Below, in pieces: positions 1-60,004 of a DNA stretch of 60,004 bases (position 1 is the stretch's first letter; each line of letters starts with the position of its first letter). A program made the translations under genes and the position numbers. The notes below the pieces were generated by a model. It was not told the DNA's origin. It saw only the letters and a program-made list of their open reading frames with translations, and searched no databases. The stretch comes from Moraxella sp. (GTDB lineage Bacteria > Pseudomonadota > Gammaproteobacteria > Pseudomonadales > Moraxellaceae), in NCBI GenBank assembly GCA_030528385.1, contig JAUMYZ010000012.1:1-60004 (forward strand). Direction: 5' to 3'.

Positions 1-10
1 CATCTTATTT

Positions 11-41
11 AAGCCCCCGCATTGGAAGATGTGGGGGTTTG
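11..41 (+). terminator. Intrinsic terminator of the gene upstream of the window
   Basis: A GC-rich hairpin pairs AAGCCCCCGCAT (11-22) with ATGTGGGGGTTT (29-40) around a 6-nt loop, allowing two G-U pairs. A T-rich stretch follows. It probably closes a plus-strand gene outside the window; thrS is the usual neighbour upstream of infC, but this is inference. Confidence 0.6.
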
Positions 42-168
42 TTGTTGGGGGGTGGCTGTAAGGTTTTGATACAAATGCCATAAAAAAAGTGCGTATTTGT
101 GCAAAAAGTATCTTGTGCATAATTGATGAAAACAGTACAATGATACTTTATGTTAATTTGGAGTATTT

Positions 169-693
169 ATTATTAAACCGTCAAACCGTTTAAATGTCAA
201 TGAAGACATTCGTGCCAAAGAAGTGCGTTTGGTCAAAGAAGATGGCGAACAGCTGGGTGTGGTGGACATTAAAACCGCTTTAAAAGCGGCTGCCGATGAT
301 GGCTTGGATTTGGTGGAGATTGTCCCTAATGCCAAACCACCTGTGTGTAAGGTGATGGATTATAAGCGCTATTTGTACGACCAAAAACAAAAAGCCAAAG
401 AAGCCAAAAAGAACCAAAAACAAACTCAAGTCAAAGAAATCAAGCTGCGCCCTGGCACCGAAGAAGCCGATTATCAGGTAAAACTGCGTAAGATTATGGA
501 GTTTTTGGCTGACAAGGACAAAGTAAAGGTATCTATTCGTTTCCGTGGACGCGAGATGGCGCACCAAGAGATTGGTAGGGCTCAATTGGAGCGCATCATC
601 GCCGACACTGCTGATGTGGCAAGTGTGGAACAATCTCCGAAAGTGGAAGGTCGCCAAATGGGCATGCTTTTAGGGCCTGCTAAGAAAAAATAG
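169..693 (+). CDS. infC: Translation initiation factor IF-3
   Basis: IF-3 binds the 30S subunit, prevents premature joining of 50S and checks start-codon/initiator-tRNA pairing. The product is 174 residues when read from ATT at 169, close to the roughly 180 usual for the family. The N-terminal domain includes '[19 protein letters not shown]', a charged helical linker rich in K/Q follows, and the C-terminal domain carries '[14 protein letters not shown]'. No ATG exists in the right place. A GTG at 223 would cut off the conserved N-terminus, whereas ATT at 169 lies 5 nt after a GGAG (160-163). An AUU start is the known hallmark of infC and the basis of its autoregulation. Unusually, no rpmI-rplT follows: a terminator and unrelated genes do. 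Confidence 0.95.
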
Positions 694-697
694 ACCA

Positions 698-733
698 TAA
701 AAATCCCAATTTAATATTTGGGATTTTTTATTT
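698..733 (+). terminator. infC: infC intrinsic terminator
   Basis: AAAAATCCCAA pairs with TTGGGATTTTTT around a short AT loop, just after the infC stop, and runs into a T-tract. It separates infC from the AT-rich convergent gene whose stop lies within the tract. Confidence 0.75.
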
Positions 734-1759
734 GTTATTATGTTGTTGTAAATACATGGGGTGTCCTAAAAAATACCCTTTCATCAGCATACGGTCAAAA
801 CTATACACATGGGCATGTGGTGCTTCTATACATCGCCCAACGAGTGGGGCAGTTTGGTCGGGTTTGTCATGCATGAGCAAAATTGGTGCGGTACAAATCG
901 GGCAAGTTGCCCGTATTTCGGTAATACGGGCAGTATTATATTTATAATCGGGCATTTTACCAAAAAATTCAATTTCCGCATTATTATGATTTAAAGAAAG
1001 AAATAACTTCGGAGCTTTAACAATTCTATGTACGACAATATTATTAAGTGGTCTATAAAAATAAAATAAATTCCAAGTTGTTAATAAAAATACTATTAAA
1101 TATAATATTATTGCTCTTAATCCAAGCGTTAAAAATTCTTGTAAAAAATAAATAAAAATCACAAAAATCATTATTAAAAATAATGTAAAAATAAATCCAG
1201 TCATTAAAAGTATTATCAATAATACTCCCTTAATACTAAACATTTTTAATTCATGATTTTTATCAAAAAATAGCTTGGCAAACCACGATATTTTGACCAA
1301 TGATTTTTCTTTGTGCTGATAGTGAATGACACAAATTGAGTGATTGTCATTGGTATTAATATTGTGGTTGATTAAAATTTCTTCTATTTCCAACCAATAA
1401 CAACTGGGGTTATTTCTGCCGCCGCCGGTGCTTTCTTTAAAAACTGGTATAAAACCCAATTCTCTAAATTCTTTAATAATATTGTCATCACTATAAATCA
1501 GCCTTTCTAGCTCATCTTTTATCAGTTTTGGTTTAACCCTGTCATTTGTGGCATAAGGACTGTTTGGATTTTGTGCAAATTCTTTATCTAAAATGTCTTG
1601 TTTGGACATCTTGTTGGTTGTGATTTGTGGATTGTTTTTATAAAATGCCAATGCTTGATTGAGCAATATGTGCAAGTGCGTGCGACACTGGGTATTTCTT
1701 AGGGAATAAGACAGCATGTCTTGGAGCGTTGTTAAAACTAAAACTTCTTTGTTATGCAT
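728..1759 (-). CDS. Hypothetical membrane protein with Cys-rich C-terminal tail
   Basis: I do not recognise this 343-residue protein. About 170 mostly polar residues come first. Two long hydrophobic segments follow at about 178-210 ('GVLLIILLMTGFIFTLFLIM') and 214-240, joined by a very short turn, so the protein looks like a hairpin in the inner membrane. The C-terminal part has a probable zinc knuckle, 'ATCPICTAPI', with a further Cys and His about 25 residues on ('GRCIEAPHAHVYSFD'). The DNA is markedly AT-rich compared with flanking infC and tsaC, which suggests horizontal acquisition. It starts head-to-head with the CoiA-like gene, so the two may share a regulatory region. Confidence 0.6.
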   Translation of the reverse strand: MHNKEVLVLTTLQDMLSYSLRNTQCRTHLHILLNQALAFYKNNPQITTNKMSKQDILDKEFAQNPNSPYATNDRVKPKLIKDELERLIYSDDNIIKEFRELGFIPVFKESTGGGRNNPSCYWLEIEEILINHNINTNDNHSICVIHYQHKEKSLVKISWFAKLFFDKNHELKMFSIKGVLLIILLMTGFIFTLFLIMIFVIFIYFLQEFLTLGLRAIILYLIVFLLTTWNLFYFYRPLNNIVVHRIVKAPKLFLSLNHNNAEIEFFGKMPDYKYNTARITEIRATCPICTAPILLMHDKPDQTAPLVGRCIEAPHAHVYSFDRMLMKGYFLGHPMYLQQHNNK

Positions 1760-1861
1760 AGATTTAAAACCTATAAAAACCTTTCTGCCCTGTTTTTGGG
1801 GTGTTTTTGTGCGTTTGATTTACCGATAATGTATTGGTCTTTTAATCATCTGGGAGTTTTT

Positions 1862-2698
1862 ATGATGAAGATTGCCTTAAATGAACAAAATTTATTGGTA
1901 AATATTGAGCAAGCAACTCGTGGTTTGGCTTGTCAATGTTTTTGTTTTGAATGTGGTGAAGCGGTCATTGCCAAAAAGGGTGAAATTAAAGAACATCATT
2001 TTGCCCATGCCAACAACAAAGAAAGTTGCAACATTCGCCCTGAAAGTATTTTACACAAATATGCCAAGCAAGTCATCATGGAGCAAAAGCAGATTTATTT
2101 GCCTGCATTGACCAACGATGGCAAAGACAAACTCTGGCAATTTCATAGCATCAACGCCGAACAATCTGTGGGAAATATCCGTCCAGATTTGGTGGCGATC
2201 GGTGATGATGATATGATATTTATTGAAGTGGCTGTTACATCATTTATTGATAATAATAAACTTAAATTTATTAAAAAATTGGGCATTAAAACCATTGAGA
2301 TTGATTTGAGTGCGTTTTTAAATCAGGTTGTTGATGTTCCCAATGAGTTTATTGCCAATTATATTATCAATCATGTGGATAATAAAACTTGGGTTTATCC
2401 AATAAAAAATAACACGCATCATCTGTTTAATATGATTGATGATAATAAAAGAATAGACAATAGAACAAAGAAGACTTATCAATCATATGAATTTAAAATA
2501 CAAGGTTATTGGGTTACTGCCCGATTATTTGAAAGTGGTATGCTGGCTTTAAAATCGGTATATAATCTTGAGTTGATTGCTTTATTTAAAGCATGGGGTG
2601 GCTCATACAACGGACAATATAAAACTTGGAATTATTTTAAGCCATTATCTGATGATATTTTAAAACGATTAAATCAGTTGCATGAGTCTGTGGATTAA
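1862..2698 (+). CDS. CoiA-like protein with HARP-like C-terminal module
   Basis: A 278-residue protein. Start chosen at ATG 1862 because GGGAG (1852-1856) sits 5 nt upstream; an open frame runs back to 1754 but lacks a ribosome site. Residues ~20-55 hold a Cys-x2-Cys motif ('CFECGEAVIAKKGEIKEHHFAH') typical of the CoiA competence-protein family. A nuclease-like core follows ('IRPDLVAI...FIEVAVT'), resembling the PD-(D/E)xK fold but without the usual Lys after the Glu. The C-terminal 60 residues ('ELIALFKAWGGSYNGQYKTW') look like the HARP/annealing-helicase repeat, by eye only. It probably acts on DNA. The DNA is AT-rich, as in its divergent neighbour. The 3' end overlaps convergent tsaC by 4 bp. 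Confidence 0.65.
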   Translation: MMKIALNEQNLLVNIEQATRGLACQCFCFECGEAVIAKKGEIKEHHFAHANNKESCNIRPESILHKYAKQVIMEQKQIYLPALTNDGKDKLWQFHSINAEQSVGNIRPDLVAIGDDDMIFIEVAVTSFIDNNKLKFIKKLGIKTIEIDLSAFLNQVVDVPNEFIANYIINHVDNKTWVYPIKNNTHHLFNMIDDNKRIDNRTKKTYQSYEFKIQGYWVTARLFESGMLALKSVYNLELIALFKAWGGSYNGQYKTWNYFKPLSDDILKRLNQLHESVD

Positions 2699-3297
2699 AT
2701 TCTGATGATGTGTCCAGTTTGTGCGTCCCTGATTTGGCTGGGTAGGACAAGCCCAAGCGTATCACCCTGAACAAAAACCACATCATCATGATTGCCAAAA
2801 TAGCTTTGTACTTGAGTGAGTGTGGTCGCGGGGGGCTTGCCATGTGGGTTGCAGCTGGTGGACACCAAAAAACCATAAGGGTTGTCATCGCTGACGAGTG
2901 TCCGACAGATGTGGGCGATGAGTGGGTGGGTGATGACTCGAATGGCAAGATTGTCATGACCGCCTGTTATCCATCTGGGTATGGGTGTTGGTAAGTTGTT
3001 TGGCAGGGGAAATAGCCAAGTGGTCGCTTGTGTTTGTGTGTTTTTCCAACCAGCGACAATTTCATCACGGCGAGTACTGACCACATTCATCAAAAAAGGT
3101 TGTATCAACCTAATATCTGCTGTCAGCACAATAAGCCCTTTTTCTATGGGGCGGTTTTTGAGTGTGAGCAGACGATGAACCGCTTGTTCATTAAAGGCAT
3201 CGCAGCCGATACCCCATACGCTTTCGGTCGGATAGGCGAGCAGTTTACCCATCTTCAGCCAGTGCTTGGCAAGTTCGGGGTCGTTGATGACGGTCAT
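2695..3297 (-). CDS. tsaC: Threonylcarbamoyl-AMP synthase (Sua5/YciO/YrdC family)
   Basis: Makes threonylcarbamoyl-AMP from threonine, bicarbonate and ATP, the first step of the t6A37 modification of ANN-decoding tRNAs. At 200 residues it matches the short TsaC form lacking the Sua5 domain. The nucleotide-binding signature is at ~20-32 ('LAYPTESVWGIGCDAF'), and the KxR-type motif at ~46-56 ('LKNRPIEKGLIVL'). Its ATG abuts the TAA stop of smpB with no spacer, so the two are probably translationally coupled. Confidence 0.93.
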   Translation of the reverse strand: MTVINDPELAKHWLKMGKLLAYPTESVWGIGCDAFNEQAVHRLLTLKNRPIEKGLIVLTADIRLIQPFLMNVVSTRRDEIVAGWKNTQTQATTWLFPLPNNLPTPIPRWITGGHDNLAIRVITHPLIAHICRTLVSDDNPYGFLVSTSCNPHGKPPATTLTQVQSYFGNHDDVVFVQGDTLGLVLPSQIRDAQTGHIIRI

Positions 3298-3774
3298 TTA
3301 GCGCAGTTGCCCCTTGAAGCCGCGTTGTTTGTCGCGAGCAAAATCACGCTCTTTTAGGGTGGCGCGTTTGTCGTGGAGTTTTTTGCCTTTGGCAAGAGCA
3401 ATTTCACACTTGACGCGGCTGCCTTTCCAATAACACGACAAAGGCACGACCGCGTAGCCTTTTTGATTGACCATGCCAAACAATTTGTCAATCTCGCGGC
3501 GGTTGAGCAGCAGCTTGCGGGTGCGCATATTGTCGGGAGTGATGTGGGTGGAGCTGGTCAGCAGTGGCTGAATGTGTGCGCCAAACAAAAACGCTTCGCC
3601 GTTTTTGAAGGTAACATAAGCGTCTGTGATTGCCATTTTGCCTGCTCTGATGGATTTGACTTCCCAGCCTTCTAAAACCAAACCTGCTTCAAAAGTGTCT
3701 TCAATAAAATATTCATGACGGGCTTTTTTGTTGGCGCAGATTTGGTTTGATGATTTTTTTACTTTTTTTGACAT
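3298..3774 (-). CDS. smpB: SsrA-binding protein SmpB
   Basis: SmpB binds tmRNA and delivers it to stalled ribosomes for trans-translation. The start at 3774 gives '[18 protein letters not shown]' and 158 residues, the family's usual size; a 20-residue upstream extension is open but non-conserved. Seen are the beta-barrel core ('[19 protein letters not shown]', '[13 protein letters not shown]') and the basic C-terminal tail ('[15 protein letters not shown]') that folds into the decoding centre. The tmRNA gene is not recognisable nearby. First gene of an operon with tsaC. Confidence 0.95.
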
Positions 3775-3891
3775 TGCGGTTTTCCAAAAATTTAAGGCAA
3801 CTTGCATTATAAAAGATTGTCCATGCAAACTCAAATTTGCCTTTGGAACAGATACTTGGTAAGATGGCGCTTATTTGATAAGGAAACAGCC

Positions 3892-4674
3892 ATGTTAAAC
3901 AGTCAACCTACCCTAGAGACCTTATTGAGCCACCGTTCTGTGCGCAAATACACTGGCGAGCCAATCACCGATGAAATGCTTGGCGCCATTTTAGAAGCGG
4001 GACGCGCCGTCTCTACGTCCAGCTTTTTGCAAGCAACCAGTATCGTTCGCGTGCTTGACAAACAAAAGCGTACCGCACTGCGTCAAATCTCTTGTGATAT
4101 GAGCGCCGACGAATACAACCAAGCATTGGCAGATGGCAAGCGCTTGGGTCATGGCTATGTTGAGAGCTGCGCTGAATATTTGGTGTTTTGTATGGACGCA
4201 TATCGCCACAACCAGCTGGCTGATGTGCAAACTGATTGGACAGAAGTTGCCTTAATTGGGGCAATTGACACAGCGCTGATGGGGCAAAATGTGTTGGCAG
4301 CGGCAGAGAGCTTGGGACTGGGCGGCGTGTTTATTGGTTCTTTGCGTAATGACATTGAGCGTGCAGGTGAGATTTTGGGTTTGCCCAAGCACGTTGTGCC
4401 CTTGTTTGGACTGTGTCTTGGACACCCTGACTGGCAGTCTAAAATCAATCAATCACAACGCCCCCGTCTGCCCCTTGATGTGTTGGTGTCGGTGGACACT
4501 TACCAAGCCCCAAGCGATGACGCTTTATCTGCTTATAATGATGAAGTAAAGACCTACTATCATGGGCGTGGCTTGGATTTGGATTGGAAGGCGCAGATTG
4601 CCAGCACCTTTGGGGCTGATGTGCGTCCGTTTGTTTTGGGGTATCTGCAAAAACAGGGCTTTGCCAAACGCTAA
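3892..4674 (+). CDS. NfsA-like NADPH-dependent nitroreductase/flavin oxidoreductase
   Basis: A 260-residue nitroreductase-fold flavoprotein that probably reduces nitroaromatics or quinones using NADPH and FMN. Start at 3892, with AAGGA (3880-3884) upstream. The FMN-contacting 'HRSVRKYT' is at 13-20 and 'GLGGVFIGSLRND' lies near 145-157. The length and the C-terminal extension ('RPRLPLDVLVSVDTYQ') resemble the NfsA/FRP branch rather than the shorter NfsB branch. The physiological substrate cannot be read from sequence. Confidence 0.8.
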   Translation: MLNSQPTLETLLSHRSVRKYTGEPITDEMLGAILEAGRAVSTSSFLQATSIVRVLDKQKRTALRQISCDMSADEYNQALADGKRLGHGYVESCAEYLVFCMDAYRHNQLADVQTDWTEVALIGAIDTALMGQNVLAAAESLGLGGVFIGSLRNDIERAGEILGLPKHVVPLFGLCLGHPDWQSKINQSQRPRLPLDVLVSVDTYQAPSDDALSAYNDEVKTYYHGRGLDLDWKAQIASTFGADVRPFVLGYLQKQGFAKR

Positions 4675-4966
4675 TCTGAGCGATTAAAGACAATAAACCA
4701 CCAAGCGACACAATTAAAAAGACCAATTAATGACCGTCTGTGCGTCTCTTTTGTGAATCGTTTTAATGAGTACAAGCAGCGTTTTGATGGCGTAAAAGCC
4801 CACTTAAGCGCTGCTAAAAAGACATCAGTTGAAACAATCGGGTGGGCTTGGCATGCTTGGTGGGCGCCGCACCATGACGTTTTTCAAGACTGACTAAAAA
4901 CGTTGCTTGTTGGCGCAGGATTGATTAAAGCACAAAATCTGGCAAAAAGGCTGCAAATTGTAAAGG
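4675..4966. other. Intergenic region with two inverted repeats
   Basis: About 290 bp with no convincing gene. It holds two inverted repeats: AAGCCCAC with GTGGGCTT, separated by roughly 36 nt, and a perfect 8-bp pair ACGTTTTT (4877-4884) / AAAAACGT (4896-4903) with an 11-nt loop. The second could be a two-way terminator for the convergent neighbours. The first could mark a small structured RNA. Confidence 0.4.
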
Positions 4967-5242
4967 TTATTCTGCCAAAATTTGCCGACAGTGCGGATTT
5001 TTCTCAACGTAGCGTGCCACAAAGCTGCAACTGGCAATGACTTTTTTGTTGTGGTCTTGGGCGTACTCAAGAGCAAATTTGGTCAGCGCCGAGCCAATCC
5101 CGCGACCAGCAAGTGCAGCTGGAACGATGGTGTGGTTGTAATTAAGCGTGTTGTCATCAACGGACTGGTAGCCAAGATAGGCAGTTGTGCCGTCAATGGT
5201 GATTTCAAAACGCTGGGCGACCCGATTGTGTAAGATGTTCAT
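4967..5242 (-). CDS. Small GNAT-family N-acetyltransferase (YjdJ-type)
   Basis: About 91 residues from ATG at 5242 (a second ATG at 5254 would add four). The acetyl-CoA pyrophosphate loop is clear ('ALAGRGIGSALTKFALEYA'), followed by 'KKVIASCSFVARYVEKNP', the signature of the single-domain YjdJ-like acetyltransferases. These lack the N-terminal half of ordinary GNAT enzymes. The substrate is unknown. It lies 71 bp downstream of nadE on the same strand. Confidence 0.8.
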   Translation of the reverse strand: MNILHNRVAQRFEITIDGTTAYLGYQSVDDNTLNYNHTIVPAALAGRGIGSALTKFALEYAQDHNKKVIASCSFVARYVEKNPHCRQILAE

Positions 5243-5313
5243 GGCAATGTTCAAAATGGTTAAATAATCCGCGCTTTGGACGCATCAATGTCCAAAGCTG
5301 CGCCAAAAGGTGT

Positions 5314-6996
5314 TTAGAGCGCGTAGCCTTTGACTGCCCAGCCATTGACCAGTGGATAACGACGCTCGCGACCAAAGGATTTTTTGGTGATTTTTGTGCC
5401 AATCGCCCCTTGCCGGCGTTTGTGCTCGGCTTTGTCCACCATGGTGAGTACTTTTTCAACCAACGCAGGTTCAAACCCCGCTTCGCAAATTGCTTTATAG
5501 CCCAAATCTTCATCAATATACATTGCCAAGATTTTGTCCAAAACCGCATAGTCAGGCAGGGTGTCTTGGTCGGTTTGGTCGGCTTTGAGTTCAGCCGATG
5601 GCGGGCGTGTAATCACGCGTTCTGGAATCACAGGGCTGTCTTCTAGGCGGTTACGGTAATTGGCAAGCCGATAAACGTCTGTTTTGTAGATGTCTTTTAG
5701 GACATTAAAACCGCCCACCATGTCGCCGTACAGTGTAGAGTAGCCCACCGCATTTTCAGATTTGTTGCCTGTGGAGATGACCATATGACCAAATTTGTTG
5801 GACAGCGCCATCAAAATCGTACCGCGTGCACGGGCTTGTAAGTTTTCTTCGGTGGTGTCAGGACTGCTGCCAGATAACAGGGGCGCAAGCGCTGAGCGCA
5901 GTCCATTGACCGCGTCATGAATGGGGCAAACGGTATAAGAGACGTTAAGGCGGGCAGCTTGAGCGGCGGCATCTTCTAGGCTGATGTTTGAAGTAAATTC
6001 GTAGGGCATCATTACGGCATAGACTTTGTCGGCGCCCAGCGCATCAACAGCAACACACAAAGCCAAAGCGCTGTCAATGCCGCCTGACAAGCCAATAATC
6101 ACGCCCTTAAAGCCTGAACGATTGACATAGTCTCTAAGACCGACCACCAAGGCTTGGTACATCTCGGATTCAACCGACAACTCAAGCGGTGCTTTGTTTT
6201 GGGTGTCAAAGCAACCTGTGCCAACGTCAAAGTCTGCCATAATGAGCTGATTTAAAAAGCGCGAACCTTCGTGGGCGATTTGTCCGTCGGCTTGGACAAT
6301 CAGTGAACCCCCATCAAAAACGATGTCGTCTTGGGCGCCTGCGGTGTTGACATAAACGATGGGAAGTTGGTGGGTGCTGGCTTGGCGATGGAGCAGGGCT
6401 TTGCGTTTGTGTTGTTTGCCGATTTCAAAGGGTGAAGCATTAAGCGTGATGACCAGCTGAGCGCCTTCGTCTTTTAGGGCTTTGATGGGGGTGTCTTGCC
6501 AGATGTCTTCACAAATCAAAAGCCCGATGGTAACGCCCTTGTAATCAAACAATACTTGATTGTGTCCTGCCTTAAAATATCTTAGCTCATCAAAAATGCC
6601 ATAGTTGGCAAGGCATTGTTTGTGATAAAAACCCTTTTGGACACCGTCTTGTAAGATGGCGACAGAGTTGAACACGCCGTGTTGGTCAATGTGCGGATAA
6701 CCCAAGATGATGATAATGCCTTCAACTTTGGCAAGGTCGCTTAGGGCTGCCTTGACGCGTTCGTGTAGGGTGGGGCGCAGCAACAAATCTTCGGGGGGGT
6801 AGCCAATCAGCGACAACTCAGGAAAAATCACAATATCTGCACCGCGCACTTTGGCGTCTTGGGCTAGGGCGCGCATTTTTCTGACATTGCCTGCAATGTC
6901 GCCAACCCAAAAATTGGTCTGCATCAGTGCAAAGCGAATTTTTCCTATTGGGCTGTCAATGCTGTGTATGGGCGTTTCTTGTTTGGTTGTTGACAT
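5314..6996 (-). CDS. nadE: Glutamine-dependent NAD+ synthetase
   Basis: Converts deamido-NAD to NAD using ATP and ammonia released from glutamine by its own amidase domain. The 560 residues match the two-domain form. The N-terminal nitrilase-type domain carries the catalytic triad Glu60 ('IFPELSLIGYPPED'), Lys126 ('FYHKQCLANYG') and Cys162 ('LLICEDIW'). The C-terminal synthetase domain has the ATP-pyrophosphatase loop 'GLSGGIDSALAL' near 303 and ends in 'FGRERRYPLVNGW'. An AGGA lies 9 nt before ATG 6996. Confidence 0.96.
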   Translation of the reverse strand: MSTTKQETPIHSIDSPIGKIRFALMQTNFWVGDIAGNVRKMRALAQDAKVRGADIVIFPELSLIGYPPEDLLLRPTLHERVKAALSDLAKVEGIIIILGYPHIDQHGVFNSVAILQDGVQKGFYHKQCLANYGIFDELRYFKAGHNQVLFDYKGVTIGLLICEDIWQDTPIKALKDEGAQLVITLNASPFEIGKQHKRKALLHRQASTHQLPIVYVNTAGAQDDIVFDGGSLIVQADGQIAHEGSRFLNQLIMADFDVGTGCFDTQNKAPLELSVESEMYQALVVGLRDYVNRSGFKGVIIGLSGGIDSALALCVAVDALGADKVYAVMMPYEFTSNISLEDAAAQAARLNVSYTVCPIHDAVNGLRSALAPLLSGSSPDTTEENLQARARGTILMALSNKFGHMVISTGNKSENAVGYSTLYGDMVGGFNVLKDIYKTDVYRLANYRNRLEDSPVIPERVITRPPSAELKADQTDQDTLPDYAVLDKILAMYIDEDLGYKAICEAGFEPALVEKVLTMVDKAEHKRRQGAIGTKITKKSFGRERRYPLVNGWAVKGYAL

Positions 6997-7157
6997 TTTT
7001 AATTATCCTAAAAGCCAAAAAATCTAGCAATCATTATCCATGTGTGGTGTGGTATTTATCAAAAAAGACAAATCCAACCGATAGTATAGCACAGTATTTG
7101 GGGGTTTGTGGTATAGTATTGCCTTGATTTTCTTGCTGTATTTGGTGCGTTGTTGTT

Positions 7158-7412
7158 ATGATTGCGTTTTTTATCAATTTGATAATCATCTTGGTGGTGA
7201 TGAAGGTGTTTTTTAAATTCATGTATCCTAAACCCCCCAAAAACTTTTTGCCACAAACGGGCGACGACACCAGCCTGCGCCAATGCAGCCACTGTGGGCA
7301 TGAGTTGGCGACTTATCGGGGGATTTTACAAAAAGATGGCGATAAAGAGTGGTTTTTTTGTAACCAAGAACACCAAGCGGCATTCTTGGAAAAAGGGCAG
7401 TCTGCCAGTTAG
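7158..7412 (+). CDS. Small membrane protein with Cys/His motif (PP0621-like)
   Basis: Eighty-four residues: one N-terminal transmembrane helix (~3-19), a Pro-rich stretch, then 'LRQCSHCGHELATYRGI' and 'EWFFCNQEHQAAFLE', a four-ligand Cys/His site that probably binds zinc. This layout resembles the conserved PP0621-type proteins, whose function is unknown. It is convergent with ETF-QO, with only 9 bp between the stops. Confidence 0.6.
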   Translation: MIAFFINLIIILVVMKVFFKFMYPKPPKNFLPQTGDDTSLRQCSHCGHELATYRGILQKDGDKEWFFCNQEHQAAFLEKGQSAS

Positions 7413-7421
7413 TTTTGGTGG

Positions 7422-9080
7422 TTACATATTGGGGTAGTTGGGCCCACCGCCACCTTCGGGCACAACCCAAGTGATGTTTTGGCTGGGGTCTTTGATGTCG
7501 CAGGTTTTGCAGTGCACGCAGTTTTGGCTGTTGATGACAAAGCGCGGCTCATCGTCGTCATAGACCACTTCATAAACGCCAGCAGGGCAGTACAGGCGCG
7601 CAGGCTCAGCATACAAGGGGAGATTTCTGATGGTTGGCACTGTTGGATCGGTAAGGCGCAGATGGCACGGTTGGTCTTCGGCGTGGTTGGTGTTTGAGAT
7701 AAAGACGCTTGAGAGCTTATCAAAGGTCAATTTGCCATCAGGCTTGGGATATTCTGGACGATAAGCGTGGTCGGCCTTGTCCAGTTTGGCGTAGTCTGGT
7801 GTGTTGTCGTTGATGGTGAAAGGAACTTTGTAGCCGAGCAGGTTTTGTTCAACAAAAGTAAACATGCCCCCCAACCAAGGACCCATACGGTGCATGGCGG
7901 GCGCAAAGTTGCGCGCTTCATAAGCGTCCTTGTAGAGCCATGAGTTTTCAAAAGCGTCTTGATAGGTGGTTACTTCGTCGTGGCTGCGTCCTGCTTTGAT
8001 GGCATCAAAAATGCTTTGGGCGGCGAGCAGTCCTGATTTGATGGCGGTGTGTGTGCCTTTGATTTTGGCGGGGTTTAAAAAGCCTGCGTCATCGCCCACC
8101 AGCACGCCACCGGCAAAGCTGAGTTTGGGCAAACTGTTGAGACCACCTTTGGTCAGCGCGCGCGCGCCATAAGACAGGCGTTTACCGCCTTCTAAGATGG
8201 GGCGAATGAGCGGGTGCAGTTTAAGGCGCTGAAGTTCATCAAAGGGTGAGACGTGTGGGTTGTGGTAGCACAAATCTATCACCAACCCAAAGCTGACTTG
8301 GTTGTTTTCGGCAAAGTACAAAAACCAACCACCCATAGAGCCTGTCTCGCTTAGAGGCCAGCCAGAGCCGTGCATAATCACGCCCGCTTCGTGTTTGTCG
8401 GCGTCAATTTCCCACAACTCTTTTAGACCAATGCCATAATGTTGGGGGTCTTTGCCTGCGTCAAGATGAAAACGGCTAATCAAGCGTTTGCCCAGATGAC
8501 CGCGACAACCTTCGGCAAAGACGGTGTATTTGGCAAGCAGTTCATACCCTGCTTCAAAGCTGGGTTTGGGCTCGCCTTTGGCATTGACACCCATGTCGCC
8601 AGTGAGCACGCCTTTGACCGAGCCATCGTCATTGTACAAAATCTCACTGGCGGCAAAATTTGGAAACAGCATGATTTCTAATGCTTCGGCTTCTTGTGCA
8701 AGCCAGCGCACCACATTGCCCAAAGAAACGATATAATTGCCTTCGTTGTGTAGGCTTGCTGGCACGACCGAGCTGGGCAGTTTGATGGCTTTGTTGGCGT
8801 TGGGCAGCATATAAACGCGGTCTTCCTTGGCGGCGACCGTTACGGGCGCACCGCGTGTTTGCCAGTCAGGAAACAGCTCGGACAAGGCTTGGGTCTCTAT
8901 GACGGCTCCTGACAAGGTGTGTGCTCCAAATTCTGAGCCTTTTTCTAGGACGCACACCATAAATTCGTCCATACCTGCTTTGTTGGCAAGTTGTTTTAGG
9001 CGAATGGCGGTCGCCAAACCTGAGACACCACCACCGACCACAACAACATCAAATTCCATCGCTTCACGTTCAATTTGCAT
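7422..9080 (-). CDS. Electron transfer flavoprotein-ubiquinone oxidoreductase
   Basis: Passes electrons from reduced ETF to ubiquinone at the inner membrane, linking acyl-CoA and amino-acid dehydrogenases to respiration. 552 residues, as usual. The FAD Rossmann motif 'VVVGGGVSGLATAIRL' is near residue 12, and 'GDDAGFLNPAKIKGTHTAIKSG' around 340-360. The C-terminal 4Fe-4S site is complete: 'YCPAGVYE' followed by 'NCVHCKTCDIKDP'. AAGGAA lies 6 nt upstream of ATG 9080. No etfAB is in the window, so its partner must be encoded elsewhere. Confidence 0.95.
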   Translation of the reverse strand: MQIEREAMEFDVVVVGGGVSGLATAIRLKQLANKAGMDEFMVCVLEKGSEFGAHTLSGAVIETQALSELFPDWQTRGAPVTVAAKEDRVYMLPNANKAIKLPSSVVPASLHNEGNYIVSLGNVVRWLAQEAEALEIMLFPNFAASEILYNDDGSVKGVLTGDMGVNAKGEPKPSFEAGYELLAKYTVFAEGCRGHLGKRLISRFHLDAGKDPQHYGIGLKELWEIDADKHEAGVIMHGSGWPLSETGSMGGWFLYFAENNQVSFGLVIDLCYHNPHVSPFDELQRLKLHPLIRPILEGGKRLSYGARALTKGGLNSLPKLSFAGGVLVGDDAGFLNPAKIKGTHTAIKSGLLAAQSIFDAIKAGRSHDEVTTYQDAFENSWLYKDAYEARNFAPAMHRMGPWLGGMFTFVEQNLLGYKVPFTINDNTPDYAKLDKADHAYRPEYPKPDGKLTFDKLSSVFISNTNHAEDQPCHLRLTDPTVPTIRNLPLYAEPARLYCPAGVYEVVYDDDEPRFVINSQNCVHCKTCDIKDPSQNITWVVPEGGGGPNYPNM

Positions 9081-9296
9081 GACAGTTCCTTGATTGGCTA
9101 TACTGCAAAAGCATTGGCTAAAGTGCTTATTTTACCAATCCTTATAAATTAGGCAAGTTAATTGTGATAAAGCGCCAAGTTGTGGTTTTGGCAGGCGATA
9201 AATGTGGTTGCTTTTTTGTGCGGTTTTGGGCAAAATTAACTGCCATGGTCATTGGCATTTGGACAACTCAAAACAAACAAGCCCTAGCGGCAAATC

Positions 9297-9926
9297 ATGA
9301 GCGATATGGATAATAACAACATAAAAATCAACGAATTGGTAGAAAGTTTATGCCAACTAAAAACAAACACACCAAGAAAAATTCCCCCGCTGCACAAGTG
9401 GCAAGCGACCAAAATCACCCCTTTTGATGTGTGTATCAAGGACAATGGTCAGTGGTGGCACAACGGCACAAAAATGACCAGACAGTCATTGGTGGACTTG
9501 TTTGCCAGTGTGTTGTGGGGCGAGTATGATGCACAGGGCAATAAGCACTACTACCTAAAAACTCCCAGCGACAAATATCAAATTACCGTAGAAGACGCGC
9601 CGTTATTTATCTGCGATGTGGATGAAGTGGTGGTTGATGGCGTGGCGCATTTGCAGTTTACCACCACCAATCAAGACACACTGCGTCTTAGTGATGAGAG
9701 TCCTTTGTATTTTGGTTTGTACAACAAAGACGGTGCAGTTCAAGAGCGCTTGTATATGGATACGCGCTTTTGTTTGACGGCTTGTGTGCTGCCCAATGTG
9801 GTGTATCGTCTGGCAGAGCTTGGTACGCTGGCGTTGGTTGGCGATAAGGTGGTGCTAAGTTTACAAAGTGGCGGCAACACTTATCGGTTGGTTTCGGCAC
9901 TCAATATGGACGGGCTGATGTTATGA
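9297..9926 (+). CDS. DUF1285 family protein
   Basis: A 209-residue soluble protein matching the DUF1285 pattern: an N-terminal 'PPLHKWQ', then 'CIKDNGQWWHNGTKMTRQSLVDLFASVLW', 'YYLKTPSDKYQITVEDAPLFICDVD', and a C-terminal half resembling the same fold. The family has no firm biochemical role. It overlaps murI by 4 bp, so the two are translationally coupled, hinting at a link to the envelope. Confidence 0.8.
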   Translation: MSDMDNNNIKINELVESLCQLKTNTPRKIPPLHKWQATKITPFDVCIKDNGQWWHNGTKMTRQSLVDLFASVLWGEYDAQGNKHYYLKTPSDKYQITVEDAPLFICDVDEVVVDGVAHLQFTTTNQDTLRLSDESPLYFGLYNKDGAVQERLYMDTRFCLTACVLPNVVYRLAELGTLALVGDKVVLSLQSGGNTYRLVSALNMDGLML

Positions 9927-10762
9927 TTGTTCAGCACCCAGATTTTGCTGACAATCCCAGTCGTGCGCCCATTGGTGTGTTTGACTCTGGGGTGGGGGGG
10001 TTGTCGGTGTATTTGCACCTAAAGCAAGTGCTGCCCAATGAGCGTTTTATTTACTATGCTGACACCGCCAATGTGCCTTATGGCAACAAATCGGGCGATG
10101 AGATTTTATTGTTGACTTTGCAGGCGGTGGCGCGCCTTTGTAAGCGTGGCTGTAAATTGGTGGTGATTGCCTGCAACAGCGCTTCTGCCCATGCCTTAGA
10201 CACTTTGCGCGCGCGCTGTGGTATTCCTATTGTGGGGCTGGTGCCTGCGGTCAAGCCTGCTTGTTTGCTCACCAACAGCAAAAAAATCGTCGTACTGGCA
10301 ACACAAGCAACTCTAAACGGTGCGCTGCTTGCCAAAGTGATTGATGAAGTTGCCACGCCCATGCAAGTAAAAGTGTACAGGCATTTTGAGCCAATGTTGG
10401 TGCCTTGGGTAGAAGCGGGCATGCCCCAGCCAAGCCGTACAGCCACACAGCTAGAGACGCAGCTGACAAATTGGGCGGCGATGGGGATTGATGTGGTGGT
10501 GCTTGGTTGCACGCATTATCCGTTTTTTAGGGAGTTTTTGCAGCACAAGATTGACGTCGCTGGTTTGGATATCCAACTGGTGGACTCAGGCATGGCGATT
10601 GCTCAGCGCGTCAAATCGCTGCTGACGACTTTTAAGATGTCTGCCACGAGCTGTCAGCGCAGTCCGTTGCAGCTGTATGCAACGCGTTTGGATGAGCAAG
10701 TGCTGTCCACTGTTTATTTGTTGACCAAAGAGCCTGCGGTGCCGATTTTGTGGACAGACTAG
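9923..10762 (+). CDS. murI: Glutamate racemase
   Basis: Interconverts L- and D-glutamate, supplying D-Glu for peptidoglycan. 279 residues. Signatures: 'IGVFDSGVGGLSV' near the N-terminus, the first catalytic Cys in 'IACNSASAHAL', and the second in 'VVLGCTHYPFF'. The start overlaps the preceding DUF1285 gene by 4 bp (ATGA). Confidence 0.96.
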   Translation: MIVQHPDFADNPSRAPIGVFDSGVGGLSVYLHLKQVLPNERFIYYADTANVPYGNKSGDEILLLTLQAVARLCKRGCKLVVIACNSASAHALDTLRARCGIPIVGLVPAVKPACLLTNSKKIVVLATQATLNGALLAKVIDEVATPMQVKVYRHFEPMLVPWVEAGMPQPSRTATQLETQLTNWAAMGIDVVVLGCTHYPFFREFLQHKIDVAGLDIQLVDSGMAIAQRVKSLLTTFKMSATSCQRSPLQLYATRLDEQVLSTVYLLTKEPAVPILWTD

Positions 10763-10831
10763 ATGGTGATGGTTTGGTCTGATTAAAGTGATTTATTGAT
10801 GAAATTTGTACGAATTGGTGGAGCTAACCGC

Positions 10832-10859
10832 TTTATTTTTAACAAAAATTATTTATAAT
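10832..10859 (+). promoter_or_regulatory. Candidate promoter for the DUF4062-like gene
   Basis: TTTATT (10832-10837), a 16-nt spacer and TATAAT (10854-10859) sit about 80 nt before the GTG start, in an AT-rich gap after murI. The -35 match is weak; the -10 is perfect. Confidence 0.4.
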
Positions 10860-10942
10860 GGCTACTTTTTGACTGATTGTTGTGTTGCAAGTAATCTTGA
10901 AAATGTTGTCAAGTTTTATGGTTGTACCACTAAGGAGATGAT

Positions 10943-11812
10943 GTGCCAAACCACCATTACCATATCCATCTTGCTTGTGTGGTTGATGATTTATTATTAC
11001 AAAAAGCTCAAGATGACATCTGTATTTATTTTGAGTCGCGTGCTTTATTGACCAGAGATTTGTTTATTAACCGACCGCAGTCTGCCAACTATAGTTGGCG
11101 TTGCGTCAATTCGTGTGATGCCATGATTTTGTTGGTGGGCAGCAATTATGGCAAAACCAACATTTCAGGTGTCAGCCAGCTGCACCTAAGTTATAGCAAC
11201 GCCAAAACCAAAAATAAGCCGGTGTTTGTTTTTGTGCATTCATCGCTGCTCAATCCGCTCAACGACAATCGGCGTTTGCGTGAGTTTGTCAAAATGATAG
11301 AGAACCAAGCGGTTCAAACCATGTGGTATTTTGACGACAACACAGATTTGTTTTCTTTGCTCAATGAGACCATTGGCAGGTTATTAGAATTTCGGCAGCC
11401 AACAAAGCGCAAGCCCAAACCTGTGGTCATTGCCAATCAACGCAACAATCCGCCCAAAACGACGCTTGATTTGGAGACGCTGTTTTTGGTAAGCTGTATG
11501 GCGCATGCCTTTGAAGGCGGCACGCTGCTTGAAGTGGTGTTTGGGGCGCAGATGACATGGCGACAAATCATCAATGCCTTGGTGGCGCTGGGTGCGCCAT
11601 TTTCAGACCAAGGGTTGTCAAAGTTATTGGCTGAGCTCATTGACAAGTCCCAAGCCGACCAAGCAATCAGAGTGCGCCACCCCAATGTCCATGCCATCAG
11701 CCGTTATCAGGTACTCAAAGCCGATGTGTTGTGGATAAAAGGCGAGCTACAGTTGGCAGGTCAGATAGTGCCAGCAGGTCAAGATGGTTTTTGGCAGGTG
11801 GCAAACATTTAA
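10943..11812 (+). CDS. DUF4062-like (TIR-like fold) protein
   Basis: 289 residues from GTG 10943, chosen because AAGGAG (10932-10937) lies 5 nt upstream. The N-terminal ~140 residues look like DUF4062, a TIR-related alpha/beta domain: 'CDAMILLVGSNYGKT', a following 'QLHLSYSNAKTKNKPVFVFVH', then 'MWYFDDNTDLFSLLNETI'. A Lys/Pro-rich linker (~150-170) leads to an all-helical C-terminal domain with a possible winged helix ('WRQIINALVALGAPFSDQGL'). DUF4062 domains often serve as sensors or effectors in defence proteins, but here there is no ATPase or repeat domain, so the role is open. Confidence 0.6.
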   Translation: MPNHHYHIHLACVVDDLLLQKAQDDICIYFESRALLTRDLFINRPQSANYSWRCVNSCDAMILLVGSNYGKTNISGVSQLHLSYSNAKTKNKPVFVFVHSSLLNPLNDNRRLREFVKMIENQAVQTMWYFDDNTDLFSLLNETIGRLLEFRQPTKRKPKPVVIANQRNNPPKTTLDLETLFLVSCMAHAFEGGTLLEVVFGAQMTWRQIINALVALGAPFSDQGLSKLLAELIDKSQADQAIRVRHPNVHAISRYQVLKADVLWIKGELQLAGQIVPAGQDGFWQVANI

Positions 11813-11824
11813 AAGGAGCCAAGC

Positions 11825-11992
11825 ATGACAGACGACATCAAAAAAGACATTGAAAAATTTGAAGCCTTAGCTCAAAAAATGCACCAAGCCGCAAAAAAGC
11901 GCACGCTAGAAGAGCAGGTGGCTTATCTTAAATCACAAGGCATTGACCCTGCCAAAACCTACGCCAAATGGGACGATGAAGAAGACGACTGA
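11825..11992 (+). CDS. Small acidic ORF coupled to the DUF4062-like gene
   Basis: A 55-residue ORF with a strong AAGGAG (11813-11818) 6 nt upstream of ATG. The ribosome site starts right at the stop codon of the preceding gene, so coupled translation is likely. The protein is highly charged and helical ('DDIKKDIEKFEALAQKMHQ'), then 'LEEQVAYLKSQGIDPAKTY' and an acidic tail 'WDDEEDD'. No family recognised. Codon use and the ribosome site make it look real. Confidence 0.7.
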   Translation: MTDDIKKDIEKFEALAQKMHQAAKKRTLEEQVAYLKSQGIDPAKTYAKWDDEEDD

Positions 11993-12086
11993 GCCAAAGT
12001 CTTGTTATACATTGACCCAACTTAATTGGGTGGCAGCTTGGGCGACCTTTGGCGGGTCGCTGTCTGCTTTTGTGGCGTTTCATTGA

Positions 12087-14720
12087 TTATTCGCCATCAC
12101 TTTCAACAATCGCTTCGCCATCGCCTTCGGCAATCACTTCGTTGCCCATGCGTTCTACGATGTCTGCTTTTAGACTTTCGGCAGTTGAGTTCTCGCTCAA
12201 GAGCTTGTTGACGGCGGCTTCATTTTTGTCGGTGATGTTGATGACTTTTTGGGTGGCTTTTTCGGTTTTGGCGATATTGCCAGCTTGTACCCATTGTACA
12301 GGCGTGTCGCTGAGTTGTCCGCGCATGTAGCGTATCCAGACGGGCAAAGCCAGCGTACCCCCAAAAGCACCATGCCCCAGTGAAGCGGGGTCGTCATAAC
12401 CCATCCAGACCACCGTGGTGTTGGTGGGGTGCACACCTGCAAACCACACGTCTTTGGCTTGGTTGGTTGTGCCTGTTTTGCCGCCGATGTCAGGACGACC
12501 CAAGGCACGGGCTTTGGTGGCAGTACCACCTTGGACGACGCTGCGCAGCATGCCTGCCATTTGAAAAGCGGTTTTGTCGCTTAAAATGCGGGGAGCTTGG
12601 TGGGCGATGGGGTATTGCACCGCTTGTTTGGGATTTAGACGGTCAAAAATGGGCGCAGCGTCAAGATGGGTGTCTTGTGCTGGCAGTGCCTTTTGGGGTT
12701 CGCTGCTTTGGGCGTCTTGTTTGTTGTCGCTTTTGGCTTGTTCGGCTTTGTCTTTGTCGGCTTTATTTTTGCTGGGTTTGTCTTTGGCTTTTTTGTCTTT
12801 GTTGGACAATTCTTCGTCTTCTATGACTTGGCTTGGTCTGCCAAAATTGTCCAAAAGCTGGGTGTTGACTTTGCTCAGCTCTTTGTTGAAGCACACCGCG
12901 CAGGCATGGGCAGGATTGGCTTGATAGATGGTTTGGCTGCCAAAATCATAAATGCGCTCAATAAAATAAGGCTGAATGCGATGACCGCCGTTGACAAAGG
13001 CGGTATAAGCCGTCGCCATTTGCAAGGGAGTGGCGTCGGTGGCACCCAGCGCCAATGTCAAAGACGCAGGCAGGCGTGCTTTTTCTAATCCAAACTGCGA
13101 CAACATCTCATGGGTGCGCTCAATACCCACCCCTTGCATAATACGAATTGATGGCAGGTTGCGTGAAAAAGCCAACGCATTTCGCATGGACACTGCGCCA
13201 CCAAAACCACCGCCAGCGTTTTTGGGTCGCCAGCTGCCAATGCGCAAAGGCGCATTTGAAATGACGCTGTCTGGGGTGTATTTTTTGGTTTCTAGGGCGG
13301 CAGCATAAACCAGTGGCTTGATGGTAGAGCCTGGTTGGCGGTAGCCTTGGGTGGCACGGTTAAATTTGCTGTGATAAAAATTAAAGCCCCCCACCAAAGC
13401 AATCAAGGCGCCGTTTGATGGGTTGAGCGACACCAAAGCCCCTTGAATACGGGTGGGCTGGGTGATACGCCAATGTCCGTTGTTTTCAATGACGCGCACG
13501 ATGTTGCCCACTTGAATGTTGCGCGGCGTGGTCTTGGGGTCGCCATCAACACGGTTAAAGCCAAAATGCTTTTTTGCCCAGCCAATGCCAGGTCCTGCCA
13601 CTTTGACGGTTTTGCCAGATTGGAGCAGCACTTCGTAACTGCCGCCGCTGTAGACTTTGGTAACTTTGGCAGGCAACATATTGTCAAAGGGTCTAAAGTT
13701 TTTTAGGTCGCCATCCAAGGATTCTACGCCGCGATAACCGCCCCTGTCATAGCCTTTTAGCCCAGCAATGACCGCCGTTTCAGCTTGGATTTGGTCTTTG
13801 CTGTGTATGGTCAGTTGCACGCGCCAACCACTGTCCATCACCTGCTCGCCGTACTTATCCACCAGCGCCGCGCGCGCCATCTCTGCCAAATAAGGCATAT
13901 TAACGTCCAATTTTTCTTGGTATAAATGTAAACCAATGGGGGCGCTTACCGCTTCGTCGTGCTGGGCTTGGGTGATAAAGCCGTTGCTGAGCATGCGCCC
14001 AATAATCCAGTTGCGCCGCTCTAAGGCGCGTTCTGGGTTGTTGACTGGATTAAAGGCAGACGGTGCTTTGGGCAGTCCTGCCAGCATGGCCATCTCGGCG
14101 ATGGTGAGTTTTTCTAGGGATTTGCTAAAATAGCGTTTGGCGGCAGCGCGAATGCCATATGCCCCTTCCCCCAAATAAATCTTATTGACATACAAAGTTA
14201 GGATTTCGCTTTTGTCCAAAGTATTTTCAATTTTGCGCGCAATGAATAATTCGGTCAATTTGCGTTCAATGGTGCGCTCAGAGCTCAAAAAGTAGTTTTT
14301 GGCAACCTGCATGGTGATGGTTGAGCCGCCCGTTTGTGATGCGTCGTTGGTGGCAGCTTCGGTCAAGGCTCGCCCCAAACCCTTGACGCTGATACCAGTA
14401 TGCTCATAAAAGCTGATGTCTTCGGCCGCCAAAAAGGCATGAATCAGCGGTTTTGGCAATTCTTCGTACGCCACAGGCAAAGAATATTTGTTGCCGTACT
14501 GACCGATGAGCTTGTTGTCAGCAGTATAGATTTGCAAGGGCATTTGCAGCTGCATGGTTTTTAGTTCTTTGACATTGGGCAAACTTGGTTCAAGGTACAT
14601 CGCCATACCATAAAATCCGATGGGAAAAGCCAAAACCAATATCAAAATTAGGGCAAAAATTGCCAAAATAAGTTTGATAAAGATAGAAATCAGACGAACG
14701 GCAGTATTTTTTTGAGACAT
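12087..14720 (-). CDS. mrcA: Penicillin-binding protein 1A (bifunctional transglycosylase/transpeptidase)
   Basis: Polymerises glycan strands and cross-links peptides in the periplasm. 877 residues: one N-terminal membrane anchor (~10-35), a GT51 domain with 'AAEDISFYEHTGISVKG' and 'QTGGSTITMQVAKN', an OB-like insert, then the transpeptidase with SxxK in 'QPGSTIKPLVYA' and 'GGKTGTTNQAKDVWF'. An insert of about 60 residues rich in K, D, S and A (~650-700, 'KDKKAKDKPSKNKADKDKAE') splits the late transpeptidase region. Divergent from pilM, the arrangement conserved in many gammaproteobacteria. Confidence 0.95.
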   Translation of the reverse strand: MSQKNTAVRLISIFIKLILAIFALILILVLAFPIGFYGMAMYLEPSLPNVKELKTMQLQMPLQIYTADNKLIGQYGNKYSLPVAYEELPKPLIHAFLAAEDISFYEHTGISVKGLGRALTEAATNDASQTGGSTITMQVAKNYFLSSERTIERKLTELFIARKIENTLDKSEILTLYVNKIYLGEGAYGIRAAAKRYFSKSLEKLTIAEMAMLAGLPKAPSAFNPVNNPERALERRNWIIGRMLSNGFITQAQHDEAVSAPIGLHLYQEKLDVNMPYLAEMARAALVDKYGEQVMDSGWRVQLTIHSKDQIQAETAVIAGLKGYDRGGYRGVESLDGDLKNFRPFDNMLPAKVTKVYSGGSYEVLLQSGKTVKVAGPGIGWAKKHFGFNRVDGDPKTTPRNIQVGNIVRVIENNGHWRITQPTRIQGALVSLNPSNGALIALVGGFNFYHSKFNRATQGYRQPGSTIKPLVYAAALETKKYTPDSVISNAPLRIGSWRPKNAGGGFGGAVSMRNALAFSRNLPSIRIMQGVGIERTHEMLSQFGLEKARLPASLTLALGATDATPLQMATAYTAFVNGGHRIQPYFIERIYDFGSQTIYQANPAHACAVCFNKELSKVNTQLLDNFGRPSQVIEDEELSNKDKKAKDKPSKNKADKDKAEQAKSDNKQDAQSSEPQKALPAQDTHLDAAPIFDRLNPKQAVQYPIAHQAPRILSDKTAFQMAGMLRSVVQGGTATKARALGRPDIGGKTGTTNQAKDVWFAGVHPTNTTVVWMGYDDPASLGHGAFGGTLALPVWIRYMRGQLSDTPVQWVQAGNIAKTEKATQKVINITDKNEAAVNKLLSENSTAESLKADIVERMGNEVIAEGDGEAIVESDGE

Positions 14721-14934
14721 AGCATTTGGGGGTGGTTAAAAATAAATTTAAATGTTGTATTATACTCTTTGTGAAAAGATTGCGTTACAAAAAATGTGTA
14801 TTTATGCAAATGGATACCAAAAATAATGGTAAGTATATCAGAAAAGTAACGCATTGTATGTTTGTAAAAGTCATCATTTTAACGAAGTATTACGACATTT
14901 GTTAAGGTATTGCACAACATAAGGAATACAGGCT
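14721..14934. promoter_or_regulatory. Divergent mrcA / pilM control region
   Basis: A 214-bp AT-rich gap. On the minus strand a TATAAT (14764 to 14759) lies about 40 nt before mrcA, with only a weak -35. On the plus strand AAGGA (14921-14925) is the pilM ribosome site. I see no clear pilM -10/-35 pair. Confidence 0.4.
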
Positions 14935-15987
14935 GTGAATCTATTTTCTCCCAAGGGACGACATCTTGTCGGCTTAGATGTCAGCACCACTTCAGTAAAA
15001 CTTGTTGAACTGCAAAAACAGCAAGGCGGACTTCACCTAAGGTCCTATGGCATAGAGCCACTTGAGCCAGGCTGGGTTGTGGACAAAACCATCGTTCATA
15101 GCGAAGAAGTTGGCGGAGCGATTGCCAGATTGCTGCGTAAAAGTGGCGCAAGCAGTAAAGAAGCCGCCACGGCGGTATCGGGCTCGGCGGTGATTACCAA
15201 AATCATTGATATGGAAGCAGGTTTGTCAGACTCTGACCGCGAAGCACAAATTCGCCTAGACGCTGAGCAGTACATTCCTTATCCTTTGTCGGAGGTCAAT
15301 TTGGATTTTGAGGTGCTGGGTCCTTCTACCGTCAATGGCTTGGTGCGGGTGCTTTTGGCGGCATCTCGCTCAGAGAACGTTGAGCAACGTGTGGAGACTT
15401 TGTCCATTGGTGGCTTGACCACAAAAGTGATGGACGTTGAGTCTTATGCCATTGAACGCGCTTTTGCGTTGATGATGGACAATTTGCCCAACGACCCATC
15501 GGTGGTGGCGCTCATTGATATTGGGCACAAACAAATGACTTTGTACATTGCCAAAGATGGTGAATTTATTTATAACCGTGAACAAGGTTTTGGTGGCGAA
15601 CAACTGACCGAAGCCATCCAAAACCGTTACAGCATGCCCTATCATGATGCGGTCATTGGCAAGCATGAGTACACCTTGCCTGCCGATTATCACGAAAGTG
15701 TGCTGCAGCCATTTGTAGAAAGTGCCGTGCAACAAATCAGTCGTTCCTTGCAATTTTATTTTTCATCCAGCGAATACAACAACGTTGACCATATTGTGTT
15801 GTGTGGCGGTACGGCTGTGCTACCAGGTCTTGCACAGATGGTTCAAGAGCGCATGGGCAGTCTGGTGTCGGTGGCAAATCCTTTTGAAGGCATGTCGGTT
15901 GCCAGTCGTATCAATGCTGCCGCCCTACAAAAAGATGCACCAAGTTTAATGGCTGCCTGCGGACTGGCTTTAAGGAGTTTTGACTGA
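14935..15987 (+). CDS. pilM: Type IV pilus assembly ATPase-like protein PilM
   Basis: Cytoplasmic actin-like ATPase-fold protein that binds the N-terminus of PilN and anchors the pilus alignment complex. 350 residues, read from GTG 14935 with AAGGA 9 nt upstream. Typical segments: 'LVGLDVSTTSVKLVEL' (phosphate-1 loop), 'VALIDIGHKQMTLYI' (phosphate-2), and 'IVLCGGTAVLPGL' (adenosine loop). First gene of pilMNOPQ; its stop overlaps the pilN ATG by one base. Confidence 0.95.
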   Translation: MNLFSPKGRHLVGLDVSTTSVKLVELQKQQGGLHLRSYGIEPLEPGWVVDKTIVHSEEVGGAIARLLRKSGASSKEAATAVSGSAVITKIIDMEAGLSDSDREAQIRLDAEQYIPYPLSEVNLDFEVLGPSTVNGLVRVLLAASRSENVEQRVETLSIGGLTTKVMDVESYAIERAFALMMDNLPNDPSVVALIDIGHKQMTLYIAKDGEFIYNREQGFGGEQLTEAIQNRYSMPYHDAVIGKHEYTLPADYHESVLQPFVESAVQQISRSLQFYFSSSEYNNVDHIVLCGGTAVLPGLAQMVQERMGSLVSVANPFEGMSVASRINAAALQKDAPSLMAACGLALRSFD

Positions 15988-16802
15988 TGGCTCGTATTAA
16001 CTTATTACCTTGGCGTCAAGAAGAGCGCAAACGCAAAAACAACGAATTTAATCGTTTGATGGCGGCGGTGGCTGGATTGGCGATTGTAACAGTGGCTTTG
16101 GCATACACATTGCTCAATAATGACCTGAGCAACCAACAAACCGCCAACAAAAAGATAGAAGAAGCCAACGCGCAGTTGGACATCGCCCTAAAGTCCATTG
16201 AGACGCTAGAAGCTCAGCGTGAACAAATGCTCTCGCAAATGAAGGTCATTCAGGACTTGCAAGGTCGCCGCTCCATTCCTGTGCGTGTGTGGGACGACAT
16301 TGCCCGTGCTGTGCCTATGGCGATGTACTTGGTGAACATCAAACGCGAAGACGATTTGATTACCATCACAGGTTATGCAGACAACGCCAATATTGTGGCA
16401 AATTTGGTGCGCAATCTAAATAATAGTGAATGGCTTGATGGTTCGGCGGTGGTGAGTATCAAGAGCAAACTTGAAGCCTACCAAAACACCACGACCGCTG
16501 CAGCGTCCACCAAAAATGCCGATGGCACAGCGTTGCGCCCAAGTTATCCTGAAGATAATTATGTGGAGTTTGTGGTTACTACCAAAGTTCAACAGCTCCA
16601 AAGCGACCAAAACGCCGAGCAATCTGGTGAACAGCCGTTATTGCCAGCAGAGAACATGCCTGCAGACTTTGACGCAACGATTGCCCAGCCGCTCGGTGTT
16701 GAGCCTGTGGGTTCTGAGCCTGTAGCGCCAGCCAGCAATCCACAAGCTGTAGCGCCAACATCAACCAACCTGCCTACAGACCAGACAGCAGGAGCTCAGT
16801 AA
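15987..16802 (+). CDS. pilN: Type IV pilus assembly protein PilN
   Basis: Bitopic inner-membrane protein of the alignment complex. 271 residues. The N-terminus 'ARINLLPWRQEER' is the conserved PilM-docking motif. A membrane helix covers ~24-43, followed by a coiled coil (~50-85) and a ferredoxin-like periplasmic domain. The last ~70 residues are a long Pro/Gln/Ala-rich tail, which makes the protein longer than the usual ~200. Overlaps both pilM and pilO by one base. Confidence 0.94.
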   Translation: MARINLLPWRQEERKRKNNEFNRLMAAVAGLAIVTVALAYTLLNNDLSNQQTANKKIEEANAQLDIALKSIETLEAQREQMLSQMKVIQDLQGRRSIPVRVWDDIARAVPMAMYLVNIKREDDLITITGYADNANIVANLVRNLNNSEWLDGSAVVSIKSKLEAYQNTTTAAASTKNADGTALRPSYPEDNYVEFVVTTKVQQLQSDQNAEQSGEQPLLPAENMPADFDATIAQPLGVEPVGSEPVAPASNPQAVAPTSTNLPTDQTAGAQ

Positions 16803-17602
16803 TGAAATTTACCCTAAAAAAACCCAAGCAATCTTCGGATTCACCCAAGAGCAAACCAGCAGCAAAACGAACCTTATTCAAAAAGCCAGCGCCCAAAATA
16901 AAAGCCAAAAAAACGGCTGTGCCCAAAAAGAAAAAAGAAGCTTTCAATTTTAAGAAGTTTCTTGCTGAAGTCAATTCACTCAACGGTCAAAACTATGGCA
17001 GTGCTCCCGTCGCGGTCAAAGTTTTTGTGCTGGCGATGATGGTGGCGATTATCTTTTTGTTGGCATGGTTATTGCTTATTTCAAATAAACTTGACGAGAT
17101 TAAAGCTGCCGAAGCAACGCAGGCTTCTTTGTTGGTTCAGTACAAAGAAAGAGAGTCCAAAGCCCGCCATCTAAAAGAGTACGAAGCCCAAGTAGACAAG
17201 ATGAAAACGGAGTTTACAGAGCTGCTCAATCAGCTGCCCAAAGACACTCGCGTTCCTGAATTGGTCAATGGTATCAATATGGTGGGCAGTGGCAGTGGCA
17301 TTCGTTTTCAGGACATTTCGGTGCAACCAGAAGTTGAGCAAGAGTTCTTTATTGAGCAGCCCATTCAAATCATCGCGCTTGGTAACTACCATCAGTTTGG
17401 CTCGTTTGTCAGTGGCATTGCAGCCTTGCCCCGCATCATCACCATGCACAATTTTGAAGTTAAAAACCCCCAGCCAAGTTTAGACAGAGTGCCTGAGCTG
17501 CAGTTGGTATTGCAAACAAAAACCTATCGTGCCAAAGAAGTGGATTTGGACGCTGTGGCAGCACAAGAGGCTGGCGCTCAAACAAATACGGAGGCTAAGT
17601 AA
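16802..17602 (+). CDS. pilO: Type IV pilus assembly protein PilO
   Basis: Partner of PilN in the inner-membrane platform. 266 residues: an unusually Lys/Pro-rich cytoplasmic head of ~55 residues ('KKPAPKIKAKKTAVPKKKKE'), a membrane helix at about 74-96, a coiled coil and a periplasmic domain ('IQIIALGNYHQFGSFVSGIA'). The basic head is longer than in Pseudomonas PilO. Overlaps its neighbours by one base each. Confidence 0.94.
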   Translation: MKFTLKKPKQSSDSPKSKPAAKRTLFKKPAPKIKAKKTAVPKKKKEAFNFKKFLAEVNSLNGQNYGSAPVAVKVFVLAMMVAIIFLLAWLLLISNKLDEIKAAEATQASLLVQYKERESKARHLKEYEAQVDKMKTEFTELLNQLPKDTRVPELVNGINMVGSGSGIRFQDISVQPEVEQEFFIEQPIQIIALGNYHQFGSFVSGIAALPRIITMHNFEVKNPQPSLDRVPELQLVLQTKTYRAKEVDLDAVAAQEAGAQTNTEAK

Positions 17603-18138
17603 TGCTGCATTTTACTCAATATGCAAAACTCATCTTGGCGATGACTGTGGTTGGTGGACTGTTGGTTGGGTGCACAGACAGAGTCAGTGTTGCAGAAGTG
17701 CAAATGCAACAAATCAGAGAGCAACCAGCACAGCCCATAGAGCCATTGCCTGAGCCCAAAAAGATTGAGGATTATACCTATGCGGCAAACAACGTGCGCA
17801 GTCCGTTTATGCCCCAAAGTCTGATAGATTTGCAAGCCAAAGTTGCCCAAGAGCCAAGCGTGCAGCCTGACGAAAATCGCCGTAAAGAACCTTTAGAAGA
17901 CTATGAGTTGTCTGAGCTGATTTATCGTGGCAAAGTGGTTGCGCCTAATGGACAAGAGTACGGCTTGGTGCAAGCGCCAGATGGTTTGGTCAGAGACGTG
18001 CAAGTTGGCAACTATATGGGCAAAAATCATGGTCGTATTGTAGAGATTACGTCCACACAAATCAATTTGATTGAGATTGTAGAAGACGCTCGCTTGGGTT
18101 ATGTAGAAAAGTCGGCAAATTTGGTTTCGCCAAACTAG
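17602..18138 (+). CDS. pilP: Type IV pilus inner-membrane lipoprotein PilP
   Basis: Lipoprotein linking PilNO to the secretin PilQ. 178 residues. Signal peptide with lipobox 'GLLVGC', so the mature protein starts at Cys24. A disordered stretch rich in P and E follows, then the HR domain ('LSELIYRGKVVAPNGQEYGL', 'VQVGNYMGKNHGRIVEI'). Fourth gene of the operon; 33 bp before pilQ. Confidence 0.94.
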   Translation: MLHFTQYAKLILAMTVVGGLLVGCTDRVSVAEVQMQQIREQPAQPIEPLPEPKKIEDYTYAANNVRSPFMPQSLIDLQAKVAQEPSVQPDENRRKEPLEDYELSELIYRGKVVAPNGQEYGLVQAPDGLVRDVQVGNYMGKNHGRIVEITSTQINLIEIVEDARLGYVEKSANLVSPN

Positions 18139-18171
18139 CCAGCCAACTAGATTTATTTTGAGGACGAAATA

Positions 18172-20322
18172 ATGACTTTTTTAAGCAAAAAATCCGCCTT
18201 TGCATTTTCTGCGTTGGCAATCGGTATCATGACATCACAGGCTCATGCTTTGGCAATCCAAGGCTTGTCTGCAAATCAAATTTCTGACAACACCACACAA
18301 CTTCGTATCAGCTTTGATGGCAAGCCTGTTGCGCCAGTGGCTTATCAACAAGCAAATTCCAATCAGCTGATGCTTGATTTTAATCAAGTCAGCAGCAGCG
18401 GTTTGCCGCGCAGTATGCCCATTAACCGCGGTGTGGTCAATGAAGTAACGGCGCTCAATGGCAGCCAAGTTACACGTCTGGTGGTGGGATTAAATGGCGC
18501 TGCCAGCTACTCTAGCATGGTGGAAGGCAATCAGCTGCTCATCAATGTGGTTGGCAATGCGCCTGTTGTGTCAGCACCTGCGTTGGCGGTTGCGCCAGTT
18601 TCAGTGCCAGCACCTGCTTTGGCGGTTGCGCCAGCGCCAGCCCCCGTGTCCACACCTGCATTGGCGCAGAACTTTGCCCCCGAAGCGATGACGGTCAAGG
18701 TCAATCCATTGCTTGCCCCAAACACAGGCTCAATCGCCAGCAATTATCATGGCATCTCTGCCATCAATTATGCTGGTAAGGGCAAAAACGGCGGCAACAT
18801 CACCGTGGCGTTGGTCAATGAAGCCATTCCGGTGGACGTTCAACGTCAAGGCAATAAGGTGGTCATTCGCACCGCAGGCACGACCATTCCGCGTCATCTG
18901 TTAAAAAGAATTCAAGGCAGTGGTTTGGTAACGGGCGTAAACGCAACCAACCAAGGACAAAACGGCATCATCACCATCAGTATGTCGGGCGATTATGAGT
19001 ACCAAGCCTATCAGTCTGGCGCAAGTTTACACATCTCAATTCTGCCGCCCAAAATGCTGCGTGAACCCACTTTAGAAGAAAAGGTTTATACAGGTGAGCC
19101 TTTGTCGTTGGAATTCCAAGATGTTTCTGTGCGCACCGTATTGGACGTGTTGGGACAATTTACCGAAACCAACATCGTTGCCAATGACAACGTGTCAGGC
19201 AACATCACGCTGCGTTTGATTAACGTGCCTTGGGATCAAGCGCTGGACATTATTTTAAAGAGCAAGAATTTGGGCATGCGCAAAAATGGCAACGTCATCA
19301 TGGTTGCGCCCGCCCAAGAACTCTCTGATCAAGAAATCAAGGCGCTAGAAGATTTGGACAAAGCCAAAAACTTGTTGCCATTGCGCACCGAGTATATCCG
19401 TCTAAATTACGCCAATGCTGCCGATGTCATCAAACTGCTGGATGACGCCGACTCTCCAGGTTCTCGGGGTGGCACGGGCAAAACGTCGCTGCTTAGTTCG
19501 TCGCGTGGGGTGATCACGTCTGATGCGCGCACCAACACCATCATTGTCAAGGACACTTCTGAAGGCATCAGCGACATTCGTGCAATGATTGAAAAAATTG
19601 ACATTCCTGTCAAACAAGTGATGATTGAAGCGCGCATTGTTACCGCTTCTGAGTCTTTCTCCAAAGAAATTGGTGTGCGTTGGGGCAAGGACAGAGACGC
19701 AAGTTCCAGTCCTTTAAAAGCCGATTCTGTTGGTTTGGCGGTCAATCTGGGAACGGCAGCCACCCCAACCAGCGCTTTTTCTATTGGATTGCTCAGTGTC
19801 AGTGATATGTTGCTGGATTTGACTTTGGCAGCCATGCAAGCAGAAAATCGCGGTGAAGTGATTTCGGCGCCAAAGGTGCTCACCGCCGACAAACAAACCG
19901 CCAAAATTTCATCAGGCAAGCAAATTCCTTATGAAAATGCCACCGCCAGCGGTGCAACGGCTGTTTCCTTTAAAGAAGCCGCATTGTCGTTAGAAGCCAC
20001 CCCCAGCATTACGCCAGATGGCAAAGTCGCCATTAAATTACAAGTCAAAAATGCCGATGTGGGCGAAGTGTATGCAGGCGTGCCCAGCATTCGTGAAGAC
20101 TCCATCACCACCAATGTGTTGTTAGAAGACGGTCAAACGGTTGTTTTGGGTGGTGCATTCCGTCATAAAACCAGTCTGGGTGAAAACAAAGTGCCATTTT
20201 TGGGAGACATTCCTGGTGTGGGTCGTTTGTTTCGCTCTGACGCCAAACTCAACGACAAACAAGAGCTGTTGATTTTTATCACGCCCAAAGTCATTAATGA
20301 TGGTATCAGTCGCATTGACTGA
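18172..20322 (+). CDS. pilQ: Type IV pilus secretin PilQ
   Basis: Outer-membrane secretin pore for pili and probably DNA uptake. 716 residues: signal peptide ending about 'SQAHA', two AMIN-type peptidoglycan-binding domains (~28-125 and ~190-290), N0/N1 domains ('LSLEFQDVSVRTVLDVLGQF', 'YIRLNYANAADVIKLLDDAD'), and the secretin barrel with 'VPFLGDIPGVGRLFRS'. Between the AMIN domains is an Ala/Pro/Val linker with a repeated 'PALAVAP' unit. The start follows a GAGGA-type ribosome site. Confidence 0.96.
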   Translation: MTFLSKKSAFAFSALAIGIMTSQAHALAIQGLSANQISDNTTQLRISFDGKPVAPVAYQQANSNQLMLDFNQVSSSGLPRSMPINRGVVNEVTALNGSQVTRLVVGLNGAASYSSMVEGNQLLINVVGNAPVVSAPALAVAPVSVPAPALAVAPAPAPVSTPALAQNFAPEAMTVKVNPLLAPNTGSIASNYHGISAINYAGKGKNGGNITVALVNEAIPVDVQRQGNKVVIRTAGTTIPRHLLKRIQGSGLVTGVNATNQGQNGIITISMSGDYEYQAYQSGASLHISILPPKMLREPTLEEKVYTGEPLSLEFQDVSVRTVLDVLGQFTETNIVANDNVSGNITLRLINVPWDQALDIILKSKNLGMRKNGNVIMVAPAQELSDQEIKALEDLDKAKNLLPLRTEYIRLNYANAADVIKLLDDADSPGSRGGTGKTSLLSSSRGVITSDARTNTIIVKDTSEGISDIRAMIEKIDIPVKQVMIEARIVTASESFSKEIGVRWGKDRDASSSPLKADSVGLAVNLGTAATPTSAFSIGLLSVSDMLLDLTLAAMQAENRGEVISAPKVLTADKQTAKISSGKQIPYENATASGATAVSFKEAALSLEATPSITPDGKVAIKLQVKNADVGEVYAGVPSIREDSITTNVLLEDGQTVVLGGAFRHKTSLGENKVPFLGDIPGVGRLFRSDAKLNDKQELLIFITPKVINDGISRID

Positions 20323-20334
20323 TGTCCCCAAGCA

Positions 20335-20362
20335 AAGAGCAGACCTTGTGTCTGCTTTTTTT
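20335..20362 (+). terminator. pilMNOPQ terminator
   Basis: AGCAGAC (20338-20344) pairs perfectly with GTCTGCT (20350-20356) around 5 nt and is followed by a run of seven or more T. It separates the pilus operon from aroKB, which are often cotranscribed elsewhere. Confidence 0.85.
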
Positions 20363-20475
20363 ATTGGCTTGTATGGACATCTTTGTTGATAAATGGTGGG
20401 CGACAAACAAAACTGCTGGTAAGATAAGAATAAACCTTGTATTATAAGTTGTTTTATTGTGATGATGAATAGCCA

Positions 20476-21078
20476 ATGCTTGAAGAACAATCAACAACCA
20501 TTGAAAGTATAACGGTTGAAAAATCAACGCTGCCCTTATCGCAGGCACTGCCTTCTATTTTTTTGGTGGGACCAATGGGGGCGGGCAAAACCACCATTGG
20601 CAAACTGCTTGCCAAACAGTTGGGGCGTACTTTTGTGGATTGTGATTGGTACATTGTTGAGCAGACGGGAGCGGACATTCCTTGGATTTTTGAAAAAGAA
20701 GGGGAAGACGGCTTTCGCCAGCGTGAGACGCGCGCACTGATGGAGCTGACTTGCCAGCCAAACATCGTGATGGCGACAGGCGGTGGTGTGGTGGGCAGCG
20801 CCAAAAACAGGCAGCTGCTCAAACAAGGTTTGGTGATATATCTTGACGCCAACGTGGACACCCAGCTTATGCGCACCAAAAAAGACAAAAACCGACCCTT
20901 GTTACAAAACGACAATCCAAGAGCGGTGTTGGAAGCGCTTTATCAAAAGCGCAGTCCATGGTATCGTGAAGTGGCGGACATTATCTTGCCAACAGGTCGG
21001 ACTTATCCTAAGCAGATGGTGGCAGAGCTGTTGGTGCTGTTGGCACAGTATCAAACCACCAAAATATCAACAAATTAG
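20476..21078 (+). CDS. aroK: Shikimate kinase
   Basis: Phosphorylates shikimate at O3, fifth step of the chorismate pathway. 200 residues with an N-terminal extension of ~25 compared with E. coli AroK. Walker A 'GPMGAGKTTIGK', substrate-binding 'DCDWYIVEQTGADIPWIFE' and 'GFRQRE', and 'MATGGGVVGS' are all present; the lid has 'KDKNRPLL'. Eight bases before aroB. Confidence 0.95.
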   Translation: MLEEQSTTIESITVEKSTLPLSQALPSIFLVGPMGAGKTTIGKLLAKQLGRTFVDCDWYIVEQTGADIPWIFEKEGEDGFRQRETRALMELTCQPNIVMATGGGVVGSAKNRQLLKQGLVIYLDANVDTQLMRTKKDKNRPLLQNDNPRAVLEALYQKRSPWYREVADIILPTGRTYPKQMVAELLVLLAQYQTTKISTN

Positions 21079-21085
21079 GGGCTTG

Positions 21086-22198
21086 ATGATGGTTAATACC
21101 CAAATAACAACACTGAACGTACACACCCAAAGCCACGACTATCCCATTTTTATTGGGACAAGTGCCACCAAGATGGCACTGGTCACCAAGATTGTTCCGC
21201 TGATTAAGGGCAAGCAGGTACTGATTGTCAGCAATGACGTGGTGGCGCCTTTGTATTTGGCGGAACTTCAACGGGCGTTGGCAGACAAGTTTGAGACGCA
21301 GACGTGTATTTTGCCTGATGGTGAGATACACAAAAACCAAAGTAGCATCAATGCCATTTATGATACACTAATGCAGCACCATTTTGCCAGAGATTGTACG
21401 CTGATTGCGCTGGGTGGTGGGGTGATTGGGGACATGGTGGGTTTTGCTGCCGCCAGTTATATGCGTGGGGTGGATTTTATTCAAGTGCCAACCACTTTAT
21501 TGGCGCAGGTGGACTCGTCAGTCGGTGGCAAAACAGGCATCAATCACCCGCTGGGCAAAAACATGATTGGGGCGTTTTGGCAGCCAATTTGCGTGCTGGC
21601 GGACATGGCGACGTTTGCCACCTTGCCGCAGCGTGAGTTTTGTGCAGGCTTGGCAGAAGTGGTAAAGTATGCGCTGATTTTTGACCAAGAATTTTTGTTA
21701 TGGCTTGAAACCCACCAAGAACAAATCTTGACCAAAGATGGCGCAATACTGAGCCAGATGGTTTATCGCTGCTGTGATTACAAAGCACAGATTGTTGCCA
21801 GCGATGAGCGTGAAGCGGGCAAACGTGCGCTGCTTAACTTCGGTCATACTTTTGGGCATGTCATTGAGACGCATCAAGGTTATGGTAACTGGTTGCATGG
21901 CGAAGCTGTGTCAGCGGGCATGATGCAGGCGCTGGCGTTGTCGTGTGAGCTTGGACTGATTGACAAGTCAGATGTGGTGCGCGTCGCGCGGTTGTTGAAG
22001 GCGTTCGCTTTGCCAATTAAGCCACCAAAAATTGCCGTACAAACCGCTTTGGACTTAATGGGGCATGACAAGAAAGTACAACAAGGCAGAATTCGTCTGA
22101 TTTTATTAAGGGCGCTTGGTGAAGCATTTGTTACGGCAGATTTTGAGTTGTCTGTGCTTAAAAAAGTGCTGCTGTCTGTAGATGATTATGTGTTGTAA
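21086..22198 (+). CDS. aroB: 3-dehydroquinate synthase
   Basis: NAD- and metal-dependent cyclisation of DAHP to 3-dehydroquinate, second step of the chorismate pathway. 370 residues from ATG 21086 (AGGG 5 nt upstream; ATG 21089 is equally possible). Signatures: 'IALGGGVIGDMVGFAAASY', 'VPTTLLAQVDSSVGGKTGIN', and the metal-ligand segments 'FGHTFGHVIE' and 'WLHGEAVSAGM'. Operon with aroK and the SPOR protein. Confidence 0.95.
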   Translation: MMVNTQITTLNVHTQSHDYPIFIGTSATKMALVTKIVPLIKGKQVLIVSNDVVAPLYLAELQRALADKFETQTCILPDGEIHKNQSSINAIYDTLMQHHFARDCTLIALGGGVIGDMVGFAAASYMRGVDFIQVPTTLLAQVDSSVGGKTGINHPLGKNMIGAFWQPICVLADMATFATLPQREFCAGLAEVVKYALIFDQEFLLWLETHQEQILTKDGAILSQMVYRCCDYKAQIVASDEREAGKRALLNFGHTFGHVIETHQGYGNWLHGEAVSAGMMQALALSCELGLIDKSDVVRVARLLKAFALPIKPPKIAVQTALDLMGHDKKVQQGRIRLILLRALGEAFVTADFELSVLKKVLLSVDDYVL

Positions 22199-22216
22199 AC
22201 ATCAAAAGGTAAGAAT

Positions 22217-23179
22217 ATGTCGCAAAGTGTCGCGATGGTCAATGAAAAGTTTAAAAAACGTTCAATCACTTGGTTGATGACTGCGGTGGTGATGTTGGTG
22301 CTGTGGGTATTGGTTTGGTTGTTTCATGGCACGCCCAAAACCGCCCAAGAGACCAAAACCCAAGAAGTAACCACCCAAGATTTTGCCCTGCCAAAGCGCA
22401 TTGACAGTTTTGAACAGCTGACCAAAGAAGTGCCGCCGGTGGATTTTTCGGCGGTGGTACGTGATTTGCGCAACTACCCAAGCGAGTTTAAAGACAAGCG
22501 CTTTTTTCAGCAGCACAACAAGCGCTGGACGGTTCAGGTGATGGACGTTGCCCAAAACGACATCATCACCAGTTATTTGGGTGGGCGCAGTGATGACCGC
22601 GAAAAATTTGTTTATTTTCGTTATCGCAGCAGCGATGGTGAGATGCGCTATATTTTGACGTATGGCGTGATGGGCAGCAGCCAAGAAGCGTTAGGTGCGA
22701 TTAAGACGGTGGATTTTAATTTGCCCAAAAACGTGCGACCTGTGCCAGAGCAAATGCAGCGTTATTTGGACATCATTGACAATTATGAGCATCACGAAGA
22801 GATTGTTGATTCTGCGCCAAACGCTCCGCGTGCGGTAAAACTACAAAAAACACGCACCGAAATTCCAGCGGCTGCCCCCAAAGAAAAACCCAAAAAGTCC
22901 GACAAAGAAACAGCGCCCACAAACGCCAAGCCTGCTGAGACCCGAGCCCAAACCCAAAACACAGAAAGCAAAACCAAAGAAAGACCTGCCAGAACTTGGC
23001 AGGACGAACCCAAAATAGAGCCAGAAGAGCCCAAAAAACCAAGAAGTGAAACGCCAAAAGCGCCTGCGCCCACTGCTGAAGCTGCCGAAAAGCCCAAACC
23101 CCGAGCCAGACCTGAGACTGAGCCAGAAGTGCCAATACCCAATACCAACGCCGCCAAAGTGCCAGGTTCAGACCTTTGA
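22217..23179 (+). CDS. Membrane-anchored SPOR-like protein with disordered tail
   Basis: 320 residues: one membrane helix (~16-36), a periplasmic part with a domain resembling SPOR ('RWTVQVMDVAQNDIITSYLG' and later 'LTYGVMGSSQEALGAIKTV'), and a C-terminal ~110 residues almost entirely P, E, K, A and T. SPOR domains bind denuded peptidoglycan at division sites, and a DamX-like gene follows aroB in many gammaproteobacteria, so a DamX-type role is plausible. The fold assignment is by eye, and here the domain is central rather than C-terminal. Confidence 0.6.
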   Translation: MSQSVAMVNEKFKKRSITWLMTAVVMLVLWVLVWLFHGTPKTAQETKTQEVTTQDFALPKRIDSFEQLTKEVPPVDFSAVVRDLRNYPSEFKDKRFFQQHNKRWTVQVMDVAQNDIITSYLGGRSDDREKFVYFRYRSSDGEMRYILTYGVMGSSQEALGAIKTVDFNLPKNVRPVPEQMQRYLDIIDNYEHHEEIVDSAPNAPRAVKLQKTRTEIPAAAPKEKPKKSDKETAPTNAKPAETRAQTQNTESKTKERPARTWQDEPKIEPEEPKKPRSETPKAPAPTAEAAEKPKPRARPETEPEVPIPNTNAAKVPGSDL

Positions 23180-23189
23180 TGAGAAAGCA

Positions 23190-23822
23190 ATGCCAAAAAA
23201 CAACCTAGATGCCCAAACGGTGCTTGAGCGCCTAAAGGCAGGCAATGAACGCTACGTTGCCAGTCTTGCCAGCACCCATTTATTGAGTGTGCCACCACCA
23301 GAGCTGGTCAAAGAACAAAAACCCAGCGCCATCATTTTGGGGTGTTCGGACGCGCGCGTGCCAGTAGAGCTGATTTTTGACCAAGGGCTTGGCGAACTGT
23401 TTGTGATACGTGTGGCGGGCAATATCGTTGCGCCCAGTCAGATTGGTTCTATTGAGTTTGCTGCCGAAAAATTTGGCACGCGTCTTGTGGTGGTGCTGGG
23501 GCACAGCAACTGCGGTGCGGTAACGGCGTGTGTGGAGACATTGGTCAATCCAGAGCAGTATTATTCGCCCAATTTGCAGTCCATCGTGGACAGAATTCGC
23601 CCCAGCGTTTATAACTTGCACGAGATTGTCAGTGCCAGCGACACCCCCATTGACATGCACGAATTCATCAACCGCGCGGTGCGCGCCAATGTGCGCATGT
23701 CGGTCAGTCAGCTAAAGCACGGCTCGCGCATTTTAGAAGACATGGTCAGTAATGGCGATTTGTTGATTGTGGGGGCAGAATATGACGTTGCCACAGGTCG
23801 GGTAAATTTTTTTGTAGATTAA
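23190..23822 (+). CDS. Beta-class carbonic anhydrase
   Basis: Interconverts CO2 and bicarbonate. 210 residues from ATG 23190, 10 bp after the preceding stop. The zinc ligands are complete: Cys52 and the Asp54-Arg56 dyad in 'GCSDARVP', then His105 and Cys108 in 'LGHSNCGAV'. The sequence 'IRVAGNIVAPSQIGSIEFA' is also typical. Likely the last gene of the aroKB transcript. Confidence 0.95.
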   Translation: MPKNNLDAQTVLERLKAGNERYVASLASTHLLSVPPPELVKEQKPSAIILGCSDARVPVELIFDQGLGELFVIRVAGNIVAPSQIGSIEFAAEKFGTRLVVVLGHSNCGAVTACVETLVNPEQYYSPNLQSIVDRIRPSVYNLHEIVSASDTPIDMHEFINRAVRANVRMSVSQLKHGSRILEDMVSNGDLLIVGAEYDVATGRVNFFVD

Positions 23823-23831
23823 GGAATTTTG

Positions 23832-24356
23832 ATGAAACAACCAGCCAACTCACTCTATGCCAAGGGCGTGCAAGATATCCCTGCAGCGTCTGAAGGTTTT
23901 GTGTACAATCACACCATGCTGCGCGTCAAAGACCCCGTCAAATCGTTGGCGTTTTATACAGGTGTGTTGGGCATGAGTCTGTTGCGCCACAGTCAGTATC
24001 CTGACGCCAAATTTGATTTGTATTTTTTGGCAAAATTGACCGCCGATGAGCGCGACAATCTGCCCGACAGTCAAGATTTGGTGGCTTATGTATCACGTCA
24101 GCGTGGTATCTTGGAGCTGACACACAACTATGGCACCCAAGAGATGTTGGATTTTGCTTATCATCATGGCAACAGTGAGCCGCGTGGCTTTGGGCATATT
24201 TGTTTTAGTGTGCCCAGCCTTGATGATGCGGTGGCTTGGTTTGACCAAAACAAGGTGGAATTTTATAAACGTCCCGAAGATGGCAGCATGAAAGACATCG
24301 CTTTTATCAAAGACCCTGATGGCTATTGGGTGGAGATTATTGAGCTCAAAGCCTAA
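23832..24356 (+). CDS. gloA: Lactoylglutathione lyase (glyoxalase I)
   Basis: Isomerises the methylglyoxal-glutathione hemithioacetal to S-lactoylglutathione. 174 residues from ATG 23832 with AAGGA 6 nt upstream. The four metal ligands are visible: His27 ('YNHTML'), Glu95 ('ILELTHNYG'), His122 ('FGHICFSV') and Glu168 ('YWVEII'). The ~20-residue N-terminal extension resembles the eukaryotic/Pseudomonas type. gshA, which makes the glutathione precursor, is about 3 kb away. Confidence 0.94.
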   Translation: MKQPANSLYAKGVQDIPAASEGFVYNHTMLRVKDPVKSLAFYTGVLGMSLLRHSQYPDAKFDLYFLAKLTADERDNLPDSQDLVAYVSRQRGILELTHNYGTQEMLDFAYHHGNSEPRGFGHICFSVPSLDDAVAWFDQNKVEFYKRPEDGSMKDIAFIKDPDGYWVEIIELKA

Positions 24357-24379
24357 CCCCACCCAAATTGAGTTTATAA

Positions 24380-25174
24380 TCAGCGCAGCCCAAGCACGTC
24401 TTGCATGTTATAAAGACCGGCGGCTTTGTCTTTGAGCCAAAGAGCGGCTCTGAGTGCGCCATTGGCAAAGGTCATGCGGCTTTGGGCTTTGTGGGTGATT
24501 TCAATGATTTCGCCGTTCATGATGAAAGACACGGTGTGTTCACCGACAATCTCGCCACCGCGCACCGCATGAATGCCAATCTCGCCGTCTTGGCGTTTGC
24601 TTGACCCTTCACGCCCATAAATGGCAGCACTCTTTAGGCTTTGTTTGCGCGCACTGGCAACGGCATTTGCCATCATCAGTGCTGTGCCAGATGGGGCGTC
24701 CAGCTTGTGTTTGTGATGGTATTCAATGATTTCTACGTCAGCGTCCATGCCCAGCACTTTGGCGGTGGTGGCAAGCAAATCCAAGGACAGATTTACCCCC
24801 GTGGCGTAGTTGCCTGCATAAACGATGGGCAGCTGTTGGCTGGCGTTTTGGAGCGTCGTTTCTTGTTCTTGTGTCAAGCCTGTAACGCCCATAATCAGGG
24901 GGGTGTTGTGCGCCAGACACGCGTTGATGGTTTTGTCCACAGCGCTGGGCAAACTAAAATCAATCAGCACATCAATGCCTTGTAAATCAAGCAAGCCCAG
25001 CGCCACGCCATTGTTGCCAATGCCCAAAAACTCGCCCACATCTACGCCCACCAGTCCTGAAAAATCGGGCACAAATCCGCCTTTGAGTGTGGTTTGTGGG
25101 TTGTCCAAAGTGGCTTGCAAAAGCATGCGCCCCATGCGTCCTGACGCGCCCATGATGCCGATATTGATGCTCAT
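24380..25174 (-). CDS. dapB: 4-hydroxy-tetrahydrodipicolinate reductase
   Basis: NAD(P)H-dependent step of lysine and meso-DAP synthesis. 264 residues: nucleotide motif 'IGIMGASGRMGRML', 'VYAGNYATGVNLSL', and the active-site 'EIIEYHHKHKLDAPSGTAL'. It lies just downstream of dnaJ on the same strand but behind the dnaJ terminator. dapE is elsewhere in the window, as is mpl, which recycles DAP-containing peptide. Confidence 0.96.
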   Translation of the reverse strand: MSINIGIMGASGRMGRMLLQATLDNPQTTLKGGFVPDFSGLVGVDVGEFLGIGNNGVALGLLDLQGIDVLIDFSLPSAVDKTINACLAHNTPLIMGVTGLTQEQETTLQNASQQLPIVYAGNYATGVNLSLDLLATTAKVLGMDADVEIIEYHHKHKLDAPSGTALMMANAVASARKQSLKSAAIYGREGSSKRQDGEIGIHAVRGGEIVGEHTVSFIMNGEIIEITHKAQSRMTFANGALRAALWLKDKAAGLYNMQDVLGLR

Positions 25175-25249
25175 GACAATAATTCCTAATTCAAATAATC
25201 CTGATTATACCCAAAATTTGCCAACTTGCCTAATGCTGATTTTGTGTCC

Positions 25250-25286
25250 ACAAAAAACACGGCAATACCGTGTTATGCCGTGTTTT
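25250..25286 (-). terminator. dnaJ: dnaJ terminator
   Basis: On the minus strand AACACGGCA (25284-25276) pairs with TGCCGTGTT (25264-25256) with nine perfect base pairs and then a T6 run. It falls between dnaJ and dapB. Confidence 0.85.
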
Positions 25287-25299
25287 GTTGGCAGATGGC

Positions 25300-26463
25300 T
25301 TATTTGTCGTTTTCAAACAAGTCTTTGACGTCGTCTCTGAGTTTGTCAAAAAAGCCTTTTTTCTTGGCGGACGCGCCATTGTCTTTGTGTAAGGTTTTGG
25401 CAAACTGCGCCAGCAGCGACTTTTGTTCGTGGCTAAGGTTGGTGGGAGTCTCCACAATAATGCGACAAATCAAATCACCTTGCATATTGCTGCGTACGGT
25501 AGTAACGCCTTTGCCGCGCACTTTGAGCAGTTTGCCGCTTTGGGTGCCTTCGCTGATTTTGAGTTTTAGGCGACCATCTAGGGTGGGGATTTCTACGTCA
25601 TCACCAAGGGCGGCGGTGGCAATGTCAATCGGCACATCAAGGTGCAAGTCTGCCCCATGACGGGTAAAGACGTCGTGGGGCTTGACGTGGATTTCTACAT
25701 ACAAATCGCCACTGGGCATGCCGTTGTCGCCCGCTTCACCTTTGCCCGGCAGGCGCACGCGGTCGCCATCGTCCACGCCAGCAGGAATGGAGACTTCCAG
25801 AGTTTGCGATTTTTGTTGCTTGCCTGTGCCATGGCAGTCCATACAGGGGTTTTTGATTCTTTTGCCTGAGCCGTTGCAGTCTGGACAGGTTTGTTGCATG
25901 ACAAAAAAACCTTGTTGCATGCGCACCTGACCGTGTCCGCCACAGGTATTACAAGTTACGATGTCGGCGTCAGATTTTGCGCCTTTGCCATAACAGGTGC
26001 CACAAGTTACCGAGCTTTTATAATTGATTTCTTTTTGGCAGCCTTTGACGGCTTCTTCTAGGGTCAAGCTCAAGCGATACAGCAGGTCAGCGCCTTTGCT
26101 GGCGCGCGTGCCACGTCCACCAAAAAAGTCATGAAAACCACCGCCACGACCACCGCCAAAAGCTTCAAAAATGTCGCTAAAAATGTCGCCATAGCCCCCA
26201 AAACCGCCTGCGCTCCCAAAACCGCCACTGTTCATGCCTTGTTCAAAGGCGCTGTGTCCCATACGGTCGTAGGCGGCACGCTTTTGGCTGTCGGAGAGCA
26301 CTTCATAAGCCAAGGTTGCTTCTTTGAATTTTTCTTCAGCGCTGGGGTTGTCGGGGTTTTTGTCAGGGTGATATTTCATGGCGAGACGGCGGTAGGCTTT
26401 TTTGATTTCTTTTTCATCTGCCGATTTGTCCACACCCAAGATGCTATAAAAATCTTTGCTCAT
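25300..26463 (-). CDS. dnaJ: Chaperone protein DnaJ
   Basis: Hsp40 co-chaperone that loads substrates onto DnaK and stimulates its ATPase. 387 residues: J domain with HPD in '[11 protein letters not shown]', a Gly/Phe-rich linker ('[16 protein letters not shown]'), and a zinc domain with all four CxxCxGxG repeats ('CGTCYGKG', 'CNTCGGHG', 'CPDCNGSG', 'CMDCHGTG'), then the client-binding domain. dnaK is not in the window. Confidence 0.97.
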
Positions 26464-26589
26464 GATATTCTCAAAAACTCAATGAAATTGCCCTATTTAT
26501 GGTGCTGATATGCAATTTATCAAGCAAAAATGTCGCCATTTTTCACGCTTTTATGGCAAAATAGAGCACCATTTACTGTGCGTTGTATC

Positions 26590-27246
26590 ATGAAAAAAGT
26601 CATTGTGCCAGTCTTGTTGCTGGTTGTGTTCGTTGTTTGCGTTGTTGGCTCACCTTATTACAAACTTTATGTGCTCAAAGGCGCTTATGACAAGGGCGAT
26701 TATCAGCCGATTGTCCAGAGCATTGATTTTCAGCAGCTGCGCCCAAACCTAAAACATCAGCTGTATCCCAAGATAGAGCAGATGATAAACAACAATCAAG
26801 CCACCGCCGTTTTGCAAGTGTTGGGCATTAAAAACGCCACGCTAAAAAATGCTGGCATACGCTTGGTTGATGATGCGATAGATGGCGCCATCACTGCCGA
26901 TAATTTGGATAAATTGGCGCGCGGTGAAATCTCCAAAGACAGCGAGCTGTTGCTGGCTGGGGTGGCACTGATGGGCGGTTTTATTGATGTGGACAAATTG
27001 CTGCAAGATTATTTGCAAACGGGCGACGTCAATGTGGCAATTAGGCAACAAAAGACAGCCATCGCCAAGCAGTTTGCCGCTCGCGCAACAGTGTCTGCCA
27101 AGCCAAAGCTAAGTTATTGTGGTATCAACTGTTTTTATGTACAAACCGACATCAAGGGTTATCCTGTGCAAGTGCTGTTAAGCAGGCATGGCGTGTTTGA
27201 CTGGAAAATTGACAACGTGCTTTTGCTCCAAGAGCGCCAATCTTGA
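26590..27246 (+). CDS. DUF2939 family membrane-anchored protein
   Basis: 218 residues from ATG 26590: an N-terminal membrane helix or uncleaved signal (~4-22), then 'SPYYKLYVLKGAYDKGDYQP', the opening typical of DUF2939 proteins. The remainder is a periplasmic helical domain and a small beta domain ('VQVLLSRHGVFDWKIDNVLL'). Function unknown in the family. Confidence 0.7.
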   Translation: MKKVIVPVLLLVVFVVCVVGSPYYKLYVLKGAYDKGDYQPIVQSIDFQQLRPNLKHQLYPKIEQMINNNQATAVLQVLGIKNATLKNAGIRLVDDAIDGAITADNLDKLARGEISKDSELLLAGVALMGGFIDVDKLLQDYLQTGDVNVAIRQQKTAIAKQFAARATVSAKPKLSYCGINCFYVQTDIKGYPVQVLLSRHGVFDWKIDNVLLLQERQS

Positions 27247-27280
27247 CATCTTTGGGCAAAGTTGGGCATACAAAATTGTT

Positions 27281-27309
27281 TTGCAGTTATTGGTGGCAGT
27301 CTTTATAAT
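27281..27309 (+). promoter_or_regulatory. gshA: Candidate gshA promoter
   Basis: A perfect TATAAT (27304-27309) lies 28 nt before the gshA ATG, with a weak TTGCAG 17 nt upstream of it. AAGGAA serves as the ribosome site. Confidence 0.5.
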
Positions 27310-27337
27310 ACATTAACCACAAAACAAGGAAACGATA

Positions 27338-28903
27338 ATGACAACGCCATCTACTGCTTTTATACTGCCTGCTTGGTTCAAGACAGAACTGGTGGCAGGC
27401 ATGAAACGTGGCATTGAAAAAGAAGGCTTGCGCATGCAGCCCGATGGCTATAGTGCCAAGAGTTTTCATCCTGCCAAACTTGGCTCAAAACTGACCCACC
27501 CTTACATCACCACCGATTATGCTGAAAATTTGCTTGAATTGATTACCGAGCCCAAGGACACCATCAAAGGCGCGTTGGACATGCTGCGCCAGCTGCACGT
27601 TTTGGTGCACCGCTCGCTAGAAAATGACGAACTGATGTGGCCTTTGTCCATGCCGTGTATGCTTTCGGACGATGACGAAGACATTCCGTTGGCAGATTAT
27701 GGCACATCAAACATCGGCAGACTAAAAACGCTGTACCGCTCTGGGCTTGGGGTGCGCTATGGGCGCAAAATGCAAACCATTGCGGGGCTGCATTATAATT
27801 TGTCGGTGGGCGATGATTTGTTTGGGGCGTGGGCAACAGATGAGCGGTGCAGCGATTTACAAACCTTTAAAAACAAAAAATACCTTGGGTTGATTCGTAA
27901 TTTTAAGCGCCTAACGCCACTGGTGCTGTATCTTTTGGGGGCAAGTCCAAGCGTTTGCGGGTGCTTTTTGACGGGGCGCGAACACCATTTGATGAAGCTA
28001 AATGCAGACGGTGGCACTTATTATCAGCCCAACGCCACCAGTTTGCGCATGGGAAAACTTGGCTACACCAACAGCGTTCAAGAAGATTTGGACATTCGTT
28101 ACAACGAGTTGGGTGAGTATATCCAAGGGCTAAGACGCGCCATTGGCACGCCTTTTGCTGAGTTTAGCAAAATTGGCGTTGATGACGCGCTTGGCAACCC
28201 CATTCAAATCAATGACCACATTTTGCAAATTGAAAATGAGTTTTATAGCCCCATCCGCCCCAAACAAGTTACCCGCTCAGGTGAGACACCCACCCAAGCC
28301 CTAGAAAGTCGCGGCATTGCTTATGTGGAGTTTCGCGCCATTGACTTAGACCCTTATAGCGATATTGGCATCAAGACATCAACCGCGTGCTTTTTGGAAG
28401 TGCTGGCATTGTATTGTTTGTTGTCGCCATCGCCAGAGCTGTTGCCCGATGAAGAAAAACGGTTGGCTTTTAATATTGAACAAGTGGTCAATCACGGACG
28501 CAAAGCGGGCATAAACATCATCACCAAAGATGGTGAGCGACAGCTAAGTGGCTGGATTGTGGAGACATTGACCCACATGCAAACCATAGCCGATGCCTTT
28601 GATGAGTACCATGAAGGCAACGACTATCGCACGGCATTGACGATGATGCTTGGCAAAGCCATCAATCCTGACTTTACGTTGTCGGCGCAGATTGAAGCGG
28701 ATTCTAGGCGACTGGGCAGCACTTGGCGATTGGGACAGTGTCTTGCCAAAAAACACCAGCAGTCGTTGTTAAACCATGCGCTAAGTGGCGAAGATGAATT
28801 GATGTTTGCTAACTTGGCGGTGCAGTCATTTGCCGACCAGCAGCAACTGGAGCGTCAAAGCACCCAAGCCTTTTATGATTATGTCCAAGCCTATCGCACA
28901 TAG
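27338..28903 (+). CDS. gshA: Glutamate-cysteine ligase
   Basis: First, ATP-dependent step of glutathione synthesis. 521 residues, as in the proteobacterial type-1 enzyme. 'RGIEKEGLRM' near the N-terminus carries the metal-binding Glu; 'TTDYAENLLELIT', 'GLHYNLSV', 'SLRMGKLGYTNS' and 'YVEFRAIDLDPYS' are further signatures. 13 bp ahead of dsbB. Confidence 0.95.
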   Translation: MTTPSTAFILPAWFKTELVAGMKRGIEKEGLRMQPDGYSAKSFHPAKLGSKLTHPYITTDYAENLLELITEPKDTIKGALDMLRQLHVLVHRSLENDELMWPLSMPCMLSDDDEDIPLADYGTSNIGRLKTLYRSGLGVRYGRKMQTIAGLHYNLSVGDDLFGAWATDERCSDLQTFKNKKYLGLIRNFKRLTPLVLYLLGASPSVCGCFLTGREHHLMKLNADGGTYYQPNATSLRMGKLGYTNSVQEDLDIRYNELGEYIQGLRRAIGTPFAEFSKIGVDDALGNPIQINDHILQIENEFYSPIRPKQVTRSGETPTQALESRGIAYVEFRAIDLDPYSDIGIKTSTACFLEVLALYCLLSPSPELLPDEEKRLAFNIEQVVNHGRKAGINIITKDGERQLSGWIVETLTHMQTIADAFDEYHEGNDYRTALTMMLGKAINPDFTLSAQIEADSRRLGSTWRLGQCLAKKHQQSLLNHALSGEDELMFANLAVQSFADQQQLERQSTQAFYDYVQAYRT

Positions 28904-28916
28904 GCAGAGCGTTTTT

Positions 28917-29438
28917 ATGAGTACCATACCAAAAAGTATCACCTACCGCCAACTCAATGCCTTTTTGGTGTTGATGACGGTGGTGGCAAGTCTGTTTGCC
29001 ATTTTATTTTTACAAAAATATCTTGAGCTTGAGCCATGTCCTTTGTGCATTTTTCAGCGCATTGGTCTGTGGGCGATGGGGGTGTTTGCGCTGCTGGCAA
29101 CCGTCATCAATCCCAAAAAAGCCATCGCGCGTCTGGGGCTGTGGCTGGGGGCTATGGCAGGCGTGCTGTGGGGTGGGGCGGTGGCAGCGCGCCATGTGTG
29201 GCTACAGAACTTGCCCCCCGACCAAGTGCCAGCGTGTGGGCCAGGTCTGAATTATTGGGTGGAAACCTTGCCCATCATGCAAGTCTTTGAAGAAGTGCTC
29301 AAAGGCTCGGGTGAATGTGCGGTGATTGACTGGACGCTGCTTGGCTTTAGCATTCCTGAGATGACTTTGGCGCTGTTTGTGTTTTTGCTGGCGGTTTTGC
29401 TCGTTGTTTTAAAGAAAATCATCAAAAAAGAGAGCTGA
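28917..29438 (+). CDS. dsbB: Disulfide bond formation protein DsbB
   Basis: Inner-membrane oxidase that recharges DsbA and passes electrons to quinone. 173 residues from ATG 28917. Four transmembrane helices; Cys41-Cys44 in 'ELEPCPLCIFQR' and the second periplasmic pair Cys107 ('VPACGPGL') and Cys134 ('GSGECAVIDW'). Lies between gshA and mpl, with 1 bp to mpl. Confidence 0.95.
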   Translation: MSTIPKSITYRQLNAFLVLMTVVASLFAILFLQKYLELEPCPLCIFQRIGLWAMGVFALLATVINPKKAIARLGLWLGAMAGVLWGGAVAARHVWLQNLPPDQVPACGPGLNYWVETLPIMQVFEEVLKGSGECAVIDWTLLGFSIPEMTLALFVFLLAVLLVVLKKIIKKES

Positions 29439-29439
29439 T

Positions 29440-30819
29440 ATGCACATTCATATTCTTGGGATTTGTGGCACGTTTATGGGGTCGCTGGCTTTGTTGGCGC
29501 GCAATATGGGTCATCAAGTTACTGGTTCAGATACGGGCATTTATCCGCCCATGAGCACCCAGCTTGAGCAGGCGGGAGTGGAGATTTGGGAAGGATACAA
29601 AGCAGCACATCTAGAGCCTGCGCCTGATTTGGTGGTGGTGGGCAATGCCTGTAAGCGCGGCATGGAAGCGGTAGAATATATGCTGGACAAGGGATTGGCT
29701 TATACGTCAGGCCCGCAGTTTTTGTATGAGATGGTGCTCAAAGACCGTCATGTGCTGGCAGTGGCAGGCACGCACGGCAAAACCACTACCACCACCATGC
29801 TCTCTTGGATACTGCAATATGCTGGCGTTGACACAGGTTTTTTAATCGGGGGCGTGCCACTGGTGGCAACCGACGACTCACGTTTGCAGTCGGTCTTCGC
29901 GCACAGCTCGTATTTGGGTGAGAAATATTTTGTCGTAGAAGCGGACGAATACGACAGTGCCTTTTTTGACAAGCGTTCAAAGTTTGTGCATTATCGTCCG
30001 CGCACGGCGATTTTAAACAATTTAGAATACGACCATGCGGATATTTTTGCTGATTTGGCCGCCATTCAAACACAGTTTCATCACATGATACGCATGATAC
30101 CATCAACTGGGCAAATCGTCATGCCAGCTGGTACTGACAGCTTAGAGCAGACTTTGGCAAAGGGCGTATGGACGCCTGTATGGCGCACGTCTGTGGGTGG
30201 CACAGGCGATTGGCAAGCCACATTGGACAGTAAGGACGGTTCGGCGTTTCATGTGAAACATGGTGAGCAGACAGCCAGCGTTGTTTGGCAAATGAGCGGT
30301 GTGCACAATGTCAACAACGCCTTGGCAGCGGTGGCAGCGGCGCATCGTGTGGGCGTGTCCATCACCAAGGCGTGTGAAGCCTTATCGCGCTTTGCGGGCA
30401 TTAAACGGCGCATGGAGTTGATAGGCGATGTGGGTGGTGTGTTGGTGTTTGATGATTTTGCTCACCACCCAACAGCGATTGCCACCACGCTTGATGGTGC
30501 CAAAAAGCGTCTGGCAGGTCGGCGCATTTGGGCGGTGATTGAGCCGCGTTCTAACACCATGAAACTTGGCAGCCACAAAAGCAGCCTTGCGCCGTCAGCC
30601 AGTTTGGCAGATTTTGTGTTGTGGTATGAGCCAACAGATTTGGCATGGGGGCTCAAAGACGCCATTGGCAATGCCACAGGACAGAGCGTGCTGGGCAGTG
30701 TGGAAGCGATTTTGGCACACCTAAAAGAGCATACGCAGGCAAATGACGCGGTGATTATCATGTCCAATGGCGGTTTTGAAGGCATTCATCAGCGGCTGTT
30801 GGCACTGCTAACTGATTGA
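29440..30819 (+). CDS. mpl: UDP-N-acetylmuramate:L-Ala-gamma-D-Glu-meso-DAP ligase
   Basis: Peptidoglycan recycling: joins the salvaged tripeptide to UDP-MurNAc. 459 residues, Mur-ligase fold. 'HILGICGTFMGSLALLAR' at the N-terminus, ATP loop 'AGTHGKTTTTTML', the carbamylated-Lys region 'YFVVEADEYDSAFFDKRSK', and 'DDFAHHPTAI' separate Mpl from MurC. Terminated by a hairpin just after the stop. Confidence 0.95.
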   Translation: MHIHILGICGTFMGSLALLARNMGHQVTGSDTGIYPPMSTQLEQAGVEIWEGYKAAHLEPAPDLVVVGNACKRGMEAVEYMLDKGLAYTSGPQFLYEMVLKDRHVLAVAGTHGKTTTTTMLSWILQYAGVDTGFLIGGVPLVATDDSRLQSVFAHSSYLGEKYFVVEADEYDSAFFDKRSKFVHYRPRTAILNNLEYDHADIFADLAAIQTQFHHMIRMIPSTGQIVMPAGTDSLEQTLAKGVWTPVWRTSVGGTGDWQATLDSKDGSAFHVKHGEQTASVVWQMSGVHNVNNALAAVAAAHRVGVSITKACEALSRFAGIKRRMELIGDVGGVLVFDDFAHHPTAIATTLDGAKKRLAGRRIWAVIEPRSNTMKLGSHKSSLAPSASLADFVLWYEPTDLAWGLKDAIGNATGQSVLGSVEAILAHLKEHTQANDAVIIMSNGGFEGIHQRLLALLTD

Positions 30820-30839
30820 TTGTGTTGCATAAAGCAAAC

Positions 30840-30880
30840 AAAAGCCCCATCAATGTTACAAACTGTGGTGGGGCTTTTAG
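30840..30880 (+). terminator. mpl: mpl terminator
   Basis: AAAGCCCCATCA pairs with TGGTGGGGCTTT around a ~14-nt loop, followed by T residues. Confidence 0.75.
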
Positions 30881-30993
30881 ATTGGTGGATATATTGACAT
30901 TTGACCTACATTCTTAACGTTTTTGGTCTAGCCATGCCCCTGTTGAGTACTTATAATAACTATAGTATTTATGGTTTATCAAGGAGAAAAAAT

Positions 30994-31251
30994 ATGATGA
31001 GCTTTATTTGGATGTTGGTGATTGGCTTTATTGCTGGGCTGTTGGCGCGCGCCATCAAGCCAGGAGCTGATGGTATGGGTTGGATAATGACCATCGTGCT
31101 GGGCATTGCTGGTGCTTTTGTTGGTGGATTGCTTGCTTCATTGCTTGGATTAAGTGCCAACGGCGGTTTTGGTGGTTTGGTGCTGTCGGTGATAGGGGCA
31201 ATTATTCTTTTGTTTGTGTACGAATTTATCACAGGTAAGCGCTCAAGCTGA
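30994..31251 (+). CDS. GlsB/YeaQ/YmgE family stress-response membrane protein
   Basis: 85 residues from ATG 30994 (AAGGAG 7 nt upstream). Three hydrophobic Gly-rich helices: 'FIWMLVIGFIAGLLARAI', 'WIMTIVLGIAGAFVGGLLAS' and 'GGLVLSVIGAIILLFVYEFI'. This is the so-called transglycosylase-associated protein family, often stress-induced; the enzymatic name is not supported by any catalytic motif. Confidence 0.88.
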   Translation: MMSFIWMLVIGFIAGLLARAIKPGADGMGWIMTIVLGIAGAFVGGLLASLLGLSANGGFGGLVLSVIGAIILLFVYEFITGKRSS

Positions 31252-31265
31252 CTTTGTGTTTAATG

Positions 31266-31295
31266 ATAAAGGGGCGATTTGGCTCCTTTATTTTG
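31266..31295 (+). terminator. Terminator after the YeaQ-like gene
   Basis: AAAGGGGC and GCTCCTTT pair around a short loop, with one G-U pair, followed by a T-rich stretch. Confidence 0.6.
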
Positions 31296-31363
31296 TTGTG
31301 GGAAAGCATCGTGCTGTGTTGCTGGGTTTTGTCTGTGCAGTTGTTGGTTTTTGTAAAGGCAGT

Positions 31364-32494
31364 TTAAGCAGGCTTTTGGCTTGTTTGGTTGCTGAGCGAT
31401 TGTCCCACCAGCTTAATCACCCATATCTCTGATTGGGAAGCCAAACGAAATGGCACGCCCCAAAAACCATAACCAGATGAGACCACAACGTGTGTGTTGT
31501 TGATTTTTTCATGACCATAACCAACGCGATTGATGGCTTTGACAATAAAATTGGCAGGAAATATTTGTCCGTTATGGGTGTGTCCTGAGACTTGCAAATC
31601 AATGGGGTGTTTGACGTTGTCATCAATCTGGCTGGGGCGATGGTCAAGCAAAATGACAGGGTTGTTGGTGTTGGCTGTGCTGATGAGTTCAGCGGTGCTC
31701 AAGCGATTTTTGGTGTGGTCATCAAAGCGCCCAATGACCGTCAGTTCTGTGCCGTTTAGGGTGATGGTGGCGACTTTATCATCAAGCAGCACAGCGCCTG
31801 TTGCTTTGATGGCGTTGGCGATGGCAAGGCGCTCGGCGTTGTTGTACAAATCATGATTGCCCAAACTTGCCACCACATTGCCCTTGGCAGCTTGTACCAC
31901 CGTTTCAAAAGCGGTTTTCATGTTTTGACCGTCATAAATGCGGGTGTCATCGTCCATGATGTCGCCAGGCATGAGCAGCAGCTCCACGCGTTCTTGCTTT
32001 AAAATTGTTGCCAGTGTGTACAACTGTTTGCTGCCAAACAGCGAACCTAGGTGCAAATCTGACGCCAGTGCCAACGTGATGGGGTGCTTGATGGGTTTGT
32101 CAAGCTCAATGGACAAATGACGCACCACAGGGGTGTAGGCATTGTACAGCGCCATGCCAACAAGCCCCACAAAACTTGCCACACCAAACAGCCGTATCAG
32201 CACGCCGTGCATCACATCATACCCTAAGGCGCGCAGCAAATAACCTGTGCCAGCGGTGATGATGATTGTCAGTATCGCCAGCCACAGTGTTGCCAAATAA
32301 CCAACAGACCAGCGAAATTGCCCCACAAACAGCATGGCAACCATGACGCCACTTATGACAAAAACACTTATCATAATCAGGGCATGACTGTTGGGCAGAT
32401 AAGGTTTGATAAGCCAAAACAGCCCCCTAGCAACAAGCCATGTCAATAAGGTCAAAAGTAGCACAAAACCCAGCAAAAACAGCCAGCGCGTCAT
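31364..32494 (-). CDS. Membrane-bound metallophosphoesterase
   Basis: 376 residues. Four transmembrane helices in the first ~140 residues, then a calcineurin-like phosphoesterase domain with all metal motifs: 'LASDLHLGSLFG', 'MPGDIMDDDT', 'ASLGNHDLYN' and 'QVSGHTHNGQI'. Resembles YaeI-type enzymes; the substrate is unknown. The start overlaps the stop of the YheT-like gene by 4 bp. Confidence 0.87.
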   Translation of the reverse strand: MTRWLFLLGFVLLLTLLTWLVARGLFWLIKPYLPNSHALIMISVFVISGVMVAMLFVGQFRWSVGYLATLWLAILTIIITAGTGYLLRALGYDVMHGVLIRLFGVASFVGLVGMALYNAYTPVVRHLSIELDKPIKHPITLALASDLHLGSLFGSKQLYTLATILKQERVELLLMPGDIMDDDTRIYDGQNMKTAFETVVQAAKGNVVASLGNHDLYNNAERLAIANAIKATGAVLLDDKVATITLNGTELTVIGRFDDHTKNRLSTAELISTANTNNPVILLDHRPSQIDDNVKHPIDLQVSGHTHNGQIFPANFIVKAINRVGYGHEKINNTHVVVSSGYGFWGVPFRLASQSEIWVIKLVGQSLSNQTSQKPA

Positions 32495-33468
32495 GAGTGC
32501 ACACCCAAAGCAAAAAATTCTAAGGCGCGTTTTGACACAAAGTCCAAATTAAACGCTTTGTTTTTATAATCATAATCCACAAAACCAATATGCCCGCCAT
32601 ACGCCGTGTCCAACAACGCCACATCATCGCTGACGTCGCCTGCCACCGCCGTTACTCCCAAAAATGGGTCGTCAAGGGCGGTGATGAGCAAGGTGGGTTT
32701 TTGGATGTGTCTGAGCACAGGCAAGGCAGAAGCTTGACGGTAGTAGTCATTTTTTGAGCGAAAGCCATGACGCGGAGCGGTAAAAGCGTCATCAAAGTCG
32801 CCCATGCGTTTGGCAGATTTTAGGGCTGCGATTTCGTCATTGCTGAGCCGATTGGCAAGGGCTTTTTTGACGATGGGATTGAGCAGATAGGGCGTATAAA
32901 CATGCCTGCCCAAAAGCCGCTCCATCGCAACAGAACTGCTTGCCAAATCCACAGGCGCAGAGACCACCACCGCGCGCTTTGCCAAAGCGTCCGTGCCATA
33001 TTCGCCCATATACTTGGCAAGGGCATTGCCGCCGAGCGACACGCCGATGGCATAAATTTGACAAAAACGACCGCTTAGATACTGCAAATAATGATGAATT
33101 TCTTGGGTGTCGCCAGCGTTATAAAATACGTCGCCAGCCACCGCCACCCCACCACAAGAGCGAAAATGCGCCACCACAAAATGGTAACCAGCTTGGCTGA
33201 CATTTTTGGCAAGAGTTCTGGCATAATGGCTTTGGCTTGAACCTTCCATGCCATGAAACAGCACCACAAGGGGCGTGGTGTGCTTGCCTGCGTCGTCTGT
33301 GGCGCTGTCTGCCATCAAAAAATCAAGCGCCACATCGCTTTGCTTGAGCGAATCTTTAATCAACGTGCGTTGATAATTGGGCTTAAATTTGACCAAATAA
33401 CGTGGTAAGATGGTTTGTAAATGGGGATTTTTTAGCCAAAAAGGCGGAATAAAAGTTTGCTGGCTCAT
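32491..33468 (-). CDS. YheT-like alpha/beta hydrolase
   Basis: 325 residues from ATG 33468. Nucleophile elbow 'IYAIGVSLGGNALAKYMGEY', oxyanion region 'VVLFHGMEGSSQSHYA', catalytic Asp in 'ALDDPFLG' and His in 'AYGGHIGFVDYD'. Matches the YheT/ABHD1-3 group of presumed carboxylesterases. The opening 'FIPPFWLKNPHLQTILPRYL' is typical. Operon with the metallophosphoesterase. Confidence 0.88.
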   Translation of the reverse strand: MSQQTFIPPFWLKNPHLQTILPRYLVKFKPNYQRTLIKDSLKQSDVALDFLMADSATDDAGKHTTPLVVLFHGMEGSSQSHYARTLAKNVSQAGYHFVVAHFRSCGGVAVAGDVFYNAGDTQEIHHYLQYLSGRFCQIYAIGVSLGGNALAKYMGEYGTDALAKRAVVVSAPVDLASSSVAMERLLGRHVYTPYLLNPIVKKALANRLSNDEIAALKSAKRMGDFDDAFTAPRHGFRSKNDYYRQASALPVLRHIQKPTLLITALDDPFLGVTAVAGDVSDDVALLDTAYGGHIGFVDYDYKNKAFNLDFVSKRALEFFALGVHS

Positions 33469-33573
33469 AATCAAGGGTCAATCAAATATTGACTTGATAT
33501 TGGGGTATGTTCAGAGAAAAACAACATCAACCAAGCGTTGGTGTTTTGTTTGGTGGTGTTTTGGTGGTGTGTG

Positions 33574-34431
33574 ATGAAGCTGGGTCGGTTATGTTGTGTG
33601 GGAATGCTTGGTGTGCTGCTGGCGGCGTGTGCTGCTGTGCCAACCAAATGGCAAGCGCCTGCGCCAATGGAGTTTGCGCCCGACATGACCACCCCAGCGC
33701 GCATTGCCTTGGTTGCGATGGGCGAACACCAAGCATGGCACGCCCCCTTTATTGACAAAGAAGGTCGCCTGCGTCGTTATGGTGCGACCGAAGCAGAACA
33801 CCAACGTTTGGCAGATGGCATGCTTGCGTGGCAACGGGTGATGAGCTATTGGCAAAAAAGCGGCGCACTGGCAACGCTGCCCAGTCCACAACAAGCACGC
33901 TGCGTCTCTGGGTTGGACAGCAGGCACAACACTTGTCGGTATTTTACAACAGACGCAGCTTGGTCGGCGGCTTTTGTTTCTTATGTGATGACCCAAGCCA
34001 AAGTGGCAGATTTTCACCCATCGGCGCGTCATTTTGATTATATTGCCAGAGCACACCACAAACAAGGCGCTTATCGTTTGCAAGACCCAGCCACCACCAA
34101 GGCAGCAGTTGGCGATATGTTGTGTTATTTGCGCAAACAAGAACACATTGTAGGTCATGCAAGGCTGCTGCACTATTTGGACAATCACCGTCAATGGCTG
34201 CCAGCCCATTGTGATATTGTGGTTGCCATCAATGACGGCGAAGCGTGGCTGGTTGGCGGCAATGTCATCAACACGGTAATGCTGCGCAAACTGCCCGTAG
34301 ATGAGCAAGGGTTGTTTGTTTTGCCAAAACCTTTGGGCAATTTTGCGTCGTGTTCGGTGGCTGATGAAAGGTCGTGCAATCTTAATCGCCAAAACTGGGC
34401 AGCTTTGCTCAAACTTTACTCGTCGGATTAG
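33574..34431 (+). CDS. DUF2272 family lipoprotein
   Basis: 285 residues from ATG 33574, chosen because it yields a clean lipoprotein signal: 'KLGRLCCVGMLGVLLAAC' with the lipobox Cys at residue 19. The mature part includes 'TTDAAWSAAFVSYVMTQAKV' and 'VGDMLCYLRKQEHIVGHARL', features of DUF2272, an NlpC/P60-like fold of uncertain activity; Cys and His in the second segment could form a catalytic pair. Its 3' end overlaps the convergent J-domain gene by 23 bp. Confidence 0.75.
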   Translation: MKLGRLCCVGMLGVLLAACAAVPTKWQAPAPMEFAPDMTTPARIALVAMGEHQAWHAPFIDKEGRLRRYGATEAEHQRLADGMLAWQRVMSYWQKSGALATLPSPQQARCVSGLDSRHNTCRYFTTDAAWSAAFVSYVMTQAKVADFHPSARHFDYIARAHHKQGAYRLQDPATTKAAVGDMLCYLRKQEHIVGHARLLHYLDNHRQWLPAHCDIVVAINDGEAWLVGGNVINTVMLRKLPVDEQGLFVLPKPLGNFASCSVADERSCNLNRQNWAALLKLYSSD

Positions 34432-35296
34432 GCGTTGACTGCTCAAAACTTGCCTTTAGGGCAATAAAAGCCGCACGCTGAGCAACCGTCAGTTTGTCGG
34501 TTGGGGGCAGTTCTATTTTTGGATAAATGTACAAATCGCCCGCCGCTTTGTCGCCACTGTCAATGCCCTTGCCAACAAGTTTTAATGAGCGCTCGCTATT
34601 GCTCAAAGGCGGCACAGTGATGACAAGGTTGTCAAACATCACCAAGGTGATGTCATCGCCCAAAGCCGCTTGCCAAGGATAGATGGTGATGGTGTGGTGA
34701 ATGTCTCTTTTGTCCACATAAGTGCAAGCGGTGCTTTGGATTTTGATGGCAAACCATACCGCCGCACCGTTGATGGTCAGTTTAACCATCGCGCCTTGAT
34801 ACAGCCCTTTGGGCAGGGTGGTTTGAATAAGCTGCTGCTGCCAAGAAAACTGCACCCGACCCCCCGCCAAAGCCGTTGCCAAAGAAATGGTCAGTATGCT
34901 GGGTTCGGGCTTGTTAAACTGTTTGCCAAACTGCTCCCAGCTGCCAAGCACACTGCGGGCGTTTTTGATGGCGGTGTTGTGATTTAGGTTGTTTTTGGCG
35001 CTTTTGAACAAATTGGCGGCTTGTGCGCCAAAGGCGTGCCATAACTGCTGAGCGTGGGCGTTGTGCCCAAACTGCATGGCGTGTAAGCGGTCGTATTGAA
35101 GGCGCTTTTGGGGGTCTTTGAGCGTTTCGTAGGCTTCGTTGAGCAAAAAAATCTGCGCTTGGTTGCCGCCACCGCGGTCGGGGTGATAAATGCCAATGAG
35201 TGTGCGATAGGCGCGCTTAATTTCACTTTGGCTGGCGCTTTTTTTGATGCCCAATATTTTGTAGTAGTCGTGATGGATGGTGGTGTGGTTTGCCAT
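34409..35296 (-). CDS. CbpA-like J-domain protein lacking the zinc domain
   Basis: 295 residues from ATG 35296. The J domain at ~10-75 has HPD in 'GIYHPDRGGGN'. The rest matches the DnaJ C-terminal beta domain ('GRVQFSWQQQLIQTTLPKGL', 'YPWQAALGDDITLVMFDNLV'), but no CxxCxGxG repeats occur, as in CbpA. A helical stretch replaces the G/F linker. It likely works with DnaK. The start is 1 nt after the ABC-F gene stop, implying one transcript. Confidence 0.82.
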   Translation of the reverse strand: MANHTTIHHDYYKILGIKKSASQSEIKRAYRTLIGIYHPDRGGGNQAQIFLLNEAYETLKDPQKRLQYDRLHAMQFGHNAHAQQLWHAFGAQAANLFKSAKNNLNHNTAIKNARSVLGSWEQFGKQFNKPEPSILTISLATALAGGRVQFSWQQQLIQTTLPKGLYQGAMVKLTINGAAVWFAIKIQSTACTYVDKRDIHHTITIYPWQAALGDDITLVMFDNLVITVPPLSNSERSLKLVGKGIDSGDKAAGDLYIYPKIELPPTDKLTVAQRAAFIALKASFEQSTPNPTSKV

Positions 35297-35297
35297 A

Positions 35298-37205
35298 TTA
35301 GCCAAGTTCTTTTTCTAAGGTTTCTAATTCGTCCATCGCCACAAGCAGTGCGTCTTCGGTGTTGGCAAGTTGTTTTTGGGCAGCGCTTTGCTCGCTAAGC
35401 AGCTGCATGAGCTGGGCTTTTTGGTCATCGTCATAAACTGCAGGCTCAGACAGGCGAAGCTGTAAGTTGTCCAGTTGATTGCCAAGTGTGGTCAGCTGTT
35501 TTTCAAGTTGTGCAATCTTTTTGCGCAAAGGCGCGGTTTTTTGGCGGTTGTCGGCGTTTTTCTTGCGCAACTCTTCTTTGCTGACGGCAGGCTTGGGCGC
35601 GTTTGTGGTTTTGGAAAGTTGGCTTAGACGCGTTTGGCGTGCTTGTTTTAGGTGGGCGGCATAATCGTTCATGTCGCCTGTAAATTCTGCTGCTTTGCCA
35701 TCTGCCACCAAAAGCAGATTGTCGCATACCGACATCATCAGTTCGCGGTCGTGCGACACCAAAATCAACGCACCCATAAACTGCTGCAAAGCCAGCGTTA
35801 GAGCGTGCTGCATGGACAAGTCCAAATGGTTGGTGGGCTCATCCAGAATCAGCACATTGGGGCGTTGCCAGACGATAAGTGCCAGCGTCAAACGAGCGCG
35901 TTCACCGCCAGAAAACAGCCGACAAGGCGTGTCAATCTTGTCGCCAGCAAAAGCAAAGCTGCCCAAAAATGCCCGCAGTACTGCGTCCGATGTCTGCGCT
36001 GCCAAACGTCTGAGCAGTATCATCGGTGTGGCGTCATTGTCTAGGCTGTCCATTTGGTGCTGGCTAAAATAGCCCAGCTTTAGGGTTTGTGAAGTTTTAT
36101 AAACTCCAGACAGCAGCGGCAACTCGCCCACCAAAGTTTTAATCAAGGTGGATTTGCCTGTGCCATTGGCGCCCAAAATTCCCAAACGCGTCTCAGGAGT
36201 GATTTGCAGGTGTACTTTGGTCAGCAGTGGCTTGTCGCTGTGGTAACCAATCGCGCCACACTCAAGACTTATCAGTGGTGATGCCATGTGTGATGGCTCA
36301 TAAAACTCAAAGCCAAATGTGCCATCGGCGATAACGGGCGTCAGCTCACTCATGCGCGAAAGCTGTTTGATACGGCTTTGGGCTTGTTTGGCTTTGGTGG
36401 CTTTGGCGCGAAAACGGCGAATATAGTTTTCTAGGTGGGCGCGGGTGGCTTGTTGTTTTTCAAAGGCTTGCTGCTGCTGGGTTAGGCGCTCGGCGCGAAT
36501 GCGCATAAATTGGCTGTAATTGCCTGTGTACAAGGTGATTTTTTGGTGCTCAATGTGCAGTATGCGATGACAAACGGCGTCCAAAAATGCTTGGTCGTGG
36601 CTGATAAGCAGCACCAGACCATCAAAGCTGGTCAGCCACTCTTCCAACCATAAAATCGCGTCCAAATCCAAGTGGTTGGTGGGTTCATCAAGCAAGAGCA
36701 CGTCCGCGCGAGACATTAAGGTGCGTGCAAGGTTTAGGCGCATGCGCCAACCCCCCGAAAAGGTCGCCACACTTTGGTGGTGTTCATGTTCACCAAAACC
36801 CAGTCCCGATAACACTTGTGCGGCTTTGGACGGCGTGCGATAGCCATCAATCTCATCAAACTGCTGATACACGTTGGCGATGTCGTCTTGGCTTAGGGTG
36901 TGCTGCGCGTCAATTTTGGCTTTTAGTGCATACCATGTGGCGTCGCCAGAGAGCACATAATCCATGGCGCTTTGGTTGGTGGCTTGGACTTCTTGTGCCA
37001 TATGGGCGATGTGCCAGTTGGGTGGTACTTCAATGCTGCCAGCTTCGGGGTGGTGTGTGCCAAGTATGGTGGCAAACAGCGTGGATTTGCCCGTGCCATT
37101 GTTGCCCACCAAACCGACCTTTTGTGGTTTGTGCAATTGAACATTGACATCGCTAAACAGCGTGCGACCTTCTTGGGCGACGGCGACATTTTTGCATTCT
37201 ATCAT
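35298..37205 (-). CDS. ABC-F ATPase (YheS/Uup-like)
   Basis: Soluble twin-ATPase of the ribosome-associated ABC-F group. 635 residues from ATG 37205. First cassette: 'VGNNGTGKSTLFATIL', 'FSGGWRMRLNLARTLM', 'LLLDEPTNHLDLDAI'. Linker with basic helices at ~240-290. Second cassette: 'LGANGTGKSTLIKTL', 'FSGGERARLTLALIV', 'LILDEPTNHLDLSMQ'. The C-terminus is a long coiled coil (~560-635). Overall closest to YheS; it could also be a Uup-type factor. Confidence 0.9.
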   Translation of the reverse strand: MIECKNVAVAQEGRTLFSDVNVQLHKPQKVGLVGNNGTGKSTLFATILGTHHPEAGSIEVPPNWHIAHMAQEVQATNQSAMDYVLSGDATWYALKAKIDAQHTLSQDDIANVYQQFDEIDGYRTPSKAAQVLSGLGFGEHEHHQSVATFSGGWRMRLNLARTLMSRADVLLLDEPTNHLDLDAILWLEEWLTSFDGLVLLISHDQAFLDAVCHRILHIEHQKITLYTGNYSQFMRIRAERLTQQQQAFEKQQATRAHLENYIRRFRAKATKAKQAQSRIKQLSRMSELTPVIADGTFGFEFYEPSHMASPLISLECGAIGYHSDKPLLTKVHLQITPETRLGILGANGTGKSTLIKTLVGELPLLSGVYKTSQTLKLGYFSQHQMDSLDNDATPMILLRRLAAQTSDAVLRAFLGSFAFAGDKIDTPCRLFSGGERARLTLALIVWQRPNVLILDEPTNHLDLSMQHALTLALQQFMGALILVSHDRELMMSVCDNLLLVADGKAAEFTGDMNDYAAHLKQARQTRLSQLSKTTNAPKPAVSKEELRKKNADNRQKTAPLRKKIAQLEKQLTTLGNQLDNLQLRLSEPAVYDDDQKAQLMQLLSEQSAAQKQLANTEDALLVAMDELETLEKELG

Positions 37206-37206
37206 G

Positions 37207-37654
37207 ATAATGGTGCTGTGTTGGTTTGGGGTTATTTTACCAAATCGTGGCAAAAAGCGTTAATGTTTGTTGCGCAGACCACAAGGGGCAAACTTGGCAA
37301 AAACCTTAACAGCAAAGACATGCCTAAAAACCAAAAACCTAGCCGTGCCGACAGTGATTTGGGTTTTGATAAACCAAAAAAGACAGTTTTGTCAATGATG
37401 ATATGAGCGATGTATCAAAACAGCTCAAACTGGCAATGTTAATTGGGCACAAGCTGCGGCAAAGTCATGAGTGCCATTTGACATATGTCAATAAGATTTA
37501 AGCACTTGGCTGTAGGTCATCGCTTGTGTGCAATCACAAAGGTAACGAACGCTAAAAAACGCCAAATTTGTCTTTGGGCAGCCTTGGCGTGGTGCGACCA
37601 AGCCTAAAATTGGACAAACATCAAAGACAACGCTGAACCGATGTTTTGGGCGAT
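37207..37654. other. 448-bp intergenic region
   Basis: Lies between the ABC-F start and the tmk stop. It contains a short plus-strand ORF interrupted by a frameshift at 37376-37382, listed separately. From 37502 to 37654 I see nothing convincing; the sequence is mixed in composition and has no terminator hairpin I could identify for tmk. Confidence 0.5.
37320..37501 (+). pseudogene. Small ORF split by a -1 frame change at A_AAA_AAG
   Basis: ATG 37320 opens a basic reading frame ('MPKNQKPSRADSDLGFDKPK') that stops after 28 codons. The -1 frame continues, from the AAAAAAG run at 37376-37382, to TAA at 37499-37501 ('MSDVSKQLKLAMLIGHKLRQ' then 'SHECHLTYVNKI'). Joined, they give one 60-residue protein. 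The run is, in frame, the classic bacterial slippery heptamer A_AAA_AAG. It could be a single-base deletion, a sequence error or programmed frameshifting. No good ribosome site precedes the ATG, so coding status is uncertain. Confidence 0.35.
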
Positions 37655-38302
37655 TTAATGGGTTGCCATATCGCAAATGCGTTGCCAAATCTTAGCAATG
37701 ATGGCTTGGGGGGTAGCGTTGGCGTTGATGCGGTGTATGCGCTGACAATGCTTGTGCTGATGACAAAAGCCTTGATGGGTGCGCTCAAAAAACGCCAACT
37801 CCTGTGCTTCAAAACGGTCGGCGCTGCTGCGTTTACTGGCGCGTTCCATGCCGATGACAGGGTCAATGTCCAACCAAAAAGTAATATCGGGCAAACACGG
37901 CACAAAGTTGTCAATCAGATAATGAATTTTGGTAAGTTTACACGGCTTGCCCCCATAGCGTCCAAAGCCTTGATACGCCACCGTGCTGTCTATAAAGCGG
38001 TCGCACAGCACCCATTTGCCATCTGCCAAAGCAGGCAGTATCACTTTGTGCGCATGGTCAGCGCGTGCCGCGAACATGAGCAGCAGTTCGGTATCGTCAT
38101 GAATGTCGCTTTTGTTATTAAGTAATATCTCGCGCAGCCGCTCAGCAAGTTCGCTGCCCCCTGGTTCGCGAGTGCGCACATAAGCCAAACCTTGTTTGTC
38201 AAACGCTGCACAAAGTCCATCAATGGCGGTGGTTTTGCCCACCCCTTCTGTGCCTTCAAAAGTGATGAATTTGGGGGGAGATGTGGGGGCTAAAATGGTC
38301 AT
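37655..38302 (-). CDS. tmk: Thymidylate kinase
   Basis: Phosphorylates dTMP to dTDP. 215 residues. P-loop 'FEGTEGVGKTTAIDG', DRx motif 'REPGGSELAERLR', and 'VLCDRFIDSTVAYQGFGR' are all present. Four bases downstream of mltG, the same gene order as in many gammaproteobacteria. Confidence 0.96.
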   Translation of the reverse strand: MTILAPTSPPKFITFEGTEGVGKTTAIDGLCAAFDKQGLAYVRTREPGGSELAERLREILLNNKSDIHDDTELLLMFAARADHAHKVILPALADGKWVLCDRFIDSTVAYQGFGRYGGKPCKLTKIHYLIDNFVPCLPDITFWLDIDPVIGMERASKRSSADRFEAQELAFFERTHQGFCHQHKHCQRIHRINANATPQAIIAKIWQRICDMATH

Positions 38303-38306
38303 GACG

Positions 38307-39431
38307 TTATTCGGTGCTTTGTTTTTCTTGGGCTTGTTGGGTGGCTTTTTCGGCGATGACGGCGCGATATTGTGCCACTGCTTGGTTGTGCTCGTTTAGG
38401 GTAATGCTAAATTTGTGCCCGCCATTGCCTGTGGCAACAAAATACAAATAAGGCACATCGCTTGGTTGCATGGCGGCTTTGATGGCGGCAACCGAAGGCA
38501 AGGCAATGGGGGTGGGGGGCAATCCGTCTATTTGGTAGGTGTTGTAGTCGGTTTTTTCGGCGATGTTGCTTTTATAAATTTTGCCGTCATAGCGGTCAAA
38601 CAACCCATAAATGATGGTGGGGTCGGTTTGTAGGCGCATATTTTGGCGCAAACGATTGACAAAAACGGCAGAGACGTCGGCGCGCTCAGCTTTGACGCCC
38701 GTTTCTTTTTCAATAATACTTGCCATAATCAAGGCTTCATAGGACGATTTATAGGGCAAATCGTCGTTGCGATTTTGCCATGCTTTTTCTAAGATGGATT
38801 TTTGGCTGTCATAAAGGCGTTGGAGCACCACTTTGTCGCTTGTGCCCTGAGCAAAAAAGTAGGTGTCGGGCGCGAACCAACCTTCAAGATTGCCGTTGGG
38901 GGTGTTGATACCCAAACCTTTGGCGACAGCTGTGTTGTCTTGTGCCACATCTGCCCAAGTGTAGGGTTCTTTTTGGGGGCTGAGCAGTTCAAGATGAAGT
39001 CCTTGGGTGTTTTTTAGGGTGCGGTACAAATCTTTGGTGGTTTTGCCTTCTATGATTTGTACTTTGACCATCGCCACCTTTGCGCCTTTATTTAAGATTT
39101 CTATCACTTCTTGTAGGCTGGCGTTGGCAGGAATGCGATACACGCCTTGGTACAGCGACTCTGTGGCATGGAATTTGATGTATAAGCGCGTGGCGAGTTT
39201 GGACGACAGCGCAGAAGTTTGCCAAGGTTCACGAGCAAGCAAGCTATAAAAAGTGTCGCCTTTACCAACACTTAACACGTGCGCTGGGCGTTGGGTTTTG
39301 GCAAAAATGCTTTGATAAATAATGACCACAATCAATACCAACGTTGCCAAAAAAAGCGCTAAGATGGTATAAAAAAAGTGGCGCTTGCTGATAGATGGTT
39401 TGGTGGGTTTTGGGCTTGCCATAATGCTCAT
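38307..39431 (-). CDS. mltG: Endolytic murein transglycosylase MltG
   Basis: Membrane-anchored lytic transglycosylase that cuts nascent glycan strands. About 374 residues from ATG 39431 (ATG 39422 also possible). Membrane helix at ~18-41, then a LysM-like part ('VLSVGKGDTFYSLLAREPW') and the YceG domain with catalytic Glu in 'IMASIIEKETGVKAERADV' and 'LQTDPTIIYG'. A 43-residue open extension upstream has no ribosome site. Confidence 0.94.
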   Translation of the reverse strand: MSIMASPKPTKPSISKRHFFYTILALFLATLVLIVVIIYQSIFAKTQRPAHVLSVGKGDTFYSLLAREPWQTSALSSKLATRLYIKFHATESLYQGVYRIPANASLQEVIEILNKGAKVAMVKVQIIEGKTTKDLYRTLKNTQGLHLELLSPQKEPYTWADVAQDNTAVAKGLGINTPNGNLEGWFAPDTYFFAQGTSDKVVLQRLYDSQKSILEKAWQNRNDDLPYKSSYEALIMASIIEKETGVKAERADVSAVFVNRLRQNMRLQTDPTIIYGLFDRYDGKIYKSNIAEKTDYNTYQIDGLPPTPIALPSVAAIKAAMQPSDVPYLYFVATGNGGHKFSITLNEHNQAVAQYRAVIAEKATQQAQEKQSTE

Positions 39432-39559
39432 CAAAAATGTCGTTGAGCTATTGTAACAAAATCTGAATAAATTTGGGTAAAATTCGTGGCTGGGATTAAC
39501 AAATTCGGCGCTGCAGCAACACAACAGTGGTGGTTTGTGTATTATTTTGTGGGTGAACA

Positions 39560-39592
39560 CAAAAACAGCTCCACCCTAAGGTGAAGCTGTTG
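39560..39592 (-). terminator. katG: katG terminator
   Basis: AACAGCTCCACC and GGTGAAGCTGTT form a 12-bp stem with one mismatch and a 4-nt loop; on the minus strand a T5 run follows. Confidence 0.75.
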
Positions 39593-39610
39593 TCTCATGC
39601 CGCGTCTTGG

Positions 39611-41929
<2,319 letters not shown>

Positions 41930-41975
41930 TTAAAAATTCTCAATAATTGTCCGTGATTGATTGATAAAACCTATC

Positions 41976-42010
41976 AAAAACTCCATGACCGTCATCGTGT
42001 CATGGAGTTG
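41976..42010 (-). terminator. metY terminator
   Basis: AACTCCATGAC (41979-41989) and GTCATGGAGTT (41999-42009) form a perfect 11-bp stem; read on the minus strand it ends in a T5 run. Confidence 0.85.
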
Positions 42011-42031
42011 GGCTTGGTTTGGCTTGGGCTT

Positions 42032-43315
42032 TTAGACTTGTGCCAAGGCTTGTTCTAGGTCGGCAAGCAAATCGTCAATATGCTCAATGCCGATGGATAA
42101 GCGCACCATGTCTGCGCTGACGCCAGCAGATTTAAGTTCTGTTTCGCTAAGTTGTCTGTGCGTGGTGGTGGCAGGGTGGCAAGCCAAACTTCTGGTGTCG
42201 CCGATATTGACCAAATGGGTGAACAAGTTGAGCGCGTCAATAAACTTGGCACCACCTTCGCGCCCGCCTTTGACCCCAAAGGACAAAATCGCCGATGGTT
42301 TGCCTTTGACGTATTTTTGTGCCAAATGGTGTTGTGGGTGGTCGCCCAGTCCTGCATAATTGACCCAGCTGACTTTGGGGTGGTTTTGTAGGTATTCGGC
42401 GACCTTTTGGGCGTTGTCGGTGTGGCGCTCCATGCGTAAGGTGAGCGTTTGAATGCCTTGCAAAATCAAAAAGGCGTTCATTGGGCTAATCGCTGAACCT
42501 GTATTGCGCAAAGGCACAACACGAGCACGGGCAATAAAGGCGGCTTTGCCAAGCGCTGCCACATAATTGACACCGTGATAGCTGGGGTCTGGGGTGTTGA
42601 GCATGGCAAAACGCTCAGGGTATTTGCCCCAATCAAAATTACCACTGTCCACAATCACGCCGCCAATGCTGTTGCCATGACCGCCGATGTATTTGGTTAA
42701 AGAGTGTACCACGATGTCTGCGCCATGCTCAAAAGGCTTAAGCAGGGCAGGTGTGGCAACGGTGTTGTCCACAATCACAGGCACGCCATGTTCGTGAGCG
42801 ATGGCGCTGATGGCTGCCAAATCCACGATGTTGCCCAGTGGGTTGCCGATGGACTCCACAAAGACCAGTTTGGTTTTGTCGTCAATTTTATCGCGCAAAC
42901 TTTCAGGGTCATTGCCATCAAAAAAACGTACGTCAATGCCTTGTTTGGGCAGGGTGTGGGCAAACAGATTGTAAGTGCCGCCATAAAGCTGTGAAACAGA
43001 TGCGATGTTGTCGCCTGCGGCGGTGATGGTTTGTATGGCATAAGTGATGGCGGACATGCCTGACGCCACTGCCAGCGCGCCGATACCGCCTTCAAGGGCT
43101 GCCATGCGCTCTTCTAAGACAGCGGTGGTGGGATTCATAATGCGCGTATAGATGTTGCCTTGGACTTTTAGGTCAAATAAGTCGGCGGCGTGTTGGGTGT
43201 TGTCAAAGGCATAAGACGTGGTTTGATAAATGGGCACCGCCACTGCTTTGGTGGTGGGTTCTGGGCTGTAGCCTGCATGAATGGCAAGCGTCTCGTCTTG
43301 GTAATTGTGGGTCAT
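42032..43315 (-). CDS. metY: O-acetylhomoserine sulfhydrylase/aminocarboxypropyltransferase
   Basis: PLP enzyme joining O-acetylhomoserine with sulfide (or methanethiol) to make homocysteine or methionine. 427 residues from ATG 43315, with AAAGGTG upstream. The PLP lysine is in '[19 protein letters not shown]'; '[20 protein letters not shown]' and '[18 protein letters not shown]' fit the MetY branch rather than MetB/MetC. The exact sulfur donor is inferred from family. Confidence 0.92.
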
Positions 43316-43471
43316 AAAGCACACCTTTGGTTGATGAATAAACATTCATTGTCGCCATTTGTATGGGTTTTGTCAAATACAATCCAAATTTTGCTTTGCT
43401 TGTTTGCCAGAGACTACCGAGCCAACAAAAAATGTGTCATAATCTTGTTTTATCAATTTGACGGGGGTTTT

Positions 43472-43672
43472 ATGCGTTTGACTTGGCACGACAGCTTGGA
43501 CATCGCCATGGCGCTGGCAGACAAGTATCCTGATGAAGATGTGCAATACATTCGTTTTACCGATTTGCACCGTTATGTTACCGAGCTTGATGGTTTTGAT
43601 GATGACCCAAATAAATCCAATGAGCGAATTTTAGAAGCCATTCAGATGGCGTGGTTGGACGAATTGGACTGA
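43472..43672 (+). CDS. iscX: Fe-S cluster assembly protein IscX
   Basis: A 66-residue acidic protein ('RLTWHDSLDIAMALADKYPD', 'VRFTDLHRYV'-like 'IRFTDLHRYVTEL', 'AIQMAWLDE') matching IscX/YfhJ, which regulates cysteine desulfurase IscS and binds iron. Start 43472 preceded by a G-rich ribosome site. No isc genes are adjacent, so it stands alone here. Confidence 0.92.
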   Translation: MRLTWHDSLDIAMALADKYPDEDVQYIRFTDLHRYVTELDGFDDDPNKSNERILEAIQMAWLDELD

Positions 43673-43732
43673 CCAAGTCAACCCTGCGTGTTGAATGATT
43701 GTCTTTAAACACATGTCAATGCTTTTATGGGA

Positions 43733-45010
43733 TTATTCATGACGCAGGGCTTGGGCTGGCGCGATTTTTGCGGCGCGCATTGCTGGATAGATTGTGGCAA
43801 TAATGCCAATCATCACAGACAGGGCAATGATGAATAAGACTTGTCGTGGGTCAATCACGCTTGGCAGCTGAGTAACAAAATAGTTGTCAAATAAGCCAAG
43901 AGCAAAAGCGCTGTTAAACCATTTTGAGAGTGGGCCAATATAATAAGCCAGTCCCAGACCCAGAACCGTGCCAATGGCTGTCCCTATGGCTGTGATGATG
44001 AGTCCTTGCCAAAAAAACACGGCTTTTATCAGTTTGGGGGTTGCACCCATCGTTTTTAGGATGGCAATCTCTGCCTTTTTTTCTGTTACTACCATCACCA
44101 ACGATGAAATAAGATTAAACCCCGCCACCACAATCACCAAAGACAACAACAGACCAGACATATTGCGGTTAAGTTGGAGTACTCTGTAGACAGAACCGTG
44201 GGTTTGTGTCCATGGCTGGACGGTAAATTCTGGGTGGAGTTGGGTGAGCGTATTGGCGGTTTGTTTGGCGACAAACACGTCATGAAGCTGCAAATGAAAA
44301 CCTTGAGCGCCCACATCAACCTTGAGCGTGTTGGCAACACTGGACAAATGCGTAAAAGCCAGACGTTGTTCGCTTGCTTTGCTGACTTTAAATATCCCAG
44401 ATATGGTGAAGTTTTGGCTGGCAGGGCTAATCATGTCTGAGCCATGCGTAGGTTTGGGCAAAATGATGTGAACGGTGTCGCCAACCTTAAGACCAAATTC
44501 ATTGGCTAGGGCTTCACCAAGGATGATGTTGTTTTTTGATGTGTCATTGAGCGTGTCCAAACTGCCTTGTATCATGCCCTGTCCATGTTGGGGGGCTTGT
44601 CCCAAAAATGAGAGTTGTTTTTCGTATTCGGGAATGACACCATTTAGCAGCAATATGTGCGATGAACCTGTGATGGATTGGGCGTCGGCAGGCAGCGCCA
44701 GCATGGCTTGGGCGTTTAGGGTTGGTGAGATTTGTTTGATGTTGGGGTCGCTGTCCTTGAGCTGTTTTATGGTGGACTGCCAATCGGTTGTTAGGGTAGG
44801 GGCATATGCCTGAATGTGCGGAATGACACCCAATAATTTGCTTTGCATTTCTGCTTTAAAGCCGTTCATCACCGACAGTATGGTGATGAGCGCTGCAACC
44901 CCCAATACCAAACCCAAAGTGGATATAAACACAATAAACGAGATAAAGCGATTATCTCGTTTGGATTTGATGTTGCGACTGGCTAAAAATAGCGATAAAG
45001 GTTGTTGCAT
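43733..45010 (-). CDS. LolC/E-family lipoprotein-releasing permease
   Basis: Inner-membrane permease of the type that, with the ATPase LolD, releases lipoproteins to LolA. 425 residues: an N-terminal helix (~23-47) after 'FLASRNIKSKRDNRFISFIV', a ~215-residue periplasmic MacB/LolC-like domain, then three helices ('LLLSLVIVVAGFNLISSLVM', 'IITAIGTAIGTVLGLGLAYY', 'FIIALSVMIGIIATIYPAMR') and 'AAKIAPAQALRHE'. No lolD follows. Starts 5 bp after the Slam stop, so the two are almost certainly cotranscribed. Confidence 0.9.
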   Translation of the reverse strand: MQQPLSLFLASRNIKSKRDNRFISFIVFISTLGLVLGVAALITILSVMNGFKAEMQSKLLGVIPHIQAYAPTLTTDWQSTIKQLKDSDPNIKQISPTLNAQAMLALPADAQSITGSSHILLLNGVIPEYEKQLSFLGQAPQHGQGMIQGSLDTLNDTSKNNIILGEALANEFGLKVGDTVHIILPKPTHGSDMISPASQNFTISGIFKVSKASEQRLAFTHLSSVANTLKVDVGAQGFHLQLHDVFVAKQTANTLTQLHPEFTVQPWTQTHGSVYRVLQLNRNMSGLLLSLVIVVAGFNLISSLVMVVTEKKAEIAILKTMGATPKLIKAVFFWQGLIITAIGTAIGTVLGLGLAYYIGPLSKWFNSAFALGLFDNYFVTQLPSVIDPRQVLFIIALSVMIGIIATIYPAMRAAKIAPAQALRHE

Positions 45011-45015
45011 GCTTG

Positions 45016-46578
45016 TCAGAAAGTTTTGCTAAACACAACGGTTGCGTTTGCGTCAGAAAACTCATCAAAGGCATAGTTGCTGTTCACGCGTTTGGCGCTA
45101 AGATTGAGTCTGGGAGTTAGTTTAAAGATACTAAAATCGCGCTTCCAGATACTTAGGCCAATGTTGTATTCTCTGTTATGGCGGGTAATGCCAGCAAAGT
45201 TGATGCCGTCATATTTTTTGCTTGCCATGCCAAAGGTGGCAAGCGTTGTAAAGCCTTTGTCCCACGTGTTGTTCCAAGACAGATTGACGCCAGAGCGCTC
45301 ATAGGAATTTGCGTCCCTAACCCCGTCTTTTTTGGACAAATTCCAATAAATGCCATAGTATTGTTTGGCATTGGGCGCATAGAGTATGCCGTTGGTCATG
45401 GAATAGATGTCGCCGTCATTGTGCTTGTAGGGCGCTTTATAGGACAGGTCGGTAAATTGTGTGGAGTGCTGATACATGACATTTGGGCTGAGCCATTTAG
45501 AGCCTGATAAGCGCACCCCTTTGGAGAGTGTGTAAGATTTAAGACGGTCATCATTGCCAGAGATACCGCCACCATACCAGCTGTGCGACAGTGTGGGGGC
45601 AATCTCTATTTCGCCACTGGCGGTTTGGTAGCCCACGCCCACATTGACCGATGTATAAACGTCGTTGTATTTTTTGTTGTCCCAATAATACGTTCCGCCC
45701 AGACCTGCCGAAAAGGAAGTAAAAAACTTGTTGTCATAAGACCATTTTTTGTCTGCGCTAAGATTATAATTCAGTCCTGTGCCTGATTCGTGGGGCGTTG
45801 TGTAGGTCAATGAAGAAAATTGGTTGCCAATCGTGGTGCCCACAGCAGGAGCGTCTTCTAAGTTGTTATCACGAACAAAAGACACATTGAGACCGTAGCT
45901 CCATTTGTCCAAGCGCTTGATGGATTCAAGATAGCTGGTTAGGGCTTCCCTTTCTGACTCTGGCATGTCTTCGCGCAACAACTTTTCTAGCTCGTTTTTG
46001 GCGGCATTAATCTGTTTGTTTTGGTAGAGTGCCGACGCCATTTGCAGTCGCAACAATCTGATGTTTGGCAAAGCGGCGTTGATTTTGCGAAAGAGTTCTA
46101 CAGATTTGTTGGTGTCGCCCGATTGCAAGGCGATTAACGCTGTGCCCCAATCAATGACGGATTGGTCTTTTTGGGGGTATTTTTCATAAGCGGGCAACAG
46201 CACCGCCAAAGAAGCCGCGTCGGTGCTGGCAATGGAGCGTAGCAACAAGTTTTCAAAGGCTTCTGGGTCTTTTTCAAGATAAGCGTAGATTTGTTCCACG
46301 CTCCAACTGGCGTCTATATTGATGTTTTGTTCGTCGCCGATGAGCGTTGCCGCTGCCGCTTGCTGCAGGGACTGGGCGGACTGCTGGATGTCAATGTCTT
46401 GTTTGGCGCTTTGTAGGGTTTTTTGTTGGTCGTTATAAATGTTGGCTTGATTGGCTTCGTTGATAAGTTTATTTTCTACCTGCGAGACAGAATCTGCGTG
46501 CGCCATTTGCGACAAACAAATACAGGTTGTCATCAAGATGGTGGGACTAAAAATAAGCTGAGTTGGATTGTTTGACAT
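45016..46578 (-). CDS. Slam-family surface lipoprotein assembly modifier
   Basis: Outer-membrane protein that flips lipoproteins to the cell surface. 520 residues from ATG 46578 (AGG 7 nt upstream). Signal peptide ending 'SQMAHA'. N-terminal half helical, TPR-like ('SVELFRKINAALPNIRLLRL', 'SALYQNKQINAAKNELEKLL'). From ~240 to the end the sequence alternates polar and hydrophobic residues as in a beta barrel and ends 'ATVVFSKTF' with the terminal Phe recognised by BAM. This is the DUF560/Slam layout. The lipoprotein upstream is the likely client. Confidence 0.9.
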   Translation of the reverse strand: MSNNPTQLIFSPTILMTTCICLSQMAHADSVSQVENKLINEANQANIYNDQQKTLQSAKQDIDIQQSAQSLQQAAAATLIGDEQNINIDASWSVEQIYAYLEKDPEAFENLLLRSIASTDAASLAVLLPAYEKYPQKDQSVIDWGTALIALQSGDTNKSVELFRKINAALPNIRLLRLQMASALYQNKQINAAKNELEKLLREDMPESEREALTSYLESIKRLDKWSYGLNVSFVRDNNLEDAPAVGTTIGNQFSSLTYTTPHESGTGLNYNLSADKKWSYDNKFFTSFSAGLGGTYYWDNKKYNDVYTSVNVGVGYQTASGEIEIAPTLSHSWYGGGISGNDDRLKSYTLSKGVRLSGSKWLSPNVMYQHSTQFTDLSYKAPYKHNDGDIYSMTNGILYAPNAKQYYGIYWNLSKKDGVRDANSYERSGVNLSWNNTWDKGFTTLATFGMASKKYDGINFAGITRHNREYNIGLSIWKRDFSIFKLTPRLNLSAKRVNSNYAFDEFSDANATVVFSKTF

Positions 46579-46802
46579 AAAAATACCTATATCCAATAAA
46601 TGGATTGCGAGCGTCTGACTGGCGAATAAAACAAGATGAAAAATAGTCCGCTATTATAACATAATTTGACAAAATATTTTGTAAGTTGGTTCAACTTGTG
46701 TTATCAAAATTTGAATAAATTGTTGACATAAAAATAGCCATAAACCTAAGTCTATGGCTATCTGGTTAATCATCAATCAATATCTAGGATACGAACCAAT
46801 GA
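46579..46802 (-). promoter_or_regulatory. Gap between the lipoprotein and Slam genes
   Basis: On the minus strand a terminator comes first, then an extended -10 promoter TGTTATAAT (46661 to 46653) about 75 nt before the Slam ATG. Between them lie two adjacent palindromes: ACAAAATATTTTGT (46669-46682) and AAGTT-N5-AACTT (46683-46697), candidate operators. Slam may thus be expressed both by readthrough and from its own promoter. Confidence 0.5.
46728..46762 (-). terminator. Terminator after the surface lipoprotein gene
   Basis: ATAGCCATA (46734-46742) and TATGGCTAT (46753-46761) pair perfectly; on the minus strand a T4 run follows. It would set the lipoprotein at a higher level than Slam. Confidence 0.75.
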
Positions 46803-48686
46803 TTATTCTGCCTGACCAACACTCCAGTTACCGATGTCTGAAGATGGTGTTTCTTTAGGCTTGGCTAGGACTGTGCCAAACACGGCACCCCATTTTGGTT
46901 CGGCATAACCTTGTGCGCGAGTGATGGAAGCAATGTTGCCGCCGAACTCATTGGCTTGTGGGCCGTAGAATGAGCCAGTGAATGAGCCCACTTCTTCGGT
47001 GCCCACTTTCTTGGACTGACCGATGACTGTGTTGCCACTCACGCCACCATCAAAGGTTGCCAAATCGCGTTTTTCAAATGGCGCTTTTGTGTCTGTTTCG
47101 TCTTTTCTTACCAAGTTGTAGACACTGCCTGTAACTTGGTTTTTGGCGATGTCATATTTGGCTTGTGCAAAGTTACCGATGGTGGCTTCTTTTGCGGTGC
47201 TGCCAAAGGCGGTTGGTACGTGCTGTGAACCTTTGGTAGGTACGTTAGGACCAAGACCATAAGTCAAGGCATGACCAAAGTATTGTAGTACGCCACCTTT
47301 GGCTTGTACTTTCTTCATGTCTTCAACAGAAGTTTGGTGCGTGCCACGATAGAAGTAAGTGTCTACAGTGGTCGGAGCGCCGTGCTCTTGATATTGACGA
47401 TAGATGAAAGAACGGTCGCGGTTTTTCTCTTTGGCGCTAAGCGCGTCAATGTTGTTACTTAGACGACCATATTGAACATACTGCAGTCTTGCGGTTTGAA
47501 CATCGCTCAAGTCAGCGCTGGCTTTGCCAGTTTTTTCATTGTATAGGGCAACATAAGTGTTGTCGGTTTTTTGGTTAGCCTTTGTGCTGCTCTCTAGGTC
47601 TCTGTAGTTTTTACCAAAGATACGTGTGGTGAAGTCGTTGGCTGTGGGGTTGCTTCCAGCATAAGGAGCGATTGCATCGCCACTTTCAACGGTGTGGTTG
47701 ACAGCAAGCAACTTTTTGGTTTTTGTGTCAAGTTTGTAAACGTTCTCTTCTTGACCGAAAGCGGGCGCCACACTCTTGGTTTTTGCGTCAACTTGTGATT
47801 TTGAGTTGTACACCACCAAGCCAGTTTTGTTGTCATTCTCTGCAGCTGCTGATTTTGGAGCTCTGGCTTCAGCAATCGCAGCGGTCAAGCCAGCGGCATT
47901 TACCAAGGTGTTTTTTGCGTTTTCTGTTTGCAAGGTTCTGACGTCAGCGTAGGTGTAGTTTACGTCAGTTTTTGCATTGGCTGTGTCAGCTGTTTGGTAC
48001 TTTAGACCATCTGTTTGGGTGTACAGAGACGCCGCTGCTCCAACTGCACTGCCATCGCTTTTGACTTCTTCACCTGTGGCGTCGACCGCGATGATTTTTT
48101 TGGTGGATTTGCTGGCTTCTACACCAAAGGCGTAGTTTGACAACCATGGGTTTTGTTCTTCGGCATTGTAGAACGAGCTGTTACCAGAGCTGGCGCTCTT
48201 GTCAGCGTTTGCTGGACGGTCGTAGTTAGAGTTTTCTTTGCGGATGTAGTGAGCAGTACTGACCGAAGGAACTTTGCTTGAGTCAAAGTTGTCAATGAAA
48301 GGGTTGGTTACAGTAACCACTTCAGAGATTGGGCTGTTTTGTTTTTGACCTTTGACTGCGTCAGCAAGCAGCTTTTTGAACTCTGGGCTGTCGGCTTTAA
48401 GAGTTTTGTTGGCTTGAGCAAGTGTATTGGCTTGGTTGGCGTTCAGACCAGCTTCCAAAGCGGCTTTGACCAGCTTGTCAATGTTCTCTTTCTCGGCTTT
48501 TTGGGCAGCTTCTTTAGCTTCTTTAGCTTGTTGAGCTTTTTTGGCTTCTTCAGCTTTTTTGGCTGCATCATCATCTTGTTTTACAATCGGTGTAGAGGTG
48601 CTGGGGCTGTCATCGCTACCACAAGCTGTCAATGCTAGTGCAGCTAAGCTAATAGACACTGCCGATGCTAGGTTATTAAGTTTCAT
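46803..48686 (-). CDS. Large TbpB-like surface lipoprotein, probable Slam client
   Basis: 627 residues. Signal peptide with lipobox 'ALALTAC' (Cys22), then a Ser/Asp/Thr-rich linker and a highly charged Ala/Lys/Glu coiled coil (~40-75). The middle has no family I recognise. The C-terminal ~110 residues carry 'GSFTGSFYGPQANEFGGNI', the 8-stranded barrel signature shared by TbpB, LbpB, HpuA and factor H-binding proteins, which Slam proteins recognise. The N-terminal coil is unusual for TbpB. The ligand is unknown; no TonB-dependent receptor is adjacent. SD GGAAG precedes the ATG. Confidence 0.85.
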   Translation of the reverse strand: MKLNNLASAVSISLAALALTACGSDDSPSTSTPIVKQDDDAAKKAEEAKKAQQAKEAKEAAQKAEKENIDKLVKAALEAGLNANQANTLAQANKTLKADSPEFKKLLADAVKGQKQNSPISEVVTVTNPFIDNFDSSKVPSVSTAHYIRKENSNYDRPANADKSASSGNSSFYNAEEQNPWLSNYAFGVEASKSTKKIIAVDATGEEVKSDGSAVGAAASLYTQTDGLKYQTADTANAKTDVNYTYADVRTLQTENAKNTLVNAAGLTAAIAEARAPKSAAAENDNKTGLVVYNSKSQVDAKTKSVAPAFGQEENVYKLDTKTKKLLAVNHTVESGDAIAPYAGSNPTANDFTTRIFGKNYRDLESSTKANQKTDNTYVALYNEKTGKASADLSDVQTARLQYVQYGRLSNNIDALSAKEKNRDRSFIYRQYQEHGAPTTVDTYFYRGTHQTSVEDMKKVQAKGGVLQYFGHALTYGLGPNVPTKGSQHVPTAFGSTAKEATIGNFAQAKYDIAKNQVTGSVYNLVRKDETDTKAPFEKRDLATFDGGVSGNTVIGQSKKVGTEEVGSFTGSFYGPQANEFGGNIASITRAQGYAEPKWGAVFGTVLAKPKETPSSDIGNWSVGQAE

Positions 48687-49178
48687 AAGGAACTTCCTAT
48701 ATATTGTTGAAAATCACCAAACACATGTTTGGATAGTTAAGATAACCAACCGAGGTTTGGCTTACCATTGTACAACTCATGGTTAGTTATGTCAATCTGC
48801 ACCCACCACACGACCACAGGTCATTTGGCAAAGACAGACAAACGGCTACAAAGTAGCTTAAAGTATATGGTAATAAAATTGCTTTTACTTTGTCAAGTAA
48901 AAAAATCTACTTTGTTACGATTGCGCAGTTTTTGACACAGCTTATTGCAAAATTTAACATGACAGAAAGTCATCAGACGCCACCGCCAATAAAAAAGCAA
49001 TAACAACCAACTCAATGGTAAAGACAAAACTCACCATAACTGGCTAATATTTTAGCATATTTTCAGGTGTATTGAATAATTTTTGTCCCATTATTTGTGC
49101 CACTTATCCCAATATGTGATGAAGGGCTTTGTTGCTGTGTTGGGGTTGGGCAAATAAAAGACAACGGTTGCTAATGTC
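48687..49178 (-). promoter_or_regulatory. Long control region of the surface lipoprotein gene
   Basis: A 492-bp non-coding gap. On the minus strand a perfect -35 TTGACA (48896 to 48891) lies about 205 nt before the ATG, with a possible -10 TACCAT at an 18-nt spacing, so the leader is long. The -35 lies inside an inverted repeat TTTTACTT / AAGTAAAA (48883-48902), and an element ACAAAGTA/TACTTTGT occurs at 48848-48855, 48886-48893 and 48908-48915. Near the gene, CCAAAC-ACAT-GTTTGG (48717-48732) forms a hairpin. From ~48930 to 49178 I see nothing further. Confidence 0.5.
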
Positions 49179-50207
49179 TCATTTTAGCAACCAACCCTGA
49201 CTGATGTGCACGCCCACCGTGTCGCCAATGGCGAAATCTTGTTGATGACTGCCCTGCGCCAACAAGGTTGCTCCGTCTTTGTTTAAGGTATAAAGCCAAT
49301 GGCTGCCGCGAAAAGATTTTTGGCTGATGACCGCGCACAAGGCTGTGGCGTCCAGCTTTAGTGATGTGTTTTCGGGGCGCACCAAGATTTTGTTGGCGTG
49401 GGGGCAGTGATTGGCGCAGGCTATCGTGCCAAAGGCTGTGCTGGCGGTTGAATGGCTGGGGTCTAAGCGTTCAATGGACAGCAACGAGCCTTCGCCAACA
49501 AAGCGCGCAACGGCGGGCGTTTGGGGCTGATGGTACAAATTGGTGGGGCTGTCCCATTGCTCCAGCGTGCCATCGGTCATGATACCCACCACGTCCGCCA
49601 CGTTGAAGGCTTCGGCTTGGTCGTGCGTTACCAAAATGGCGCTGACGTTTTCGCTTTTGAGCAAGGTGCGCACTTCATTGGACAAGGTGTTGCGCAAATC
49701 CACATCAAGATTGGAAAATGGCTCATCAAGCAGCACCAATTTGGGGCGTGGTGCCAGCGTGCGTGCCAGCGCCACCCTTTGTTGTTGCCCGCCTGAAAGT
49801 TCGTGGGGGTAGCGGCGTTCGTAGGGCGACATTTCAATCAACGCCAGCAGCTCGCCGATACGTTCGCGCTGAGCTTGTTTGGATAGATGACCAAGACCAA
49901 AAGCAATGTTTTGGGCAACGGTCAAATGGGGGAACAAGGCATAATCTTGAAACACCATGCCGATTTGACGTTTGTGTGGGGCGATGTTGATGTGTTGTTG
50001 GTGGTCAAATAGGGGGGTTTGGTTCAGTGTGATGGCGCCTGTTTTGGGGGTCTCAAAACCGAGCAAACACCTTAAAATACTGGTTTTGCCGCAGCCAGAA
50101 TGCCCAAGCAAGCAGGCGATTTGTCCTTGGGCGAGCTCAAAGCCGACGTGAGTAAAAACGGGTTTGTCGCCAAATTGTAAAGCAAGCTCACTTACAGATA
50201 AGGTCAT
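49179..50207 (-). CDS. fbpC: Ferric-iron ABC transporter ATP-binding protein
   Basis: ATPase of an FbpABC-type Fe3+ importer. 342 residues: Walker A 'LLGHSGCGKTSILRCLL', Q-loop 'MVFQDYALFPHLTV', signature 'HELSGGQQQRVALARTLAP', Walker B 'LVLLDEPFSNLDVDL', and a C-terminal regulatory TOBE-like domain ('ILVRPENTSLKLDA'). Overlaps fbpB by 4 bp. Confidence 0.92.
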   Translation of the reverse strand: MTLSVSELALQFGDKPVFTHVGFELAQGQIACLLGHSGCGKTSILRCLLGFETPKTGAITLNQTPLFDHQQHINIAPHKRQIGMVFQDYALFPHLTVAQNIAFGLGHLSKQAQRERIGELLALIEMSPYERRYPHELSGGQQQRVALARTLAPRPKLVLLDEPFSNLDVDLRNTLSNEVRTLLKSENVSAILVTHDQAEAFNVADVVGIMTDGTLEQWDSPTNLYHQPQTPAVARFVGEGSLLSIERLDPSHSTASTAFGTIACANHCPHANKILVRPENTSLKLDATALCAVISQKSFRGSHWLYTLNKDGATLLAQGSHQQDFAIGDTVGVHISQGWLLK

Positions 50208-51811
50208 GATTTTTGTCCTAATTTTGAAAAGAGTATCACAGGAATCAGTCCCACCAGCACAATCACCAAGGCAGGCAATGCCGCTTTGTCATAAATGCCT
50301 TCGGTGGTAAAGGCGTAGATACGCACCGACAACATGTCCCAATCAAAGGGGCGCATCATCAAGGTGATGGGCATTTCTTTCATGACGTCCACAAAGACAA
50401 TCAACATCGCCGTGCCGATGGATTTTTTGAGTAGGGGCAGATAAATGGTGCGGACATTGTGCCAGCCTGTCAGCCCAAAGGTGTGCGCCGCTTCTATATA
50501 GTTGGGTTTGATGCGTTCAATGCCTGAGTTCAGACTAGAAACTCCCAACGCCAAAAAGCGGATTAAATAGGCAATGAGCATGACCGCCAGTGTGCCCTTA
50601 AAAATTTCGGTGGTGCCTTCGCCAAAGGGCAGATATTCAAGCAGTACGTTGTCCAGCCAAGCCACAGGCACAAACACCCCCACCGCCAGCACCGTACCTG
50701 GTACGGCATAACCCAGCGTGGCAAGGCGCGAACTGACGATGGCAAATTTGCTTTTGTCGTGATAACTTGCCAAAGCAATGCCAAAGGCAACGATTGCAAC
50801 GAGCAAGGCTGAGAGTATGGCAACCACAAATGAGTACCACGCTTGGGTGCTAAGACTGCTTAGGGCGTCAAGCGACCAAGTGTGGCTCGCCCAAATCAGC
50901 AGCTGAATGAGCGGAATGACAAAGGCAAGCAACAAAATCGTGCCACAATAGGCGCTTGCCAGCCATTTTTTGCTGCCAGTCAAGGGCTTTGGGACATAAG
51001 AGTTGCTGCGCCCTGCCACTTCAAAACGGCGCTTGCCCCGACTAAGCTGCTCAAGCACCACAAGCAAAAAGACAAACCCAATCAGCAAGCTGGCAAGTTG
51101 TTTGGCGGTCTCTAAGGAAAAAAAGCCAAACCACGCGTCATAAATGGCGGTGGTAAAGGTCTCAAAACCAAAAACGGACACCGTGCCAAAATCTGCCAGC
51201 ACTTCCATCAGCGCCAAAATCGCCCCGCCAGCAATCCATGGGCGCGCCATAGGCAAGGCAATTTTGACAAAAGATTGATAAGGCGACAATCCCAAGGATG
51301 CGCCCGCTTCTAGGGCTTTGTTACCCATCGTGGCAAAGGCGTTTTTGGCAAGCAAATACACATAAGGATAAAAGGTCAGGCTCATAATCACTGCCACTCC
51401 AAAGCCGTTGCGAATGTCGGGCAAACCTTGTGCAAACCCCCAGCTTTGGCGCAGATAGGTGCTGATTGCTCCAGAGTACTCAAACATGCCAAGTTGTACA
51501 AATGCCAGCACATAAGCAGGCACCGCCAAGGGCAACATCATCGCCCACGCAAAAAAGCGCTGCAATGGAAAGTGGTACATGCTCACCAGCCATGCGCTGC
51601 TGGTGCCCAATGTGATGACCCCCAGCCCCACCGCCACCATCAAAAATAGGGTGTTTTTTATCAAAACGGGCAGCTGATAATCCAACAAAAATTCCCAAAT
51701 GTGCGCATCAAACTCACCCAGCGCCATCACGATGACAACGATGGGCAATAAGACCAATAGGGCAAAGACAAGTAACCAAGTTTTGGACAATAGGTGATAA
51801 GGGGTTTTCAT
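50204..51811 (-). CDS. fbpB: Ferric-iron ABC transporter permease
   Basis: 535 residues, a fused two-domain permease with about 12 helices, as in FbpB/SfuB. Each half carries an EAA-type loop: 'ALEAGASLGLSPYQSFVKIA' and 'YIEAAHTFGLTGWHNVRTIY'. First gene of fbpBC, divergent from fbpA. Confidence 0.92.
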   Translation of the reverse strand: MKTPYHLLSKTWLLVFALLVLLPIVVIVMALGEFDAHIWEFLLDYQLPVLIKNTLFLMVAVGLGVITLGTSSAWLVSMYHFPLQRFFAWAMMLPLAVPAYVLAFVQLGMFEYSGAISTYLRQSWGFAQGLPDIRNGFGVAVIMSLTFYPYVYLLAKNAFATMGNKALEAGASLGLSPYQSFVKIALPMARPWIAGGAILALMEVLADFGTVSVFGFETFTTAIYDAWFGFFSLETAKQLASLLIGFVFLLVVLEQLSRGKRRFEVAGRSNSYVPKPLTGSKKWLASAYCGTILLLAFVIPLIQLLIWASHTWSLDALSSLSTQAWYSFVVAILSALLVAIVAFGIALASYHDKSKFAIVSSRLATLGYAVPGTVLAVGVFVPVAWLDNVLLEYLPFGEGTTEIFKGTLAVMLIAYLIRFLALGVSSLNSGIERIKPNYIEAAHTFGLTGWHNVRTIYLPLLKKSIGTAMLIVFVDVMKEMPITLMMRPFDWDMLSVRIYAFTTEGIYDKAALPALVIVLVGLIPVILFSKLGQKS

Positions 51812-52012
51812 ACAAGGTCGCCATGTTTTTGTTTGGTATTATACTAAATAAAATGCTGCTGGTGAGTGAAAATGATTATTTTTTATTATCAAGAATAAGA
51901 ACTTTTATTATTTAATAATTGGTAAATTTTTGTTATACTGATTGCGCCCGCTCAAAATTTGAGTGATGTCAGTAGTCCTTGTGGCTTTTTTGTGTTAATA
52001 AAGGATAGAAGT
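51812..52012. promoter_or_regulatory. Divergent fbpBC / fbpA control region with candidate Fur box
   Basis: A 201-bp AT-rich gap. On the minus strand TATAAT (51843 to 51838) serves fbpBC. On the plus strand an extended -10 TGTTATACT (51931-51939) serves fbpA. A candidate Fur box at 51868-51886 matches the 19-bp consensus at 12 positions and sits near the fbpBC -35, so joint iron repression is plausible. Confidence 0.5.
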
Positions 52013-53002
52013 ATGAAAAAATTTCTTGCACTTAGTGTGGCATTGGCGATGACTGCACCTGCGTTTGCTAACGAGCTGGTGGTGTATTCTGCACGTGCTG
52101 ATGAACTATTAAAACCCATCGTACAAAAGTACCAACAAAAAACAGGCACCAAAATCACCGTGGTGAGCGACAAAGCAGGTCCTTTGATGGAAAAACTCAA
52201 AGCCGAAGGCAAAAACACCAAGGCGGACGTGCTGATTACTGTTGATGGTGGCAACCTTTGGCAAGCCGCCCAAGCGGGTTTGTTTAAGCCAGTCAACTCT
52301 GCCACCTTAAAGAGCAACATTCCATCGCACCTAAGAGACCCAGCCAACCAGTGGTTTGGTTTGTCAGTGCGTGCTCGTACCATTTTTTATAATCCCCAAA
52401 AGGTGAACGCCAATCAGCTGTCCACCTATGCTGACCTAGCCAACCCCAAATGGAAAGGCAAACTGTGTCTGCGCACTTCAAACAACGTTTATAACCAATC
52501 GTTGGTGGCGACGATGATTGCCAACCAAGGTCAAGCCAAAACCGAACAAATGGTCAAAGGCTGGGTTGCCAACTTAGCAACCAAACCCTTTGCCAACGAC
52601 ACCGCTTTGTTAGAAGCCATCGGTGCAGGTCAGTGCGATGTGGGCATTGCCAACACTTATTATTTTGGTCGCCTATTGGACAAAAAGCCAAACATCAATG
52701 TCAAAGTCTTTTTTGCTGACCAAGCTGGCAAAGGCACGCACGTCAATGTTTCGGGTGCAGGCGTGGTAAAACACAGCAAAAACGCCGCCGAAGCCCAAAA
52801 GTTCATTGAGTGGCTAAGTGGGGCTGAAGCACAAAACTTGTTTGCTGACCTAAACAACGAGTATCCGGCCAACCCACGCATTTCCCCTGACCCAAAAGTT
52901 GCCAAGTGGGGTAATTTTAAACACGACTTTATCAACGTGTCTGTGGCAGGCAAAAACCAAGCCAAGGCCATCATGTTGATGAAAAAGGCAGGCTATCAAT
53001 AA
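52013..53002 (+). CDS. fbpA: Periplasmic ferric-iron-binding protein
   Basis: Captures Fe3+ in the periplasm for FbpBC. 329 residues from ATG 52013 (AAGGA upstream). Signal peptide cut after 'TAPAFA'. Transferrin-like fold: '[20 protein letters not shown]', '[19 protein letters not shown]'-type hinge '[17 protein letters not shown]', and the two adjacent iron-binding tyrosines in '[12 protein letters not shown]'. Separated from its permease genes by a divergent promoter rather than in a single operon. Confidence 0.93.
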
Positions 53003-53018
53003 GCCGTTGCTCCAACAG

Positions 53019-53048
53019 CAAAAACCGCTCTGCTGGGCGGTTTTTGTT
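53019..53048 (+). terminator. Bidirectional terminator between fbpA and dapE
   Basis: AAAAACCGC (53020-53028) and GCGGTTTTT (53037-53045) form a perfect stem with a T-run on either strand, suitable for both convergent genes. Confidence 0.85.
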
Positions 53049-53060
53049 TTGCTTGGTGGT

Positions 53061-54230
53061 TTAGGTATTGATGAGTAACTTTTCTAAGATTTTCTCATAA
53101 ACATCGGTGAGTTTTTCCAAATCATCTACTGCCACGCACTCGTCCACTTGGTGAATGGTGGCGTTTAGTACACCCAGCTCCACAACCTGAGCCCCCATCG
53201 GTGCGACAAATCGTCCGTCCGATGTGCCGCCCGATGTGGACAGTGTGGTGTGTGTGCCCGTAACGTCCAAAATCGCCTGCCGACACGCCTGCACCAATTC
53301 GCCTTCGCCCGTCAAAAAGGGCTGACCTGACAAGCTCCAATCAATGTGGTAGCTGGCTTGACTGCCTGCCAGATGTTTGTCAAAAATGGCGTGCGTTTTT
53401 GCCTTCAGTTCACTGTCTGTGCTTTCGGTGGAAAAGCGAAAATTAAAAGCGACTTTGAGCGTTTCGGGGATAACGTTGGTCGCCCCTGTGCCAGCGTGAA
53501 TGTTGGAGAGTTGTAAGCTGGTGGCTGGAAAGTAGGCATTGCCGTTGTCCCAAACGGTGCTGGTAAATTCTGCCAGTGCAGGCAGGGCAGCGTGAATGGG
53601 ATTGACCGCCAAATGTGGATAGGCAACGTGCCCTTGTTTGCCTGTGATGGTAAGCGTCCCACCCAATGAGCCACGCCGACCGTTTTTGATGACATCGCCA
53701 AGCGTATGGGTGCTGGACGGCTCACCCACCAAACAATAATCAATGTGTTGCCCTGTTTTTTGCAAATGCTCCACCACTTTGACCGTGCCATTTTTGGCAA
53801 CGCCTTCTTCATCGGCAGTGATAAGTAGGGCAATCGTGCCGTTATGCTGGGGGTATTTGGCGACAAAGCGTTCAGCTGCCACCACAAAGCAAGCAATCGC
53901 CGTTTTCATATCCGCCGAGCCACGAGCATAGAGCATGCCGTCTTTGATGGTGGGGGTAAAGGGCGGGTGCGTCCATGCCGCTTCATCGCCTGTGGGCACA
54001 ACGTCAGTATGCCCCAAAAAACACAATACAGGCGAGCCACTGCCACGGGTCGCCCATAGGTTTTTGACACGGGCATTGTCGCCTGTATCGCCTTCGCCAA
54101 AATAAAGAAACTGGCTGTCAAAGCCCAATTTTTCTAATCGTCTGGCGATGATATTTTGGCAGTTGTGGTCGTTTGGGGTGATGGACGGCTCGGCAAGTAG
54201 CTCAAGGCTTAAGGCTAAGGTGGGGGTCAT
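53061..54230 (-). CDS. dapE: Succinyl-diaminopimelate desuccinylase
   Basis: Zinc hydrolase of the lysine/DAP pathway. 389 residues. Metal ligands: His74 ('[14 protein letters not shown]') with catalytic Asp76, the bridging Asp in '[15 protein letters not shown]', and Glu-Glu in '[14 protein letters not shown]'. 'LVGEPSST' and the C-terminal His region '[15 protein letters not shown]' complete the site. The start overlaps the NYN-protein stop by 4 bp. Confidence 0.95.
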
Positions 54231-55297
54231 GGGGTTTCCTTGTTGGGTAGTAGGCGGATTTGGGTTTTGTTTTGGTTAAATTCAAACGATTTGCTGTCAA
54301 TCTTTTTTAGGAGTTCAACGATATTTCTACAGCCATATTCTGATGCATTAAAATCAGGGTGTTGTTTTTTAATTTCTATTGCCAAAGGGTTTAAATAAGC
54401 CCATTCATTTATCCTTCTGTACTGTTTGATGGTTTTTTGTGCAATATTTAAAAACTTACTAAAACTTGGTCTTTTTCTGACATATTTTTGTGAGCCTTCT
54501 TGCTTGATTTCAAAGACATCAAGCAGGGCTAATAAGCCAGATAATTTCGCCCGCCCGTAAGTACGAGTATCAAAATCAGGCTTAATGGCAGTCAAATAAT
54601 TGCCCAAGCTAGAAAGATTTGACCAACCATCATCATCGGCGGTGTCTTTGATGGCTTTATAAATCAGTTGCAAGGTTGCTTCGTCTATGGGCTTTGCTTG
54701 ATTGTTGGTGTTTTCTGATTGGGTGTTTGCTGTGTGATGGCTTGGGAGCGGATTTTGGGGCTGCTGTGGTGGTGCGGCGTTGGGTGCTATCGTGTTGGTA
54801 TCTGCGGACTTGGCATTTTTTGGTAGGGCAGGTGGGCTGTCTTGTGTGGCGTTGTCTGTGCCATTTTCTAGGTTTTCTATATAAATAAATTTATCGCAAG
54901 CATTGATAAAAGCGTTAGGTGTTTTATTTTCGCCAAAGCCATAAACCAAAAGTCCGCTTTCACGAATGCGACTGGCAAGCGGTGTAAAATCACTGTCGCT
55001 AGACACGATACAAAAACCGTCCAACGCACCGCCATACAACAAATCCATGGCATTGATGATGAGTATCATGTCGGTGGCGTCTTTGCCTTTGGTGTAGGCA
55101 AACTGCTGAATGGGCGTGATGGCGTGGGGCAGTAAAATCTCTCGCCAAGCGTTTAATCGCTCGCTGCTCCAATCACCATAAATACGCTTAACGCTGGCAA
55201 TGCCATATTTGGCGACTTCTTGTAAGATGGCAGGAATTTTTTTGGGTGATGAATTGTCAGCGTCTATAAGTACGGCAAATTTTTTGGGATTATTCAT
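54227..55297 (-). CDS. NYN-domain protein with tandem LOTUS-like repeats
   Basis: 356 residues. N-terminal NYN/PIN-like nuclease domain (~5-150) with the acidic residues in place: '[11 protein letters not shown]', '[17 protein letters not shown]', '[18 protein letters not shown]'. A disordered N/P/Q-rich linker (~150-205) follows. Then come two related segments, ~215-275 ('[20 protein letters not shown]', '[18 protein letters not shown]') and ~290-345 ('[20 protein letters not shown]', '[20 protein letters not shown]'), which look like OST-HTH/LOTUS RNA-binding modules. Probably a single-strand RNase. Overlaps dapE by 4 bp. Confidence 0.85.
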
Positions 55298-55351
55298 TGG
55301 TGTTTCTCCTTGTGTGTTTTTGTAAATGCAAATCCCATGCCGTTTATTTTA

Positions 55352-55945
55352 TCAATCATAAACCTTGGCAAACTCATCAAGCCTTGGGTTGGTTTGCCAG
55401 CGGTATTCGCAGTGATTGGCAATGGCTTGGGCGGTTTGTGTGCCATAATAATCAGCAATAAAGCCAAGCGTCATGTCCATGCCTGCCGATACCCCCGATG
55501 ATGTGTAAAATTTGCCATCATGCACCCAGCGGGCGACCCTTTGCCAGTGTACTTTGGTGCTTTGGCTGGTTGCCCACTCATAGGCTTTTTTATTACTGGT
55601 GGCGTGCTTGCCGTCCAAACAGCCCGCCTTTGCCAAAAGTGCCGAGCCTGTGCAAACGCTCAAACAAATGCTGGCTTGCTCCACCCATTTGGCAAGTTGG
55701 CATAAAAACGCTGGGTCATTGACCAGACGGCGTGTGCCTTGACCGCCCACAACCAATAAAACGCTGTTTTTGTTTAGGGCGTGCAGGGCGTGGCTTTGTA
55801 TCAAAAAACCTTGACAACTTTTAACCAATCCGCCAAACTGCGACACATAGTGCAAACGCACATCAGGACAACGAGCCAAAAACTCCATTGCCCCCATCAA
55901 ATCCAGCGTTTCATAATCTTTAAAAAATAAGCAATAAATGTCCAT
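55352..55945 (-). CDS. DJ-1/PfpI family protein
   Basis: 197 residues, class-I amidotransferase-like fold. 'YCLFFKDYETLDLMGAMEFL' opens the fold and the nucleophile elbow is 'ICLSVCTGSALLAKAG', with Cys in the DJ-1 position; 'SGVSAGMDMTLGFIAD' is typical of the AraC-type regulatory/isonitrile hydratase branch. No DNA-binding domain. Function unknown, perhaps isonitrile hydratase-like. 13 bp downstream of the oxygenase gene. Confidence 0.85.
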   Translation of the reverse strand: MDIYCLFFKDYETLDLMGAMEFLARCPDVRLHYVSQFGGLVKSCQGFLIQSHALHALNKNSVLLVVGGQGTRRLVNDPAFLCQLAKWVEQASICLSVCTGSALLAKAGCLDGKHATSNKKAYEWATSQSTKVHWQRVARWVHDGKFYTSSGVSAGMDMTLGFIADYYGTQTAQAIANHCEYRWQTNPRLDEFAKVYD

Positions 55946-55958
55946 TTGCTGTCCTATA

Positions 55959-56567
55959 TTATTGTTTTAATACGTCATCGTCTCTTCTTAGCCAAGTGGC
56001 GATAGAAAAACGTGTCCGCTGAGTGATTTCCACCTGATGTCTTAGATTGCTGTCAAAGAGCACCAAGCGACCCGCTTTGGGGGTGAGCTGGTGTAAATTG
56101 CCCGCTTTGTCATACAGGCTGATGTGTCCACCGTCGCTGTCCGCCCAATCGTCATTAAGATAAAAAACGGCAGAAATCACCCGCTCGTCTCGCCCCGCAG
56201 GATTGTCGCTGTGCCACTGATAGCCAAAGCCAGCAGGATAGCAAGCGTAATGGGCTTCGCTTCGGCGAATGCCAGTAAACAGCATTTGATTAAAATAGCG
56301 TCCCAGCCCATCAATGCTTGCCAAATATGCCATGCCAATGGGGGTGGTCTCATCAATCCAACGAATGCTGTCGCCACGAATGTTTTCCAAGCGTTCGCCG
56401 TGGGTGAGTGTGGCTTGTTTGTAGTCAATAAAGCCGCTCTCAAGCTGCAAGGCTTTGACGGCTTGGACAGCAAACACATCGTCCAACACCACAAAGCCTG
56501 TGTCCACAAAAAAGTCTAATTTATTATCTAATAAGGCGTGCCAGTCGGGGCTAAAATCGTGGGTCAT
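55959..56567 (-). CDS. 2-oxoglutarate-Fe(II) oxygenase
   Basis: 202 residues of the prolyl-4-hydroxylase-like superfamily. The iron triad is complete: 'YQWHSDNPAGRDERVIS' gives His-x-Asp and 'LVLFDSNLRHQVEIT' the distal His; Arg in 'TRFSIATWLRRD' would bind 2-oxoglutarate. Likely cotranscribed with the DJ-1-like gene. Substrate unknown. Confidence 0.87.
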   Translation of the reverse strand: MTHDFSPDWHALLDNKLDFFVDTGFVVLDDVFAVQAVKALQLESGFIDYKQATLTHGERLENIRGDSIRWIDETTPIGMAYLASIDGLGRYFNQMLFTGIRRSEAHYACYPAGFGYQWHSDNPAGRDERVISAVFYLNDDWADSDGGHISLYDKAGNLHQLTPKAGRLVLFDSNLRHQVEITQRTRFSIATWLRRDDDVLKQ

Positions 56568-56737
56568 ATTAAGTGGCTGTTTCAGTAATTGCGTTTGTTT
56601 ACACGGAGTTATTATAACAAAATTTTGCCATCAAAAGCGACGCGATAAACATTGTTGATGTGTATCAATCAAAAAGGTGTGGTCAATCAACCATGCTTTT
56701 TAAAAAACTGTTCGTGATGAGTTTGGGCAATCTGAAA

Positions 56738-56779
56738 GTTTTCCCGTCCGCAGGCAAGTTTAAGGGCGAGCGGGAAACT
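56738..56779. repeat. Inverted repeat in the gap after the oxygenase gene
   Basis: TTTCCCG and CGGGAAA pair across a ~25-nt GC-rich interval in an otherwise plain 243-bp gap. Terminator-like tails are absent. Role unknown. Confidence 0.35.
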
Positions 56780-56810
56780 GTCAAAAGTCTATTTAGTTAA
56801 TAATCCTAAA

Positions 56811-57161
56811 TCATGTTGTCAGCTCAAAACTGTCCGCCAAAAGATGGATAACGTCATCATCATGGGCAATCTCTAATAAAATGCTTAGCCAATGTTCTTT
56901 GTTCATATGATAAGCGGGCAAAAAACCATCAAGGCACAGCCACAACCCCAAATACTCTGGGCGGATTTTGACATTGATGATGGGGTGCTTGTCATTGCCA
57001 GCCAAGCCAAGTTTGTCAGCAGAAACATATGCCAACAGGCAAAACCATTTGTTATTGTGCTTGTGGCGAAACACCGCATAATCAGGGAATTTCGCCCAAG
57101 GGTAATCAGGCGTGATGTGGTAATGCTTATCAATATGGGTATACAGTTCGTCTTTGTTCAT
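56811..57161 (-). CDS. MmcQ/YjbR family protein
   Basis: 116 residues: 'HYHITPDYPWAKFPDYAVFR' opening, 'KWFCLLAYVSADKLGL', 'NVKIRPEYLGLWL' and 'HWLSILLEI', the CyaY-like fold of MmcQ/YjbR proteins, which are presumed DNA-binding but uncharacterised. Divergent from rlmJ. Confidence 0.87.
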   Translation of the reverse strand: MNKDELYTHIDKHYHITPDYPWAKFPDYAVFRHKHNNKWFCLLAYVSADKLGLAGNDKHPIINVKIRPEYLGLWLCLDGFLPAYHMNKEHWLSILLEIAHDDDVIHLLADSFELTT

Positions 57162-57265
57162 GACATACCAAATAAAAATAGCTAAAAACCCCCATCTATG
57201 CTACCATAACTTCATCAAGCCCGTTTGACCAAATTCACTTCTTAAACGCTATCAATTTACACACC

Positions 57266-58144
57266 ATGAATTATAAACACGCCTATCACGCTGGCAACTT
57301 TGCTGATGTTGCCAAGCACGTTTTATTGTTACAATTACTTGCTCAATTTAGTGCCAAAGCCAAACCCTTTTATGTGTTGGACGCTTATGGCGGGCGGGGG
57401 CTGTACTCGCTTGACAGCACCGAAGCTGCCAAAACGCACGAAGCAGACAAGGGCATTTTTGCACTAGAAAATGCCGATGTCGGCACACCACCCAAAGCCG
57501 TTGCCCAGTATTTGCTGGATTTAAAAACAGCACGCAACATTTATGACAAACACGTCTACCCTGGTTCGCCGTGGTGGATTGCCAATCATGCCATCAACCA
57601 TTCGCCCAACGCTTCCGTGCGAGCTGAAGCCTTTGAGAGCCAAGCGGACGAGTATGACGCCCTAAATTATCAATTATATCAATTACCTATCGGCATTCAT
57701 CACCGTGATGCCTTTGAAGGCGTGCCTGCGGTCATTCCCCCCAAAGAAAAACGGGGCATTATCCTGCTTGACCCACCTTTTGAGCAAGAGCACAAAGACT
57801 TTGGGCGATTGGTGGATTTGCTTACCGCCAGCCACAAGAAATGGGCGACAGGCACTTTTGTATTGTGGTATCCCATCAAAAACTTTGAAGCGGTGGCACT
57901 GTTTTATAAAAAAATGAAACGCACGAGACTAAAAAAACAGCTGATTTGCGAGCTTAATTTATACCCCAATGATGTGGCGGTGGGGCTAAATGGCACAGGG
58001 CTGTTTGTCATCAATCCGCCTTGGCAGTTTGATGAGCACGCCAAAGCGATTTTGCAATATTTGGCAGTCGCCCTAAAACCAGACAACGCACCTGATATGG
58101 CGATGGACGAGATGGTACAGGTCAAATGGCTGGTGGGTGAGTGA
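57266..58144 (+). CDS. rlmJ: 23S rRNA (adenine(2030)-N6)-methyltransferase
   Basis: Methylates A2030 of 23S rRNA using SAM. 292 residues. The opening 'NYKHAYHAGNFADVAKHVLL' is diagnostic; 'DAYGGRGLYSL' is the SAM-binding motif and 'ILLDPPFEQEHKDF' the catalytic motif IV (DPPF). Precedes pssA by 17 bp. Confidence 0.94.
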   Translation: MNYKHAYHAGNFADVAKHVLLLQLLAQFSAKAKPFYVLDAYGGRGLYSLDSTEAAKTHEADKGIFALENADVGTPPKAVAQYLLDLKTARNIYDKHVYPGSPWWIANHAINHSPNASVRAEAFESQADEYDALNYQLYQLPIGIHHRDAFEGVPAVIPPKEKRGIILLDPPFEQEHKDFGRLVDLLTASHKKWATGTFVLWYPIKNFEAVALFYKKMKRTRLKKQLICELNLYPNDVAVGLNGTGLFVINPPWQFDEHAKAILQYLAVALKPDNAPDMAMDEMVQVKWLVGE

Positions 58145-58161
58145 TTGTGGGTGAGTAATTT

Positions 58162-58974
58162 ATGACAACAAAAACAAACCGTCCAGAGCCAAATCCAAAC
58201 ATTGATGAGCATGATGGCATTACCTTTGAAGTGGTAGAGACCGAAGCCATCAATGGCAAAAAACACACCCGCCGTGGCGTGTATCTGGTGCCCAATCTTA
58301 TCACCACAGCGTCCATGCTGTCGGCGTTTTTTTCTATCATCTCTAGTGCAGGTGGCGATTTTGCCAAAGCCTGCCTTGCCATTTTTTTGTCGGCGATTTT
58401 GGACGGTATGGACGGGCGAGCGGCACGACTATTAAAGGCTCAAAGCCCCTTTGGTGAGCAATTTGACAGCTTAGCGGACATGATTGCCTTTGGGCTTGCC
58501 CCTGCTGTTTTGATGTATCATTTTGCCTTGCATGGGCTGGGTCGGCTGGGCATGGCGTGTGCCTTTGTGTTTGTGGCGTGTGCCGCCTTTCGTTTGGCAC
58601 GTTTTAATGTGCAAATTGGCGTGGTGGACAAGCGTTACTTTATCGGTTTGGCTTCGCCCTTGGCGGCGATTTTAATGACATCAAGCGTCATGGTCGCCAA
58701 AGACCACGGTGCTAATTTAAGTGCTACGACGCTGGCTGTCATCTGTGCGGTATGGACGGTGATTTGTGGGCTGTTGATGGTGAGCAATGTCAAATATTAC
58801 AGCTTTAAAGAATTTGACAAGAAAAAAGTCCCCTTTGTCGCCTTGATTGTGGCAGTGCTGGTGATGGGCGTGGTGCTCTATGACATTCCTGTGGGGGTGT
58901 TGGCGATTGGGGTGATTTATGCGTTGAGTGGATTTTGGACAACATTAACCGCCAAAAAGACCCCTGCCAAATAG
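58162..58974 (+). CDS. pssA: CDP-diacylglycerol-serine O-phosphatidyltransferase
   Basis: Membrane enzyme making phosphatidylserine, precursor of phosphatidylethanolamine. 270 residues with about six to eight helices. The CDP-alcohol phosphotransferase motif is complete ('LDGMDGRAARLLKAQ', 'FGEQFDSLADMIAFG'). A ~35-residue acidic head precedes 'RRGVYLVPNLITTASMLSAF'. Type-II PssA form. Confidence 0.93.
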   Translation: MTTKTNRPEPNPNIDEHDGITFEVVETEAINGKKHTRRGVYLVPNLITTASMLSAFFSIISSAGGDFAKACLAIFLSAILDGMDGRAARLLKAQSPFGEQFDSLADMIAFGLAPAVLMYHFALHGLGRLGMACAFVFVACAAFRLARFNVQIGVVDKRYFIGLASPLAAILMTSSVMVAKDHGANLSATTLAVICAVWTVICGLLMVSNVKYYSFKEFDKKKVPFVALIVAVLVMGVVLYDIPVGVLAIGVIYALSGFWTTLTAKKTPAK

Positions 58975-58981
58975 CCATCAG

Positions 58982-59908
58982 ATGATTTTAAATCACCACA
59001 TCATGCCAAAAACTGCCATTCATCAATTTTTATCCGCCACTCGTCCACGCACTTATCCTATTGCCATAACAAGCCTTGGTGTTGGACAAAGTTTGGCGTA
59101 TCGTGCGTTGGGCGGTTTTGATGGTCGTCAATGGCTGGTGGCTTTGCTTATCATTTATACTGCTTTATCCTTACAAATTTTATCCAATCTGGCTAATGAT
59201 TTGGGTGATGGTATGCGTGGCACTGACCAACATCGCCTTGTGGATAGCCCAACACGTCTTGTGGGAAGTGGGGCGGTGTCATCACGGCAAGTTTGGGCGT
59301 GGCTGATGGCTTGGCTTGTTCAAACCATGTTTGTGGGCGGACTTTTGATTTGGCTTAGCCTGTCAAACCTTAAAGAAATTTTGCTATTTTTTGGTTTGGG
59401 GGCAGTATCTATTTTTGCGGCAATTGGTTACACAATGGGCAAAAAACCCTATGGTTATCAAGCACTTGGAGAGCTTGCTGTGCTGATGTTCTTTGGGTTT
59501 GTGGCGGTACTGGGTGGCTATTGGTTGCAAGTGGGCAAGACAGAGACACATCATTTTGTCATTGCCACAGGAGTGGGGCTGATGTCTGCGTGTGTCTTAT
59601 ATATCAATAACTTACGAGACATAACAAGCGATAAAATAAGTGGCAAGCTAACCCTTGCGATTGTGCTTGGCAAATATCAAATCGTTGGTTATTTTGTCTT
59701 GTTGTTGTTGGCGATGTTGTGTTATGTTTGTCATTTGCTGGCGTTTGCTCAAGGTGCGTGGGTGTTGATACTGGCTACGCCTTTGTTGGTCAGGCACATT
59801 TATGCAGTACACAAACACCGCACAAATCCCGTTCGTTTGGGCAGAGAGCTGGGAGTTATTGTGTCTATTTTGGTTTTGATGAATGGTTTAATAATAATTT
59901 ATCTTTAA
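58982..59908 (+). CDS. menA: MenA-like UbiA-family prenyltransferase
   Basis: 308 residues (ATG 59003 is an alternative start and gives a more typical N-terminus). About nine helices. The two Asp-rich sites of the UbiA superfamily are present: 'NLANDLGDGMRGTDQHR' and 'INNLRDITSDKISGKLTLA'; the latter fits MenA (1,4-dihydroxy-2-naphthoate polyprenyltransferase) better than UbiA. No other men gene is seen. Confidence 0.85.
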   Translation: MILNHHIMPKTAIHQFLSATRPRTYPIAITSLGVGQSLAYRALGGFDGRQWLVALLIIYTALSLQILSNLANDLGDGMRGTDQHRLVDSPTRLVGSGAVSSRQVWAWLMAWLVQTMFVGGLLIWLSLSNLKEILLFFGLGAVSIFAAIGYTMGKKPYGYQALGELAVLMFFGFVAVLGGYWLQVGKTETHHFVIATGVGLMSACVLYINNLRDITSDKISGKLTLAIVLGKYQIVGYFVLLLLAMLCYVCHLLAFAQGAWVLILATPLLVRHIYAVHKHRTNPVRLGRELGVIVSILVLMNGLIIIYL

Positions 59909-59953
59909 AATTCAGTGGTATACAAACTATTTCATTTTATTTTAAAAAACCCC

Positions 59954-59981
59954 TTTACAACCAAAAAATCTCCTGTATAAT
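59954..59981 (+). promoter_or_regulatory. Strong promoter facing out of the window
   Basis: TTTACA (59954-59959), a 16-nt spacer and a perfect TATAAT (59976-59981), about 20 nt from the window end. No start codon follows in the window. A stable RNA or a leader lies beyond. Confidence 0.7.
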
Positions 59982-60004
59982 ACCCAACTCATTCAGCCAC
60001 TGGA

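What the first reader, a model, noticed from the sequence alone, without database searches (positions are those of the whole stretch)
43733..48686. Surface lipoprotein, Slam translocon and LolC/E permease in one line
Seen: the three genes are consecutive on the minus strand; the Slam stop and permease start are 5 bp apart. Known: LolCDE-type permeases release lipoproteins from the inner membrane, and Slam proteins move them through the outer membrane. Inference: the cell has linked both membrane steps and a client in one module. Either the permease is the species' only Lol permease placed here by chance, or it is a second, dedicated copy. LolD is absent from the neighbourhood, so any ATPase must be shared.
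Basis: partly seen in the sequence, partly recalled or inferred. Interest (0 to 1): 0.75.

Follow-up and report, generated by a model that had tools for sequence, protein, structure and literature searches.

The report
Private lipoprotein extractor beside Slam translocon
In a few Moraxella-family bacteria, the genes for a surface lipoprotein and the outer-membrane channel thought to display it sit with a second, diverged copy of the inner-membrane machine that normally pulls lipoproteins out of the membrane, which suggests a private export route for one client.

Summary
In detail: a lipobox TbpB-like lipoprotein, a Slam and a LolF-type permease lie in line on the minus strand, with 5 bases between Slam stop and permease start. 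The permease is a second copy. The housekeeping lolF-lolD pair sits on another contig, only one LolD and one LolA pass their cut-offs in this genome, and none of the other 21 genus genomes held has a second copy.

The same trio, in the same order and strand, occurs in 7 other genomes of 348 searched in the family (six Psychrobacter-like, one of another genus), at four sites. Permeases form one clade (95/94), Slams form one clade (100/99), with the same branching. None of 27 more distant Slam places in that search shows a neighbouring LolF. The permeases keep the TM2/coupling segment best and the LolA-docking Hook/Pad stretch least.

Best reading: a LolF paralogue dedicated to the Slam's client, using the common LolD, perhaps paired with the common LolF. 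The gene unit is shown by sequence; the mechanism is inferred. I found no report of it in the papers searched.

The parts
46803..48686 (-). Client: lipobox lipoprotein (CGSDDS after the signal peptide), K/E/A-rich linker, one C-terminal TbpB_B_D domain
   Evidence: (TbpB_B_D in 8 of 8 homologues)
46732..46763 (-). Terminator-like hairpin with T tail between lipoprotein and Slam (14 pairs, 4-base loop in the RNA fold)
   Evidence: not among the matches listed by the scan; a hairpin stands at this place in the other 7 loci too, with weak T tails in L150-L152
46653..46661 (-). Extended -10-like element (TGTTATAAT), possible own promoter of Slam-permease; inference only
   Evidence: read; not listed by the scan
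45016..46578 (-). Slam: N-terminal region, TPR domain, SlipAM barrel
   Evidence: (PF24575, PF04575)
43733..45010 (-). LolF-type permease, second copy in the genome, no LolD beside it
48767..48795 (-). Promoter-like site upstream of the lipoprotein (TTGACA, 17, TACAAT; 11 of 12)
   Evidence: a consensus match only, 16 found against 8.8 expected in the region

Best explanation
The three genes form a surface-lipoprotein export module in which a LolF paralogue is dedicated to the client of the neighbouring Slam. Shown by sequence: the permease is a second copy; it occurs together with this Slam clade and a TbpB-like lipoprotein in 8 genomes; it is under purifying selection in the Psychrobacter pairs that could be measured; in the window's genome only one LolD passes the cut-off, and one LolA is found in each of the 8. 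[quoted passage not shown] The favoured, unshown form is a LolF/LolF2 heterodimer over two LolD: housekeeping LolF recruits LolA, as LolC does, and the paralogue, with a changed LolA-docking face, is the client-handling half, as LolE is.
For: Second copy with separate lolF-lolD. Same order and strand in 8 of 8 loci of the Slam clade, in five different flanking contexts. Permease clade 95/94, 99 and 100 after dropping either of two long rows; Slam clade 100/99; identical branching of the 8 permeases and 8 Slams. No LolF in the stretches held around 27 of 27 other Slam places, nor in 36 of 36 wider Slam regions. dN/dS of the permease 0.10, 0.10 and 0.12 in the three of five pairs where dS was not saturated. 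Of 160 columns conserved in housekeeping LolF, those in the Hook/Pad stretch are kept least (35% mean) and those in TM2 plus coupling segment most (78%); 7 of 13 Hook/Pad columns changed against 24 of 147 elsewhere, Fisher p 0.004. The segment that holds the client in E. coli LolE (passages of PMC12846838) has 22-35 residues against 22-23 in 31 housekeeping rows. One LolA in 16 of 16 genomes tested, the 8 carriers included.
Against: No functional data. Other Slams of the genus have no such neighbour, and Slam1 in proteoliposomes needed no added inner-membrane factor for the outer-membrane step (passages of PMC9090332). The Hook loop keeps its length, and E. coli tolerates loss of the Pad in a suitable background (passages of PMC10865981), so LolA docking may persist in a homodimer. 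Against the LolE analogy: E. coli LolE keeps four K/R in the aligned Hook/Pad stretch, so loss of basic residues there is not a mark of LolE. The Hook/Pad test was made after looking at the columns, treats columns as independent, and the 31 housekeeping rows are close relatives. The gap between Slam stop and permease start is 5 bases only in the window; it is 34, 34, 38, 51, 70, 199 and 201 in the others (coordinates), so tight coupling is not conserved. The client tree is not fully congruent. LolD was counted only in the window's genome.
Confidence: 0.6

Rival explanations
1. LolF2 works as a homodimer with the shared LolD and hands the client to LolA by the Hook alone, or directly to the periplasmic TPR domain of the Slam, without housekeeping LolF.
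For: TM2/coupling segment kept best; Hook loop length kept, and Hook sequences are known to be poorly conserved (passages of PMC10865981); always next to this Slam clade.
Against: K/R residues after the Hook fall from two or three to none or one in 8 of 8. A direct hand-over to Slam is not described in the passages I read.
Confidence: 0.24
2. A redundant extra LolF that raises general lipoprotein flux and hitchhikes with the Slam operon.
For: Duplications of lolF do occur: 8 genomes of genus g2 carry two copies about 680 bases apart, two of them read as lolF-lolD-lolF.
Against: One clade tied to one Slam clade in three genera and five contexts; 37-43% identity of the window copy to the other seven, against 73-79% for the housekeeping LolFs of the same genomes; no LolD beside it.
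Confidence: 0.08
3. The permease no longer moves lipoproteins: it is a MacB/FtsX-like mechanotransmission protein, for example a sensor or regulator of Slam traffic.
For: Same superfamily domains (PF12704, PF02687); Hook/Pad stretch altered.
Against: Closest by far to the Lol models (lolCE 4e-108; best other model, ADOP, 2e-10); TM2/coupling and TM3-TM4 segments are the best kept.
Confidence: 0.08

Closest known systems
LolF-LolD lipoprotein transporter (solved chains named LolF: 9w37, 9w35, 9w2w)
   Same: Full-length homology; groups with Moraxellaceae LolF
   Different: Not beside lolD; second copy; Hook/Pad columns changed; far more diverged between the same genomes
E. coli LolC/LolE pair
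   Same: A split into a LolA-recruiting and a client-handling half is what the favoured reading proposes
   Different: Independent duplication inside Moraxellaceae, partner encoded on another contig, linked to a Slam; E. coli LolE keeps K/R where LolF2 lost them
Slam / type XI (T11SS) modules, such as M. catarrhalis Slam-TbpB
   Same: Slam beside a TbpB_B_D lipoprotein (passages of PMC5449769, PMC12282271)
   Different: Adds an inner-membrane Lol permease; no such neighbour in the passages read
lolF-lolD-lolF operon proposed as a LolCDE ancestor (passages of PMC11784454), an order seen here in two genus g2 genomes
   Same: LolF duplication
   Different: Tandem around lolD, no Slam

Membership tests
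LolC/E/F lipoprotein-releasing permease (TIGR02212) | Full-length match to the family model | tested here: met
   positions 1-411 of 411, 4e-108
LolC/E/F lipoprotein-releasing permease (TIGR02212) | Score over the curated equivalog cut-off | tested here: not met
   361.6-362.0 bits against 362.45; housekeeping copy 475.2. Hence called a LolF paralogue, not filed as an equivalog
LolC/E/F lipoprotein-releasing permease (TIGR02212) | LolD encoded beside it | tested here: not met
   the only LolD over the cut-off is beside the other copy
LolC/E/F lipoprotein-releasing permease (TIGR02212) | LolA-recruiting Hook and Pad | tested here: inconclusive
   loop present; K/R residues after it reduced in 8 of 8; no structure could be predicted
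LolC/E/F lipoprotein-releasing permease (TIGR02212) | Releases lipoproteins with LolD and ATP | not testable with these tools
   needs biochemistry
Slam (DUF560 / T11SS outer membrane protein) | TPR domain followed by SlipAM barrel | tested here: met
   PF24575 and PF04575 over their cut-offs
Slam-dependent surface lipoprotein | Lipobox and TbpB_B_D-type C-terminal barrel beside a Slam | tested here: met
Slam-dependent surface lipoprotein | Surface exposure that depends on the Slam | not testable with these tools
   needs experiment

The most novel reading that the evidence does not exclude
Lipoprotein extraction can be client-specific: a duplicated LolF, captured by a Slam operon, pairs with housekeeping LolF over shared LolD, so a LolC/LolE-like division of labour has evolved a second time and gives one surface lipoprotein a private route across both membranes.
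Probability: 0.33. Interest if true: 0.85.

Novelty: new variant of a known kind. Interest (0 to 1): 0.64.

Why it matters
In the models I read (passages of PMC9090332, PMC7857515) Slam clients use the general Lol pathway up to the outer membrane. A Slam clade that keeps its own LolF paralogue suggests that, for some clients, routing begins at the inner membrane. It also offers a natural LolF duplication in which to look for a LolC/LolE-type split, and a simple deletion test in Psychrobacter strains.

Tried and rejected
Sole Lol permease placed by chance: rejected. Chance neighbour: rejected (8 of 8 loci). Nearby ATPase as LolD: rejected (118.5 against 321.5 bits). Fur-box control: best matches 11 or 12 of 19 in the window and 12-14 of 19 in four other loci, no case. 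Plasmid carriage: no close relative in the plasmid collection (permease best 39.9%; Slam best row 27.9%). Foreign composition: cassette GC 46.1% against 47.8% for the rest of the window; in the four other loci measured the cassette is 1.2-3.9 points below its region, at most a mild sign. Empty site beside metY: metY is found at 1e-150 or better in 10 of 21 other genus genomes; in the 7 whose surroundings I fetched no other window gene lies near it, so gain and loss cannot be told apart. Acidic residues after the lipid cysteine: D at +4 (7) or +5 (1) in 8 of 8 clients; of 14 lipobox neighbours of other Slams listed (one locus) have an acid at +2 to +6. But acids there are common (24 of 70 lipobox ORFs, the 8 clients included) and the clients are homologous, so this is only a lead. 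G211's 140-aa fragment sits among the same neighbours as the G213 cassette but is no closer to the Slam-linked than to the housekeeping type: a likely remnant, not proven. Outside the family: no LolF neighbour at 12 of 12 other loci of the named scan (L173, L174 and L176 end within 40 bases after the Slam, so their downstream gene is not seen) or at 8 of 8 loci of the class sample, where 4 of 369 genomes, own included, had a match. Of the 27 other Slam places, G266 and G269 lie within 300 bases of a contig end on the downstream side; each of these genomes has one LolF match.

Errors and limits: one search failed; the LOLD and LOLF queries were misread, so those labels were not used; the G316 Slam was out of frame, so its 15-19% identities are void (35%); a dS of -1 there means saturated. 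One search scored at most 5 candidates per genome, so further second copies may be missed; one search scored all its candidates. The name 'coupling segment' and the TM borders are recalled.

Full report
What is there. On the minus strand of the window, which is the whole contig C8 of a 2.05 Mb genome in 20 contigs, a lipobox lipoprotein (46803-48686), a Slam (45016-46578) and a LolF-type permease (43733-45010) follow one another. The Slam has its TPR and barrel domains; the lipoprotein has one C-terminal TbpB_B_D domain after a K/E/A-rich stretch, which resembles the Pls-like cargo group described in PMC12282271 (passages read; the comparison is mine).

Second copy or only copy. The genome has two places that match TIGR02212: C12:111757-112983 with 475.2 bits, beside a LolD of 321.5 bits (cut-off 307.75), and the window permease with 361.6 bits. 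No other LolD-like ATPase passes the cut-off; the next scores 178.5. LolA is single here and in 16 of 16 genomes tested. The other Slam match of this genome (C20:101451-102201) lies in two frames with two TGA stops; the window Slam is the only intact one found.

Distribution. In 22 genus genomes only the window's carries the second permease (the other second matches there score 41 bits or less); 13 of 22 have some Slam. In 348 family genomes, 20 have two permease matches at 1e-30. Eight are Slam-linked: G000, G213, G257, G258, G265, G280, G295, G316. Eight are genus g2 tandems with 680 bases between the copies (two read as lolF-lolD-lolF). G345 has a second permease beside an ABC ATPase gene, G211 a C-terminal fragment, G309 a split copy beside an ABC ATPase gene, and G198 was not examined. 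Searching the same 348 genomes with the window Slam gives 35 places at 1e-40: own, then seven at 8e-103 or better, then 27 from 3e-68 down. The seven are exactly the other genomes with a Slam-linked permease; none of the 27 has a LolF-like gene in the stretches held (22 with up to 1.5 kb each side, 5). Over all 77 Slam locus records checked (8 distinct places) have the permease and 62 (three of them repeats) do not.

Names. Through the named scan, four carriers are Psychrobacter immobilis A-11 (G258) and S3 (G257), P. lutiphocae DSM 21542 (G265) and Psychrobacter sp. ANT_WB68 (G295). A fifth, G213, is on a record titled Streptomyces cinereus JCM 3040, which by its place in this family must be mislabelled. 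The match of handles to names rests on equal contig lengths and coordinates. G280 and G316 are unnamed, of the same genus as the four.

A unit. In 8 of 8 loci the order is lipoprotein, Slam, permease on one strand. Four loci (G257, G258, G295, G316) share one site; the other four have other flanks. A hairpin follows the lipoprotein in all 8, with a clear T tail in 5. The permeases are one clade (95/94 among 43 rows; 99 and 100 without the window or G213 row), grouped with the housekeeping LolFs of the three carrier genera and apart from those of g2 (three g2 genomes in the tree; the root is only drawn at the midpoint and branches are long). The Slams are one clade (100/99 among 51 rows). Both show ((G000,G213),((G265,G280),(G316,(G295,(G257,G258))))). 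The lipoprotein tree agrees in part only (G213 and G316 differ). Selection on the permease is purifying where measurable: dN/dS 0.10, 0.10 and 0.12 among G257, G258 and G295; two other pairs were saturated. Between the two P. immobilis genomes Slam and permease differ little (dS 0.05, 0.07) but the client much (dS 0.70) and the housekeeping lolF by 0.25, which suggests recent exchange of the machinery and a faster-changing client.

Where the permease changed. Against 31 housekeeping LolFs, 160 columns are at least 95% one residue. Mean retention in the 8 Slam-linked copies: TM2 plus coupling segment 78%, TM3-TM4 73%, N-terminus and TM1 66%, other periplasmic parts 58-61%, cleft 62% (2 columns only), Hook/Pad 35%. 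Windows within columns 186-219 are the lowest of 175. The stretch RFKR (29 of 31) or RFKQ (2 of 31) right after the Hook has no K/R in 6 of 8 and one in 2 of 8; E. coli LolE, which is not the LolA recruiter, keeps K/R there, so this is not LolE-like as such. In E. [quoted passage not shown] The segment that corresponds to the client-binding cleft of LolE (passages of PMC12846838) has 22-35 residues against 22-23. Hence the reading: coupling to LolD kept, LolA and client faces altered.

Mechanism. Shown: a second, conserved, co-occurring permease without an ATPase gene beside it. Inferred: use of shared LolD; release of the client; a heterodimer with LolF. Not shown: any transport.

Literature. 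Searches on this point: Slam, surface lipoprotein assembly modulator, Moraxella: 10 papers; Slam, LolF, surface lipoprotein: 4; two of Slam, DUF560, Psychrobacter: 22, 15 listed; surface lipoprotein assembly modulator, LolC: 4; two of six T11SS and Lol terms: 60, 15 listed; Lol searches (19; 5; 1,128, 12 listed). Passages only were read of PMC8406197, PMC5449769, PMC10865981, PMC11784454, PMC12846838, PMC9090332, PMC7857515 and PMC12282271. None of those passages mentions a Slam-linked Lol permease; in PMC12282271 no word beginning with Lol occurs in the main text. Papers outside the library, preprints included, were not searched.

Neisseria. In N. gonorrhoeae NZ_CP119140 the one LolF place (837389) and the best Slam place (1654214; a second Slam place was not located) lie about 0.8 Mb apart, so that Slam is unlinked.

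Noticed in passing
L210 3594-6778, L211 3421-6605 (G162, G058), and six more genus g2 genomes by coordinates: lolF-lolD-lolF order with two diverged LolFs (read in two genomes; the other six show the same 680-base spacing), the arrangement a review proposes as a hypothetical step to LolCDE (PMC11784454, passage).
   Followed up: partly
G000 C20:101451-102201 (L014, L015): A second Slam match of the window's genome lies in two frames with two TGA stops; described only.
   Followed up: no
G007, genus genome, one contig, listed as 100% complete: No match and no first-look candidate; perhaps masked or a faulty record.
   Followed up: no
L162 (BMPS01000016.1): Record titled Streptomyces cinereus JCM 3040 carries the cassette of G213, a genome of this family; probably mislabelled or contaminated.
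   Followed up: no
L159 9537-9956 (-): 140-aa C-terminal permease fragment in G211 among the same neighbours as the G213 cassette; likely remnant of a lost cassette.
   Followed up: partly
window 38003-39575 and L159 1564-3539: Genes of two shared groups (grp26, grp27; the window's mltG- and tmk-like genes) lie about 4 kb from the window cassette and about 6 kb from the G211 fragment, on different relative strands; a possible trace of a common old site.
   Followed up: no
L153 1543-4027 (-): P. lutiphocae has a second Slam with a small TbpB_B_D lipoprotein about 5 kb from the cassette, without a permease.
   Followed up: no
L150 6297-7907 and L151 5140-6714: Clients of two P. immobilis genomes differ strongly (dS 0.70) beside almost identical Slam and permease genes.
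   Followed up: partly
L157 10923-12840 (-), G345: A second lolF-like permease beside an ABC ATPase gene, not Slam-linked.
   Followed up: no
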